DNA of 47,497 nt from a virus, in the IMG/VR virus record IMGVR_UViG_3300033979_000329, positions 1-47,497 of that record; one strand, given 5' to 3'. How positions within the stretch are numbered: position 1 is the stretch's first letter; every line of letters begins with the position of its first letter. The translations under genes were made by a program, and so were the position numbers. The notes beneath the pieces are model-generated. The model worked only from the letters and a program-made list of their open reading frames with translations. It had not been told where the DNA came from and did no database searches. Of the stretch, positions 1 to 47,497 are shown one piece after another.

Positions 1-39
1 ACTGACATGATGGACAGCCTGAATCGCGGCTGCGAGTGA
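1..39 (+). CDS. Possible 3' end of an upstream gene (partial)
   Basis: The window opens in a frame that stays open for 12 codons and stops at a TGA at 37-39. The other two forward frames stop within the first ten bases. Nothing can be said about function. If the two ends of the window were contiguous, this frame would extend back to an ATG near the right end, giving a peptide of about 29 residues. The 60 bases that follow hold no gene but end with a good ribosome-binding site, CGGAGG, for the next gene. Confidence 0.3.
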   Translation, partial: TDMMDSLNRGCE

Positions 40-99
40 ACTGCAAGGGGGCGGGGCCTGGATGGCAGGATACGACACCCCCTTCGGAGGCATCTACGC

Positions 100-399
100 A
101 TGGACAACTACGGTGCGACGCCAAGCGAGTTGCAGCAGTACGGCAACCTGAACCTCTGGCAGTCGCTGATGCTCTTGCAGAGGTGGTCGCCGCTCATCAA
201 CTTCGTGCGGGCATTTCTTGCCGAAACGGACCCGTACAGGCAGTCGATCATCGTGGCCGACGCCGCCGAGTGGTGTGCTTCTCAGACCAAGGCGACGCTC
301 GACGACGAGTTCGTCAGGCTGCTGGCTGACGTGGTGAAGACGCCGCAGGGTGAATCGCTGGCCCGGTGGATCGTGGCCCAAGCAGAGGCACTCCGGTGA
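100..399 (+). CDS. Small hypothetical protein, 99 aa
   Basis: It starts at an ATG eight bases after a clear CGGAGG ribosome-binding site, and its stop overlaps the GTG of the next gene (GTGA). The product is a soluble, mainly helical protein with several Trp and Leu residues and no signal peptide or membrane segment. I do not recognise the family. Coupling to the following membrane protein and cysteine peptidase suggests a shared operon near the lysis or entry genes, which is inference only. Confidence 0.75.
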   Translation: MDNYGATPSELQQYGNLNLWQSLMLLQRWSPLINFVRAFLAETDPYRQSIIVADAAEWCASQTKATLDDEFVRLLADVVKTPQGESLARWIVAQAEALR

Positions 400-989
400 A
401 CACCGATGATCTCGTTCGTCTCGCAGCGGTGGTGGCGGCGGTTGCTCTCGTCGCTGGCCCGTACGTCGGCCAAGCCGGCCCGTGGCTGCTTGAAGCCTGG
501 AAGCGTGGCAAGCCCTACGCCGGCACCGCCGGCCGGGCAGCGGCCGCAGGGCTGATTCTGTGGGCCGCGTGGGGCAACCTGCCGTCGCTCCCGAGCCTGC
601 CGACGCGGCCTGTCACGGTGGACCTGCCTAGCGAGTCCATGCGTCAGACGGTCCAGCCGGTCGCCGACGCTTTGCGGTCGCTCCCGGCGTCCGACCGGGC
701 ACTGTGGCGTGAGGTGTGGAGCAAGGCTGGCATCGTCGTGGCCGCCGAGTCAACGGCTCTCCAGCCGGCGTTCCGCGACACCCGCGAACTGCGGGCTTTC
801 ACTGCCACGGCTCTCGACATCGCATGGCGGCGGATCGGCGGTCACGCTCCCGGCAGACACGAATCGCTCAGGGGGGCCGTGGAAGCCTCGTACAAGGCCG
901 TGCTGGGATCTGACGACGTGCCGGTCACTGCCGACACTCGCGGCCGCTACGTCGAACTGGCGAAGGCTCTGGCATGGGCGGGGGGCTGA
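396..989 (+). CDS. Membrane-anchored hypothetical protein, 197 aa
   Basis: I chose the GTG at 396 because it overlaps the upstream TGA by four bases; an in-frame GTG 30 bases earlier would lie deep in the previous gene. Two hydrophobic stretches near the N-terminus (about residues 6-22, rich in Ala/Val, and 49-59 around LILWAAWG) look like membrane segments. The rest is soluble, with helices rich in Ala, Arg and Leu. It lies three bases before the cysteine peptidase gene, so the two are probably co-translated. No family is recognised; a role with the neighbouring peptidase at the host envelope is a guess. Confidence 0.7.
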   Translation: MNTDDLVRLAAVVAAVALVAGPYVGQAGPWLLEAWKRGKPYAGTAGRAAAAGLILWAAWGNLPSLPSLPTRPVTVDLPSESMRQTVQPVADALRSLPASDRALWREVWSKAGIVVAAESTALQPAFRDTRELRAFTATALDIAWRRIGGHAPGRHESLRGAVEASYKAVLGSDDVPVTADTRGRYVELAKALAWAGG

Positions 990-992
990 GAC

Positions 993-1916
993 ATGGCCGA
1001 CCGTGGCATGGGGTACGTCCCCGATCCCGAAGGTGCGGAGTCGTTCGTCGCCACGTTGCGGCACCCGACGCTGGCACAAGCCGGGCCTGACCTTCGGGCG
1101 GCCGGCGAAGACGTGATGCTCTACCCGGCGTTGCTCGCCTGCTCGCCGTCGTGGCGTCGCGGCTCGCAGGGCAACGTTGGCAGTTGCGTCGGCTGGGGCG
1201 CGTCGCTCGCCGTGGACGTGCTCGCCGCGTGCGACATCCACTGGCGGAAAGAGCCCGAGACGTGGAAGGGCCGCGTGATCGAGTCGAGCCTTTACGGGTT
1301 CTCTCGGGTCGAGGCCCGCGGCCAGCGGACGAACACCGGCGGCGACGGGTCCACAGGCTTTCACGCGGCCAAGAGCATCCGCGACTTCGGCTGCCTGCAC
1401 TACGGCGTTGACTACGCCGGGACGATCATCCGCGAAGAGGGCAAGCAGGCCCGTGATCGCGACTGGGGCCGCAATGGCGTGCCCGACGTGCTCGAGCCGT
1501 TCGCCAAGGAACGGCGGTGCTCGGAGACGACGCTGGCCACGAACTTCAACGAGGCCGCCGCAGCGATCAGCAACGGTTACCCGGTCGTCGTGTGCAGCGG
1601 GCAGGGATTCAGCATGTCCCGCGACGCCGACGGGTTTTGTTCGGCAGGTGGTGTCTGGTGGCACTGCATGGCCTTCATCGGAGCCCGTTTCGGCAAGCGT
1701 CCCGGCCTGCTCTGTGCCAATTCGTGGGGCGACTCAAACACCACCGGCAAGCACTACCCCGAGGACATGCCCGAGGCCGTCCGCAACTGCTCGTTTTGGG
1801 TGGACGCCGAGGTCGTGGACCGCATGCTGTCTGGCCGTGACTCCTACGTCTACGCCGGGTACAGCGGGTTCAAGCCGACCGCCCTGCCCGACAACTGGCT
1901 GCGAGGGATTCTGTGA
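993..1916 (+). CDS. Papain-like (C1-type) cysteine peptidase, 307 aa
   Basis: The catalytic signature of clan CA papain-fold peptidases is visible in order: Gln59 of an oxyanion-hole motif with Cys65 in GSQGNVGSCVGWGA, His224 in WWHCMAFIG, and Asn243 in CANSWG. Spacing and the NSWG motif match family C1. There is no N-terminal signal peptide and no obvious propeptide, and the enzyme is extra rich in cysteine. In phages such enzymes could cleave peptide cross-links, process virion proteins or act on host proteins; sequence alone cannot decide. It is flanked by a membrane protein and a lipoprotein, so I favour an envelope-directed role. The stop overlaps the next start (TGATG). Confidence 0.85.
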   Translation: MADRGMGYVPDPEGAESFVATLRHPTLAQAGPDLRAAGEDVMLYPALLACSPSWRRGSQGNVGSCVGWGASLAVDVLAACDIHWRKEPETWKGRVIESSLYGFSRVEARGQRTNTGGDGSTGFHAAKSIRDFGCLHYGVDYAGTIIREEGKQARDRDWGRNGVPDVLEPFAKERRCSETTLATNFNEAAAAISNGYPVVVCSGQGFSMSRDADGFCSAGGVWWHCMAFIGARFGKRPGLLCANSWGDSNTTGKHYPEDMPEAVRNCSFWVDAEVVDRMLSGRDSYVYAGYSGFKPTALPDNWLRGIL

Positions 1917-2182
1917 TGCGTTACCTGCTCGCTTTTCTCGTCGTCGCTGCCGGCTGCGTTGCCACGCTGCCCAGCGACAACAGCGTATCCGCTGACCTGG
2001 CCGCCGAGACGGCCCGCATGATCGTTCAAATGCGGCACGAGCCGGCCCCGACGCCAGCCCCCCCGAAGCCCGTCGTGCCAGCCGGCAAGTGCCCCAAGTG
2101 CCTCGGCACCGGCCGCATGAGCACGGATGGCCGCATTGTGATCACCTGCCCGGAGTGCGGCGGAACGGGGAACGCGAAATGA
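1916..2182 (+). CDS. Small lipoprotein with a DnaJ-like zinc motif, 88 aa
   Basis: A start at ATG 1916 overlaps the peptidase stop; GTG 1913 is an alternative. The N-terminus is a lipoprotein signal: Arg, a hydrophobic run, then the lipobox AAGC with Cys14 as the acylated residue. After a proline-rich linker come two CxxCxGTG-type knuckles (CPKCLGTG and CPECGGTG), as in the zinc-binding region of DnaJ. A lipid-anchored zinc-knuckle protein beside an envelope peptidase could be a spanin-like or superinfection-exclusion protein, but this is inference. It overlaps the next gene by four bases (ATGA). Confidence 0.75.
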   Translation: MRYLLAFLVVAAGCVATLPSDNSVSADLAAETARMIVQMRHEPAPTPAPPKPVVPAGKCPKCLGTGRMSTDGRIVITCPECGGTGNAK

Positions 2183-2511
2183 CACGGGACGAACTCGACG
2201 CCTACGTGTGGTCGCAGTTGAGCGTGCGGAAGCACGCCGCCGGCCGGCGCGTGGTCAGCCGCATCGTGGCGGACGCCGTGCGTGATTGGCCGTCGGCCGC
2301 CATGGCCAGAAGCGACCACGGCGAGGTCCAGGCGTTCGGCAGCATCTACGCCAAGAGCCTTGCCAGACGGCAGCAGCAGTACGGCATGGGCATCATCCTG
2401 ACGCTCGTGCTGTCGGCCTTGATCAGCGAGGTCGTGAAGACGCTGATCCGCTGGTGGCTGGAAAGCCGCGACAACCGGGCAGCGATGCAAGCGATGCGGG
2501 AGACACCATGA
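2179..2511 (+). CDS. Small protein with one membrane helix, 110 aa
   Basis: The ATG overlaps the stop of the lipoprotein gene, and this gene's own stop overlaps the next start, so four genes form one tightly coupled run. A basic N-terminal half is followed by a single hydrophobic helix (about residues 70-90, IILTLVLSALI) and a charged C-terminal tail. This topology fits a holin- or antiholin-like or phage membrane-remodelling protein, but no family is recognised. Confidence 0.7.
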   Translation: MTRDELDAYVWSQLSVRKHAAGRRVVSRIVADAVRDWPSAAMARSDHGEVQAFGSIYAKSLARRQQQYGMGIILTLVLSALISEVVKTLIRWWLESRDNRAAMQAMRETP

Positions 2512-2765
2512 CCGACGCCACTAAGGAAACGGTTTTTCAACTGCTCCGCGAGTACGGATTCGCCACGCTGGTTGCGTGTTTTCTCGGCTACGTCGGCCGA
2601 CAGGACGTGATCTTGCCGATGGTTGAGTCGCACCGGGAGTTCCTGAAGGACATCGCCGAGACGCAACGCGAGATCAGTCAGGCCGTTGGCGAGCAGACGA
2701 AACTGCTATACGCACTTCAGCCGCGGCTGGTGAACGACAACAAGCCTGACCCGACGAGGAACTGA
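2508..2765 (+). CDS. Small one-helix membrane protein, holin-like candidate, 85 aa
   Basis: It starts at the ATG that overlaps the upstream TGA. A short N-terminal amphipathic segment leads into a hydrophobic helix (about residues 17-30, FATLVACFLGYVG). A long charged helix follows that could form a coiled coil (VESHREFLKDIAETQREI), then a polar tail. Size and topology resemble class III holins or phage haemolysin XhlA-like proteins, which also have a coiled coil and one helix. The neighbouring peptidase makes a lysis role plausible but unproven. Confidence 0.7.
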   Translation: MTDATKETVFQLLREYGFATLVACFLGYVGRQDVILPMVESHREFLKDIAETQREISQAVGEQTKLLYALQPRLVNDNKPDPTRN

Positions 2766-2769
2766 CACC

Positions 2770-4011
2770 ATGGGCATGAGCGGACGGCTACTGAGGCCGA
2801 AAGGTTCTTCAGCGCCGGTGTTCACCGAAGCGGGCTACACCCGCCTGTGGTGCGTGACGGATAAATCCACAGGCAACGTCACCGGGACTGCGGAATCCGA
2901 CACCGGATTCTACGCCGTGAAGTGGTGGGACAACACCACGACGGTGTACGAGAGTGGCGACACGTTCAGCAAGTCGGCGGGGGGGAGGAAGGCGTTTGAG
3001 ATTTTCCCGTCCGATACGATGGGCGATCCAGAGGGCCAGTTCGACGGCTTCGACATTAGCGACAACGCGCTCACGCAAGTGCGTGCCGAAGATGTATCGC
3101 TGTTTGGTTCGGCTGGCTGGCCGGGCTTTTGGTATTGGACGTACCCGGCGGGAATGCAGAATTGGTTTCCGGGCACGCCCGCCGGGTACGAAGGCGGGAC
3201 AATCAGCAAAAACTCGCTATCGGCCACCGCGCTAGACCAGTTCTACGCCGACTTGGACGCAGGCGGTGGAAGACTGTTCGTTGATCGCAATCCCGGCATC
3301 GGCGCCGACACCCCGACGATTGCGACAACGAAGGGGTATACAGTGTTTGGGAGCGTGCCGCCGCAGACGACGGTCCTGCTGCCGTTCGACAGCAATTTCG
3401 ATGACGCTACGGGGGGCGCGCCGATCCCCTCATATAGTGGCGATGTGTTCATCGACGCGTCGGTAAAGAAGTACGGGGCTGGCTCACTGCGCGCGGAAGG
3501 CGGGTATCTGGAGTTCGCAGACAGCCCGGCGTTTGACATCAATTACCTTGAGCCGTTTACGATTGAAATGTGGCTGCGCATCAACGAACGCGGCAATGGC
3601 TACTGTACTGTGGCCACGAAGCGATCGGGCGTTGACTGGCAATGGCTTGTTGGTTTCAGCAATCCCGAGACGGCGAATTTTTACTTTTCTGCAAACTCCT
3701 CTGGTGGCGGTGGTGGCGCCGGCGGGCAAAACGAAGTATTTGACCCGACCGAAATGGACGAGGGCGTGTGGTATCACTACGCAATCGTCGGAGTCCCTGG
3801 CACCGTGAAGATGTATCGCAACGGCGCGGAGGTCGCATCCGGCCCCTTCGCCTCGCAGCCTAACAACGGGCAACCTGTGACACTGGGAGCGTTGGCGGGA
3901 GGAGGCGAGCCGTTTGACGGGAACATTGATGACTTTCGCGTTGTGAAAAATGCGGCAGTATATACCGCGAACTTCACCCCCCCCACCGGCCCGCTCGGAG
4001 TGTACCCGTAA
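2770..4011 (+). CDS. LamG/concanavalin-like structural protein, 413 aa
   Basis: The C-terminal half (about residues 200-410) has the pattern of a LamG-like jelly-roll domain: a long run of beta strands with 'FDSNFDDATG', 'SLRAEGGYLEF', 'FTIEMWLRIN', 'WYHYAIV', 'VKMYRNGAEV' and 'NIDDFRVVKNAAVYTANFTPP'. This arrangement is common in phage tail and capsid appendage proteins that bind carbohydrate. The N-terminal part is Trp- and Gly-rich and unlike anything I can name. It starts at an ATG four bases after the preceding stop. A receptor-binding or virion-decoration role is likely. Its stop overlaps the next start (TAATG), which links it to the sulfotransferase-like gene. Confidence 0.8.
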   Translation: MGMSGRLLRPKGSSAPVFTEAGYTRLWCVTDKSTGNVTGTAESDTGFYAVKWWDNTTTVYESGDTFSKSAGGRKAFEIFPSDTMGDPEGQFDGFDISDNALTQVRAEDVSLFGSAGWPGFWYWTYPAGMQNWFPGTPAGYEGGTISKNSLSATALDQFYADLDAGGGRLFVDRNPGIGADTPTIATTKGYTVFGSVPPQTTVLLPFDSNFDDATGGAPIPSYSGDVFIDASVKKYGAGSLRAEGGYLEFADSPAFDINYLEPFTIEMWLRINERGNGYCTVATKRSGVDWQWLVGFSNPETANFYFSANSSGGGGGAGGQNEVFDPTEMDEGVWYHYAIVGVPGTVKMYRNGAEVASGPFASQPNNGQPVTLGALAGGGEPFDGNIDDFRVVKNAAVYTANFTPPTGPLGVYP

Positions 4012-4703
4012 TGTTTTACTACTCCACCCCCAACTACAGCGTTGCCCTCAACGCGAAGGTCGGCTCAACGGCGATGGCCCGCGCGCTCATTCGGCAGTTC
4101 TATCCGCGACTGGACTGGCTGATTCGCACTGCTGCCTTTCCGGCCGGCGTGACAGAGGCAGATCGTCCGTTCCATTGGATGTGTCCCGGCAGGCGGACGC
4201 CTGACAAACCTGTGGTCCTCCTCGTCCGTGATCCTGTGGACAGGTTCATCACAGCCTGCCAGCAAGTCGGCATCAGCACGCGAAAGGCGGATGCCGCGAT
4301 TGCCTCACTGGTTGAAGACAAGCCGTTCGCGAGGTCGAAGCCCAGCGACATTACGCCCGAGCGATGGGCCGAGCAGCGAGAGCGGGCGGCCAAGCGGGTG
4401 GCGCGAATGCAGCGGCGTGACAGAAAGTGGCGGCCGGATCGGCTGCGTGCCGACGCGCATTTCTTCCACCAGTACCAGTACGCAGTCGGCCCGACAACCT
4501 GTTTCCGATTCCCTCGCGACATTGCGGCGGCGGCGGCGTTCATCGGCATCGACGCCCCTCTGCCGGAACTCAACCGGGCACGGCGGGAAAAGCCGACACT
4601 GACCAAGCAGGAGGCCGATGCGGTGCGGGCGTACTACGCGGTGGACCAAGCCCTGTTCGATGCGATCGCGCAGGCTGGATACGTCTACACGCCGCCCGCG
4701 TGA
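4011..4703 (+). CDS. Sulfotransferase-like protein, 230 aa
   Basis: Two hallmarks of PAPS-dependent sulfotransferases are visible. A P-loop-like 5'-phosphosulfate binding segment, NAKVGSTAM (residues 14-22), lies near the N-terminus right after a beta strand. The 3'-phosphate binding motif follows a hydrophobic strand as VVLLVRDPVDRF (about 68-79). The size fits a minimal Golgi-type/Sulfotransfer_2-like domain. The reaction would move sulfate from PAPS to a hydroxyl or amine, often of a sugar. The substrate is unknown; candidates are host surface polysaccharide or a glycosylated virion protein. Translation is coupled to the LamG-like gene by TAATG. No catalytic base can be assigned with certainty, so activity is inferred. 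Confidence 0.75.
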   Translation: MFYYSTPNYSVALNAKVGSTAMARALIRQFYPRLDWLIRTAAFPAGVTEADRPFHWMCPGRRTPDKPVVLLVRDPVDRFITACQQVGISTRKADAAIASLVEDKPFARSKPSDITPERWAEQRERAAKRVARMQRRDRKWRPDRLRADAHFFHQYQYAVGPTTCFRFPRDIAAAAAFIGIDAPLPELNRARREKPTLTKQEADAVRAYYAVDQALFDAIAQAGYVYTPPA

Positions 4704-4801
4704 CGCTCTTCACCTTAGAGACAGCCGTGCGGTTCAATGAGATCGAAGTCGTCGCCATCGCTGACGCGGTGGCCCTGCTGCCGCAAACCCCCGAACCGTG
4801 A
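4700..4801 (+). CDS. Possible very small protein, 33 aa
   Basis: A GTG overlaps the upstream stop (GTGA) and opens a 33-residue frame that continues past the point where the sulfotransferase gene ends. The peptide is acidic and helical-looking (FNEIEVVAIADAVALL). Only the start/stop overlap and the fit to the operon style support it. The 130 bases that follow hold no convincing gene, only a possible 15-codon frame at 4873-4920. Confidence 0.35.
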   Translation: MTLFTLETAVRFNEIEVVAIADAVALLPQTPEP

Positions 4802-4935
4802 CTGCACCGGGGTAGGCTGAAGCGAAAGGCCACGCACCGGGCCATACCCGTGCCTCACAAGGAACCATAGCCATGTCGGGGTCTGCAAGCATAGGAGACC
4901 GGTCTGGTAGGGTGCGGTGACACAGGAGAAACGCT

Positions 4936-5292
4936 ATGTCTGAGATGCGCATCGTTCGCCGGGTCAGGTTCTCGCCGATCACGCTGGCTACGGCCACGGC
5001 GTCGTGCGCCACGCTGAACCTCGGCGACATGGCAGGCGGCGTCGTGTCGTTCGGCACCATGCTGACCGCGGCCACCTCGCTCCAAATGTGGGGAGCCACG
5101 GACGAGGCCGGTCCGTTCCGCCGGGTCTACAAGGCTGACGGCTCGGCGGCCGACGTCACGCTGGCCCCCAGCACGGCCGACGGCCGCGTGTACGCCCTGC
5201 CCGACGAAGTGTTCGCCGTGCCGTGGCTCAAGATCGCGTCGGCCACTACGAACTCGACCGGCACGATTGGCGTGGTCTCCCTGAAGTCGTGA
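4936..5292 (+). CDS. Small beta-rich structural protein, 118 aa
   Basis: It starts at an ATG eight bases after CAGGAGAAA. The product is rich in Ala, Thr, Ser, Gly and Val with alternating short strands, typical of phage decoration or minor structural proteins. The style is like the protein encoded just after the capsid gene (14895-15347), although I cannot show homology by eye. It lies one base before the HNH gene. No enzyme motif is visible. Confidence 0.65.
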   Translation: MSEMRIVRRVRFSPITLATATASCATLNLGDMAGGVVSFGTMLTAATSLQMWGATDEAGPFRRVYKADGSAADVTLAPSTADGRVYALPDEVFAVPWLKIASATTNSTGTIGVVSLKS

Positions 5293-5293
5293 G

Positions 5294-5635
5294 ATGCCGA
5301 CGCGTATCCCTACGTTCCGTGCCACGCCGCTGCTGCGGGCGTTCCGCCAGCCCGACGACAGGCCCAACGCCTACCAGCGTGGATACACCGACCGGCGGCA
5401 CCAAGCGTGGCGGCTTGCGGTCCTGACCCGCGACGCGTGGCAGTGCCAGCGATGCGGCCGCGTCTGTGCCGACAAGCGTGAGGCACACGCCGACCACATC
5501 AGCCCGGTGGTGCATGGGACCGGCGTGTGCCGCGATGGCCGCTCCCGGTACGACGTGGATGGCGGGCAGTGCCTGTGCCACTCCTGCCACAGTCGCAAGA
5601 CAAACTCCGATCAGTGTGCGATTTCTCAGGGATGA
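5294..5635 (+). CDS. HNH endonuclease, 113 aa
   Basis: The core shows the HNH layout: a zinc pair CQRCG (Cys51, Cys54), the catalytic strand AHADHISP (Asp67-His68), and a closing CHSCHSRKT with the second zinc pair (Cys95, Cys98) and the last His of the motif. Small HNH proteins next to the terminase are a known feature of HK97-like phages, where they are needed with the terminase for specific end cleavage. Here it comes before the ParB/TET/GT genes and then the terminase, so a packaging role is likely. A homing-type nuclease is the alternative. Confidence 0.88.
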   Translation: MPTRIPTFRATPLLRAFRQPDDRPNAYQRGYTDRRHQAWRLAVLTRDAWQCQRCGRVCADKREAHADHISPVVHGTGVCRDGRSRYDVDGGQCLCHSCHSRKTNSDQCAISQG

Positions 5636-5863
5636 CCGCGATGGAATGGCCCCATGTAATAAGGGGGAGTTGGGCCGACGCCTCGCGGCCGCGTAGCCCC
5701 CGGTAGGGGGGGGTGGGGCGCGCCTTCCGGCGGTTTTTGACGAAAACCGGGTGTTTCCTCCCCCCCGTGCGGCCGGGGGTTTTCGGCCCCCCCGGTCGAA
5801 CGCTTGCCACGGCCCCTATAACGCGATCCTAGGCCCGATGCCGCCACCCCCCGTGAAACCCCG
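5636..5863 (+). other. Hairpin-rich gap before the modification and packaging genes
   Basis: This 228-base gap contains no credible gene but has several GC-rich inverted repeats in a row: CCCC/GGGG around 5650-5668, CCCCCGGTAGGGGG near 5697-5711, CGGTTTT-TGACG-AAAACCG near 5731-5749, and CCGGGGG/CCCCCGG at about 5772-5795. It separates the HNH gene from the ParB-TET-GT-terminase run. A TATAAC sequence at 5817-5822 could be a -10 box but has no good -35 partner. The gap could be a transcription terminator cluster or hold a cos-type packaging site. Confidence 0.45.
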
Positions 5864-6499
5864 ATGAACATCCGAAACCGCGTCAAATCGCTCCGCATGG
5901 TCCCTGCCAGCGACCTCCGGCCCAATCCGAAGAACTGGCGAACCCATCCGAAGGCCCAGCAGGATGCCCTCCGGGGCGTGCTGGCCGAAGTCGGCCTTGC
6001 CGACGCCTGCCTCGCCCGCGAGTTGCCAGACGGATCCCTCATGCTGATCGACGGCCACCTGCGTGCCGAGACGCTTGGCGACGGCGACGTGCCGGTGCTG
6101 GTCCTCGACGTGAACGAGGCCGAGGCCGACAAGATTCTCGCGACGCTCGATCCGCTGGCGGCGATGGCGGATTCCGACGCGGCGAAGTTGGACGAACTGC
6201 TTCGCACCGTCGATACCGGGAGCGAGGCGTTGCAGCAGATGCTGTCGGCGACGGCGAGCGCGGCGGGGCTGTATCAAGAACTCAGCACGTCGCTCGGCAA
6301 CGACGGCGACGACCAGCCGGATGAAGATGCCGCTGGCGAGCCTCCCCCGAGCGGCGTCCGCATGGTGCAGTTGTTTCTCGACGAGTCGAACATCGGAGAG
6401 TTTCAAGACGCCTGCGCTGCGCTCGCCGAAGCATACGGCACGCACAACATAACCGACACGATTCTGGAGGCGGTGCGTCGTGCAAGTGCATCACTGTAA
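5864..6499 (+). CDS. ParB/Srx-fold nuclease-like protein, 211 aa
   Basis: Residues 12-75 match the ParB/Sulfiredoxin N-terminal domain: VPASDLRPNPKNWR at the start, then the signature GHLRAE (64-69) after LMLIDG. In true ParB the box is GxxRxxA, and this fold binds nucleotide triphosphates. The C-terminal half is acidic and helical with a DEDAAGEPPP linker. Phage ParB-like proteins of this size occur beside terminases and DNA-modification genes. Here the gene runs 20 bases into the TET-like dioxygenase gene, so the two are coupled. Its exact role is unknown; a DNA-targeting or nucleotide-dependent partner for base modification is my inference. Confidence 0.85.
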   Translation: MNIRNRVKSLRMVPASDLRPNPKNWRTHPKAQQDALRGVLAEVGLADACLARELPDGSLMLIDGHLRAETLGDGDVPVLVLDVNEAEADKILATLDPLAAMADSDAAKLDELLRTVDTGSEALQQMLSATASAAGLYQELSTSLGNDGDDQPDEDAAGEPPPSGVRMVQLFLDESNIGEFQDACAALAEAYGTHNITDTILEAVRRASASL

Positions 6500-7397
6500 G
6501 GAGAAGTTCCCGGCCGACCACCTCGCGGGAACCAAACTCGACGAGTCGCACTACGATCACCTGCTAGGCGGCGACGAACCGTGCGACGTTTTCAAGCCAG
6601 ACGGCACGCCGCTGGTCAAGTACCGCCCGCGATGGTTCGGCGAGGATTTGTGCCGGTCGGTTCTGCCAGCGTGCCGCAAGGCGGCAACGAAAACGAACAA
6701 TCGCGGCATGGCGGCTGGTGACATCAAGCAAGTCTCGCTCGGAACGCATCGGCCAATCGAGGCGCACTCAAAAACGAACTTCCGAACGATCAAGCAAGAC
6801 GGCACGATCAGCAACACCACTCGCGGCGGCGAGGTTGAAAGCGGAATCATTGGATACTTCGACCGCAGTGCGAGGTTTCCGTTTTGCCGTCAAACATCGT
6901 TCTTGATTTCGCAGGCCGCTACGTGGAAGCGTTTCCTTCCGTACATCGAACGCGCTGATCAAGGGTTCCGCGAGTTCACGCCGGATCGCTGGGCTGCACA
7001 GCGCAACTGCGCGAGTCGCACCGCGTCGGATTGGGTCATCCCGCAAAGCACCTTCACCACGGTCACCGTCAATAAGAACTTCCAGACCGCGACTCACAAG
7101 GACGCCGGCGACCTTGCCGCCGGGTTCGGCGTCATGTCGTGCCTGCGGAACGACAAGTACGACGGGGCGTATCTGGTGTTCCCGGCGTACCGCGTCGCGG
7201 TCAACTTCGACCACGGGTGCCTGTGCCTTGCGGACGTGCATGAGTGGCACAGCAACACGTCATTCACGCGGATGCGGCTCGGCTACGAGCGCATCACACT
7301 CGTCTTCTACTACCGCGAGAACATGATCCACTGCAAAGAAGCCAAAGCGGAAGTCGAGTGGGCGAAGAACAGAAAAAGAGGGGAGCCGCTCGCATAA
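6480..7397 (+). CDS. TET/JBP-family 2-oxoglutarate/Fe(II) dioxygenase, 305 aa
   Basis: The double-stranded beta-helix core carries the family motifs: NFQTATHKDAGD with iron ligands His206 and Asp208, a distal His in ADVHEWHSNT (His257, or His254), and the 2-oxoglutarate-binding Arg271 in RITLVFYYRE. The N-terminal part has TNNRGMAAG and SGIIGYFDR with a nearby Cys-Arg, as I know from phage TET-like proteins. Such enzymes oxidise the methyl of 5-methylpyrimidines in DNA, usually 5-methylcytosine to 5-hydroxymethylcytosine. The GTG start has GGAGG upstream and overlaps the ParB-like gene; the stop overlaps the glycosyltransferase start (TAATG). This order supports hydroxylation followed by glycosylation of the phage genome. 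Confidence 0.9.
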   Translation: MQVHHCKEKFPADHLAGTKLDESHYDHLLGGDEPCDVFKPDGTPLVKYRPRWFGEDLCRSVLPACRKAATKTNNRGMAAGDIKQVSLGTHRPIEAHSKTNFRTIKQDGTISNTTRGGEVESGIIGYFDRSARFPFCRQTSFLISQAATWKRFLPYIERADQGFREFTPDRWAAQRNCASRTASDWVIPQSTFTTVTVNKNFQTATHKDAGDLAAGFGVMSCLRNDKYDGAYLVFPAYRVAVNFDHGCLCLADVHEWHSNTSFTRMRLGYERITLVFYYRENMIHCKEAKAEVEWAKNRKRGEPLA

Positions 7398-8341
7398 TGG
7401 CTATATGTCTTTTCTATCTCGCAGAGCCGAGGTACGGCGGTTGGCCTACCTACACGTCGCATCTCTACAGAGGCCTCGCAGAAACAGGCAAGCGGCCAGT
7501 GCTGTTCAAGATAGGTAGCAAAACAGACGGCAGAATGCGGCCGTACGGCAGGGGGATCGAATACACAAACATCACGCTAAGCGATGCAGTTTCAATGGCG
7601 CGAAGCAACCCGTGTTTCATCACCGCAGTTGGAAAGGGATACTACGACGCCGCGTGCAGTTTGATGCTTTCGGGTGCATCCGTTTGCGTGCACGATCCAA
7701 CGGAACTGAAAGAGCCTTTTGCATCGGCACTCCCGGCGGCGAAGGTGGTTGTGATCCGTGAGTCGATGCTTTCGCACCTCCCTCATGCGAAGTTCACCCT
7801 TCATCCTTACGCGCCCCGTGGGCAGCAAGGAACCAAAGAAAAACTGGCGTGCGCGATATCAAGAATCGACCACGACAAAAACACATCCATCATCGCATCC
7901 GCGAACGAACGGCTAAAAGAGCCTGTTCAACTTTACGGCGCGATCAACCGCATCTACTCCTACTTCACGCTCGACGCGAAGCACCCAGGCTGGGAGAAGA
8001 ACTATGTCTCCTCCCCGAGCGCGAACAGCCTCTGGGCGTGTCAGAAAATCGCTTGCGGGTACAAAAAAATGGTCGATCTTTCTGTCATCAAAAAAGACGG
8101 CAGGGGAACGCAGTACACGTTCCTTGAGGCAGTGGACGCAGGATGTTCCCTGATTTTGCACGAAGCATGGGAACCGAGCGGCCTGCTTTCGCAACTAAGC
8201 CGTACCGTTCGCTGCTCCGATAGCTTGGTCGAGGAGCTTGCGAAACCGTGCAGGTTCGACAAAAAAGCCGCCCAGCAGTTGCTGCTAAATCACTGTCACA
8301 AGAAAATAGCAGCACAAACCTGCGAAGCGATAGGAGCATGA
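7397..8341 (+). CDS. GT4-like (GT-B fold) glycosyltransferase, 314 aa
   Basis: The start at the TAATG overlap gives an N-terminus with the GT-B glycine loop (GGWPTYTSHLYRGL, residues 14-27). A linker strand CAISRIDHDKN (152-162) is like the GT4 'SR...KN' element. Later YTFLEAVDAGCSLILHEAW (240-258) resembles the donor-sugar binding E-x7-E region. The gene is visibly lower in GC and more A-rich than its neighbours, suggesting recent acquisition. Directly after a TET-like oxygenase, the most likely job is to add a sugar to the hydroxymethylated base. A protein or cell-wall target cannot be excluded. Confidence 0.8.
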   Translation: MAICLFYLAEPRYGGWPTYTSHLYRGLAETGKRPVLFKIGSKTDGRMRPYGRGIEYTNITLSDAVSMARSNPCFITAVGKGYYDAACSLMLSGASVCVHDPTELKEPFASALPAAKVVVIRESMLSHLPHAKFTLHPYAPRGQQGTKEKLACAISRIDHDKNTSIIASANERLKEPVQLYGAINRIYSYFTLDAKHPGWEKNYVSSPSANSLWACQKIACGYKKMVDLSVIKKDGRGTQYTFLEAVDAGCSLILHEAWEPSGLLSQLSRTVRCSDSLVEELAKPCRFDKKAAQQLLLNHCHKKIAAQTCEAIGA

Positions 8342-8342
8342 C

Positions 8343-8870
8343 ATGGGCAAACGTGGCCCCGCCCCCGAACCGTCGATCCTGAAATACATTCGCGGCAACC
8401 CGTCGAAGGCGGCGCTGCCGACGAACGAGCCGACGCCCGACCTGCTCGACAACCTCGACCCTCCCGGGTGGATTGCCGAAGACCCGGTCGCGGTGAAGAA
8501 GTGGAACGACACCGTGCCGATGCTGCGGCGGATGCGAGTGTTCACGGAGGCCGACGTTGATGCGTGGGCACTCTATTGCCACACGTGGTCTAAATGGCTG
8601 GAGGCCCGCGACAAGTGCAAGCAGTTGGGCCGCGACAACATCACGATGGAGCCAGACCCGAACCGCACGGACGGACGGCTGCGAATCAAATGGACGCAGC
8701 CGTTTTCATGGTCGGTCGATGAACGGTCGCTGCGTGGCGACTTGCGAAGGATGCAGCAAGACTTCGGCATGACGCCAAGCAGCCGGTCACAGGTGAGCAC
8801 GCATGGCAGTGAAGAAGCAGACCCGGTTGCCGCCTACGCTGCGAAGCGACGCCGCACGCCTGGGGCTTGA
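8343..8870 (+). CDS. terS: Terminase small subunit, P27 family, 175 aa
   Basis: The N-terminus MGKRGPAPEPSILK followed by RGNPSKAALP is the hallmark of P27-family small terminases. A central helical block (residues 50-90) probably carries the DNA-binding and oligomerisation helices. It recognises the packaging site and hands DNA to the large subunit. It starts one base after the glycosyltransferase stop. Its last 68 bases overlap the large terminase gene in another frame, an unusually long overlap for this genome. Confidence 0.92.
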   Translation: MGKRGPAPEPSILKYIRGNPSKAALPTNEPTPDLLDNLDPPGWIAEDPVAVKKWNDTVPMLRRMRVFTEADVDAWALYCHTWSKWLEARDKCKQLGRDNITMEPDPNRTDGRLRIKWTQPFSWSVDERSLRGDLRRMQQDFGMTPSSRSQVSTHGSEEADPVAAYAAKRRRTPGA

Positions 8871-10416
8871 CTACTACTTCGACCCTGAAGCCGCGCAGCA
8901 CGCCGTCAACTTTTTTGAAGGCTGGCTGCGGCACAGCAAAGGGAAGCACGCGGGCCAGCCGTTTGCCCTGCTTGAGTGGCAGACGGTGATGATCGGCGAG
9001 TTGTTCGGCTGGAAGCGACTCGCCGACGACACCCGTCGCTATCGCGTGGCCTACATCTCCACGGGGAAGAAGCAGGGGAAGTCAACGCTCCTCGCGGGCA
9101 TCGGTCTGTATCTGCTTGTGATGGATGGAGAGAACGGGGCCGAGGTGTACGGGGCGGCTGCGGACCGTGAGCAAGCCTCGTTGGTCTACAGAGAAATGGC
9201 GTCGATGGTGCGGGCGTCGCCGCAACTCTCCCGCGTGCTGGAAGTCATCGACTCCCGCCGCACGATCGCCTACCGCAAAGAGGCGTCGTTCTACCGCGTA
9301 CTTTCGGCGGATGCTTTCAGGGCGGAAGGGTTGAACATTCACGGGCTGCTGTTTGACGAGCTGCACAGCCAGCGTGACCGAAGGCTTTTCGACTCGCTCC
9401 GCTACGGAGGCGCGGCGCGAGAGCAGCCGCTCCTTGTGTCGGTGACGACGGCCGGCCACGACCGCAACTCTATCTGCTGGGAGCAGTACACCTACGCCAA
9501 GGCCGTGCTGCGGGATTGGACGCACGACCCGACGTTCTTTCCTTGCATCTACGAGGCCGAGGAATCGGACGAATGGACAGCCGAGGATACGTGGCCGAAG
9601 GCGAACCCGTCGTGGGGCGTGACGATCAAACCGGAGGACTTCGCCGCCGACTGCCGCGAGGCCCAACTTTCCAACACGAAAGAAAACTCGTTCCGCCGCT
9701 ACCGACTCAACCAGTGGACGCAGCAGGACACGCGCTGGATTCGCATGGAGGCGTGGGACGCTTGCGCCTCGGAGCCGCCCGGCCCGCTCGACCGGCGGGA
9801 GTGCTGGTGCGGCCTCGACCTTGCGACCACCTACGACACCTCGGCGTTCGTCGCGGTGTTCCCCGCCCCCGACGGCACCTACGACGTTCTGTGCCGTTTC
9901 TGGATTCCAGGGGACAACGCACAGGAGCGGGAGCGAAAGGACCGCGTGCCGTACGTGTCGTGGGCGAAAGACGCGTCCACCGGCCTGACCATGACGGGCG
10001 GAAACGTGACGGACTTCGACGTGATCCGCCGGGACATTGTTCAGTTTTCCAAGCAATACAACGTGCGGCAGCTGGCCATCGATAGATGGTCGGCTACGCA
10101 GTTGTCCTTGCAACTGCAAGGGGACGGGCTCGACGTTGTAGGTTTTGGACAGGGCTACGCCAGCATGAGCCCGGCCGCAAAGCAACTGGAAAACCTCATC
10201 GCATCGGGGAAGCTCCGGCACGGTGGTAACAAAATCCTCGGATGGATGGCCGGCAACGTCAGCGTGAAGATGGACGCCGCAGGGAACATCAAACCGATCA
10301 AGCCGGAATACGGGAAAAGCGAACGGATCGACGGCATCGTGGCTTTGACGATGGCAGTCGGCATCCACGCCGCGAAGAAGCCTCAAGAACAAGCCCCCGA
10401 AATCTTCATCATCTGA
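8803..10416 (+). CDS. terL: Terminase large subunit (HK97-like), 537 aa
   Basis: The ATPase half has a Walker A-like P-loop STGKKQGKST (residues 86-95) and a Walker B with catalytic Glu in HGLLFDELHS (Asp185, Glu186), then the coupling motif VSVTTAGHD. The C-terminal RNase H-fold nuclease begins with CGLDLATTYD (Asp339), followed by LAIDRWSA and a late Asp in ERIDGIVAL. This is the Terminase_1 architecture and full length. It is the motor that cuts concatemers and pumps DNA into the prohead. The start at 8803 lies inside terS; the next gene begins four bases after its stop. Confidence 0.95.
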   Translation: MAVKKQTRLPPTLRSDAARLGLDYYFDPEAAQHAVNFFEGWLRHSKGKHAGQPFALLEWQTVMIGELFGWKRLADDTRRYRVAYISTGKKQGKSTLLAGIGLYLLVMDGENGAEVYGAAADREQASLVYREMASMVRASPQLSRVLEVIDSRRTIAYRKEASFYRVLSADAFRAEGLNIHGLLFDELHSQRDRRLFDSLRYGGAAREQPLLVSVTTAGHDRNSICWEQYTYAKAVLRDWTHDPTFFPCIYEAEESDEWTAEDTWPKANPSWGVTIKPEDFAADCREAQLSNTKENSFRRYRLNQWTQQDTRWIRMEAWDACASEPPGPLDRRECWCGLDLATTYDTSAFVAVFPAPDGTYDVLCRFWIPGDNAQERERKDRVPYVSWAKDASTGLTMTGGNVTDFDVIRRDIVQFSKQYNVRQLAIDRWSATQLSLQLQGDGLDVVGFGQGYASMSPAAKQLENLIASGKLRHGGNKILGWMAGNVSVKMDAAGNIKPIKPEYGKSERIDGIVALTMAVGIHAAKKPQEQAPEIFII

Positions 10417-10419
10417 CCC

Positions 10420-12273
10420 ATGATCGCAGACGCACACCCGCGAATCCTCTGGCTCCCGTCTGGTGACGCGGAGTCGCGGCACTGGGATTACGAGGGCGGA
10501 TCGTTCGGTGGCAGCAACCGCAACCCTGCCGGCGTGCGGATCGACTCCGAGACGGCGATGCGTTCGACCGTCGTGCTGGCGTGCGTCCGCGTGCTGGCGA
10601 CCTCGGTCGCGGGTTTGCCGCTGCACCTCTACCGGCGGCAGGCCGACGGCGGCAAGACGATCGCCCGCGAGCATCCGCTCTACCGCCTGCTGCACGCCAC
10701 GCCGAACGGCTGGCAGACGAGTTTTGAGTGGCGCGAGCAGTTGATGCTGCACCTCTGCCTGCACGGCAACGCCTACGTCGAGATGCGGGCCGGGGCCGCC
10801 GGCTTCGCGTCGGAGTTGATTGCTCTGCATCCAAGCCGCATGAAGCCCGAGCGGATCGAGAACGGGCGGCTGCGGTACAAGTACCGCGAGGAAAGCGGAG
10901 CCGAGACGGTCTACACGCAAGACCAGATCATGCACCTGCGGTGGCTGTCCGATGACGGCGTCAACGGCATGATTCCTGTGGAACTGGCCCGCGATGCTAT
11001 CGGGCTTGCCCGAGCGTGCGAGATTCACGGGGCGTCGTTCTTCGCGAACGGGGCACGCCCCGGCGTGGTCCTCGCCACCGACAACATGATGGACGCCGAG
11101 GCGGCCCGCTCGCTCCGCGAAAACTGGGAGCGGGTGCATCGCGGACCGGACCGGAGCAACCGGACGGCGGTACTGACCAACGGCCTCAAGCCTGTGGAGT
11201 TCGGCGGCACGAATCAAGAGTCGCAGTTTCTGGAGACGCGGCGGTTTTCCGTCGAGGAAATCTGCCGCATCTACGGGTGCCCGCCGCATCTCGTCGGCGA
11301 CTTGACCCGCTCGTCGTTTTCCAACATCGAGCAGCAGAGCCTCGACTACCTCCAGAACACGCTGCTCGGCTGGCTGCGTCGGTTTGAATCGGCGTTCGCC
11401 CGCGACCTCATCACGGACGATTCGCTGTTCGCCGAGTTCGACGTGCGCGGCCTGCTGCGTGGCGACGCCACGGCCCGCGCGTCGTACTACCAGACGCTCT
11501 GGAATCTCGGCGTGGCGAGCATCAACGAAATCCGCGGGTGGGAGAACCTCGACCCGGTGGAGGCCGGCGACACGCGGTTCGTGCAACTCAACATGACGAC
11601 GCTTGGCCGGGCGGCCGCGATGCCCGAGCCGACGGCGACGGTGGAGTTGCCGGCTACCGAGCCGACCGCTGCGGCGGGGCCGACCGACGCGGTCCCCGGC
11701 GAGCCGCAGGCGGCAGACGTGTCGCTCAACGGGTCACAAATCACGGGGCTGCTCGCGATCCTGCAGGCTGTCAGCACAGGCATCTTCACGAAGAGCGGTG
11801 CCGCTGCAGCGGTCGCGGCAGCCTTTCCGTTCATCCCGCAATCGCAGGTCGATGCGATCCTCGCGGGCGTCCCCGAGCCAGCCGCACCGCTGCCGCTGCC
11901 GGCTCCGCCGCCAGCACGCTCGCAGCCCGAGTCGCGAGCCATGACGATCAGTATCGACTTCGACCGGACGTTCGCGGCCGACCCGGCACTGTGGGGCAAC
12001 TTCGCCCGCAAAGCGGTATCGGACGGGAACACGGTGGTCATGGTCAGCCGTCGGCCAGATACGGCCGACGACCGGCAGACCGTGACCGACACGCTGGGCG
12101 AGTACGCCGAAGCGTTCAGCCAAGTGCTGCTCGTTGGCGACGCGCTCAAGGACGACGCCGCCAAGGCGGCTGGCGTCAACGTAGACGTGTGGGTGGACGA
12201 TTCGCCGCAGTTCGTCCGCAAGTACGCCAAGCCGCGACGCAAGCGAAAGGGCAGCGATGGCGGCACGGTATGA
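10420..12273 (+). CDS. HK97-family portal protein with a C-terminal HAD-like domain, 617 aa
   Basis: Residues 1 to about 410 match HK97 portals: 'ETAMRSTVVLACVRVLATSVAGLPLHLYRR', 'NGNAYVE'-like HGNAYVEM, 'ENWERVHRGPDRSNRTAVL' and the 'PPHLVGD' motif with 'FSNIEQQSLDYLQNTL'. It forms the dodecameric DNA channel. An Ala/Pro-rich linker follows. From residue 508 comes a compact extra domain: MTISIDFDRTF (DxD), then VVMVSRRPDT, and VDVWVDDSPQF with an Asp pair, which is the motif layout of small HAD-superfamily hydrolases. An in-frame ATG at 11941 could also release this domain as a separate ~110-aa protein. The last 17 bases overlap the protease gene. Confidence 0.93.
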   Translation: MIADAHPRILWLPSGDAESRHWDYEGGSFGGSNRNPAGVRIDSETAMRSTVVLACVRVLATSVAGLPLHLYRRQADGGKTIAREHPLYRLLHATPNGWQTSFEWREQLMLHLCLHGNAYVEMRAGAAGFASELIALHPSRMKPERIENGRLRYKYREESGAETVYTQDQIMHLRWLSDDGVNGMIPVELARDAIGLARACEIHGASFFANGARPGVVLATDNMMDAEAARSLRENWERVHRGPDRSNRTAVLTNGLKPVEFGGTNQESQFLETRRFSVEEICRIYGCPPHLVGDLTRSSFSNIEQQSLDYLQNTLLGWLRRFESAFARDLITDDSLFAEFDVRGLLRGDATARASYYQTLWNLGVASINEIRGWENLDPVEAGDTRFVQLNMTTLGRAAAMPEPTATVELPATEPTAAAGPTDAVPGEPQAADVSLNGSQITGLLAILQAVSTGIFTKSGAAAAVAAAFPFIPQSQVDAILAGVPEPAAPLPLPAPPPARSQPESRAMTISIDFDRTFAADPALWGNFARKAVSDGNTVVMVSRRPDTADDRQTVTDTLGEYAEAFSQVLLVGDALKDDAAKAAGVNVDVWVDDSPQFVRKYAKPRRKRKGSDGGTV

Positions 12274-13243
12274 CCACATCGACTTCACGCCGCCGGCCGG
12301 CGTGCGAGCCGAAGCACAGAAGGGACTCGATTGGCGAAGCGAGTACGGCCGCGGCGGCACGGAAGTCGGCGTCGCCCGCGGTCGCGACCTGAGCAACGGA
12401 GTGAACATCAGTCCGGAGACGGCACGCCGAATGAAGGCGTACTTCGACCGGCACGAAGTAGACAAGCAGGGCAAGGGATGGTCGCCCGGTGAGGACGGGT
12501 TTCCGAGCAACGGCCGGATCGCGTGGGCCTTGTGGGGCAGCGATCCCGGCTGGGCTTGGAGTCGCAAACTGGTGGAACAGATGAACGCCGCAGACGAGGA
12601 GAACCGCAGCATGGCCGTTGAACGTCGCAGCCTGTACGAAGAGGAGAACGGCACGCTGCCGCTGCTCCGCATCGAGTCGCGGGCTGAAGAAGGCGCCGCC
12701 GAGTCGCAGTGGATTGTCGGCTACGCAGCCAAGTTCGGAGTCACCAGCCTCGACCTCGGTGATTTCCAAGAGCGGATTCACCCCGACGCGTTCGGCATCG
12801 TGTCCGAGCGGCGCGGCCGCAAGAAGCCGCTGGAGACGCGAGCGCTCTGGAACCACGATGCGAATTTCCCCCTCGCCCGCTATCCCGGCACGCTGCGGAT
12901 GAACGTGGACGAAGTCGGCCTGCGGTACGAGTTCCCTGTGCCGAACACGACGTACGGCCGCGACCTCGCCGCCAACATCGAAGCGGGCATCGTGCGGGGC
13001 AGTTCGTTCTCGTTTCAGATCGCCCCCGACGGCGAGGCATGGAGCGTGGAGGAAGGCCGCTCGATCCGCACGGTGACGCGGATTGACTCGCTGATCGACG
13101 TCGGCCCAGTGACTTTTCCTGCCTACCCGGCCGCGGATACGGCCGTCGCCAAGCGGTCGTTTGACGCGTTCCGTTCCAAGCGAATCGCCGTCGCCAGCCG
13201 GGCCGCTTCGTTCCGCGACTACCTGAGGCAGCATGGCCGCTAA
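12257..13243 (+). CDS. HK97 prohead protease (S78) with an N-terminal accessory domain, 328 aa
   Basis: The C-terminal 190 residues are an HK97-type prohead serine protease: His200 in ALWNHDANFPLA, Ser250 in RGSSFSF and an acidic residue near GPVTFPAYPAA (Asp281). It processes the capsid N-terminal scaffold domain during maturation. The first ~115 residues form another conserved block (HIDFTPPAGVRAEA, YGRGGTEVGVARGRDLSNG, GFPSNGRIAWALWG) that I have seen as an accessory domain with other phage maturation proteases. An in-frame ATG at 12611, before AVERRS, could give the protease alone. The gene starts inside the portal gene and overlaps the zinc-ribbon gene at its end. Confidence 0.92.
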   Translation: MAARYDHIDFTPPAGVRAEAQKGLDWRSEYGRGGTEVGVARGRDLSNGVNISPETARRMKAYFDRHEVDKQGKGWSPGEDGFPSNGRIAWALWGSDPGWAWSRKLVEQMNAADEENRSMAVERRSLYEEENGTLPLLRIESRAEEGAAESQWIVGYAAKFGVTSLDLGDFQERIHPDAFGIVSERRGRKKPLETRALWNHDANFPLARYPGTLRMNVDEVGLRYEFPVPNTTYGRDLAANIEAGIVRGSSFSFQIAPDGEAWSVEEGRSIRTVTRIDSLIDVGPVTFPAYPAADTAVAKRSFDAFRSKRIAVASRAASFRDYLRQHGR

Positions 13244-13409
13244 ATCCGGCGACGTGTGCGAGCGGTGCCGCAAGGCCCGGCTCGGCGTCGTGTCGAGTCA
13301 GTCACGCGGCGAATACCAAACCCGCTACCTGCGGTGCGCCGCGTGTGGTGCGACGGCCAAGAGCGTCGTGCCTGCCGATGCGATTCGTCGCCGCAGTCTT
13401 ACTACCTAG
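13233..13409 (+). CDS. Small zinc-ribbon protein, 58 aa
   Basis: An ATG inside the last codons of the protease gene opens a 58-residue frame with two CxxC knuckles (CERC and CAAC, 22 residues between pairs), the classic zinc-ribbon spacing, followed by a basic C-terminus (IRRRS). The 11-base overlap fits the packing style here. Its place between protease and capsid suggests a virion-assembly or DNA-binding helper, but no family is assigned. The 100 bases that follow up to the capsid start hold no gene. Confidence 0.7.
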   Translation: MAAKSGDVCERCRKARLGVVSSQSRGEYQTRYLRCAACGATAKSVVPADAIRRRSLTT

Positions 13410-13510
13410 TAAAGACCACCGTGCGGCATCTGGATGGGTGGCGTGGTGTATCCGTAGTTTGGCAGCAGGCGGCCAGTGGTGCCGCTGTCCGAACAACAGG
13501 AGCCGCGAAC

Positions 13511-14869
13511 GTGGACAAGATCAAGAAGCTGCTGGACGAACTCGCCGCCGTCGTCGCCGAGATGGAGACGATGACCGAGGCTCCCGCCGAGGGCGATGCC
13601 CCCGCGATGAGCGAGGAGCAGGAAGCGTCGCTCCGCAGCCTTGAGTCCCGTGCCGACAAGATCAAGGAGCAGATCGCGTTCTGCGAGCGGCTCGCCGTGA
13701 AGGAGAAGGAGATGCGGGCGATTCTGGAGCGTGCCGCTCCCGCCGCGAAGGTCGAGACCGCCACCAAGCAGGAGACCGCCGCCGTGACCGAGAATCGCAG
13801 CAAGCCGTTCGCCGTCCCGAACCACGGCAGGCTCAAGGCATTCCGCTCGGCGGAAGCCGCCTACCGTGCCGGCCAGCACATTCGCGGCTACGTCCTCGGC
13901 GATGCCGAGGCCCGCCGGTGGTGTGCCGACCACAACGTCGAAAGCCGGGCGCAGGCCGGCGGCATCAACGCCCTCGGCGGTGTGCTGACCAGCGACGAGA
14001 TGAGCACGGAAATCGTGCGACTTGTCGAGGAATTCGGGTCGTTCCCCGCGAACGCCAAGCGCGTTCCGATGAACTCCGACACCATGCTCGTCGCCCGCCG
14101 CAAGGGCGGGCTGGCGGCTCGGCCGATCGGTGAGAACGCCGCTCCCGACACCAGCGACGTGACGTTCGACAACATCTCGCTCGTCGCGAAGATGTGGGGC
14201 ATCGACAACCGCATTCCGAACTCGCTGCTGGAAGATTCCGTCATCGACCTCGCAGACGCGATGGCCGTCGAGGTGGCTCAGGCGTTCGCCGAAGCCTTCG
14301 ACAACGCCGGCTGGATCGGCACCGGGGCGCTGGCTTCGTATCACGGCGTGGTTGGTGCGTCGGTGGGGATCGACGACGGCACCCACACCCGCAGCGTGGT
14401 TTCGGCTGGCTCCACCCGCAACACGTTCGAGTCCCTCAACCTCACCGACTTCACGAACACGGTGGCTCGCCTGCCGGTGTTCGCGAGGCGGAACGCCAAG
14501 TGGTACATCAGCCCGGCCGGCTACGGCTCCGCGATGCTGCGGCTCATGGTTGCGGCCTCGGGCAACAACGTGGCCGACGTGGCCGGCGGTGCTGGGCTTC
14601 AGTTCCTCGGCTTCCCGGTGGTGCTGGCGCAGCCGCTCCAGAGCAACCTGACCGGGACGGGCAGCACGATCGCCTGCATGTTCGGCGACCTGTCGCAAGC
14701 CGCGACGTTCGGCGAGCGGCGAGCGATCAGCATCAAGACCTCGACCGAGCGGTTCATCGAACTGGACCAGACCCTGACGTTCGCCACGACCCGCAACGCG
14801 ATCGTCATTAACGACCTGGGAGACAACTCCAAGGCCGGCCCGCTCGTCGCCCTCAAGTTCGCCGCCTGA
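13511..14869 (+). CDS. Major capsid protein, HK97 fold, 452 aa
   Basis: I place the start at the GTG at 13511, ten bases after CAGGAG, so the protein opens with DKIKKLLDELAAVVAEMETM. The first ~100 residues are charged and coiled-coil-like, as expected for the scaffolding delta domain removed by the S78 protease. The HK97 core follows: 'GGVLTSDEMSTEIVRLVEEFGSF', 'MWGIDNRIPNSLLEDS', 'VAQAFAEAFDNAGWIGTG', then 'FLGFPVVLAQPLQ' and 'MFGDLSQAATFGERRAISI', all typical of Phage_capsid. It builds the icosahedral head. Confidence 0.94.
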   Translation: MDKIKKLLDELAAVVAEMETMTEAPAEGDAPAMSEEQEASLRSLESRADKIKEQIAFCERLAVKEKEMRAILERAAPAAKVETATKQETAAVTENRSKPFAVPNHGRLKAFRSAEAAYRAGQHIRGYVLGDAEARRWCADHNVESRAQAGGINALGGVLTSDEMSTEIVRLVEEFGSFPANAKRVPMNSDTMLVARRKGGLAARPIGENAAPDTSDVTFDNISLVAKMWGIDNRIPNSLLEDSVIDLADAMAVEVAQAFAEAFDNAGWIGTGALASYHGVVGASVGIDDGTHTRSVVSAGSTRNTFESLNLTDFTNTVARLPVFARRNAKWYISPAGYGSAMLRLMVAASGNNVADVAGGAGLQFLGFPVVLAQPLQSNLTGTGSTIACMFGDLSQAATFGERRAISIKTSTERFIELDQTLTFATTRNAIVINDLGDNSKAGPLVALKFAA

Positions 14870-14894
14870 CCCTGACTCAAGGAGACCCTGACCA

Positions 14895-15347
14895 GTGAAT
14901 CACGTTGAAAACACCCGCAGCGTTGCGTCTGGCGTCGCGACCGGTTCTTCGGTTGCCGGCGGCACCGTGGCCCTGACGGTTGACACGCTGGGCTACGGCT
15001 ACCTGTCGGTCGATGCGGTGTATTCCACCTGCGTCGTCGCCTCGGCCGTTGCCTCCATCTTCACGCTGGAAGCGGCCGACACGACCGCCGCGCTCGCCAC
15101 GTACACGGCGACCTACGGCTCCGTGACGGCGGTGACCAGCGTGGCGAACACCGCGGCGGCTCAGACCTCGACGCCGACGATCATGCGGTTCGACTTCGAC
15201 CTGCGTGGCAAGCCGCGGTATATCCGGTTCGCCACCGCTCCCAACGACACCAACGCCCGCGCGGTCATCGTGGGCCGGCTGTCGAAGGGTGCCGACGGCC
15301 CCGACTCGGCCGACGAGAAGAACACCCGCCTCAAGTTTTCCAACTGA
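14895..15347 (+). CDS. Head decoration or minor structural protein, 150 aa
   Basis: A GTG start lies ten bases after AAGGAG, 25 bases past the capsid gene. The product is very rich in Ala, Thr, Val and Ser with repeated short strands, ending in FDFDLRGKPRYIRFATAP and a charged tail. Position directly after the capsid gene and composition fit a capsid-decorating protein. I cannot name a family. A perfect hairpin with a T-run follows, so the gene ends a transcript. Confidence 0.7.
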   Translation: MNHVENTRSVASGVATGSSVAGGTVALTVDTLGYGYLSVDAVYSTCVVASAVASIFTLEAADTTAALATYTATYGSVTAVTSVANTAAAQTSTPTIMRFDFDLRGKPRYIRFATAPNDTNARAVIVGRLSKGADGPDSADEKNTRLKFSN

Positions 15348-15371
15348 AAAACTTGACACCCTCCCGACACT

Positions 15372-15416
15372 GATGGCGGGGCAGGCATCAGACCTGCCCC
15401 GCCATCGCGTTTTTTT
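15372..15416 (+). terminator. Strong intrinsic terminator
   Basis: A perfect 14-base-pair GC-rich stem (arms 15372-15385 and 15393-15406, loop CATCAGA) is followed three bases later by seven T. It sits after the capsid and decoration genes and before the glycosyltransferase gene, so it should limit expression of the downstream connector and tail genes relative to the major capsid protein. Confidence 0.9.
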
Positions 15417-15426
15417 GGAGGCATTC

Positions 15427-16161
15427 ATGCTGGTCAAAGTCGGCGGAACGGACGTTGAGGTGCGGGTCGAGTGCGTGCTCTCGGCTCCGCGGTTCGGTCC
15501 CTTGGCGAACGTGTTCGGCTGGATTCAGGCGTTGATGCCGCTTCATATTCGCCCGACGCTCGGGCAGGGGGCGCTGTGGGGGCAGGTGCTGGCTCGCCTG
15601 CTCGACCAGTTCAAGGACACGACCGAGTACATTCTTTGCACCGACTACGACTCGTTTTGGGATCAGCGAGTTGTCGAGGAACTCATCGCGACCGCGATGG
15701 TGTTTCAGTGCGACGCGATCGCCCCGCTTCAGGTCAAGCGGGAGGACGGCCGCCCCATGTTCACGCTCCTGAACACGCTCGACAACCCGCCGCCGAACGG
15801 GCAGACCGAACTGGACATGTCGTGGTTCGCCCAGCCGGTGCAGGAAGTGGACAGCGCCCACTTCGGCTGCACGGTCATTTCAACGCGGGCGCTACGGCGA
15901 ACGCTCAAGCCGTGGTTCCAAGATCAGCCGAACGAGGCCGGCGACTTCTCCGACGGGCGTACCGATGCGGACATTTGGTTCTGGAAGCAATTCAAGAAGT
16001 CGGGCAACAAGCTCTACATCTCGCCGCGAACGTGCATCGGGCACGGGGAGTACGTGGCGGTCTGGCCGGGGCAGCAACTCCAGAAGCCTGTGTACCAGTA
16101 CCTCTCGGACTACCAGGCCAACGGCAAGCCGAAAACTGCATGGAGCGTACCCCAATCGTGA
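15427..16161 (+). CDS. GT-A-like glycosyltransferase in the head module, 244 aa
   Basis: The ATG at 15427 follows GGAGG from the end of the terminator. A strand and metal-binding DxD (YILCTDYDSFWD, Asp73 and Asp75) is followed by a helix VVEELIATAM, as in GT2-like enzymes that look up a nucleotide-sugar. Later FGCTVIS, DADIWFWKQFK and the closing TCIGHGEYVAVWPG with a metal-binding His match small phage and bacterial GT-A enzymes. Its place between the capsid decoration gene and the connectors suggests that it glycosylates virion proteins; DNA is a second possible target given the TET-like gene. Confidence 0.72.
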   Translation: MLVKVGGTDVEVRVECVLSAPRFGPLANVFGWIQALMPLHIRPTLGQGALWGQVLARLLDQFKDTTEYILCTDYDSFWDQRVVEELIATAMVFQCDAIAPLQVKREDGRPMFTLLNTLDNPPPNGQTELDMSWFAQPVQEVDSAHFGCTVISTRALRRTLKPWFQDQPNEAGDFSDGRTDADIWFWKQFKKSGNKLYISPRTCIGHGEYVAVWPGQQLQKPVYQYLSDYQANGKPKTAWSVPQS

Positions 16162-16391
16162 GAATACGTCTGACGAGAAACTACTCGACCTACAGCGTCG
16201 GAACCGTGATTGACATCGAGCCGCCGGCGCTGGCTGACCGGCTCGTTGCCGATGGCGTGGCCGTCGTTGAAAGCCAGCGTGCCCTGTTCGTGGAGCAGGC
16301 CACCGCTGAACCCGCCGCCGAGCAGGCGGCTCTGACACCGCGACGAGGACGCCCGCCCCGTGCAATATCGCAGCCTGAACACGACGGTTGA
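16158..16391 (+). CDS. Small head-module protein, 77 aa
   Basis: The GTG at 16158 overlaps the upstream stop (GTGA); an in-frame ATG 18 bases earlier is an alternative. The N-terminal half (RIRLTRNYSTYSVGTVIDIEPPALADRLVADGVA) is a short beta domain of the kind found between capsid and connector genes in many siphoviruses. The C-terminus is Ala/Arg/Pro-rich and disordered. The last 32 bases overlap the connector gene. Function unknown, probably virion assembly. Confidence 0.7.
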   Translation: MRIRLTRNYSTYSVGTVIDIEPPALADRLVADGVAVVESQRALFVEQATAEPAAEQAALTPRRGRPPRAISQPEHDG

Positions 16392-16956
16392 GCCTGCCGC
16401 CGCACCGGTGACGCTCGCGGAGGCCAAGGCTCACCTGCGGGTGGACGTTTCGACCGACGACACCTACATCTCTGCGTTGGTCAACGCCGCGACCGAGTAC
16501 GCAGAGACGTACACCAACGAGTGTTTCGTGCATCGCAAACTGCGGATGCGGATGGACTTTTTCCCTACGGAAATCGAACTGCCCCGCCCGCCGATGGCGA
16601 CGGCCGGCACGACTACGGTGGTGACGATCACCTACACGCTCGCCAGCGGATCGACCACGACGCTTGCCGAGAATCGCTACCGAGTGGACCGCGACTCGAC
16701 GCCGGGCGTGCTGCGGTTCAACTACGGCGGTTCGTGGCCGGAACACCTCAGCGACTACAACGCCGTCACCGTGGACTGGTGGGCCGGCCGCGGGGCCGAC
16801 GGCGCGGCAACTTCGCAGCGGGTCAAGAACGCGATCCTGTGGATCGTCGGCCTGTGGTACGAGCGGCGAATGGCGGCCGACAACTTGCAGGCCAACGAGA
16901 TTCCTTTCGGCGTCAAGGCGTTGCTCGATTCTGCAAAGTGGGGAGCATACGGATGA
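16360..16956 (+). CDS. Head-tail connector protein (HK97 gp6-like), 198 aa
   Basis: After a GTG start come 'VTLAEAKAHLRVD', 'DDTYISALVNAATEYAETYT' and a C-terminal helical return 'VKNAILWIVGLWYERRMAADN', which is the phage gp6/Phage_connect family layout, with a beta insertion in between. These proteins form a ring under the portal. The stop overlaps the next start (ATGA). Confidence 0.85.
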   Translation: MQYRSLNTTVEPAAAPVTLAEAKAHLRVDVSTDDTYISALVNAATEYAETYTNECFVHRKLRMRMDFFPTEIELPRPPMATAGTTTVVTITYTLASGSTTTLAENRYRVDRDSTPGVLRFNYGGSWPEHLSDYNAVTVDWWAGRGADGAATSQRVKNAILWIVGLWYERRMAADNLQANEIPFGVKALLDSAKWGAYG

Positions 16957-17339
16957 GCGTCGAAGGACGGATCACGGTCGATGCCTTGTTCCACGACGCT
17001 GACGGCACGGCGTCCCTCAAGGTGTTGTCGCTGGAGTCGTCGATGGCGTTCGACGCGGGAGTCGTCGCCGTGGTCAGCGGCACCGCCGGCACCGCTACCG
17101 CGGCCGTCTCGACGGCGTCGTACCGCAACGCGGCCGGGGCGACGGTATCGCTGTCCGCGACCCGGCTGGCGTTCGTGTCCGACAACGAGGCCCACTGTCA
17201 GGCGGCCGGCAACCGGCCGGCGCTGTTCACCAGCGGAGGGCAGGTGGCGGTGACGAAGATGCCAGCCGGCACGCTGTTCTACGTATTCACGACTGCCGGC
17301 ACAGCGACCTACCGACTGCTCATGTGGGGGGAGACGTGA
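16953..17339 (+). CDS. Small beta-rich head/neck protein, 128 aa
   Basis: ATG at 16953 overlaps the connector stop. The protein is rich in Ala, Thr, Gly and Val with many predicted short strands and no enzyme motif. Sitting between the gp6-like connector and the head-tail adaptor, it probably belongs to the neck or decorates the capsid. No family recognised. Its stop overlaps the GTG of the adaptor gene. Confidence 0.7.
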   Translation: MSVEGRITVDALFHDADGTASLKVLSLESSMAFDAGVVAVVSGTAGTATAAVSTASYRNAAGATVSLSATRLAFVSDNEAHCQAAGNRPALFTSGGQVAVTKMPAGTLFYVFTTAGTATYRLLMWGET

Positions 17340-17656
17340 TCGATCCCGGCCGGCTCCGCGAGCGGGTGACGATCCAGCAGGCCGCCGAGACGCGGAACCG
17401 GCTTGGCGAAAGCGTGTCGTCGTGGTCCACGTTCGCGGAGCGGTGGGCGAGCGTCGAAGGCCTGTCGGGCCGCGAAGTGCTTCAGGCTGGGCAGCAGCAG
17501 ACCGAGGTCACGCACCGCGTGCGGCTGCGGTACGTGGGTGGGCTCAAGGCCACGATGCGGATTCTGTGGCGCGGCCGCACGCTGGAAATCACGTCGCTTC
17601 TGGAACACAACAACCGGAGCGAACACGAACTGCTCTGCGCGGAGGCCGTGGTATGA
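17336..17656 (+). CDS. Head-tail adaptor (Phage_H_T_join family), 106 aa
   Basis: I prefer GTG 17336, which overlaps the upstream TGA, over the GTG 12 bases earlier. The resulting start, IDPGRLRERVTIQQ, is the usual opening of head-tail joining proteins. WASVEGLSGREVLQAGQ and HRVRLRYVGGLKATMRILWRGRTLEITSL then complete the conserved barrel. It closes the head and docks the tail. Confidence 0.9.
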   Translation: MIDPGRLRERVTIQQAAETRNRLGESVSSWSTFAERWASVEGLSGREVLQAGQQQTEVTHRVRLRYVGGLKATMRILWRGRTLEITSLLEHNNRSEHELLCAEAVV

Positions 17657-18438
17657 GCATCGTTGGCATCAGCCTGCGGGCGAACATCGCGGAACTGCGG
17701 CAGTTGCAGGAAGGGCTCACGACGCTTTTCACTCCGCAAAAAAACGCCGAGACCACGGCGGCTGCGATTCGCAAGGCCGTGCGGCCCGTCTTGCAGCGGC
17801 TTGAGGAGATCACGCCGGTCGGCCCCACGGGCAACCTGAAGCGAGCGGCCGCGCTCAAGGTCGTGCGGTACAACCGCGATGGCGTCGCGGTCGGCCTTGT
17901 CGGCTACCGGCGTGCCGGTGCGGCGGAATCGACGAGCGCGGCTGGCGGCTCGGTTCGCGCCAGCAAGGACCGGGCATTCCACCAGTGGTTTGTCGAGCAG
18001 GGAACGCGGGACCGGTTCGTGGGGAAACTGGCTGACAAGCCGTTCACCCGCAAGTCCCACACCCGCCGCTACCGAAACGGCACGACGGTCGAGGTGCAGC
18101 AGCATCAAGTCAAGGGGCAGGGGGCAGTCATCGCGTCGTCATTCAACCGGCTCGGCCCTTTCAAGGTGGTCAGGGCTGGTGACGGCGAAAGTGGTGGCGG
18201 CCGCGTCCAGACCGACCCCGCGTACCCGCGAGCGTTTTTCAAGAAGGGGAAAAAGGGCGAGACGGCGATCAAGATCAACGCGTCGCCGCCCGGCGGCCGC
18301 GCCGGCGTGCCGCCGCTCAAGACCGCGTGGGACCAGACCCGCCCCGCCGTGGCTGAAATACTTGTCCGCGAACTCCGCATCTCGATGGAGCAGGCCGTCG
18401 CTGCCCTGCGGACGTTCGCCGGCGCCCTCGGAGATTGA
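17653..18438 (+). CDS. HK97 gp10-like tail completion protein, 261 aa
   Basis: The start overlaps the adaptor stop. 'ITPVGPTGNLKRAAALKVVR', followed by AFHQWFVEQGTRDRF and a C-terminal helix ending 'AVAALRTFAG', matches the HK97-gp10_like family. A basic insert of about 90 residues (TRKSHTRRYRNG, FFKKGKKGE) makes it longer than the usual 130-150 residues. It probably helps attach the tail to the head. Confidence 0.8.
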   Translation: MSIVGISLRANIAELRQLQEGLTTLFTPQKNAETTAAAIRKAVRPVLQRLEEITPVGPTGNLKRAAALKVVRYNRDGVAVGLVGYRRAGAAESTSAAGGSVRASKDRAFHQWFVEQGTRDRFVGKLADKPFTRKSHTRRYRNGTTVEVQQHQVKGQGAVIASSFNRLGPFKVVRAGDGESGGGRVQTDPAYPRAFFKKGKKGETAIKINASPPGGRAGVPPLKTAWDQTRPAVAEILVRELRISMEQAVAALRTFAGALGD

Positions 18439-18441
18439 CTC

Positions 18442-18873
18442 ATGCCGGTCCCCCGCACTCCCGAGGCCGTGCTGGCAGACACGCTCGCGGCCAGCCCCGC
18501 CACCGCCCGGCTGCTGGGCTTCCGCGTGTACCCGCTGCTGGCCCCTGAGGCGGCCCCGCTGCCGTTTGCGACGTGGAGGCGGGTGTCGGTGCAGCGGCCC
18601 GACGCCACGCTCTCAGGGCCGTCCAGCATGGCTACGGTGCAGATGGCCCTGGAACTCTACGCCGCGACCTACGAGGCGGTCCGCGAACTGGCCGACGCCT
18701 GCCGGGGCAGTCTGGATGGGTGGTACGTCCATCGGAATACTTCAGTAGACATCCGCAACGTCACGCTGATCGGCGAAACAGACGGCATCGTGACGCTTGC
18801 GGGGGGCGAAGCCCCGCCCGTATACGCGGTCACGCAGACGTATTCCATATTCTGGAAGGAGAATGAATCGTGA
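18442..18873 (+). CDS. Tail terminator-like protein (DUF3168-type), 143 aa
   Basis: Order in the genome (adaptor, gp10-like, this gene, tail tube) and the pattern 'TARLLGFRVYPLLAPEAAPLPFATWRRVS', 'MALELYAATYEAVRELADAC' and 'AVTQTYSIFWKE' fit the small alpha/beta tail terminator family that caps the tail tube. The next gene starts inside its last codon (ATGA-type overlap). Confidence 0.75.
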   Translation: MPVPRTPEAVLADTLAASPATARLLGFRVYPLLAPEAAPLPFATWRRVSVQRPDATLSGPSSMATVQMALELYAATYEAVRELADACRGSLDGWYVHRNTSVDIRNVTLIGETDGIVTLAGGEAPPVYAVTQTYSIFWKENES

Positions 18874-19304
18874 GTCAGACCCCGCACGACGGAACGGGAA
18901 CGGTGCTTCGCTTCGGCGCGTCCCTCTACACGGTGACGAACATCGTCATCAGCAACACGAACCCTGCCGCGGCGGCCGACGCGCAGATCGACATCGCGCA
19001 TCTCGGCCAGACGACCGGCGAGCAGGCGCTGCGGATGAACCGGCCGCTCGTCATTCCGGCCGAGGACGGCTCGTCCGGTCGGCAGATCACCTTCGACTAC
19101 TACGGCCGCACGATCCTGCTGGACGGAGCGACGGGCACGGTCCTCATCACGGTGGGCGGCACGGCTCTGATCGGAGCGACCGCCGCGACTCCGGCCACGG
19201 CGTTCTTCGCCACGGTGGCAAGCGCTCAGCTCACGCTGGCGACGAACGACGTTGTTCGCGGTCAGGCCGTGCTGAGCCTCGTTCGGACCGGTTCGCTGAC
19301 CTGA
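18870..19304 (+). CDS. Probable tail protein, 144 aa
   Basis: GTG start overlapping the terminator-like gene. The sequence is rich in Thr, Ala and Ile with strands such as TVTNIVISNTN, IDIAHLGQTTGEQALRM and RQITFDYYGRTILL. It has the look and place of a tail tube subunit. The following gene also looks tail tube-like, so the roles of the two cannot be separated by eye. Confidence 0.65.
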   Translation: MSQTPHDGTGTVLRFGASLYTVTNIVISNTNPAAAADAQIDIAHLGQTTGEQALRMNRPLVIPAEDGSSGRQITFDYYGRTILLDGATGTVLITVGGTALIGATAATPATAFFATVASAQLTLATNDVVRGQAVLSLVRTGSLT

Positions 19305-19322
19305 CCATGACGAGGAGTCGTC

Positions 19323-19682
19323 GTGGCAATTCCGATTCAGGGCTGCACCGTGACGTGGGGAACTGCCACGCTCACGGAAGTGCGAGCGGTTGAGATCGAC
19401 TTGCAGCGCGGTCCGCCGCGGGGCCGCACGACCATCTGGACGCTCGACCTCGGGCAGATTCGCGTACAGACCTTCGGTGTCGGCGAGGTGCCTGACTCCG
19501 AATACGGCAAGCGGAAGCGGCTCACGGTGAAATGCCCGGTCGGCACGGCGACGCCGCTCACGCTCCACGACTCCGACTGCATCTACCAAGACCGCGGCAC
19601 GCAGTTGGAACCCAACGGCGTCGTCACGCTTGCCCTCTCGTTTAGGGTGATGGACACCGTTGGTGCCCCATCAAACCCGTAA
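19323..19682 (+). CDS. Probable tail tube or minor tail protein, 119 aa
   Basis: A GTG start follows GAGGAG. A beta-rich protein with 'CTVTWGTATLTEVRAVEIDLQRG', 'LTVKCPVGTATPLTL' and a last strand 'GVVTLALSFRVMDTV'. It directly precedes the tail chaperone pair, the normal place of the major tail protein. Family not certain. Confidence 0.65.
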   Translation: MAIPIQGCTVTWGTATLTEVRAVEIDLQRGPPRGRTTIWTLDLGQIRVQTFGVGEVPDSEYGKRKRLTVKCPVGTATPLTLHDSDCIYQDRGTQLEPNGVVTLALSFRVMDTVGAPSNP

Positions 19683-19692
19683 GGAACACACC

Positions 19693-20040
19693 ATGTCCGC
19701 GTTGACCGCTGCACAGATTCTTTCCGCCGATGACCTCGGGCTGCTCAAGGTTGCCGTGCCTGAATGGGGCGGCGACGTTTTCATCCGCGTCATGAGCGTC
19801 GGAGAGCGTGACGACTACGAGCGGCTGTGGATCGGCAAGAAGGAAACCGGCATCGCCAACTTCCGCACGAAGTACCTTCAGCGGGTGCTGTGCGACGAGA
19901 GCGGGGCGCTGCTGTTTACCAACGAGCAGGTCGAGGCACTCGCGGCCAAGAGCGGCGCGGTCCTCGGGCGGCTGTTCGACAAGGCATCGGCCCACAACGC
20001 GATGAGCGAGAAGGACGTGGTGGAACTGGGAAAATCCTGA
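19693..20040 (+). CDS. Tail assembly chaperone G-like, 115 aa
   Basis: ATG at 19693 after AAGGAACAC. A helical protein with 'LLKVAVPEWGGDVFIRVMSVGERDDYERL' near the start, the usual opening of siphovirus chaperones (a short beta domain, then helices). It ends in ELGKS at a TGA right after a GGGAAAA heptamer, which allows a -1 shift into the T frame. G and GT bind the tape measure protein and help tube assembly. Confidence 0.85.
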   Translation: MSALTAAQILSADDLGLLKVAVPEWGGDVFIRVMSVGERDDYERLWIGKKETGIANFRTKYLQRVLCDESGALLFTNEQVEALAAKSGAVLGRLFDKASAHNAMSEKDVVELGKS

Positions 20041-20345
20041 ACGTCTCTCCAACGCGGCGGTTCATGTTGCGGCTTGCTGCCACCCTGCACATGACCGCTC
20101 GCGAACTCGGAGAGCGGATGGACAGCCGGGAGTTTTCGGAATGGATTGCACTCGACCGCTACTTCTGCCCGCTACCCGACCCGTGGCGTCAGACTTCGCT
20201 CGTCGCCACGTCGATGTTGGCCCCGCACTGCAAGGAGACGCTCAAGCCCGATTCGTTTGTCCCCGTGGAAAAACCGCCGCAGCACGCGTCGCAGGACTTG
20301 TCGGCGATTCTGGAACTGCGACGACAACTGGGCATCGTTGAGTAA
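19693..20345 (+). CDS. Tail assembly chaperone GT fusion by -1 frameshift, about 217 aa
   Basis: After codon 114 of G, slippage of one base back at 20028-20034 leads into an open frame from 20034 to the TAA at 20343-20345. This adds about 103 residues (ILNVSPTRRFMLRLAATLHM, then 'REFSEWIALDRYFCPLP'). The downstream frame has no good ribosome-binding site of its own, and the next gene is the tape measure, exactly as in lambda G/T. The -1 geometry (0 frame CTG GGA AAA) is correct for ribosomal slippage. Confidence 0.85.
20028..20034 (+). promoter_or_regulatory. -1 ribosomal frameshift site GGGAAAA
   Basis: The heptamer fits X XXY YYZ in the G frame (G GGA AAA), four bases before the G stop codon. 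Lambda uses GGGAAAG at the same place. It sets the ratio of G to GT. Confidence 0.88.
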
Positions 20346-20348
20346 GTC

Positions 20349-23147
20349 ATGGCAAACGTCCTTTCACTGGCGCTGAAGGTCACGGCTGACGCGTCGGGCT
20401 TGAAGCTCGACCCGGTGCAGCGTGCGCTTCAGCGGCTCGGCGACCAGTCCGACGCCCTGTCAGGGCAGTTCGCCAAGTTCGCCGGCGAGTCGTCGGCGGC
20501 GGGGGAGGCTCAGAAACGATTCGCGGACAGGTCGCAAGACCTCATCGACGCTTTGCGTGACGGGAAGATCGGAGCCACGCAGTTCGCTATCGAGATGGAG
20601 CGGCTGTCGGCGGCGGCCGAAGAGGAAGCGGCGGCATTTGAGCGGGCGGCGCAGATCACGGAGCAGAACCGCAGCGAGGCCGAGCGGTTTGCCCGGTCGC
20701 AGACCGACCTGCGGGCGCAACTCGACGCCGGCCGCATTACGCAGGAGACCTACAACCGAGCCGTCGAGGCAGCAGCGAAGAAACTGACCGACGCGGAGCG
20801 AGCCGCGGCCGGGCTTCCGCCGCGGCTCGACAAGATCGCCGACTCGGGGGAGAAGGCGACGCTCAAGTTCAACGAACTCTCGGGCGTGTTCTCGGCTCTG
20901 CCCGGTCCGATTGGCAGCATCGCCGGGCGAATCAGCGGAATCACCAGCGCCGGCGAGGGGCTGGGGCGGGTGTTTTCCGGTGGGATTCAGCAGGGGTTCA
21001 CGTCACTCGGGGCGTCGATCACGCCACTCATCAATAAGTTCACCGTCGGTGCCGCAGCGATCCTCGGCTTCGGGGCGGCGGCTACGGCCGTGACCAACGG
21101 CTTGCTCCAGTTGGAGGACCGCGTCGAAAAACTGGGCAACACGGCAGACAAACTCGGCGTTTCGTTTCAGTTCATTCAGACGTTGGAGGAATCCGCCCGC
21201 CGCAGCGGCACCAGTATCGACGCGGTCAGTGCCGCGTTTGGGCGACTGCAAAAGAACGTCCTCGGTGTGGACGAGGAGAGCAAGGCGGCAAGGAAGGCGC
21301 TGGACGAACTCGGAGTTGCTGCCGCCGACATTCAATCGCTGGAGCCGGAGGAGCAGTACCGCCTCATCGCCGAGAAAATGTCGCAGATCGAAGACCCGGC
21401 ACGCCGCACCGCGACCGCGATGGCGCTGTTCGGCAAGGCCGGTGCCGACATGCTGCCGTTCTTCCGCAACCTCAACGGCTCCGCACAAGACATCGAGGAA
21501 GTCGGCCGGGCACTCACTGGCATCGACCGGCAGCGCATCGACGACTTCGGGGCGGGAGTAGACCGGCTCGGCGTGGCAACGCAAGGGCTGGGGCAATCCT
21601 TGCTCTTGCCGTTCGCCGGACTGGGGGAAGGAATCGCGAGGGCACTCGCGCAGGTCACCGGCGGCATCACGCGGATCGTGGACCCCATCGGGAAGATACT
21701 CCAGCCGCTGCTCACGCAGATTGGCCGCAACTTTGAGGTGCTCGGCACCGTAATCGGCGGCCTCGGGCAGATCATTGGGGCGGTGTTTGAACCGTTTGCT
21801 GCGGTGGTCGATGCCGTATTCACGGCCGTCGAGCCGCTACTCGACTTGTTCAAGGGCGTTGTCACGTCGCTGACGAACGCCAGCGTCGAGACGGTCAAGT
21901 GGGTCGTCTCGTTCACTCCGCTCGGGCAAGTCGCGGCGAACATCGGTGCGATTGGAGACACGATCGGCCGCATCGTGACTGTCATCGTGACCGCGTTTCA
22001 GCGTGCCGGCGAGTTCGTGGCGGGCTTTGTCGAGAAGGTCGGATCGTTCATCTCACAAGGCCCGCTGCTCGACGCCATCGGCAGCACGATCACAGCCGTT
22101 TTCGGGTCTATCTCCAGCGTGTTTGGTGCCATTTCCAGCGCCATCGGCGGCACGGTGGGACGGCTACTGGCGATTGCCGAGCAGTTCCTCGGCATCAAGG
22201 CCGCGGCCGACGCGGCCGGTGAATCGGTATCACAGGCCGTGGAAGTTGGACCGCCGGAATGGTTCAACGACTACGAGAAGGCGGTCGAGAAGACTCGCGA
22301 ACTGGTCAGCAAGGCCATCGACGAGTCGGCGAAGTTCGGGCAGGCAGGGTTCGACGCGGCTTTGCAGTTCCAAGAAGCGGTCGCCGCGTTGCAGCAGCAA
22401 GCCGACGACGGCATCCTCAACGAAGCGGCCTACGAAAAGGAAGTGCAGAAGGCGAACGCGGCGTACCAGCAGCAGATCGAAGTGATCAAGGGCGCGGCCG
22501 ATGAGTCGGAACGGCGGGCCAAGGCAGAAGCGGACAACGTCCAGGGAATCATCGACGCCTACTCGCGGCAGCAGAACATCGACCAGAACTTCGGCGGGTC
22601 TGCGGAGCGGGCCAAGGCGGCCGAGAATCTTTTGTCGATTGAAAACGAGATCGCCCGCATCGAAGCGGAGCAGCAGCGTGCCCGCGAGGCCGGCGATCAG
22701 AAGGCACTCGACGCCGCCACGCAGCGGCTGGCGACGCTGGATCAAGTCGCTGCCAAGGAGCGGGACGTTGCCAGCGGCGCGGCCGCGGAGCGAGAGAAGC
22801 AGCGGGAACTTGAGGAGAAACTCCGCGACGAAACGCTGGCGAACATCGCGAAGCAGCAGGAAGCGATCCGCAAGGTCAACGAGCAGGTCGCGGAGAAGAA
22901 CACGGCGCTCGCCGAGCGGCAGTTTGAGATCGATATGGAGCGGATCAAGGAACTCGCGGACGCCCGCACCGGGGCAATCAAGATCAACGACCTCCGCGAC
23001 GGCGGTATCGGCCAGTTCTTTGCCACGCTTCAGGAAGACCCCGCGCTTTCGGAAGCCAAGAAGCAAACGAAGGAACTTCAGAAGCTCCGCGAGGACATCA
23101 AGAAACTGGAAGCCACCAAGGTTGACATACTCGCGGGGGTTGGATGA
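20349..23147 (+). CDS. Tail tape measure protein, 932 aa
   Basis: It is the longest gene of the window and directly follows the chaperones. The first ~130 residues are helical coiled coil (ADASGLKLDPVQRALQRL and onwards). Hydrophobic helices follow around residues 225-245 (FTVGAAAILGFGAAATAV) and 420-640, with many Gly/Ile/Val segments. A long charged coiled coil closes the protein (about 640-930: Glu/Lys/Ala-rich, 'EREKQRELEEKLRDE'). Residue count predicts a tail of roughly 130-140 nm at about 0.15 nm per residue, a family rule of thumb. The next gene overlaps its stop. Confidence 0.93.
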   Translation: MANVLSLALKVTADASGLKLDPVQRALQRLGDQSDALSGQFAKFAGESSAAGEAQKRFADRSQDLIDALRDGKIGATQFAIEMERLSAAAEEEAAAFERAAQITEQNRSEAERFARSQTDLRAQLDAGRITQETYNRAVEAAAKKLTDAERAAAGLPPRLDKIADSGEKATLKFNELSGVFSALPGPIGSIAGRISGITSAGEGLGRVFSGGIQQGFTSLGASITPLINKFTVGAAAILGFGAAATAVTNGLLQLEDRVEKLGNTADKLGVSFQFIQTLEESARRSGTSIDAVSAAFGRLQKNVLGVDEESKAARKALDELGVAAADIQSLEPEEQYRLIAEKMSQIEDPARRTATAMALFGKAGADMLPFFRNLNGSAQDIEEVGRALTGIDRQRIDDFGAGVDRLGVATQGLGQSLLLPFAGLGEGIARALAQVTGGITRIVDPIGKILQPLLTQIGRNFEVLGTVIGGLGQIIGAVFEPFAAVVDAVFTAVEPLLDLFKGVVTSLTNASVETVKWVVSFTPLGQVAANIGAIGDTIGRIVTVIVTAFQRAGEFVAGFVEKVGSFISQGPLLDAIGSTITAVFGSISSVFGAISSAIGGTVGRLLAIAEQFLGIKAAADAAGESVSQAVEVGPPEWFNDYEKAVEKTRELVSKAIDESAKFGQAGFDAALQFQEAVAALQQQADDGILNEAAYEKEVQKANAAYQQQIEVIKGAADESERRAKAEADNVQGIIDAYSRQQNIDQNFGGSAERAKAAENLLSIENEIARIEAEQQRAREAGDQKALDAATQRLATLDQVAAKERDVASGAAAEREKQRELEEKLRDETLANIAKQQEAIRKVNEQVAEKNTALAERQFEIDMERIKELADARTGAIKINDLRDGGIGQFFATLQEDPALSEAKKQTKELQKLREDIKKLEATKVDILAGVG

Positions 23148-24052
23148 GCGTCTACAACTGGCGAGAACTTCCCCGAGTCAACACGCACAAGATCGGCGAA
23201 CTGCCGAAAATGAAGCGGACGTTCGTCGTCACGCTCAACACACCGGACACCTCGTCGGCTGCGATCCTTGATACGCTCGGCTTGTATCACGGCGTGTCGC
23301 ACCCCGAGAAGTTGGACATCACATGCTCCAACATCGAGGTCAACGAGGGCTACGAGGAGTCGCGGTATCACGTTGAGGTCGTCGCGGACTACGAGGAGTA
23401 CGCCAAGAAGGACTCCGAGAACGACGACACGAAACTGCCCTGGGAGCGACCGGCGAAGTGGACGTTTCAGACGCAGGGCGTCGCCGTCCCGGCCTTGGCG
23501 TACTACGACGGCAGTACACAGAAGCCGTTGGTCAATTCTGCGAACGACTTTTTCGAGGGGCTGACGGTCGATGAGGCTCAACAGAAAATCATCATCGAAT
23601 CCAACCGCCAGTATTTTCCGTCGGCCATCGCCGCTGCGGTAACGAACTGCCTGAACGACGAAACGTACCTTGGGTTCGCGCAGGACTGCGTGAAGGTTCA
23701 AGGCATCAGCGGCGAGCAGGCTGTCGAGACGATCAAGGTGCCGAACGCGGACCAGACCGGTAGCCCCCCGCAGATCGAAGTGCAGTACTGGAAGATCAAG
23801 GCCGAACTGCTTTGCCGCCAGACCGGGTGGAACTTGCTCCTGCCAGACGTTGGCTTCAACTACATTGCGGCCGGCGTGAAGAAACGGGCTTTCGTCACGG
23901 ACGAAAACGGCCAGAAGATTGCCAGCGCGAACCCGATCGCGCTCAACGGCTCCGGTGGTATCTCAAGCGGTCTGCCTGCGGTTTTGACGCGACGCATCTA
24001 CAAGCGAGTCACCATGTCCACGTACTTTGGAACCCCACCAGCCACCTCATAG
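23144..24052 (+). CDS. Tail protein after the tape measure, 302 aa
   Basis: ATG overlaps the tape measure stop. The position is that of a distal tail or tail-tip hub protein. Visible: a beta-rich first half (WRELPRVNTHKIGELPKMKRTFVVTLNTPD), an acidic middle (EEYAKKDSENDDTKLPW), and a C-terminal half with WKIKAELLCRQTGWNLLLPDVGFNY. The mix of strands and Trp/Tyr residues fits a baseplate-type structural protein. No named family. Confidence 0.7.
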   Translation: MSVYNWRELPRVNTHKIGELPKMKRTFVVTLNTPDTSSAAILDTLGLYHGVSHPEKLDITCSNIEVNEGYEESRYHVEVVADYEEYAKKDSENDDTKLPWERPAKWTFQTQGVAVPALAYYDGSTQKPLVNSANDFFEGLTVDEAQQKIIIESNRQYFPSAIAAAVTNCLNDETYLGFAQDCVKVQGISGEQAVETIKVPNADQTGSPPQIEVQYWKIKAELLCRQTGWNLLLPDVGFNYIAAGVKKRAFVTDENGQKIASANPIALNGSGGISSGLPAVLTRRIYKRVTMSTYFGTPPATS

Positions 24053-24061
24053 GAGAGCACC

Positions 24062-24436
24062 GTGCCCGACCTCTTGTATTCCATCCGAGTGACGCTCGAC
24101 AAAGACGGCTTGCAGCAGTCGTACGCCGCTACGGCGCAGACGTCGAGCATGGCGATCAACGGCCTGATGAGCGTGACGCTCGACCTTGCCACGGCCACCG
24201 AGCAAATCTCGACCGTGACGATGACGACGCTTGGGTTGTGCGTTGCCCGGTCGCTTGTCACCGACACGACTGGCACCACGATCGTCTCGTTCGGCCGCCT
24301 CAGCGGTACGACGCTTTTTGAAAGCGTGCGGCTGGAGCCGGGCGAGATGAACCTGTTCCGCATGTCGCCCGGCAATTACGCCGCCAAGGCCAACGCCAAC
24401 GACGCCCGGCTGCTCATCACCATCTTTGAGGATTGA
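24062..24436 (+). CDS. Small tail-tip protein, 124 aa
   Basis: GTG start following AGGAGAGCACC. Thr/Leu-rich beta protein ('LLYSIRVTLDKDGL', 'ISTVTMTTLGLCVARSLVTD', 'VRLEPGEMNLFRMSPGNYAA', 'ARLLITIFED'). The pattern 'LEPGE...R..PG.YA.KA' is familiar from small phage structural proteins. Function unknown, probably part of the distal tail. Confidence 0.65.
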   Translation: MPDLLYSIRVTLDKDGLQQSYAATAQTSSMAINGLMSVTLDLATATEQISTVTMTTLGLCVARSLVTDTTGTTIVSFGRLSGTTLFESVRLEPGEMNLFRMSPGNYAAKANANDARLLITIFED

Positions 24437-24439
24437 CGC

Positions 24440-24784
24440 GTGGCCGACCGCGTGACATTCGTGCCGAGCGCCGCCGAGCGAATCGCCGCGGCAGTGCGCG
24501 GCTTTGAGGCCGGCGAGCGGAACGGCACGCCTCTGACGTTCAAGCGTCCGCTTCCGCTGCCCGCTGACGCCGTGTTCATGAAACTCGGCAAGACGACTGC
24601 CGCGTGGTCGAAAGGCACGACCGCTACGATTGACGTTTACGCGGGAGGGACGGCGGGTAGTGAGACGCAGACGGGGACGCAGGCTGGAGCGGTCAACAAG
24701 TTCGCCGACGTGTCGTCCAGCAAGTGGGTGATGCTCGGCCTCGGACCGCTGAACGCGTGGTACCTCATTTCGGCGGAGTGCTGA
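24440..24784 (+). CDS. Small structural protein, 114 aa
   Basis: GTG start three bases after the preceding stop. The first part is helical (SAAERIAAAVRGFEAGERNG), the rest beta-rich with Gly and Thr. No motif identified; co-transcription with tail-tip genes suggests a virion role. Confidence 0.65.
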   Translation: MADRVTFVPSAAERIAAAVRGFEAGERNGTPLTFKRPLPLPADAVFMKLGKTTAAWSKGTTATIDVYAGGTAGSETQTGTQAGAVNKFADVSSSKWVMLGLGPLNAWYLISAEC

Positions 24785-24786
24785 TC

Positions 24787-27393
24787 GTGTTTGAAGTCCT
24801 TGCCGTTATCGTGCAGGCAGACCCGGCCCCGTTCGCCGCGTGGGCGATCCTGCTACTTGCACTGGGAATGTACCCGGTTGGCATCCTGCTGCCGTCCTGC
24901 TGCGCGTGCGGCAACGCCCCGTGCGAAAACTGCCCGGCCGGCACTCTGCCCGATACGGTCACCGTGACATTCCCGGCGTGGGACGACGAGATGCTGGGCG
25001 CATACCGGCACCGGATCAGCATCAGCACGATCACTGACTGGGCCGCCGGGGCCGTCCGTCCGTCCGTCCGCGTCAACGAGACGGTGGCCGGCGTGATCAC
25101 GAAAATCGACATCCTCGACGGCGGCTCCGGGTATGCCCTGATCGGCCGCGTCGCCCCGACGCTGACGCTCTCCGGCGGCGGCGGCGTCGGCGCGACGTTC
25201 GCGCCGACGCTCACCAGCAGCGGGACGCCGGCCGTCTGGACGCTCGACAGCGCGACGGCCAGCGGCGGCAGCGGCTACGTTGACGGGTCGTCGCTGACGA
25301 TCACGGCCGCGGCGGGCGACACGACGACGACGAAGGCCTCGGCGACGGTCGTCGCCCGTAGCGAGCCGACGATCACGGCCACGGCCCCGGGCGGCAATGG
25401 GGCGTCCCTGAGTGTTTCGCTGTCGCAGTCCGGGTCGCCGCCGACCTGGGCCGTATCTGGCGTGAGCGTGTCGGCTGGCGGCACGGGCTACACGAACGAA
25501 GGTGGGGTGACGTTCGCCAGCGCAGGCACGACCACCGTTGCCGCACCGGCTGCCACAGTCGGCACGCTTGAGCAGGCGTCGCACGCAGTCGATGCCTCCG
25601 GGGCCGGCGGAATCGGGGCGGCGTTTTCAATCACTTACGAAGAAGATGGGGAGTTCCCGGGCTATTGGTACATCACGAACATCACCGTGACCAACGGCGG
25701 TTCGGGCTACTCGACTGGCGGCACGGTCCTGCTCAAGCCCAACGCCGGAACGCGGTTTGGCTTGTGGCCTGATGGCGACGCCAGCGACATCGAGCTGGGC
25801 TATACGCTGTCGGGCGGCGCGATCGCGAGTGTGTCTGGCTACGACAACGCGGTGTATTACCGTGACCGCGGCATCATTCAGTCAGTGACAGTCACCGATG
25901 GCGGCTCCGTCTACGCAAACACCGGCCCGGCCTACGGCGTCACCGTTACCGCTGGCGGTTCCTATCACCGCGAGGACAAGACGGCTGATCCGTATGTCGC
26001 AGCGCTCAGTTCGGCATCAACCACGGTCGAGGATGGAGGGGCCAACTCCTGCACGCCAAGTCTGACGCCGGTCGTGGACGACGACCCGTATAGCGCGACG
26101 TTCGGCCAAGTGACCTCCGTCACGATCGACGATGGCGGATGCGACCACAATTACCGCGTCCTCAACATCGGGAAACGGTGCTGCAAATCCATATTCGCCG
26201 GCAAGGCGTTCGTTTTGCGGCGGAACCCTTCCGACCCTTGCAAATTCCTCTACGAACGGTGCGAGGGTCTCGGTCTCACGCGCATCGAGCTAATAATCCC
26301 GGCGACCTCGGCTAACTACGGCCGGCAGCACGCAACGCTCACGACATACAGCGGCGACGTTGCAAGCGACGGCGAAACCTGCGCGACAACGTGGACCGCG
26401 ACGACGTTCATCGACGACTGTTCAACGCTCTTGCCAACTGGCGCATCGTCGGGCGACACGCTGGAACTGGAAGCCGGCGAGCGCGTCGCGACCGTAGTGC
26501 CTGGAGGAACGTACACGGCCGCGGCGATAGTTGGTCCGTGTTCGCGGTGCTGCACCAGCGGCACGATGCCGGCCGAGATCGAGGTCGAGCTGGAAAGCAA
26601 TACCCAGCCGAGCGCCGATGGGACTTACGTCCTGTCGCTCGGTGCTGCCGGGACATACGCCGACACCCCCTCCTCTGCGGCGTGGACGTATTCGTCTCCG
26701 CTTGAGTTGGTCGGGGGCAACTTGGGCCGGCGGGTAACCCTGCGCGTGCAGTATCAGCATTGCGGAGGCTGGGGGACGCCCAGCGGCACATACAAACCGG
26801 ACCCAGACGAAACGAGCGATTCATGGTCTGTGCGTGGCTGGGAAAATGCCGCCGTAAACGATGCCTATGACTTCGCGCCGCGGCAGACCGTAAAAGCCCC
26901 GTGGCCGACGGGGGTCGGCGGCGGCGTGCCGAATGCACGCGCGGAAGACCCGTTTCCTGGCACGCAACTCAACTCACAGGATTACATCTCACACTGCGGC
27001 GTGGACTGCTCGACGAAGTGTTACATAGTCGCACAGGTTAGTTTCTGGAACTCGTCGAACAATTCTTACCTGACGAGTGACTTTATCGACAGCATGCCGG
27101 CCGCCGGCGCTCTGATCGCCGACGCGTATGAAGCCGGCGATACGGAGCGGAATAAAGTCATCGCGGGTTTCGAGGCGTTCTACAGTTACTTTTCTGTAAT
27201 CCTCACAGGCGGAACCACCTACGATATCGACTTCCCGCCGACGATCGACATCCCCGACAAATGGCCGGGGCGGCGAATGACGCAATCGGTCTGCACGGCG
27301 TGCGAATCGGACCTCTGCGATCCCAGCGGGACGGTAATCACTATCGACTTTCCGCAGTTCAACAACGACACGAACACGCTGACGATACTATGA
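24787..27393 (+). CDS. Large tail-tip/adhesin-like protein with N-terminal membrane helix and Cys modules, 868 aa
   Basis: The GTG at 24787 gives an N-terminus with a strong hydrophobic helix (residues 17-36, AAWAILLLALGMYPVGILL), then a cysteine cluster CCACGNAPCENC. The body has repeated Gly-rich beta units ending in GGSGY or GGTGY with 'TITATAPGGNGASLSV'-like strands (about 90-330), as in phage fibre and baseplate proteins. Two more cysteine modules of similar shape lie at about residue 575 (CSRCCTSGTMPAEIEVEL) and near the C-terminus (CTACESDLCDPSGTVITIDF); each leads into a strand with G-T-x3-I/V pattern. It is probably receptor-binding. A membrane helix at the start of a virion protein is odd. 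Confidence 0.72.
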   Translation: MFEVLAVIVQADPAPFAAWAILLLALGMYPVGILLPSCCACGNAPCENCPAGTLPDTVTVTFPAWDDEMLGAYRHRISISTITDWAAGAVRPSVRVNETVAGVITKIDILDGGSGYALIGRVAPTLTLSGGGGVGATFAPTLTSSGTPAVWTLDSATASGGSGYVDGSSLTITAAAGDTTTTKASATVVARSEPTITATAPGGNGASLSVSLSQSGSPPTWAVSGVSVSAGGTGYTNEGGVTFASAGTTTVAAPAATVGTLEQASHAVDASGAGGIGAAFSITYEEDGEFPGYWYITNITVTNGGSGYSTGGTVLLKPNAGTRFGLWPDGDASDIELGYTLSGGAIASVSGYDNAVYYRDRGIIQSVTVTDGGSVYANTGPAYGVTVTAGGSYHREDKTADPYVAALSSASTTVEDGGANSCTPSLTPVVDDDPYSATFGQVTSVTIDDGGCDHNYRVLNIGKRCCKSIFAGKAFVLRRNPSDPCKFLYERCEGLGLTRIELIIPATSANYGRQHATLTTYSGDVASDGETCATTWTATTFIDDCSTLLPTGASSGDTLELEAGERVATVVPGGTYTAAAIVGPCSRCCTSGTMPAEIEVELESNTQPSADGTYVLSLGAAGTYADTPSSAAWTYSSPLELVGGNLGRRVTLRVQYQHCGGWGTPSGTYKPDPDETSDSWSVRGWENAAVNDAYDFAPRQTVKAPWPTGVGGGVPNARAEDPFPGTQLNSQDYISHCGVDCSTKCYIVAQVSFWNSSNNSYLTSDFIDSMPAAGALIADAYEAGDTERNKVIAGFEAFYSYFSVILTGGTTYDIDFPPTIDIPDKWPGRRMTQSVCTACESDLCDPSGTVITIDFPQFNNDTNTLTIL

Positions 27394-27695
27394 GCGAGTG
27401 CGACTTTTCTGCCGGCCTCGTCTGCCCCGCGTGCGGCTACCGCGCGCGGCACGCGAACACGCACAGAATCTGCCGGCCCGTACCGGAGCCGCCGCCGGTC
27501 ATGCTGGGTGACGCCGTCGCTGCGGGACTGTCGGCCGTCGGCATTACGAAGGAGCGGGTATCCGCAATCTTCGGGAAGGACTGCGGATGCTCAGGCCGGC
27601 AGTCGTGGCTGAATGAAGCCGGCGTTACCGTGCAGCGGCACGCTCGCGCGGCGATCCGCGCGGCGGCCCGCTTCTACGGAATGGAGCAGCCATGA
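27390..27695 (+). CDS. Cysteine-rich small protein, 101 aa
   Basis: ATG overlaps the adhesin stop. A zinc-ribbon-like N-terminus (CPACGYRARHANTHRIC) and a C-terminal CGCSGRQSWLNEAG motif flank a helix. The 'C-x-C-x2-R-x2-WLN' motif recurs in small proteins encoded next to tail-tip genes of environmental phages, as far as I remember. It may be a structural or iron/zinc-binding tail part. Stop overlaps next start. Confidence 0.7.
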   Translation: MSECDFSAGLVCPACGYRARHANTHRICRPVPEPPPVMLGDAVAAGLSAVGITKERVSAIFGKDCGCSGRQSWLNEAGVTVQRHARAAIRAAARFYGMEQP

Positions 27696-27919
27696 AGAAG
27701 TTCGACCCGGTTGACGCTGATGACGCGGACGACGAAGGCCCAAACCCGATCCCTGACGACGATGGCAACGTGGTGCTGAGAAGAGGAGCGAAGCATGGCA
27801 AGGACCAAGCCCCCAAGAAGTCTCGCCGAGTCGGTCGAGGCGACGGTGCAAAACGCACGACCGGGCTACACCAGTTGGTTCCAAAAACTGCCGCCAGACG
27901 CGCAGGCCGAATTCCTTGA
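27692..27919 (+). CDS. Possible small charged protein, 75 aa
   Basis: An ATG overlapping the upstream stop (ATGA) opens a frame with a very acidic N-terminus (DPVDADDADDEG) and a basic C-terminus. Its last 125 bases overlap the next gene in another frame, so the true extent is doubtful; the acidic part up to about 27795 lies outside the overlap and is the better supported part. No family. Confidence 0.5.
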   Translation: MKKFDPVDADDADDEGPNPIPDDDGNVVLRRGAKHGKDQAPKKSRRVGRGDGAKRTTGLHQLVPKTAARRAGRIP

Positions 27920-28052
27920 AGCGAGGCGGCGGTTCGACCGCACGCGGCACCAGAAAACCGCCTTCGCCAAGGCACTGATCGCCGAGGCCAAGGCTCGCGG
28001 TTGGGCGACCGCCGGGGAATCTGTCCTCTGCGTATGGCTGGGGCAGACATGA
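27795..28052 (+). CDS. Small helical protein, 85 aa
   Basis: ATG after GAGGAGCGAAGC, a good ribosome-binding site. The sequence MARTKPPRSLAESVEAT, then FQKLPPDAQAEFLEARRRF and a helical 'FAKALIAEAKARGW' with Trp near the end, looks like a folded DNA- or protein-binding helical domain of the type seen in small phage proteins with a C-terminal 'SVLCVWL'. The stop overlaps the phosphoesterase start. Confidence 0.7.
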   Translation: MARTKPPRSLAESVEATVQNARPGYTSWFQKLPPDAQAEFLEARRRFDRTRHQKTAFAKALIAEAKARGWATAGESVLCVWLGQT

Positions 28053-29197
28053 AGAAACCACTCGCCGATGCTGCCGAGGATCGTGCCGATGACGCCGGCC
28101 GGCTGGCAACCGACGCCGAACTTGCTCGGCTGCGGTCGGAGGTGGCTGGCCTCAAAGGGCGGTACAAGGCGGCCCTTGCTCAGATCGACCGCGAGCGTGA
28201 GCGGGCCGACTCGCTGACCACCCTGCGCGGCCTGACGCAGCCGGCACGCCGAGCCGCCGGGCCGCGCAGGTCGTCGAAGCGGCACGCTGCGACGATGGTT
28301 TTCATGCTGTCCGACGTTCACTGCGAAGAGCGCGTGGACCCGGCGACTGTCAACGGCGTCAACGACTACTCGCTGGAGGTGTGCGAGCGACGGCTTGCCG
28401 AATTGGAGGGCCGACTGTTTGCCATGCTCGCCCACGAACGGCACTTGGCCGACATCCGCCGCATCGCAATCTGGCTGGGCGGCGACTTCATTACCGGGCA
28501 TATCCACCCCGACTGCGTTGAGGTGGCACAACTCTCGCCACCGAACGCGACGCGGTGGATCGGCACGCGGCTGCGGGGCATGATCGACGCCATAGCCGCG
28601 AACGTGGATTCAGTCGTTGTCTGCACGAACGCCGGCAATCACGGGCGGTCTACCGAGAAGCTCCGCATCGCAACCGAACTGGATCATTCGTGGGAGCAGA
28701 TGCTCTACCACACGCTCCAGCGTGAGGAGCGAAATCGGAACGTGGAGTGGCAGATTGCATCCGGCCACCTTGGGTACGTTGACCTCGACGGCTTCGTGCT
28801 GCGAACGACCCACGGCCACAGCATCCGCTACTCGCAGGGCGTCTACGGTTTGGCCTTGCCGGCCACCAAGGCGATCGCCGCGTGGGATGCCAGCCGCCGC
28901 GCGGACCTGACTATTTTCGGGCACTACCACACGTGGGGCTGGCTGCGTGGCGGCCGGTACGTGAGCAACGGCTCGGTGATTGGACACTCCGCGTACTCTA
29001 CTTTCATCAAGGCCGGCGCTCACGACCGCCCCTGCCAAGGGCTCGTCGTGATTGACCACGGCCGCAACGAGGTGACCAAGGCTTACCCGCTGTTTTGCGA
29101 CGGCGACCTGAGGAGCAAGCATGACGACACTCGACGAATCCAACGCCGCACTACGAGCAGCCGTCCGCGAGCGGCTCGACGCCACGCCAAAGGATGA
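28049..29197 (+). CDS. Calcineurin-like metallophosphoesterase, 382 aa
   Basis: Residues 1-60 are a charged coiled coil. From residue 84 the metallophosphoesterase motifs appear in order: LSDVHCEE (Asp89, His91), WLGGDFI (Asp146), TNAGNHGR (Asn197, His198), THGH near 258 and GHYHT near 293. This family hydrolyses phosphodiesters or phosphomonoesters with two metal ions. Phage members include nucleases and nucleotide or RNA repair enzymes. The last 77 bases overlap the next gene, and the tail after 'YPLFCDGDL' is probably unstructured. Confidence 0.9.
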   Translation: MKKPLADAAEDRADDAGRLATDAELARLRSEVAGLKGRYKAALAQIDRERERADSLTTLRGLTQPARRAAGPRRSSKRHAATMVFMLSDVHCEERVDPATVNGVNDYSLEVCERRLAELEGRLFAMLAHERHLADIRRIAIWLGGDFITGHIHPDCVEVAQLSPPNATRWIGTRLRGMIDAIAANVDSVVVCTNAGNHGRSTEKLRIATELDHSWEQMLYHTLQREERNRNVEWQIASGHLGYVDLDGFVLRTTHGHSIRYSQGVYGLALPATKAIAAWDASRRADLTIFGHYHTWGWLRGGRYVSNGSVIGHSAYSTFIKAGAHDRPCQGLVVIDHGRNEVTKAYPLFCDGDLRSKHDDTRRIQRRTTSSRPRAARRHAKG

Positions 29198-29636
29198 CCA
29201 CAAGATGGCGGGATACCAGCCGTTGACGGAACCTCGGCACATCGCCGCAAGTACCGAGGATACGCAATACGACGCGGCGACGATGAAGGCCGCAGCGAAG
29301 CACGTCGAGGCCGCCCGTGAGTCCTACGCACTGAGCGACACCTACGCCGAGTGGGAGCCGGGGTTCCGCCCCGTCACGCCGGCAGAGCAGACGCTGCGGG
29401 ACGCGATCGCCGCGGTCCGCGACCGGCACACGAAGTACGGGCCGCCGGTCGAACATTTTGGCCGCACGGCGTCGCTCGTCAACGCAGCGTTCGGCACGAC
29501 GTTCACCTCGGCGGACTGGGCTCTCGTCATGGTGCTCGACAAGATCGCCCGCCAGATGGGGCCAGCGGCGACCGACGACGCTGCCATCGACATCGCTGGC
29601 TACGCGGCCTGCCACCAGGAGTGCCGACGTGCCTGA
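29121..29636 (+). CDS. DUF6378-like protein, 171 aa
   Basis: The C-terminal ~85 residues carry the pattern I know from DUF6378: 'HTKYGPPVEHFGRTASLVNAAFG', 'WALVMVLDKIARQMGP' and 'AIDIAGYAACHQE'. The family is widespread in phages and of unknown function. The first ~80 residues are variable and charged. ATG lies within the phosphoesterase gene. Confidence 0.78.
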   Translation: MTTLDESNAALRAAVRERLDATPKDDHKMAGYQPLTEPRHIAASTEDTQYDAATMKAAAKHVEAARESYALSDTYAEWEPGFRPVTPAEQTLRDAIAAVRDRHTKYGPPVEHFGRTASLVNAAFGTTFTSADWALVMVLDKIARQMGPAATDDAAIDIAGYAACHQECRRA

Positions 29637-29904
29637 GCCGCTTTCCGACGCCTACCTCCAGCAGTGCGAGCAGGACGCCCGCCGGTTCAGCGGCGCGTAC
29701 ACCGGCACCTCGGGCACGCTCGCGGCCCACGTCATGCGGCTGCTCAAGGAGTTGTCGCGGGTCAAGGGGACGCTCGCCGTTGAGCGAGCGAGGCGTGAGC
29801 AGCACACCTGCCGCTGGGGCGACGACCCGAGTGGGCCTTACGTCTCGGACGAATTCATCGGCGGCCTGCGGGCTGATGGCAACGAGTGCTGGCCGGATAG
29901 ATGA
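29629..29904 (+). CDS. Small hypothetical protein, 91 aa
   Basis: GTG start eight bases after CAGGAG and overlapping the preceding stop by eight bases. A helical, soluble protein ('AYLQQCEQDARRFSG', 'LAAHVMRLLKELSRVKG'). No family recognised. It directly precedes the lipid desaturase gene. Confidence 0.65.
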   Translation: MPEPLSDAYLQQCEQDARRFSGAYTGTSGTLAAHVMRLLKELSRVKGTLAVERARREQHTCRWGDDPSGPYVSDEFIGGLRADGNECWPDR

Positions 29905-29917
29905 GGACGCAGGACGC

Positions 29918-30442
29918 ATGATCGCTCTGTACGTCGTCTCGGCGTGGCTCGCCGCCGACGTTGCCACGGGCATCGTCCATTGGTGGGAGGACCGCTATGG
30001 CGACCCCGCGTGGCCGGTGCTGGGGCGGCACGTCGTGGAGCCCAACATCCGGCACCACTCCGAGCCGCGGGCGTTTCTGGCCGGCGGCTACTGGCAACGC
30101 AACTGGACTACGATCCTGCCCGCGGTCGTCATTGCGATCGCCGCCCTGGCGGCGGGGCAACACTGGCTCGCCCTTGTGGCGGCGTTCTCCAGCCAGGCCA
30201 ACGAGGTTCACGGCTGGGCACACCAGCGATGCTCACGCCCGATACGGGGGCTGCAACTCATCGGCCTGATCTCGTCGCCAGACGGGCATGCGGTCCACCA
30301 TCAATCGCCGTTCAGTACCGACTTCTGCGTCATGAGCGACTTGATGAATCCGCTGCTGTCTGCGTTGGGATTCTGGCGTGGGCTGGAGCGGGCCGTGGGC
30401 TTGGCCGGCGTGCATCCGAGAGCGGAGCGAGAGACTGCCTGA
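29918..30442 (+). CDS. CarF/PEDS1 (TMEM189)-like lipid desaturase, 174 aa
   Basis: The membrane protein carries the full histidine pattern of the Lipid_desat family (PF10520): VHWWEDRYG (His21), EPNIRHHSEP (His46, His47), NEVHGWAH (His98, His102) and DGHAVHHQSP (His124, His127, His128), plus FCVMSDLMNPLL near the end. Hydrophobic segments lie at about 1-20, 65-90 and 112-120. Known members (animal PEDS1/TMEM189 and Myxococcus CarF) desaturate the sn-1 ether chain of plasmanyl lipids to plasmalogens, at a di-iron site. At 174 residues it is a minimal, probably complete version lacking N-terminal extensions. The ATG follows GGACGC. It sits in a phage accessory block; altering host membrane ether lipids is an inference. 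Confidence 0.85.
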   Translation: MIALYVVSAWLAADVATGIVHWWEDRYGDPAWPVLGRHVVEPNIRHHSEPRAFLAGGYWQRNWTTILPAVVIAIAALAAGQHWLALVAAFSSQANEVHGWAHQRCSRPIRGLQLIGLISSPDGHAVHHQSPFSTDFCVMSDLMNPLLSALGFWRGLERAVGLAGVHPRAERETA

Positions 30443-30472
30443 CCGGGCGCGATCGAAACTCGGATGATCCAG

Positions 30473-30501
30473 TTGCTTTCTGCGTGAACCGGTGCTACGA
30501 A
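30473..30501 (+). promoter_or_regulatory. Candidate sigma70-type promoter for the HTH gene
   Basis: TTGCTT at 30473-30478 and TACGAA at 30496-30501 with a 17-base spacer, just upstream of the helix-turn-helix gene and in a gap between modules. Match to consensus is moderate. Confidence 0.35.
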
Positions 30502-30516
30502 TGGAGGCGAACGGCT

Positions 30517-30768
30517 ATGCAGGGAGATGATGCAGTGGTGTACATCAGCGGTCAGGAAGCGGCGAAGCGGCTCGGCGTGGCACCGGTCACGGTCAGCCGC
30601 GTGGCTCGGCGTACCGGAATCGGGGTGTTCGTGGAGGACGGGCGGCTGGCCGCCTTGGCTACGACCGACTTGCCGAAACTCCAGCCGTTTATTCACGCGA
30701 CGGCTGGCAACCCGGTCTGGATCGCCACGCGGGGCAAGAAACTGAAGCCGGCGAAGCGGCGATCCTGA
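30517..30768 (+). CDS. Small helix-turn-helix DNA-binding protein, 83 aa
   Basis: ATG after GGAGGCGAACGG. The N-terminal ~45 residues (YISGQEAAKRLGVAPVTVSR, then VARRTGIGVFVEDGRLAAL) form a MerR/excisionase-type helix-turn-helix. The basic C-terminus ends KKLKPAKRRS. It stands alone at the border of the late and early regions, just before the repeated operator-like block, so it is a candidate regulator of that block. It could be a repressor, an excisionase or a cofactor; no integrase is visible. Confidence 0.78.
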   Translation: MQGDDAVVYISGQEAAKRLGVAPVTVSRVARRTGIGVFVEDGRLAALATTDLPKLQPFIHATAGNPVWIATRGKKLKPAKRRS

Positions 30769-30778
30769 ATCCCCTTAT

Positions 30779-30935
30779 CTATATAGGGAAATTTCAGGGT
30801 GCCCGAAAACGATTCTGAACGTCCCGGTTTTCCCGGCAGCGTCGCGCAAACCCTTGCGCCGCATCGGTTTTGCGTGCCGAGAAAACGCCCGCGAAAACCT
30901 GTTTTGCCGATGCTTTTTTTCTCGGCACCGATCAG
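30779..30935 (+). repeat. Intergenic repeat block R1 (regulatory or replication site candidate)
   Basis: It begins with CTATATAGG-GAAATTTC-AGGG-TGCC (two adjacent 8-base palindromes) and continues with several copies of CGGTTTTnCnCGGCA-like words. An 11-base inverted repeat TGCCGAGAAAA / TTTTCTCGGCA (30875-30885 and 30917-30927) encloses a smaller hairpin GCGAAAAC/GTTTTGC. A related block stands at 42011-42160. No gene is seen in 30769-31004. Confidence 0.6.
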
Positions 30936-31004
30936 TCTCGATTTTTTGGGGGACACCGAGAGTGAAATTGGCCCATATAGGGTAGGGGATTTGACGCGGC
31001 GGCG

Positions 31005-31262
31005 ATGCTGGAGGGCATGCCCCGCACCCGTATCCACGTCAATCAGCACGTGATCCGCCGCAACAAGCGGGCCGGCACCGACGATCCGCCGCTGACGGTC
31101 AAGCGGGGCCGCACGAACACCTACTGCCGGGCGGTCGAGGTGCTGGGGCCGAGCCGCGTCGTCTACTCTCCCTGCCGCCCGCTGTCCTGCGGGGCGAGGG
31201 TCTGGATCGAGACCGACGCCGAGGTGCGGCTGGACGGGGTGGCCCCGCCCCCAAAACCCTGA
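31005..31262 (+). CDS. Conserved small phage protein, 85 aa
   Basis: The body 'RTRIHVNQHVIRRNKR', 'TVKRGRTNTYCRAVEVLGPSRVVYSP' and 'LSCGARVWIETDAEV' belongs to a short protein that I recognise from many unrelated environmental phages, with no assigned function. ATG 31005 or the internal ATG 31017, preceded by GGAGG at short spacing, are both possible; the conserved part begins at the second. It is the first gene after the R1 block. Confidence 0.78.
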   Translation: MLEGMPRTRIHVNQHVIRRNKRAGTDDPPLTVKRGRTNTYCRAVEVLGPSRVVYSPCRPLSCGARVWIETDAEVRLDGVAPPPKP

Positions 31263-31314
31263 CCCCCCGTTTTCCCCGGCGAAAACGCACAAAAAATATT
31301 TTACCGCCCCCCTA

Positions 31315-31343
31315 TTGACAGCCGATATCCTTTGTGGGATGAT
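31315..31343 (+). promoter_or_regulatory. Early promoter P1
   Basis: TTGACA at 31315-31320 with a 17-base spacer to GATGAT (31338-31343). An AT-rich AAAAAATATTTT lies upstream at 31291-31302. The leader holds the hairpin CGCGG-CGGACA-CCGCG (31355-31370), then ACGGAGAACGAACGATG. The same arrangement recurs at P2, which argues that it is real. Confidence 0.75.
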
Positions 31344-31395
31344 TCAGGGGTCAACGCGGCGGACACCGCGAGACGCCAACAACGGAGAACGAACG

Positions 31396-31737
31396 ATGAC
31401 GATCACTCAGGTCACTAAGCAGTTTCACGATGACCCGTCCCGCACCTACACGGTAGAGCAGACCGAGGCCGAGATCACGATTGGCGGCGTCACCAAGACC
31501 GTGACGTTGCAGCGGTTGTCGCCTTCGCACAACTGGCTGCCTGCCACGGATCGCCCGATCAACTCCGTTGTCGTTCGCTTCCCGACCGGCGCGAAGGAGC
31601 ATCTGATCGGCTGCTACGCCGCCTACCAGCGAGGCAGCCGGTGGTTCTTGTCGGCAAGTGGATTTCGCAATTCGAACCGCATGTCGGTTGTCCGCTGGGC
31701 CGCCGATGACGAAACCGGCAGCGGGTGGAACCGCTGA
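31396..31737 (+). CDS. Small early protein, 113 aa
   Basis: First gene of the P1 transcript; ATG after CGGAGAACGAACG. Beta-rich sequence (YTVEQTEAEITIGGVTKTVTL), then a basic Trp/Arg-rich second half (RWFLSASGFRNSNRMSVVRW). No family recognised. As the first early gene it is a candidate host-takeover factor. Confidence 0.7.
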   Translation: MTITQVTKQFHDDPSRTYTVEQTEAEITIGGVTKTVTLQRLSPSHNWLPATDRPINSVVVRFPTGAKEHLIGCYAAYQRGSRWFLSASGFRNSNRMSVVRWAADDETGSGWNR

Positions 31738-31752
31738 TCGCCCGGCTACCTC

Positions 31753-31779
31753 AACCCCGCCGCACAGTGCGGCGGGGTT
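31753..31779 (+). terminator. Perfect hairpin without T-run
   Basis: AACCCCGCCGCAC and GTGCGGCGGGGTT form a perfect 13-base inverted repeat with almost no spacer, 13 bases after the first early gene. No T-tract follows, so it may be a weak terminator, an mRNA-stabilising hairpin or a processing site that sets the level of the following genes. Confidence 0.55.
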
Positions 31780-31809
31780 CCACGGACTCAAGACTACGGA
31801 GACACGACG

Positions 31810-31980
31810 ATGACCGGCAACAGCGAATGGATCGAGAAGAAGGTGGCCGCGATGCTGGCTGACCTGCGGCGAAGCGGATTTTGGGACAGCGGAATCGACG
31901 AGGCCCGTCACCTGCAACGCACCTACGGGTACACGTGGGACGTGGCACTGAAGATTTCCTGCGACTACTGGTGCAAGTGA
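31810..31980 (+). CDS. Small early protein, 56 aa
   Basis: ATG after ACGGAGACACGACG. Helical, with 'EWIEKKVAAMLADLRRSGFWD' and 'YTWDVALKISCDYWCK' at the end. Many Trp and Cys for its size. Its TGA is the first part of the repeated TGATTGTTCGG element. Function unknown. Confidence 0.65.
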   Translation: MTGNSEWIEKKVAAMLADLRRSGFWDSGIDEARHLQRTYGYTWDVALKISCDYWCK

Positions 31981-31988
31981 TTGTTCGG
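31978..31988 (+). repeat. Stop-linked repeat TGATTGTTCGG, copy 1
   Basis: The TGA is the stop codon of the preceding 56-aa gene. The leader that follows ends AACGGAGGACGGGACGATG. Confidence 0.7.
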
Positions 31989-32053
31989 ACACCCGTGCTG
32001 CGGGCGTTCCGCAGCGCGGTCGGGGCGATGGGACTTCAACGGAGGACGGGACG

Positions 32054-32356
32054 ATGGCATTCAAGTTTCCATGCGACATGACGGATGGCGAGCGGGAGGC
32101 GTATCACCGCCAGCGATTTGAGGACGATCGCCGGGCCGGGGCGAAGAGGTTCGGCCTAAAGGCCGACGAGGTGCTGTTCTACAACAGCGGCATCTGCTAC
32201 GACCGGATCGTCGTGACCACGATGCTGGCGGCTCGCAAGGTCGCCAAGTCGGTTGAGGGCGAGACGGTCAACGGCGGATGCTTCGATGGTGCCCTGCTCG
32301 GTGGCATCACCGAGGCGACGGTCAACGGTGTCAAGGGATTCGACGTTCGGTGCTGA
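32054..32356 (+). CDS. Small early protein, 100 aa
   Basis: ATG after CGGAGGACGGGACG. An N-terminal charged helix (DGEREAYHRQRFEDDRRAG) is followed by a mixed alpha/beta part with KVAKSVEGETVNGG. No known motif. It ends in the second copy of the stop-linked repeat. Confidence 0.65.
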   Translation: MAFKFPCDMTDGEREAYHRQRFEDDRRAGAKRFGLKADEVLFYNSGICYDRIVVTTMLAARKVAKSVEGETVNGGCFDGALLGGITEATVNGVKGFDVRC

Positions 32357-32364
32357 TTGTTCGG
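32354..32364 (+). repeat. Stop-linked repeat TGATTGTTCGG, copy 2
   Basis: TGA is the stop of the preceding 100-aa gene; the repeat extends to GGGACCAACAAAACGGAGGA before the next start. Confidence 0.7.
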
Positions 32365-32389
32365 GACCAACAAAACGGAGGACGATGCG

Positions 32390-32566
32390 ATGAGGCAGAG
32401 CGGAGACACGAAGCGGCTCGCGGAACTGAAGGACGAACTGCGGATGCCGAAGGATCGGCTGATGCGAGTTCTATCACACCTTGAGGCCTGCGACCGCGGG
32501 CTGGCGAGAAGGCTCGGGACGATCATCGGAAAGATTGAGGACTTGCAGCGGCGCATGCCGGGTTGA
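32390..32566 (+). CDS. Small early helical protein, 58 aa
   Basis: ATG 32390 follows ACGGAGGACGATGCG. All-helical, basic ('KRLAELKDELRMPKDRLMRVLSHLEACDRGL', 'IEDLQRR'). It might bind nucleic acid or protein. The next leader (ACAAACAAAACGGAGGACGGGACGATG) lacks the TTGTTCGG core. Confidence 0.6.
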   Translation: MRQSGDTKRLAELKDELRMPKDRLMRVLSHLEACDRGLARRLGTIIGKIEDLQRRMPG

Positions 32567-32599
32567 CCATTCAAAACAAACAAAACGGAGGACGGGACG

Positions 32600-32818
32600 A
32601 TGGACTACGAAGCAACGGACAAGTTCATGAGCGGCTGGGTTGCGACCTGCGTTCACAACGGAACGCGCTTCTACGCGACCGAAGACCTGACGTTCACCGA
32701 CCGGCTGGCCCGCGCCGCATGGCGGCGGTGGGGTAGCGAGGCCGACAAGGTGGCGAAGTCGGCGAGCGTGTACGGGTTTTACATGAAGGCCGAGCGTGTT
32801 GCGGAGGTGCAGTCATGA
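32600..32818 (+). CDS. Small early protein, 72 aa
   Basis: ATG after CGGAGGACGGGACG. Aromatic and Arg-rich helix in the middle (DRLARAAWRRWGSEADKVAKSA). No motif identified. Overlaps the metalloprotein gene start by four bases. Confidence 0.6.
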   Translation: MDYEATDKFMSGWVATCVHNGTRFYATEDLTFTDRLARAAWRRWGSEADKVAKSASVYGFYMKAERVAEVQS

Positions 32819-33453
32819 AGATCACCACGAACCACCCCGGCTACCAGGCGCACGTTGTGCGGCGAGCGGCCCGCTGGGCGGCGAAGCATCTCGGCATGGA
32901 GGCGAAGGTACTGCGAACGCTGACCGTCGAGGTCGGCTACCGCCGGGGCCGGGCGAACGGCTGGGGCGGGTGGTACCACCACGCCGACCGGAGGGTTCAA
33001 GTGCTGCTGCCGAAGATGGGCAGCGACAAGTACTACCCCGCCTGCATGGCGAACAACATCGCGGAGCGGCAGGCGGGCCGCGCGGCGAACGACGAATGGG
33101 AGTTGTTCGTGGCGATCCTCGCCCACGAACTGGAACACGCCCGGTGCTACGCGGTCGCCCGCAGCTGGGAGGAGCGGGCGAGGCTCAACCACGAACCGCG
33201 AGTGCGGGCTGTCGATTGGCGGGCGTTGCTCGCCTTCCGCGAGTCCCGCGAGACGCTGCTGGCCGATTGGCTCCGCGAGAAGCCGCAGCGACCGGCGAAG
33301 CCAAAGCCGAGCGTCGTGGATCGACGGGCGGCGCGTGCGGCGGAACTGCTCGTGGCCTGGGAGCGGCGGCTCAAGATGGCAAGGACGAAGGTCGGCAAGT
33401 ACCGCCGCAAGGTGAACTACTACGGAGCCGTCGCCGCTCGACGGCAGGGATGA
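32815..33453 (+). CDS. Zincin-like putative metallopeptidase, 212 aa
   Basis: The motif FVAILAHELEHARCY holds the HExxH zinc-binding and catalytic signature at about residues 105-109. A C-terminal basic, helical region (RRLKMARTKVGKYRRK) follows. The N-terminal third has a Trp/Gly loop (ANGWGGWYHHADRRVQVLLP). It resembles SprT-type or other minimal zincins, which cleave or bind DNA-linked proteins, but lacks an obvious third ligand. A role in early host or phage protein turnover is possible. It ends in copy 3 of the stop-linked repeat. Confidence 0.7.
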   Translation: MKITTNHPGYQAHVVRRAARWAAKHLGMEAKVLRTLTVEVGYRRGRANGWGGWYHHADRRVQVLLPKMGSDKYYPACMANNIAERQAGRAANDEWELFVAILAHELEHARCYAVARSWEERARLNHEPRVRAVDWRALLAFRESRETLLADWLREKPQRPAKPKPSVVDRRAARAAELLVAWERRLKMARTKVGKYRRKVNYYGAVAARRQG

Positions 33454-33461
33454 TTGTTCGG
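33451..33461 (+). repeat. Stop-linked repeat TGATTGTTCGG, copy 3
   Basis: TGA is the stop of the zincin-like gene; the leader continues GATTACCAACACTGGAGGACACGACGATG. Confidence 0.7.
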
Positions 33462-33487
33462 GATTACCAACACTGGAGGACACGACG

Positions 33488-33712
33488 ATGGTCAAGATGA
33501 CTGTGGAGGGCGCATTGACCTTGCTCGACTTGCAGGCCCGCGAGTACCGCATCGCATACGCGATGGGCAACGGCGAGTTCGACGTGGTGGATTCGTTCAT
33601 GGCGGCCGATGACGCCGGGGCGAACGCCTACGCGGCGACGTACTACGACGGCGACGAGTGGTACGTGCTGGACGACACCGGCCGGAACATCAACGGGGGG
33701 GACCAAGAATGA
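33488..33712 (+). CDS. Small early acidic protein, 74 aa
   Basis: ATG after CTGGAGGACACGACG. Acidic and alpha/beta ('EYRIAYAMGNGEFDVVDSFMAADDAGANAYAATYY', then 'DEWYVLDDTGRNI'). It looks like a small folded domain; such acidic early proteins sometimes mimic DNA, which is speculation. Overlaps the next start. Confidence 0.62.
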   Translation: MVKMTVEGALTLLDLQAREYRIAYAMGNGEFDVVDSFMAADDAGANAYAATYYDGDEWYVLDDTGRNINGGDQE

Positions 33713-34017
33713 CCGTCGAGAAGCTGAATCCACGCGAAGCGTGGCTTGTGGATCGCAGCGGCAAGTCGTGCTGCTATCTGGTCAAGGACGGTGGCCGCAT
33801 CTTGGGGCTGCTAGAGAAGGAGCCAGGACGCGGGATGCCGTGGAAAGCGTTCCACGGCACGGGTTGGGAGAGCAAGTACCTCGGCTCGTCGTACACGGGC
33901 CGCGAGGCGGCGGTCGAGATGGTGGTGCAGGCGGTTCGCGAGCGGCTTGTCGCCGGGGTGTCCGCATTGCGAAGGGCTGATTGTTCGGGACTACCAACAA
34001 CGGAGGCAGAACGATGA
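33709..34017 (+). CDS. Small early protein, 102 aa
   Basis: ATG overlaps the previous stop. 'REAWLVDRSGKSCCYLVKDGGRILGLL' and 'YLGSSYTGREAAVEMVVQAV' give an alpha/beta domain. Unlike its neighbours, this frame reads straight through the repeat element (copy 4) and stops only at the start of the next gene, so the last ~13 residues are encoded by the repeat. Confidence 0.6.
   Translation: MTVEKLNPREAWLVDRSGKSCCYLVKDGGRILGLLEKEPGRGMPWKAFHGTGWESKYLGSSYTGREAAVEMVVQAVRERLVAGVSALRRADCSGLPTTEAER
33978..33988 (+). repeat. Repeat TGATTGTTCGG, copy 4 (inside a coding frame)
   Basis: Same sequence as the other copies, with ACTACCAACAACGGAGGC downstream, but here the TGA is out of frame with the upstream gene, which reads through. 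Confidence 0.65.
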
Positions 34018-34298
34018 AACGGAACGACATACACGACCGACTGACGCACGCGACGTGGCTGGCGGCGACTGCCTGCTGCACCGCGTTGCACGACATCGGG
34101 TTCACCACCGAGGAGATTGCCGGGCTGATGCCCAGCACCATGACGGCGCTGGGCGACGCAATCGTTGACCAGCGGTACGGCGACGGCAACTCTCCGTGGC
34201 CGTACTCCTACGATTCGATCCTCGATGGCGATGCGATCAAGGTGGGGCAGGACCACGCCGAGCGGCTCGCGGCATCGCGGGCGGGGGTGCAGTCATGA
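34014..34298 (+). CDS. Small early protein, 94 aa
   Basis: ATG after CGGAGGCAGAACG. Helical first half ('HDRLTHATWLAATACCTALHDIGFTTEEIAGLMPSTMTAL'). The part GFTTEEIAGLMPSTM has the look of a short helix-turn-helix, so it may bind DNA. Overlaps the next start. Confidence 0.62.
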   Translation: MKRNDIHDRLTHATWLAATACCTALHDIGFTTEEIAGLMPSTMTALGDAIVDQRYGDGNSPWPYSYDSILDGDAIKVGQDHAERLAASRAGVQS

Positions 34299-34462
34299 GC
34301 GGCATCGTGAAGTGCCGAACCTGCGGCGGCAGGGAGGTCGAAAAGATCGTGCTGAGAGAAGGCGAGCGGGACCGGGTGATTGTTCAGTGTCGGTTCTGCG
34401 AACGCCGCCGCAACGAATACACACGCATCGCCAAGAATCGCACGGGTGAGGTGCAGAAATGA
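34295..34462 (+). CDS. Small zinc-ribbon protein, 55 aa
   Basis: Two CxxC pairs (CRTC and CRFC) separated by about 25 residues form a zinc ribbon with basic surroundings (CERRRNEYTRIAKNR). Start and stop both overlap neighbours. The coding sequence holds GTGATTGTTCAG, a near-copy of the regional repeat. Probably nucleic-acid or protein binding. Confidence 0.65.
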   Translation: MSGIVKCRTCGGREVEKIVLREGERDRVIVQCRFCERRRNEYTRIAKNRTGEVQK

Positions 34463-34644
34463 CTGTCACACACGCGGTTACCTACCGGATCGTCGAGACG
34501 CTCGACCCTCGCCGCCCGGGCGAGCGGTGGTTTGAAGTGTGGGGCGGCAACCCAGCCACGGGGTACGAGTGGCTCATCGCGGAGTACGACACCCGCGAGC
34601 AAGCTCGCGAGATGATTCGACACTGGCAGGAGGACGCACGATGA
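34459..34644 (+). CDS. Small early protein, 61 aa
   Basis: Start and stop overlap the neighbouring genes (ATGA). Alpha/beta: 'THAVTYRIVETL', 'ERWFEVWGG', 'REQAREMIRHWQ'. This strand-strand-helix shape is seen in several proteins of this region, but homology is not claimed. Confidence 0.62.
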   Translation: MTVTHAVTYRIVETLDPRRPGERWFEVWGGNPATGYEWLIAEYDTREQAREMIRHWQEDAR

Positions 34645-34850
34645 GCAGCACCACCCTCCACCGCGTCTGCTGGAACTGCCCCGACATGGGCAACCGGCAG
34701 GAGTGGTTCACGACGTGGAATAAGGCGATGGCCTTTGCTCGTCGTAAGCGGATTGCCGACAACGCACACTTCGACGTGGTCGAGGTTCCGAAGACGAGAC
34801 TCGGCCTCGCGGCGTGGCTGAACAAGAACTGCAACACGGACAACGGGTGA
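34641..34850 (+). CDS. Small early protein, 69 aa
   Basis: ATG overlaps the previous stop. 'RVCWNCPDMGNRQEWFTTWNKAMAFARRKRIA' has one CxxC pair and many aromatic residues. Function unknown; four bases precede the next GTG start. Confidence 0.6.
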   Translation: MSSTTLHRVCWNCPDMGNRQEWFTTWNKAMAFARRKRIADNAHFDVVEVPKTRLGLAAWLNKNCNTDNG

Positions 34851-34854
34851 CACC

Positions 34855-35322
34855 GTGCAAACCTTTCTCCCCTATCCCAACACATGGGCATCGGCCCGGT
34901 GCCTCGACAATCGGCGGCTCGGCAAACAGCGCGTCGAGTGCAAGCAGATTCTGCTCACGCTCGGCGTCGATGTCGGCGAGCATCGCGGCAACCCGGCATC
35001 GCAGTGGCGGAATCATCCCGCCGTCCGCATGTGGCGTGGTCACGAACTGCCACTCGCGGAGTACGCCGAGATCATGTGCATCGTGTGGCGGCAACGCGGA
35101 TTCAAGGACACGCTGCGGGATCAATTCCGTGCTGTGTGCGGCCGGCTGTTGTCAAACAGCCGGTGGCACCACTCGCCCAACTGGCTCGGCTACGACCGGC
35201 TGCACGCATCGCATCGCAGCAACTTGCTTCGCAAGGATGCCTCGCACTACGGGCAGTTCGGATGGCAGGAGCCCGCCGACCTTCCGTACTGGTGGCCGAC
35301 GCAGCAGGAGGTGGTGGCATGA
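34855..35322 (+). CDS. Pyrimidine-dimer glycosylase-like protein (MSMEG_6728/Pyr_excise type), 155 aa
   Basis: The N-terminus TFLPYPNTWASARCLDNRRL followed by GKQRVECKQIL is the signature of the MSMEG_6728 family, grouped in databases with pyrimidine-dimer DNA glycosylases (as I remember it). 'NHPAVRMWRGHELPLAEYAEIMCIVWRQRGF' continues the fold. Phage T4 endonuclease V repairs UV damage with a related fold, so a repair or base-excision role is plausible. A GTG start four bases after the previous stop. Confidence 0.78.
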   Translation: MQTFLPYPNTWASARCLDNRRLGKQRVECKQILLTLGVDVGEHRGNPASQWRNHPAVRMWRGHELPLAEYAEIMCIVWRQRGFKDTLRDQFRAVCGRLLSNSRWHHSPNWLGYDRLHASHRSNLLRKDASHYGQFGWQEPADLPYWWPTQQEVVA

Positions 35323-35555
35323 TCCGCGACATCGTCCGCACCGCGTGCGTGGTGGTCGTGATGGCCGTTGCCGCCGCGCTCATCGTGGAGGTGCGGCACC
35401 GGCTGGCGGTGATCGACCTTGCCGCCCGGCTGGCACCGCAGCCGCAGGTGTACGCGTGGGCACCGCCACCGGCCCCCGAGCCGGAGGGGCGGCTGGCCGG
35501 GCTGGGCCGGGCGACCCTGCGGTGGGCCGACGCGGCCTTGGGGGTGGTCCGATGA
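35319..35555 (+). CDS. Small membrane protein, 78 aa
   Basis: ATG overlaps the upstream stop. One N-terminal membrane helix (about residues 8-23, ACVVVVMAVAAALIVE), then a proline-rich segment and a helical tail. No signal cleavage site is clear. Function unknown. Confidence 0.62.
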   Translation: MIRDIVRTACVVVVMAVAAALIVEVRHRLAVIDLAARLAPQPQVYAWAPPPAPEPEGRLAGLGRATLRWADAALGVVR

Positions 35556-35635
35556 AAACCCCGAAAACACCGGGAAAAACGAGGGAAAAAATATTTTGGG
35601 AAAGTCTATTGACAGCCGGAACCGATACGATATAA
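35552..35635 (+). CDS. Doubtful tiny frame across promoter P2, 27 aa
   Basis: An ATG overlaps the upstream stop and opens a short Lys/Thr-rich frame that ends inside the -10 box of promoter P2. The start overlap is in its favour; the promoter overlap and composition are against it. Confidence 0.2.
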   Translation: MKTPKTPGKTREKIFWESLLTAGTDTI

Positions 35636-35636
35636 T
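35609..35636 (+). promoter_or_regulatory. Early promoter P2 (consensus sigma70 type)
   Basis: TTGACA (35609-35614), a 16-base spacer and a perfect TATAAT (35631-35636). AAAAAATATTTT lies upstream at 35586-35597. The leader carries the same CGCGG-CGGACA-CCGCG hairpin (35647-35662) and the same ACGGAGAACGAACGATG start region as P1. This is the best promoter in the window. Confidence 0.9.
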
Positions 35637-35690
35637 GAGGGCATGACGCGGCGGACACCGCGGCACGGACAACGAAACGGAGAACGAACG

Positions 35691-35939
35691 ATGAACGCGA
35701 TTCAGTTTGAGACGATGCGGGCCAAGGCGAACGTGGACGAGTGCCAGAAGCAGTTCGACGCTGCGGTGGACTTCTGCCTTCGGATGGCCGACGAGTTGAA
35801 GGTGGCTCGGGAGCGCGGCTGGAGCATGACCTGCCCAGCCAACAACCTTGCTAATTCGGCTATGGAGGTCGGCCGCATCGCCGCCCGGCTTGAGACGCTG
35901 CTCGACACGCACTCCACCCTCAAGCGGATCGACGGCTGA
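35691..35939 (+). CDS. Small early helical protein, 82 aa
   Basis: First gene of the P2 transcript. Helical with two cysteines and a charged surface ('MRAKANVDECQKQFDAAVDF', 'MEVGRIAARLETLLDTHSTL'). No family. Ends in the stop-linked repeat, copy 5. Confidence 0.65.
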   Translation: MNAIQFETMRAKANVDECQKQFDAAVDFCLRMADELKVARERGWSMTCPANNLANSAMEVGRIAARLETLLDTHSTLKRIDG

Positions 35940-35947
35940 TTGTTCGG
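35937..35947 (+). repeat. Stop-linked repeat TGATTGTTCGG, copy 5
   Basis: TGA is the stop of the 82-aa gene; the following leader ends AAACGGAGACACGACGATG. Confidence 0.7.
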
Positions 35948-35981
35948 ACTTCCTCACAACACCCCAAACGGAGACACGACG

Positions 35982-36185
35982 ATGACCCCCGCAAGCAAGA
36001 TGGACTTCAAGAAGATCAAGGACGCGATCAACTTCCTGGGTCGCGACGATATGCGGACGCGGCTCACGACGAAGGTGGGCGACAACCCGGCTAACGTGGA
36101 CGCAACCCTGACGCTGATCGAAAACCTGTGTGCCGTGATCCGGCAGCAGGAGGGGCTGGTGGTCGAGGAGATTGTGGCTGGGTGA
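35982..36185 (+). CDS. Small early protein, 67 aa
   Basis: ATG after CGGAGACACGACG. Helical: 'KMDFKKIKDAINFLGRDDMRTRL', then 'NVDATLTLIENLCAVIRQQEGLVVEEI'. No motif identified. Confidence 0.62.
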   Translation: MTPASKMDFKKIKDAINFLGRDDMRTRLTTKVGDNPANVDATLTLIENLCAVIRQQEGLVVEEIVAG

Positions 36186-36224
36186 CCGACTTGCGGCCCG
36201 GCCGCGTTGGCCGTGCCGCTGGAC

Positions 36225-36236
36225 TGATTGTTTAGG
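36225..36236 (+). repeat. Repeat TGATTGTTTAGG, copy 6 (variant)
   Basis: A variant with TTTAGG instead of TTCGG, 39 bases after the preceding stop, followed by TTCGATAACAACGGAGGACTCTCAGATG. Confidence 0.55.
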
Positions 36237-36261
36237 TTCGATAACAACGGAGGACTCTCAG

Positions 36262-37149
36262 ATGACGACGATGATTTCGACGAACGTGGCCGACAAGGTT
36301 CGCGCGGCCTTCAATTTCTCGGTGGACAAGTTCCCGCTCTGCGGGCCGGAGGGGATGCGGACGCCGTTCTACGGACTGTTCAAGTCCGACACCGGCACGG
36401 CGGTCGGATACGGCTCGGTCAGCGACCGCTACGAGGCGCACACGACCGACGACGTACTGGCTCTGGTCGAGGCGGCTGGCACCGCGTTCGACGGCGTGGC
36501 CGAAGTGAAATGCCACTTCGACAACGGCCACTACGTCACGGTGCAGCCCAACAAGGAGCAGCGGATCGCGGTGTTCGGAACGGCCGACAACATCTTCCCC
36601 CGCATCGTGATCGACGCGGGCTACGGCGGGCAGGCGTTCAAGGCCAGCCTCGGGCTGTACCGCGACCTGTGCCGGAACATGATGATCATCCGGCAGGCCG
36701 AGGGAACGACCGTGTCGATCCGGCACACGTCGGGCCTGCGGCTTCAGATGGACGAACTGATTGCCACGTTCGCGTCGCTGGAGTCCGGCTGGGGCAACCT
36801 CGCCACGGTCGTGCAGCAGATGCAGAACCGCGAGGTGCGGATGGTTGAGTTCCTGAACGCCATCTACGGCGAGCCGAAGTCCGACGAGGGGCGGTCAATG
36901 ACGGTCCACAAGAATCGCACCGAGGCTATTTTCCGCCGGCTCGTCACGGAGCGGATGAAGACGGGCCGCGGCTCGATCGGCACCGACTTCGTCGTGACCG
37001 GCTGGGAAGCGTTCAACGCGGTGCAGGGCTACACGCAGTGGGACGCAACCCGCCGCGGTCGCCCGACCGAGATGGAGCGGATCGTCCGCGCACTTCACGA
37101 CAACCGAGTCGCTCAGGCCGAGCGACTCGCACTGACGATGGCGGTCTAG
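36262..37149 (+). CDS. DUF932 phage/plasmid-like protein, 295 aa
   Basis: 'YGSVSDRYEAHTTDDVLALVEAAG', 'GHYVTVQPNKEQRIAVFGTADNIFPRIVID', 'FKASLGLYRDLCRNMMII' and 'TTVSIRHTSG' match DUF932, a family common in phages and plasmids and often near recombination or replication genes. Biochemical role unknown. It closes the early transcript; a strong terminator follows. Confidence 0.88.
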   Translation: MTTMISTNVADKVRAAFNFSVDKFPLCGPEGMRTPFYGLFKSDTGTAVGYGSVSDRYEAHTTDDVLALVEAAGTAFDGVAEVKCHFDNGHYVTVQPNKEQRIAVFGTADNIFPRIVIDAGYGGQAFKASLGLYRDLCRNMMIIRQAEGTTVSIRHTSGLRLQMDELIATFASLESGWGNLATVVQQMQNREVRMVEFLNAIYGEPKSDEGRSMTVHKNRTEAIFRRLVTERMKTGRGSIGTDFVVTGWEAFNAVQGYTQWDATRRGRPTEMERIVRALHDNRVAQAERLALTMAV

Positions 37150-37180
37150 TCCCCCGCCAGACGCCGCGCAAGCGGCTGTC

Positions 37181-37231
37181 GCCGGGGGGAGCGGGTTTCC
37201 TCCGTTCCCCCGCCCCCCCGGCTCTTTTTTT
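37181..37231 (+). terminator. Intrinsic terminator after DUF932
   Basis: GCCGGGGGGAGCGGG pairs with CCCCCGCCCCCCCGGC across an 11-base loop, followed by TC and seven T. It ends the early small-gene module. Confidence 0.85.
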
Positions 37232-37261
37232 CAACGAACGGCAACGCGTAGGAGACTGGCC

Positions 37262-37564
37262 ATGGACGAGGGTACGAAGGTTTACCGGGCATACATGTTC
37301 ACCGATGGGGTCAACTACCTCATCGACGAGGGCATAGTCAGCGCGATCGCGGTGGACGGCCAGCCGCTGGTGCGGCTGGGCGGCGCACTGCTCCCTATGG
37401 TGTCACCGTTCCCTACGGTGTGCGGCTGGCGGCTGACCAAGGCCGCCGCGCAGGCCGACGCGGCCGACGCACTGGCACGAACGATCGGCAAGCTGCAGGC
37501 CAAACTCGACGACCTGCGCGGCGAGATTCTGCACGCGACGCTCACGACGGAGGACGCGGCATGA
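37262..37564 (+). CDS. Small protein before the helicase, 100 aa
   Basis: ATG after TAGGAGACTGGCC. A beta-rich first half ('DEGIVSAIAVDGQPLVRLGGALLPM') and a helical, Ala-rich C-terminus that may form a coiled coil ('AADALARTIGKLQAKLDDLRGEIL'). Overlaps the helicase start. No family. Confidence 0.65.
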   Translation: MDEGTKVYRAYMFTDGVNYLIDEGIVSAIAVDGQPLVRLGGALLPMVSPFPTVCGWRLTKAAAQADAADALARTIGKLQAKLDDLRGEILHATLTTEDAA

Positions 37565-38940
37565 ATCGGCACGTTCTCCTCTGCTGCCCGCAAGCGGTGG
37601 CGAGTTCATGGGAGCGAGTCGTCGCGGGCACCGCCCGCGGCGACTTCACCGCGTGGGCTCATCAGACCGACGCGGCCCGGTGGTTCGCCAAGCGACACGC
37701 TGGCATGCTCGCGGCCGACATGGGCACCGGCAAGTCGTTCATGGCGATGCTGGCACTGGGCATAGCGGACGGCTCGCTGTCGTTCCTCGACTTGTGCCGC
37801 GGCACGGGGGCGGTGCGAGCCGCACGGCTGAAGCAGGCGGTGCGGACGGCCGGTTCGCGGCGGATTGTGGCGACGGTGAACTACGAGTCGGTCTGGCGGT
37901 CGGGCCTCGCTGCCGCGGTCGAGGCTGTGCCGTGGGACGCCATCGTGCTGGACGAGTCGCACAGGATCAAGAGCCCCGGCGGCAAGGCGAGCCGGTGGCT
38001 GGCCCGGCTGGCTGCGAGGCAACCTGACGCCCGGCGGCTCTGCCTGACTGGCACGCCGATGCCGCATTCGCCGCTCGACCTGTACGGGCAGTTCAGGTTC
38101 CTTGATCCTGCGGTGTTCGGCACGTCGTTCGTGCGGTTCCGCGCGAGGTATGCGGAGTGCGACCTGCGGTTCCCCGGCAAGGTCAAGGCGTGGCGGAACC
38201 AAGACGAACTGACTGCGAAACTCGACGCCCGGTCGTGGCGGGTTACGGCCGACGAAGTCCTCGACCTGCCGGATGCGATTCACGAAACCGTCCCGGTCGA
38301 ACTGTCGCCGAAAGCGCGGCGGTTCTACAAGCAGCTGGAAACCGAGATGACCGCTGAACTGGAGTCCGGAACCGTCACGGCGGCGAACGCCCTGACAAAG
38401 CTCCTGCGGCTCCAGCAGGCGACGGGCGGGTACTGCCGGCTCGACGGCAGCAGCACGGTCGTTCCGGTTGACGGCACGCCGTCGAAGCGAATGGCACTCC
38501 TCGACCGGCTGGAGGACTTGCCGGCGTGCGAGCCGGTGGTCGTGTTCTGCCGTTTTCGGTCGGACCTCGACGACGTGGCGGCGGCGGCTCGCACGCTTGG
38601 CCGCGAGTACGCAGAGGTCAGCGGCGAGAGAAAAGACCTTGAACGCTGGCAGGCCGGCGACGCGGTGATCCTCGGCGTGCAGATGCAATCGGGCGGCGTC
38701 GGCATCGACTGCTCGCGGGCCGCATACGCCTTCTACTACAGCCTGGGCTACAGCCTCGGCGACTACGAGCAAAGTCTGGCCCGGCTGCGTCGGCCGGGGC
38801 AGACGCGGTGCGTCCGCTACTATCACCTCGTTTGCGGTGGCACGGTGGACGAGCAAGTGTATGCGGCACTGAGAGAGCGTCGATCGGTGGTCGAGGCGGT
38901 GCTGCACAAACTGACGACGCAGAAGGGAGCGGTAGCATGA
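37561..38940 (+). CDS. SNF2-like superfamily 2 helicase with atypical motif order, 459 aa
   Basis: Motifs: Walker A ADMGTGKS (52-59), DESH box (131-134), LTGTPMP (motif III), and helicase C-terminal motifs including VVFCRFRSD, QSGGVGIDCSRA and SLARLRRPGQTR (motif VI). This is the phage SNF2-type layout, likely in replication or recombination. Oddity: a segment that looks like motif Ia (RHVLLCCPQAVASSW, residues 3-17) lies before the Q-like HQ (34-35) and Walker A, whereas it normally follows them; the expected place after Walker A has no such segment. The ATG overlaps the preceding stop, so the start is well supported. Confidence 0.88.
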   Translation: MNRHVLLCCPQAVASSWERVVAGTARGDFTAWAHQTDAARWFAKRHAGMLAADMGTGKSFMAMLALGIADGSLSFLDLCRGTGAVRAARLKQAVRTAGSRRIVATVNYESVWRSGLAAAVEAVPWDAIVLDESHRIKSPGGKASRWLARLAARQPDARRLCLTGTPMPHSPLDLYGQFRFLDPAVFGTSFVRFRARYAECDLRFPGKVKAWRNQDELTAKLDARSWRVTADEVLDLPDAIHETVPVELSPKARRFYKQLETEMTAELESGTVTAANALTKLLRLQQATGGYCRLDGSSTVVPVDGTPSKRMALLDRLEDLPACEPVVVFCRFRSDLDDVAAAARTLGREYAEVSGERKDLERWQAGDAVILGVQMQSGGVGIDCSRAAYAFYYSLGYSLGDYEQSLARLRRPGQTRCVRYYHLVCGGTVDEQVYAALRERRSVVEAVLHKLTTQKGAVA

Positions 38941-39395
38941 GTTCTGTTTTCGACGACGAGATCGAGGCCCAGCACGGGCAGTCGAGGCAGTTGTCCGCGA
39001 TGCTTGAACGGATCGCGGAGTTGCAGGCTGAGAAGAAGCGGCTGGAGTCCGAGGTGTCAAAGGTGACTGCGACGCTCAAGGAATCCGAGTCGCTGGCGGT
39101 TGAGCAGTTGGCCGCGTCGGGCCTCGACGGCGTGCGGGCGGCTGGCAAGTCGTGGTTCGTGCGGGAGTTCTTTTCCGTGTCCGTGCCGACCGAGAACCGC
39201 GAGGCGGTAGTCGAGGCGGCGAAGGACGCCGGGCTGGATGACTTGATTGCGGTGAACACTACCACGCTCAAGAGTTGGCTGGTCGAGCAGCGTGGCAGCG
39301 ACGGCGGCGAATCTGCCCTGGCTGATGGCACGCCGTTCGCGGGAATGGTTCGGGAGTTTCGCGAGATGCGACTGTCGCATCGATCGCTTGGTTGA
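38937..39395 (+). CDS. Coiled-coil phage protein, 152 aa
   Basis: ATG overlaps the helicase stop. The first 55 residues form a charged coiled coil ('LSAMLERIAELQAEKKRLESEVSKV'). The second half is alpha/beta with 'GKSWFVREFFSVSVPTENREAV' and 'DLIAVNTTTLKSWLVEQ'. Proteins of this shape occur beside phage recombination genes, from memory. It ends in copy 7 of the stop-linked repeat. Confidence 0.72.
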   Translation: MSSVFDDEIEAQHGQSRQLSAMLERIAELQAEKKRLESEVSKVTATLKESESLAVEQLAASGLDGVRAAGKSWFVREFFSVSVPTENREAVVEAAKDAGLDDLIAVNTTTLKSWLVEQRGSDGGESALADGTPFAGMVREFREMRLSHRSLG

Positions 39396-39403
39396 TTGTT
39401 CGG
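39393..39403 (+). repeat. Stop-linked repeat TGATTGTTCGG, copy 7
   Basis: TGA is the stop of the coiled-coil protein gene; the following leader differs (AGAAAGGGACGATAGACATG). Confidence 0.7.
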
Positions 39404-39436
39404 GTATGTTTCCTACTTCAGAAAGGGACGATAGAC

Positions 39437-40213
39437 ATGGTCAAGAAGAACGATATCGCGGTGATTGAGCCGCAGGCTGGTTTCCTCGCGCTGCACGGCG
39501 ACCTTGATTTCAAGGAAGCGATGGCGGCGAACCTCGCCACGGGCGAGACGATTCAGGTGAGCGACCTCATCCGAATCAAGACGCCATCGGGCGGCGGTCG
39601 CACGTGGCAGTACGTGAACAGCGACGGCGCCGAGGTGGAGGAGAAGGCCATCCACGGCCTGCTCGTCTACTATGCCACGCTGGGGCAGTTGTGGGGGAGC
39701 GAGGAGCCGACGAAGGGCCAGCGACCGGTGCTGACTTCGTACGACCTCCTGACGGCGGTGCGGACGAACGACTCGCTCGGCGACATCGACGCCGAGCAGT
39801 TGGCCGCGTTCCGCATCGGTGACCGGCTCTACGACTGGGCCGCGATGGGGCGCGAAGGTTCACCGTTCGGCTGGGGCAGCGGCAAGGGCGGCATCGGTCG
39901 GCGGATCAAGGAGTCGCGCACGATGGCGATCCTCCAGCCGGGCGAGGCGTGGCCGGTGCTGCTGTCTGTCGGCGGCGGTTCGCTGTCCACGGTCTGCCCG
40001 TTCGTGAAGCGGCTCAAGGTGGCGCACTTCCGCTGCCACGTGAGCCTCACGCTCCAGAAGGTGGCGAGCAAGGGCGGCATCGACTACTCGCAGATCGTGC
40101 CGGAACTCATCGGCACGATCAGCCGCGACGAGGGTCTGGTCATCAAGAGCCTCTACACCGATCCGCTGACGCGGATCGCAACGCAACTCGACGCGCCGCA
40201 GGATGCGGCCTGA
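39437..40213 (+). CDS. Conserved replication-region protein, 258 aa
   Basis: ATG after AGAAAGGGACG. 'LIRIKTPSGGGRTWQYVNSDGAEVEEKAIHGLLVYYATLGQLW', 'ILQPGEAWPVLLSVGGGSLSTVCPFVKRL' and 'HFRCHVSLTLQKVASKGG' recall a family of phage proteins found near primases and recombinases with a possible single-strand DNA-binding role. The cysteine core of that family is mostly missing, so the match is tentative. A terminator-type hairpin follows. Confidence 0.7.
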   Translation: MVKKNDIAVIEPQAGFLALHGDLDFKEAMAANLATGETIQVSDLIRIKTPSGGGRTWQYVNSDGAEVEEKAIHGLLVYYATLGQLWGSEEPTKGQRPVLTSYDLLTAVRTNDSLGDIDAEQLAAFRIGDRLYDWAAMGREGSPFGWGSGKGGIGRRIKESRTMAILQPGEAWPVLLSVGGGSLSTVCPFVKRLKVAHFRCHVSLTLQKVASKGGIDYSQIVPELIGTISRDEGLVIKSLYTDPLTRIATQLDAPQDAA

Positions 40214-40233
40214 GAAGGGAGTCTCGTCGATTC

Positions 40234-40273
40234 GCCCCGGCGGTGCGTGGAGACGCACCGCCGGGGCATCTTT
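40234..40273 (+). terminator. Long perfect hairpin, likely terminator
   Basis: A 15-base-pair stem (40234-40248 and 40253-40267) with GGAG loop, followed by ATCTTTC. The T-run is short, so termination may be partial. It separates the 258-aa gene from the primase-polymerase gene. Confidence 0.75.
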
Positions 40274-40296
40274 CACACACACACACGGAGGGGACT

Positions 40297-42018
40297 ATGC
40301 AATCGGGAATCGCTTCGCTTGCCGCGTCGTACGCGGCACGCGGATGGAAGTTGGTACGGCTCAATGGCGTCGTTCGCCCGGCTGTCTGTACTTGCTCCAA
40401 GGGGGCAGACTGTGCTACGCCGGGGAAGCATCCGGCCGGCGGCAACGGCTGGCACCTGTCGGCCACCAGCGACGAGGAAGAGATCCTGTCGTGGTTCGAC
40501 TCCGGGCGGCCGGTCAATATCGGCCTGCTGCTCGGCCCGCGGTCTGGCGTGATCGACGTCGAACTCGACGGCGACGACGCCAAGCAGGCGTGGCTCGACC
40601 TCGGCCTCGGTGAAATCTGGACGCCGACCTACACGGCGGGGCGGGGACCGCACCGGCTGTTCCGCTGGGCCGAGGACTTGCCAGCCGTCGCCGTCAAGAA
40701 AGTGCTTGGCATCGAGGTCCGCATCGGCAACGACGGCCGGGCGGCGCAGTCAGTGCTGCCGCCGTCGGTGCATCACACTGGCGTGACCTACCAGTGGGTG
40801 GAGGGCATGTCTCCAGACGAAGTGGAACTCCAGCCGCTGCCCGAGAAGTTGGTCAACCTGTTGTTCAACGACGACGGCACTGGGCGACGCGCGTTGACTC
40901 GCGCGCCGGCTCGCGCCGTGCTGTCGCGGCCGGTGCCCGAGGGGGAGCGGAACAACGACCTGTATCGGTTCGCGGTTGCCGAGGCGTTCCGCGCCGGGCC
41001 GAACCTCGACGACGCCCGCGAGCAGCAAGACCTGCTCCTCAAGGTGCGGGCGGTCAACTCGCTCCAGTGCCGGCCGCCGATGAACGACGACGAAGTGGTG
41101 GCGATTTACCGCTCGGCCATCGGCTATGCCCGCAAGACGCGGGCGGCGGGGGTGGATTCCGAGGTGGCGATCCAGCAGGCCGAAGCCTCCGGACCGCCCC
41201 CCGCGGTGTCTGCCACGCAGGGGGCCAAGCAAGTCGCGGTGCGTGGCGAATGGAAGACGTTCACCGAGACGGGGCTGTCGTTCGCCCCGGCCGATCCCGA
41301 CTCCGATCCCGAGTGGGGGCCGGGCGAGTGGCATCTGACAGTGGTGCATTCCGACCCGCTGGAATACCGGCTGCACGTACCGGCGTGGATACCGCTGACG
41401 GCGCAGGGCACCGGCAACATCTCGCTGACCGTGGATCAGTACGTCTCGGCACCGAAGGTGGCTCGGGCCGTGCTGGCCGCGACCGGCACGGTGATGCTCG
41501 ACGCGGAGCCGGGGAAGTGGAAGCGAATATGGGATGGCGGCTACAAGGTCGAGGACGGCAAGAGTCAACAGAACCCCAAGAAGCGGATTGCCCTCGGCCT
41601 GAAGGCGAAGCTCTTGGCGAACGTGTCTCACGAGTGGCCGGGAGCATCGAGCCTGCGGTACGTGCTCCTGGCCACGTGGCTCTACGACCGGCTGTCGCAG
41701 GCGTCGCAGCCGGCCGACGACGACGTGCCTGACCCGACCGGCCGGGCTTGCTGGCGGCAGGACGGCACGCTGTGGTTCGCGTGGGGCAAAGTGTGGGAGG
41801 ACATCGAGCGGCAGCACCGGGTTCAGGACGGGGAGCGGCTTGCCCTGAAAAGGCGTCTATTGGCCCATCTGCCGGGCGAGAAGGACTTCGGGCATGCGGA
41901 ATACCGCCACCTCGGAGGTGCCCGCAAATCGTACGTGGTGTGGTCACGAAGGGAGTTCGCGATTCTTGAATCGCTGGCGACGCCGGGCGGCGAACGCGAA
42001 ACCCTTCCTACTATCTAG
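40297..42018 (+). CDS. Bifunctional DNA primase-polymerase (prim-pol) protein, 573 aa
   Basis: The N-terminal domain (about 1-190) matches prim-pol: YAARGWKLVRL, CTCSKGADCATPGKHP (zinc-type knuckle region), NIGLLLGPRSGVIDVELDGDD (acidic catalytic residues Asp87, Glu89 and Asp91) and GRGPHRLFR (His119). A primase C-terminal 1-like helical part follows (EGERNNDLYRFAVAEAF, 'MNDDEVVAIYRSAIGYA'). The last ~270 residues are a specific extension without Walker motifs, so the helicase function must come from another gene. ATG after CGGAGGGGACT. The stop codon lies inside the R2 repeat block. Confidence 0.9.
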   Translation: MQSGIASLAASYAARGWKLVRLNGVVRPAVCTCSKGADCATPGKHPAGGNGWHLSATSDEEEILSWFDSGRPVNIGLLLGPRSGVIDVELDGDDAKQAWLDLGLGEIWTPTYTAGRGPHRLFRWAEDLPAVAVKKVLGIEVRIGNDGRAAQSVLPPSVHHTGVTYQWVEGMSPDEVELQPLPEKLVNLLFNDDGTGRRALTRAPARAVLSRPVPEGERNNDLYRFAVAEAFRAGPNLDDAREQQDLLLKVRAVNSLQCRPPMNDDEVVAIYRSAIGYARKTRAAGVDSEVAIQQAEASGPPPAVSATQGAKQVAVRGEWKTFTETGLSFAPADPDSDPEWGPGEWHLTVVHSDPLEYRLHVPAWIPLTAQGTGNISLTVDQYVSAPKVARAVLAATGTVMLDAEPGKWKRIWDGGYKVEDGKSQQNPKKRIALGLKAKLLANVSHEWPGASSLRYVLLATWLYDRLSQASQPADDDVPDPTGRACWRQDGTLWFAWGKVWEDIERQHRVQDGERLALKRRLLAHLPGEKDFGHAEYRHLGGARKSYVVWSRREFAILESLATPGGERETLPTI

Positions 42019-42160
42019 GGAAATTGCAGGGGTGCCATTTCATGTTTTGGAGCGGCCGGTTTTCTCGGCAAGGTGCGTTTCGTGCCGTGTTTTCTGCGGC
42101 AAAGCGTGCCGGGGAAACCACCGGGAAAAACGGTTTTGCCGAGAGAAATTCTCTCGGCGT
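42011..42160 (+). repeat. Intergenic repeat block R2
   Basis: Opens with CTATCTAGG-GAAATTGC-AGGGG-TGCC, which differs from R1 at three positions, and holds the same CGGTTTTCTCGGCA and GGTTTTGCCGA words. A perfect hairpin GCCGAGAG-AAATT-CTCTCGGC is at 42138-42158. It lies between the prim-pol and the UvrD-like gene, where a promoter, operator or replication origin would fit. No gene is seen in 42019-42193. Confidence 0.6.
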
Positions 42161-42193
42161 GTACGAAAAGGTCACCCTTGAGAGGGGGAAGCA

Positions 42194-43843
42194 GTGAAAA
42201 TCGCGCGGCTGATTGGCGGGGCTGGGACCGGCAAGACGACCGAATTGCAGCGGATCATGTCGGCCGCCCTGCCCAAACTGGGCGGTGACCCGCTGCGGCT
42301 TGGCTTCGCCTCGTTCACCCGTGCCGCGAGGGCCGAGGCAGTCGCCCGCGTATCGGCCGCGTGGAACGTGTCGCCGGGGCTGCTCGACCGCGACGGCTGG
42401 TTTCGCACTGTTCACTCGACGTGCAAGCGGTGCCTGGGCATCCAGCCGGGGCAGTTGATCGGCGACAAAAAGGACGACATCGAGTGGATCAGCAACGCCC
42501 TTGGCGTGCGGCTTTCGACGACGCTGGACGATGAGGTGGGGCGGCAGAAGTTTATCGGCGACCCCGTGGTGGCGGCGGCGCTCAACTGCTGGAGCCTGTC
42601 GAAGAACTGCCTGCTGCCGCTGGAGCAGGTGGTTCGCCGGATGCGGTTGATCGACGACGACGTGCCAGACTTCGCCGCGATTGTTCGCGTAGCCGAACGG
42701 TACGAACTGGCGAAGCGGGTCGAGGACCGGCTTGATTTCACTGACCTGCTCATGCGGTTCGCGGGCCTTGCCGCCAGCGCGACCGAAGGCGTGTACCGGG
42801 TCGAGCCGCAAGGCGACTTGCCGCCGGTTGATGCGTGGCTGTTCGACGAGCAGCAGGACGCGTCGCCGCTGCTTGACGCGGCCTGCAAGCGGCTCGTCTC
42901 CGCACCGAGCGTGAAGTGGTGCTACGTCGTCGGCGATCCGTTCCAAGCCATCTACGGATTCGCCGGGTCGCACGCCGACTGCTTCCTCGGTTGGCAGGCC
43001 GACAAGGAGCGGTCGATGCCGAAGTCATACCGCTGCCCGAAGCCGGTCCTTGAACTCGGGGAGCGGTGCCTGCGGCGAATGACACGCGGATACTTCGACC
43101 GCGGCATCGCCCCGGCGGATCATGTCGGTAGCGTGACCGAGGCAGACGACCTCGACGCCGTGATAGCGAACGTCGATCCGAACGACGATTGGCTGTTCAT
43201 CGCCCGCACGAACTACCATGCCGGCAGGATGCACGCCGCGTTGGCGGCCAGCGGTCGCCCGGCACGGTGGGTGAAATCGCCGGAAGGCCCGACCGCCCGC
43301 AGCGAGGGGCTCAAGGCGTTGCTCGCGCTGGAGCGTGACCAGCACGTGACCGGGGTGCAGTGGGGCAAGGCGATCGCGTTGCTGCCGCCGCAGGACAAGG
43401 ACAAGCAGGCGATCCTGGCTCGCGGCGTCAAGACGCGGTGGGCCAGCCAGAACGCCGACGCGTGGGACTGCATCTTCGCAAACGACCTGCCGCAAGTAGG
43501 CGCTCAGCCGGCGCTCGTCGAGGCCATTCGCAGCGGGGCGTGGTGCAGGCTGGTGGATCGCGGCGAGCAGTGGCGAAAGCAGGCCACGAAGTGGGGAGCG
43601 GACCTCGCCGCCGAGCCTCGCATTCGCGTCGGCACGATTCACTCGGTCAAGGGGGCTGAGGCCGACAACGTCGTGCTGCTCACGACCATCGGCGCCCGCG
43701 TCGAGCAGGGCATGGAAAGCCCCGAGCAGGCGGACGAGGAACACCGCATCGCTTACGTCGCGGTGACTCGCACCCGCCGGAATCTGTTCGTGGTGAACGA
43801 GGGCAAACACGGTCGGCAGGTGCCGCGCATGGAGGTGCTGTGA
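42194..43843 (+). CDS. UvrD/Rep-like superfamily 1 helicase, 549 aa
   Basis: Full SF1 motif set: Walker A GGAGTGKT (8-15), FASFTRAARAEAVARV (motif Ia), WLFDEQQD (motif II, about 214-221), GDPFQAIYGFAGS (motif III), SYRCPKPV (motif IV), TIHSVKGAEADNVVLLT (motif V) and YVAVTRTRRNLFV (motif VI). It starts at GTG after GAGGGGGAAGCA, the first gene after the R2 block. Likely unwinds DNA 3'-5' in replication or recombination. It contains one copy of a 22-base repeat shared with the VRR-NUC gene. Confidence 0.92.
   Translation: MKIARLIGGAGTGKTTELQRIMSAALPKLGGDPLRLGFASFTRAARAEAVARVSAAWNVSPGLLDRDGWFRTVHSTCKRCLGIQPGQLIGDKKDDIEWISNALGVRLSTTLDDEVGRQKFIGDPVVAAALNCWSLSKNCLLPLEQVVRRMRLIDDDVPDFAAIVRVAERYELAKRVEDRLDFTDLLMRFAGLAASATEGVYRVEPQGDLPPVDAWLFDEQQDASPLLDAACKRLVSAPSVKWCYVVGDPFQAIYGFAGSHADCFLGWQADKERSMPKSYRCPKPVLELGERCLRRMTRGYFDRGIAPADHVGSVTEADDLDAVIANVDPNDDWLFIARTNYHAGRMHAALAASGRPARWVKSPEGPTARSEGLKALLALERDQHVTGVQWGKAIALLPPQDKDKQAILARGVKTRWASQNADAWDCIFANDLPQVGAQPALVEAIRSGAWCRLVDRGEQWRKQATKWGADLAAEPRIRVGTIHSVKGAEADNVVLLTTIGARVEQGMESPEQADEEHRIAYVAVTRTRRNLFVVNEGKHGRQVPRMEVL
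42678..42699 (+). repeat. GATTGTTCG-centred repeat inside the UvrD-like gene
   Basis: CGATTGTTCGCG-TAGCCGAACG, together with five more identical upstream bases, closely matches the copy at the start of the VRR-NUC gene; both encode AIVRVAE. Confidence 0.5.
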
Positions 43844-44196
43844 TGGGGCAGTGCGTCATCTACGCAAGGGTCAGTACGAAAAAACAAGCATGGGGGCACG
43901 GCCTTGTGAGGCAACTGGAGTGCTGCCAAGCGTTTGCCAAGGATCGCGGGGTGTTTGTTCGGGCTGTTTACGTTGACGTGTGCAGCGGCCGCGGCGACCT
44001 ACCGAACCGAGAACGCGCGGTTGAAGAGGCAAAGGCCACCGGCTACCCGGTGTATGTCGAGGCAATCGACCGATGGACCCGCGACGGCGATGACGAGACT
44101 CTCGACGACGACGAACTGGGGATCGTTGTGTGCAGCGAACTCTTCAGGGAACTGGCGGCACGAATAGAAGGGGCACTCCGTGATCGACCTCTATGA
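43843..44196 (+). CDS. Lone serine-recombinase (resolvase) catalytic domain, 117 aa
   Basis: The start (ATG 43843, TGATG overlap; GTG 43840 possible) gives an N-terminus with the nucleophile motif VIYARVSTKKQ (Ser11), followed by GLVRQLECCQAFAKDRG, an Arg-bearing LPNRERAVEEAKATG and DRWTRDG. These are the resolvase-domain landmarks. The protein ends after about 117 residues, before the long E-helix is complete and with no DNA-binding HTH or recombinase domain. It could be a remnant, a regulatory subunit or a small nicking enzyme. Confidence 0.78.
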   Translation: MGQCVIYARVSTKKQAWGHGLVRQLECCQAFAKDRGVFVRAVYVDVCSGRGDLPNRERAVEEAKATGYPVYVEAIDRWTRDGDDETLDDDELGIVVCSELFRELAARIEGALRDRPL

Positions 44197-44524
44197 AACC
44201 ATCGCAACCTGCGACCAGTGCAGCGCGTCAACGTGGGAACTGGCTGGCGAGTTTGCGCCGGCCAAAGGCCCGCCGCAGGACGTGATCGAGTGTGCATTCT
44301 GCGGCTACCGGCTGCGAGTCAACGCCAGCCGACGACCGCGGTCTGCGCCGCTGGCGGCTCCTGCCGAGGACGACTTCCGCCTCCAGCACGGGCGGTTTGC
44401 CGGCATGACGCTGGCCGAAGTTGATGCCGAGGCGAACGGACGGCGGTATCTGGAAGTGCTGCGAGAGACGAACGAGAAGTTGCGGAGCCGGGTCGCGGCA
44501 TACCTCGATCGCGTGGACACTTGA
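44180..44524 (+). CDS. Zinc-ribbon protein with ExoX-like C-terminal segment, 114 aa
   Basis: GTG start overlapping the recombinase gene. CxxC pairs (CDQC and CAFC) form a zinc ribbon. The C-terminal FRLQHGRFAGMTLAEVDAEANGRRYLEVL follows the 'G+f+GmtleEv...YL' pattern of the ExoX-like C-terminal/DUF3820 domain, which in other proteins accompanies exonucleases. Probably nucleic-acid binding in replication or repair. Confidence 0.72.
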   Translation: MIDLYETIATCDQCSASTWELAGEFAPAKGPPQDVIECAFCGYRLRVNASRRPRSAPLAAPAEDDFRLQHGRFAGMTLAEVDAEANGRRYLEVLRETNEKLRSRVAAYLDRVDT

Positions 44525-44545
44525 CGCCTATGTTCCAGTACCGGC

Positions 44546-45301
44546 ATGAGCGTCGCTACGCTGGCACGGAAGCCGCAGGGTCACGACGAGCCACTCGGCC
44601 CGTCGGAGAATCCGTTTTCGGTCAACAAGGTCACGGGGCACTCGCTGAACTTCCCGATCATCGGCACCTGCACGCCGTCACCGGTCTGCTCCGAGACGTG
44701 CTATTTCGCCCGCGGCCCGTCAACGTGGCCGGCGAGCCTCGCAAAGCAACACCGGCTGCTCAACTCCTTGCGTGCAGACCCGCAGCGACTCGCCGGCCGG
44801 ATCGCCGGCTGGGCCACGCGGCTGCGGCTGACGTACGTCCGGTGGTGCGGCGGCGGCGACCTCGTCGCGGAGACACCGGCGTGCATCGACGCCGTCGCCA
44901 CGATGCTGCCCGGCGTGCCGCAGTGGGTGGTCAGCCGCAAGCCAGAGATCGCCGCGACCATCCAGCCTCGCCATAATGTCTATCTTCACTTATCGCTCGA
45001 TCGCAGTTCGCTCGACCGGCTCGACCGGTTCCGTGCCGTTGCACCGGCGGGGCTGCTGTGGTTCTGGTCGTACCAGTGCGACAAGGGAGAGGTGCCGCCA
45101 GCCGCGGTGGCGCCGGTCGTGTTCCGCGACGGATACGACCTTGACGGATCGCCGCCCATCGAACAAGATTGCCCCCTCAATCTCAACGACTCGATTGTTC
45201 GGGTGTGCGAATCGTGTCGCCGCTGCTTCAACGGTGACGCCTTGGAGATGGCAAAGGAATGCCACGCGAAGCCAGCATCGTCGCCGCGATTGTTCGGGTA
45301 G
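44546..45301 (+). CDS. GP88-like phage protein, 251 aa
   Basis: ATG lies 21 bases after the previous stop with no strong ribosome-binding site (CCAGTACCGGC). The cysteine pattern TCTPSPVCSETCYFARG, then a helix KQHRLLNSLRADPQRLAGRI and a strand YVRWCGGGDLVAETPACIDAV resemble the Gene product 88 family, which looks like a reduced radical-SAM type barrel with iron-sulphur type cysteines. A second cysteine cluster (CESCRRC) lies near the C-terminus. Function unknown. It overlaps the nuclease gene by 43 bases. Confidence 0.65.
   Translation: MSVATLARKPQGHDEPLGPSENPFSVNKVTGHSLNFPIIGTCTPSPVCSETCYFARGPSTWPASLAKQHRLLNSLRADPQRLAGRIAGWATRLRLTYVRWCGGGDLVAETPACIDAVATMLPGVPQWVVSRKPEIAATIQPRHNVYLHLSLDRSSLDRLDRFRAVAPAGLLWFWSYQCDKGEVPPAAVAPVVFRDGYDLDGSPPIEQDCPLNLNDSIVRVCESCRRCFNGDALEMAKECHAKPASSPRLFG
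45192..45214 (+). repeat. 23-base repeat with inverted arms, copy a
   Basis: CGATT-GTT-CGGGTGTGCG-AATCG: arms CGATT/AATCG can pair, and the sequence shares 20 of 23 positions with the copy 95 bases further on. Coding for IVRVCES. Confidence 0.5.
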
Positions 45302-45546
45302 CCGAATCGCATGGCTGGATGCCTATCAAGATTCACGGCGGCCCGTACCAACTGAGCGGCCTCCCCGACTTGCTATGCCTCAAGCAAGGCAGGGCGGTGT
45401 GGCTGGAGGTCAAGCAGCCGGGCAAGAAGCCGACCGAGATTCAGAAACGCCGCATGGCGGAACTGTGCGACCGGGGCGGCACGCCGTGCCACGTTGTGAC
45501 GAGCAAGGACGAAGCTCTTGCCTGCCTGCAAGGAGCCGGGCGTTGA
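45259..45546 (+). CDS. VRR-NUC nuclease, 95 aa
   Basis: Matches the stand-alone VRR-NUC fold: GGPYQLSGLPDLLCL with the first catalytic Asp, WLEVKQPG (Glu-x-Lys) and PTEIQKRRMAEL (Gln of the QxxxY-like element), then CHVVTSKDEAL. Phage versions are structure-specific nucleases acting on branched or damaged DNA. Overlaps the GP88-like gene at its start. Confidence 0.9.
   Translation: MPREASIVAAIVRVAESHGWMPIKIHGGPYQLSGLPDLLCLKQGRAVWLEVKQPGKKPTEIQKRRMAELCDRGGTPCHVVTSKDEALACLQGAGR
45287..45309 (+). repeat. 23-base repeat with inverted arms, copy b
   Basis: CGATTGTTCGGGT-AGC-CGAATCG across the end of the GP88-like gene and the start of the VRR-NUC gene; 20 of 23 bases equal to copy a. Confidence 0.5.
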
Positions 45547-45734
45547 GACGCAGCAGGGAACCGCCGGCTCCGACACCGCTCGACGACGTGCTGTCTCGCG
45601 AGTCACTCGACAAGGCGCCGTGGGTCCGCGCACGAATCAAGGAACTGGGTTTGATAGGGAGGCCGCCGTGCCGCTGGCTACCGCCGACGTTTTCTATTCG
45701 CAACCAAGGGAGGGCCGCAGTTCGGTGCGCATGA
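45543..45734 (+). CDS. Small protein after VRR-NUC, 63 aa
   Basis: A TTG start overlapping the VRR-NUC stop (TTGA) gives 'TPLDDVLSRESLDKAPWVRARIKELGLIGRPPCRWLPP', a compact, protein-like sequence. A second short frame in the same stretch (GTG 45668 to 45742, 24 aa) ends at the start of the next gene and may be a coupled leader. Functions unknown. Confidence 0.55.
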   Translation: MRRSREPPAPTPLDDVLSRESLDKAPWVRARIKELGLIGRPPCRWLPPTFSIRNQGRAAVRCA

Positions 45735-45738
45735 AACG

Positions 45739-46029
45739 ATGAGAAACTTCGACACCAAACTCCTTGCAGAACTGTGGTCGGCCGGCGTGACCGGAGACGC
45801 TATCGCTAGGCGGCTTGGCGTGAGCAACAGTTGGGTCACGAAAACCGCTGCGACGCTCGGCCTGCCGAAGCGTGTCAGGGTTCAGAAGCATCAGCGGCCA
45901 GACCCGACGCCCGCCGAGATTGAGCGGCTCAAGGAAGAACTTTTTCAGAAGCGACTGGCACAGATGCGGTCCGAGCACCCCGACGTCACGCGGGCGAGGG
46001 TGCGGAGAGAATGCGGGGTTGAGTCGTGA
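45739..46029 (+). CDS. GcrA-like helix-turn-helix protein, 96 aa
   Basis: The first ~45 residues 'KLLAELWSAGVTGDAIARRLGVSNSWVTKTAATLGLPKR' match the GcrA-type HTH (LW..G.sa..IA..lg.s...v...a..lgL..R). GcrA is a sigma70 cofactor of alphaproteobacteria that reads methylated promoters. Many phages carry GcrA-like HTH proteins, so the host cannot be inferred. A charged C-terminal helix follows. A role in transcription control is likely. Confidence 0.78.
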   Translation: MRNFDTKLLAELWSAGVTGDAIARRLGVSNSWVTKTAATLGLPKRVRVQKHQRPDPTPAEIERLKEELFQKRLAQMRSEHPDVTRARVRRECGVES

Positions 46030-46136
46030 AACAATTGCTCTTGTACGCCGTGCTGTTCTTGGCGGGGCTTGCGGCGGCTGCGATGATCGAGGTGTACGAG
46101 TGCGACACGCAGACGACCGCGTGGCTGGAGGAGTAA
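46026..46136 (+). CDS. Very small membrane protein, 36 aa
   Basis: A GTG overlapping the previous stop (GTGA) opens a frame with a clear N-terminal membrane helix (KQLLLYAVLFLAGLAAAAMI) and an acidic tail. Too short for most gene finders, but the overlap and the clean helix support it. Confidence 0.62.
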   Translation: MKQLLLYAVLFLAGLAAAAMIEVYECDTQTTAWLEE

Positions 46137-46143
46137 ACGAACA

Positions 46144-46204
46144 GCGCCCCCGGCGGGCAGGCACCGCTCCGATAAAGCGGCCCGCCGAACCCGCCGGGGT
46201 GCGC
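46144..46204 (+). other. Structured hairpin with two competing folds
   Basis: Outer arms at 46144-46157 and 46190-46204 pair with one bulged T, and an inner hairpin CCGCT-CCGATAA-AGCGG lies at 46164-46180. The segment GGCGGG (46152-46157) can pair with either of two CCCGCC copies (46181-46186 or 46190-46195), so two exclusive structures exist. No T-run follows. No convincing gene lies in 46137-46409. Confidence 0.5.
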
Positions 46205-46409
46205 CTATCAAACGTATGGGAAAACCGACGGGAAGCGGGGGATTTCCAATATGAGTTGGGACTCGCGGGCTGTCCCGACCGGGAACAGCCGGCGCGAAAA
46301 TAGGAGACGATCCCGGCGCGGAGTGGCAAAATTGGCTGCGATGATCCCGAGCGGGCATGAGTGGGCGAACGGCTGCATTCAGCAGCCGCGAACAAAGGAG
46401 GATGATTCA

Positions 46410-46712
46410 ATGAACGACGTTGATGAGCGGTCTGATGCAATGCGTGGTTCTGTGGGTTTTCGTGAGTTTCAGCGCGACTGCCGTCTATGCGGGGTGGACG
46501 GGGGCGACTCTCCGGCGGCACTTGCGGCATTCATGTACGGCATGCGATTCCGAAACAATCATCCTGATGTGGACGCGATGCTAGACGATATTGGCGCATG
46601 CCTGGCGCAGATAGACCCGTTCAGTGACAAATGCCTTGTCGCGATGAACACACCAGAGCGAAGGAAAGCGCATGAGTCGCTATCACGGTTGAGGCAATCG
46701 CGTGCCGACTAG
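46410..46712 (+). CDS. Cassette gene 1: small orphan protein, 100 aa
   Basis: ATG eight bases after a perfect AAAGGAGG. Acidic and helical with Phe, Met and Cys (LAAFMYGMRFRNNHPDVDAMLDDIGACL). Its opening, MxDxxE...RGSxG, is shared with cassette gene 3. Base composition is less GC-rich than the phage core. An attC-like palindrome follows its stop. Longer starts (46251) lack a ribosome-binding site. Confidence 0.65.
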   Translation: MNDVDERSDAMRGSVGFREFQRDCRLCGVDGGDSPAALAAFMYGMRFRNNHPDVDAMLDDIGACLAQIDPFSDKCLVAMNTPERRKAHESLSRLRQSRAD

Positions 46713-46713
46713 C

Positions 46714-46764
46714 CACAGAACGCCAGCGATCAGCGGCTCGTCCGCTGCATCGCTTGGTTCTGTG
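46714..46764 (+). repeat. attC-like palindrome A
   Basis: CACAGAAC (46714-46721) pairs with GTTCTGTG (46757-46764); inner arms AGCGAT/ATCGCT and CAGCGG/CCGCTG enclose the loop CTCGT. One C is bulged on the 3' arm (46748) and there is a short mismatch zone after the outer arm, as in integron attC sites (paired R boxes with AAC/GTT, an extrahelical base, a variable loop). It sits right after a stop codon. Confidence 0.6.
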
Positions 46765-46787
46765 AGCGCAGGAAAACGAGGTGAACG

Positions 46788-47027
46788 ATGTGCGACGATG
46801 ACTCTGTGATGTGGCCTTCAACGCTGCCGCCATGCTCAGTCTCAATCTCTTGGGCGCAGGCGTTGCAGATTGCAATGACCCAGCAGATGGACGAGACATG
46901 GAAGCAGGCGGCCGTCGAAGGGTTTGCCTACAAGGAGGTGGACTGGACGCCGACTAAGCCGACGCACCGCAAGGACGGCCCGCCGCCAACGGCGATGTCG
47001 TTTGAGCCACCAACGGACGGCAAGTAG
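46788..47027 (+). CDS. Cassette gene 2: small orphan protein, 79 aa
   Basis: ATG after CGAGGTGAACG. Trp- and Pro-rich, mostly polar ('WKQAAVEGFAYKEVDWTPTKPTHRKDG'). No motif recognised. A half palindrome follows its stop codon. Confidence 0.6.
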   Translation: MCDDDSVMWPSTLPPCSVSISWAQALQIAMTQQMDETWKQAAVEGFAYKEVDWTPTKPTHRKDGPPPTAMSFEPPTDGK

Positions 47028-47028
47028 T

Positions 47029-47060
47029 CACAGAACGTGCAGCGATGAATGGCTGCGAAC
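47029..47060 (+). repeat. attC-like palindrome B (degenerate half site)
   Basis: CACAGAACG and AGCGATGA repeat the 5' arm of palindrome A, but the GGTTCT arm is missing. A small GCAGC/GCTGC hairpin remains. It may be a decayed copy. Confidence 0.4.
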
Positions 47061-47075
47061 ACAGGAGCATGACAC

Positions 47076-47330
47076 ATGGCAGACGAGAATGAGCAGCCCA
47101 TTCCATCGCGTGGTTCTCACGGGCAGGCGATCGCGATGGTGATTGACGCGGAAATACGGGCGTTGATGCACGGCGCAATCAGCCTCCGGCTCCACGCCGC
47201 CGACCGATCGCGCGGAAAACAAGAACTAACCGACACGGCAGAGATGTCTGGCTTGCTTGAGATGGCAAATGTACTAGACGACATGCGTGCGGAACGCGAA
47301 ACAAAAGTTTTGCAGTGGAAGTCGCGGTGA
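47076..47330 (+). CDS. Cassette gene 3: small orphan protein, 84 aa
   Basis: ATG after CAGGAGCATGACAC. 'MADENEQPIPSRGSHGQAIAM' resembles the opening of cassette gene 1; the rest is helical ('SGLLEMANVLDDMRAERETKVLQWKSR'). AT content is clearly higher than in the phage core. No family known. Confidence 0.62.
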   Translation: MADENEQPIPSRGSHGQAIAMVIDAEIRALMHGAISLRLHAADRSRGKQELTDTAEMSGLLEMANVLDDMRAERETKVLQWKSR

Positions 47331-47376
47331 GAACGCTTGCGATCAGCGGCACAGTCCGCTGCATCGCTTGGTTCTC
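47329..47376 (+). repeat. attC-like palindrome C
   Basis: GAGAAC (47329-47334) pairs with GTTCTC (47371-47376); the inner arm GCGATCAGCGG and its partner CCGCTG-C-ATCGC are identical to palindrome A, including the bulged C. Only the loop (CACAGT) and a few outer bases differ. It overlaps the last codon of cassette gene 3. Confidence 0.6.
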
Positions 47377-47406
47377 GCTGGGTGGCACAATGTTAGTGGA
47401 GACGAC

Positions 47407-47497
47407 ATGACCGAAAAACCTGTTGCCGAATCGCCAAAACTGCTACATGAGAAACTGCCTGCCGCAGACGGTGCTTTCGCGTGGTTCGCGGGCTGGT
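47407..47497 (+). CDS. Cassette gene 4, start only (partial)
   Basis: ATG after TGGAGACGAC opens a frame that runs off the end of the window (30 codons, MTEKPVAESPKLLHEKL and on). Too short to classify. If the window were circular, the frame would end one codon past the join. Confidence 0.45.
   Translation, partial: MTEKPVAESPKLLHEKLPAADGAFAWFAGW

Follow-up and report, generated by a model that had tools for sequence, protein, structure and literature searches.

Gene organization of the cassette

The stretch of DNA analysed here, referred to as the window, is the entire virus record IMGVR_UViG_3300033979_000329, a linear sequence of 47,497 bases that may be incomplete. A first-pass annotation, made from the sequence alone, had placed three overlapping genes at positions 5864-8341, directly before the terminase. 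These coordinates hold, all three open reading frames are real, and the terminase genes follow at once:

5864..6499, + strand: gene 1, ParB/Srx-fold-like gene (PHROG ParB-like families; adjacency to TET in relatives)
6480..7397, + strand: gene 2, TET/JBP Fe(II)/2-oxoglutarate dioxygenase gene, 305 aa (Pfam PF12851)
7397..8341, + strand: gene 3, 314-aa product with no family match, in the transferase slot (position; third-position GC content, GC3)
8343..8870, + strand: terminase small subunit, TerS (Pfam Terminase_4, 6e-14)
8803..10416, + strand: terminase large subunit, TerL (Pfam TerL_ATPase and TerL_nuclease)

The TET gene has a GTG start and a 20-nt overlap with the ParB-like gene, and gene 3 has an ATG start and overlaps the TET stop by 1 nt. 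TerS starts one base past the end of gene 3 and is succeeded by TerL; TerS is a linked module that lies outside the modification chemistry. A sulfotransferase-like gene was also observed near the cassette in the window.

A TET/JBP dioxygenase with a ParB-like partner

The profile search that the first-pass annotation had proposed for gene 2 was carried out, and the protein matched Pfam Tet_JBP (PF12851) at 9.2e-21 and 74.2 bits, well above the family cut-off of 34.9. The iron ligands His206, Asp208 and His257 and the 2-oxoglutarate-binding Arg271 are all intact, and the same four residues were invariant in nine divergent relatives and in 72 of 72 rows of a wider TET alignment. The AlphaFold2 model (pLDDT 93.5) retrieved TET2-DNA, CcTet and NgTet1-5mC-DNA as top ranks in Foldseek, with E-values of 4e-12 to human TET2-DNA and 1.3e-11 to NgTet1-DNA, and predicts a double-stranded beta-helix fold like that of DNA-bound TET enzymes. 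The original assignment is thereby borne out, and it is beyond doubt that gene 2 encodes a genuine TET/JBP dioxygenase.

Gene 1 matched the PHROG ParB-like families at 4e-10 and the ParB-MTase family phrog_498 at 2e-12. The ParB call for the window gene comes from PHROG, as Pfam does not carry it, but the homologous gene of a pelagiphage reaches Pfam ParB_N. ParB adjoins TET in 94 of 96 related metagenome loci, compared with 0 of 71 loci in which TET is linked to a C5-methyltransferase. By sequence, gene 1 is thus ParB-like and a near-constant upstream partner of TET, and we regard it as a putative DNA-binding or targeting subunit. ParB-domain genes are also found alongside CmoX, a cytosine carboxymethyltransferase (PMC12783734).

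An exchangeable slot downstream of ParB-TET

Relatives with a TET 71-93% and a TerL 67-85% identical to those of the window carry one or more other genes at exactly the position of gene 3. Three of them (L004, L006 and L010; TET 88-93%, TerL 67-69%) have no gene 3, and neither has L011, in which TET, TerS and TerL are 82%, 87% and 85% identical to the window proteins. In the loci closest to that of the window, the slot most often holds a TAGT-type glycosyltransferase (PF20691; 9 of 17 by profile): L013 (65.6 bits) and L016 were at or above the family cut-off, and L004 and L010 gave a sub-threshold or profile match only. Other slots hold an FkbM methyltransferase (L012, with a terminase different from that of the window), a GNAT acetyltransferase followed by glutamine amidotransferase (GATase)/ADDT genes (L029), or a radical SAM protein (L034). 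The slot of L011 comprises an amidoligase, a phosphatase-like ORF, a GATase, ADDT and a P-loop kinase; of these, the P-loop kinase and ADDT are absent beside the window TET. In L107, TET and a C-terminal P-loop domain share a single ORF, and the contig also carries ADDT. ADDT is an amino acid:DNA transferase known from 5-hydroxymethyluracil pathways.

Because such close relatives swap slot genes, ParB-TET appears to be a constant hydroxylating core served by exchangeable finishing enzymes, so that one hydroxymethyl base may be elaborated differently in each of the related phages. The kinds of enzymes found in the slot could decorate such a base, which supports DNA-base hypermodification well beyond what the window alone offers, and we consider it very likely that the cassette hypermodifies phage DNA.

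An alternative is that TET is a DNA or RNA regulator or a repair enzyme, that the targets of gene 3 are virion glycans or wall polymers, and that their adjacency is incidental. The nearby sulfotransferase-like gene would fit such a role, as would the GDP-mannose dehydratase and epimerase genes located near the tail genes in L003, L008 and L009. However, the order ParB-TET-transferase recurs in distantly related phages whose terminases differ, and the genes filling the slot include members of a family that Pfam already lists as TET-associated glycosyltransferases. We therefore regard incidental adjacency as very improbable.

Identity and origin of gene 3

The first-pass annotation had described gene 3 as a GT4-like glycosyltransferase, and this family assignment could not be upheld. 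No match was obtained in Pfam even at E<=10, and none in PHROG, NCBIfam or the PDB; the proposed search with GT4 models was likewise negative. PF20691 (TAGT) did not match gene 3, whereas it matched the slot genes of L013 and L016. In an hhalign panel of E. coli GT4, GT9, GT2 and GT8 proteins with controls, the scores of gene 3 against four GT4 proteins were no better than those of the unrelated controls. AlphaFold2 reached a pLDDT of 36 on a shallow alignment and indicated, at low confidence, a Rossmann-like N terminus only. Searches of phages, plasmids and 398 genomes returned no match or matches at chance level, and a profile built from a clean alignment retrieved only the six true copies of gene 3.

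Among six weak genome matches, L200 is a true GT4 protein, and the L197-L199 proteins appear by eye to be GH3-type glycosidases. The N terminus of gene 3, FYLAEPRYGGWPTYTSHLYRGLAETG, resembles by eye the first Rossmann motif of GT-B enzymes, and the motif YGGWPTYTSHLYRGL is in register with L200 over about 100 residues at 30% identity, with an E-value at chance level in the search of 398 genomes. The GC3 of gene 3 is 0.63, deviating from the 0.82 +/- 0.04 of the window genes, which indicates a recent import.

The strongest evidence for a role as capping transferase is positional, namely the slot that gene 3 occupies. We consider it a putative glycosyltransferase, and probably one. Alternatively, the protein may transfer an acyl group, amino acid, phosphate or methyl group to the hydroxymethyl base. 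Such a function would agree with the missing family match and with the FkbM (L012 and HTVC112P), GNAT then GATase/ADDT (L029) and radical SAM (L034) genes in the slots of relatives; on the other side stand the predominance of TAGT in the 17 nearest loci and the GT-B-like N terminus with YGGWPTYTSHLYRGL, although the latter aligns with L200 at chance level. A transfer of this other kind is in our view unlikely, and the glycosyltransferase reading is retained below.

Thymine or 5-methylcytosine as substrate

It had been proposed that the phage makes a sugar-modified cytosine, with the methyl donor encoded by the host, outside the window or by an unrecognised gene, since no C5-methyltransferase was seen. 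This absence was confirmed by a PF00145 profile search of the whole record. Two MAGs whose bins contain a TET contig also lack PF00145, although the binning may be wrong. PF00145 was missing from all 16 nearest records, among them the complete isolates HTVC112P, P12024L, Cr30 and DLP6, and from 43 of 46 broader records, with matches in the other 3. LittleMunchkin, Prince, Acadian and S-CBWM1, whose genomes are complete, were negative too, and the control phage Melnitz scored. Taken together, none of the 8 complete isolates carrying TETs of this kind had PF00145, and it was absent from 59 of 62 related records; as metavirome records are mostly fragments, the absence may be overstated.

The gene neighbourhoods gave the same picture. 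C5-methyltransferase genes occurred near TET in 0 of the 96 ParB-type related loci, compared with 64 of the 71 loci retrieved by a search with the Melnitz TET, and ADDT in 46 of 96 and 0 of 71, respectively (Fisher p 4e-14); the two sets are sequence-selected samples, and the figures are counts of loci that are not independent. The P-loop kinase is present in both groups (27 of 71 C5-linked loci) and therefore does not discriminate in favour of thymine. Phylogenetically, the C5-linked TETs form a separate clade of 14 rows with 100/100 support, and the window TET groups with the ParB-linked TETs. In a metavirome pattern scan, at least 590 of the 600 matches listed encode relatives. ParB-linked, C5-methyltransferase-free TETs are thus cleanly split from C5-linked TETs, a division that is new here.

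The two groups also differ at active-site residue 279, which aligns with TET2 His1904, a position that we take to contact 5mC. It is Arg in 51 of 51 ParB-clade and 4 of 4 T4-like sequences, Asp in 13 of 14 of the C5 clade, and Leu in three actinophage TETs. Given the base contacts in the TET2 and NgTet1 structures, an Arg donor would suit the O4 carbonyl of thymine and an Asp acceptor the amino group of cytosine. Asp211, aligned with TET2 N1387 and NgTet1 D234 and presumably another base-contact position, is common to the ParB-linked and C5-linked clades.

A different reading of the same cassette is that its substrate is 5mC supplied by the host or by an unseen phage C5-methyltransferase, with TET producing 5hmC and gene 3 glycosylating it. 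It is in keeping with the best-matching solved structures, which are 5mC enzymes, with the retention of Asp211 in both clades and with a record that may be incomplete. To our knowledge, the phage TETs characterised biochemically so far act on 5mC. The reading is nevertheless at odds with the missing PF00145 in the eight complete isolates and the 59 related records, and with the separation of ParB-linked and C5-linked TETs both by phylogeny and by residue 279. Furthermore, 5mC would have to be provided by each of the hosts, and neither of the MAGs with a TET contig has PF00145. We consider it doubtful, albeit less so than a gene 3 that transfers something other than a sugar.

The missing C5-methyltransferase and the linkage to ADDT lead us to favour thymine over 5mC, a preference held with some confidence. 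Of the earlier proposal, hypermodification through a TET-made hydroxymethyl pyrimidine is well supported by the family of the dioxygenase, the operon arrangement and the swappable slot; cytosine has become the less likely base, as the window belongs to a subgroup without C5-methyltransferase that includes the eight isolates. Cytosine was accordingly dropped as the default reading, PF00145 being mostly absent in the window, its relatives and the isolates. Thymine has a 5-methyl group of its own, and with thymine as substrate no hidden methyl-donor gene is needed; host-made 5mC is a less probable alternative. Synthesis of 5hmdU at the nucleotide level by a thymidylate-synthase homologue was also rejected: PF00303 was found only in Cr30 and below threshold in P12024L, and the window contains no thymidylate-synthase-like gene.

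Coupling to packaging and proposed pathway

A terminase was located within 6.5 kb downstream of TET in 17 of 17 window-clade loci, 42 of 79 broader loci (37 of the 60 having room downstream) and 5 of 9 isolates, compared with 0 of 71 C5-linked TET loci (30 with room). The terminases beside ParB-TET cassettes belong, by Pfam, to more than one terminase family. The natural, though unproven, reading of this arrangement is that the DNA is modified just before it is packaged.

We hypothesize, with slightly more confidence than doubt, that the locus is a post-replicative DNA-base hypermodification cassette acting on thymine, which lies in the same orientation as the packaging genes and closely abuts them. 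In this model, the ParB-like protein would bind the phage DNA and direct TET to a 5-methylpyrimidine in it, whose methyl group the enzyme would hydroxylate. The most likely target is thymine, which would become 5-hydroxymethyluracil; here the enzyme class is established and the substrate conjectural. As with the JBP enzymes in base J synthesis, this step would need no methyltransferase. The gene 3 product, judging from its position, would then cap the hydroxyl, most likely with a sugar, and the finished DNA would be packaged and might resist host nucleases.

More broadly, ParB-coupled phage TETs may hydroxylate thymine in DNA as prokaryotic equivalents of JBP, leaving 5-hydroxymethyluracil in the finished DNA for exchangeable, packaging-coupled transferases of sugars, amino acids (via kinase/ADDT) or methyl groups, the window representing a new glycosyltransferase family. 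We put this generalization forward tentatively, at a little under even confidence. With a large ParB-linked, C5-methyltransferase-free TET group, a fixed residue difference and cultured relatives in phages of Mycobacterium, Gordonia and Nonlabens, the question of a prokaryotic JBP-type thymine hydroxylase is directly testable. The genes of the swappable slot amount to an inventory of potentially new base chemistries, useful for studying restriction evasion and as a source of DNA-writing enzymes. If the cassette works as proposed, modified DNA would disguise the phage from its host.

Comparison with known systems

The closest parallel in gene order comes from actinophages. Cultured Gordonia and Mycobacterium phages open their genomes with ParB and TET, followed by ADDT or TAGT, a P-loop kinase and the terminase; the order is ParB-TET-TAGT-PIG-L-kinase in Mycobacterium phage Acadian and ParB-TET-ADDT-kinase in Mycobacterium phage Prince and Gordonia phage LittleMunchkin. 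One actinophage record names its TET 'thymidine hydroxylase'. For the R. equi phage Tonitrus, a five-gene thymidine hypermodification system was proposed in a genome announcement (PMC11955845). Tonitrus, LittleMunchkin, Prince and Acadian share with the window the succession of ParB-like protein, TET/JBP, modification enzyme(s) and terminase, without a C5-methyltransferase. Their blocks, of the general form ParB-TET-aGPT/ADDT-kinase-terminase, differ in adding a P-loop kinase and ADDT or TAGT, where the window has one unclassified gene, and their TETs are only 19% identical to the window TET, very distant in the tree (branch 5.45) and carry Leu instead of Arg at residue 279. Because of this distance and the Leu, the actinophage chemistry may not transfer to the window.

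Two cultured phages outside the actinophages resemble the window in lacking a C5-methyltransferase. The pelagiphage HTVC112P has ParB and TET adjacent and ahead of the terminase, but with an FkbM methyltransferase instead of gene 3 and a TET 40% identical to that of the window. In the Nonlabens phage P12024L, TET is likewise followed by a transferase and PF00145 is missing; here no ParB partner was found, the transferase belongs to the TAGT family (PF20691), and an N6_N4_Mtase gene comes next.

C5-linked phage TETs, as in the Methylophilales phage Melnitz, share the TET/JBP family, the iron ligands and nearby hypermodification-type genes with the window. They differ in having a C5-methyltransferase within 3 kb (64 of 71 loci), never a ParB partner, a clade of their own and Asp at 279. 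Phage TETs of this C5-methyltransferase-linked type were reportedly characterised by Burke et al. 2021 as acting on 5mC.

Kinetoplastids make base J with the thymine hydroxylases JBP1/2 and a J glucosyltransferase. The window would follow the same two-step logic if its substrate is thymine, as is inferred here, but has a phage enzyme, a ParB partner and a gene 3 that is not a recognised relative. In the thymidine hypermodification of phages M6 and ViI, 5hmdU is reportedly made at the nucleotide level by a thymidylate-synthase homologue (Lee et al. 2018/2022, cited in PMC11955845). The ADDT and P-loop kinase families of these phages are also represented in relatives of the window, whereas no thymidylate-synthase homologue was found in the window itself. 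The kind of system is thus already known; what is new is a single unclassified capping gene with no adjacent kinase, the support for interchangeable slot genes, and the split from the C5-linked TETs.

Modification genes around TET in related loci

Relatives of the virus carry other modification enzymes in the exchangeable position after the TET gene, or candidate sugar-donor genes upstream of the cassette:

L011:2170-5509 (close relative), Amidoligase_2, phosphatase-like ORF, GATase_6, amino acid:DNA transferase (ADDT) and P-loop kinase
L023:9553-10188 (Nonlabens phage P12024L), small N6_N4 DNA methyltransferase, downstream of the TET and TET-associated glycosyltransferase (TAGT) genes
L008:6007-8848 (also in L003 and L009), unknown 311-aa protein, NAD-dependent epimerase and GDP-mannose 4,6-dehydratase, upstream of ParB-TET-gene 3

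The set in L011 possibly represents an amino-acid-based route to thymine hypermodification, with TET as its start. In L031, L032 and L034, TET is followed by a radical SAM/SPASM enzyme (identified in L034, with those of L031 and L032 clustering with it) plus a TAGT-type glycosyltransferase. This pair is a further unusual chemistry in the slot. On a Gammaproteobacteria MAG contig, a single ORF of 1024 aa (L107:7518-10592) joins TET (Pfam match, 3.5e-21) to a C-terminal P-loop domain, which has the Walker A motif GGPPASGK and was picked up by an iterated kinase profile, with no Pfam match at 1e-3. An ADDT is encoded on the same contig.

The dehydratase was matched at 1e-140. The three genes of this set could supply a GDP-deoxysugar donor, e.g. 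GDP-fucose, or they could contribute to glycans of the tail or wall. None of them is present upstream of the cassette in the window.

Other genes in the window

An HNH endonuclease gene (5294-5635) lies a short way upstream of ParB and is present in most, not all, close relatives. Further genes were observed elsewhere:

993-1916, papain-like motifs recognized by eye (GSCVGWGAS ... NSWGD); the family search gave no convincing match
4011-4703, product resembling a sulfotransferase, scoring 17.1 bits where the Pfam cut-off is 22
34855-35322, pyrimidine dimer DNA glycosylase, identified by its match to Pyr_excise (4.4e-19)

Annotation of actinophage TET genes

The gp2 genes of cultured actinophages, including L114:785-1759 and L115:813-1691, are labeled "queuine tRNA-ribosyltransferase" in PHROG (phrog_6059) and RefSeq. 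Since the gp2 proteins match Tet_JBP (5.5e-6 and 1.4e-4, both under the Pfam cut-off) and retain the iron and 2-oxoglutarate residues of TET, this label is probably a database misannotation.
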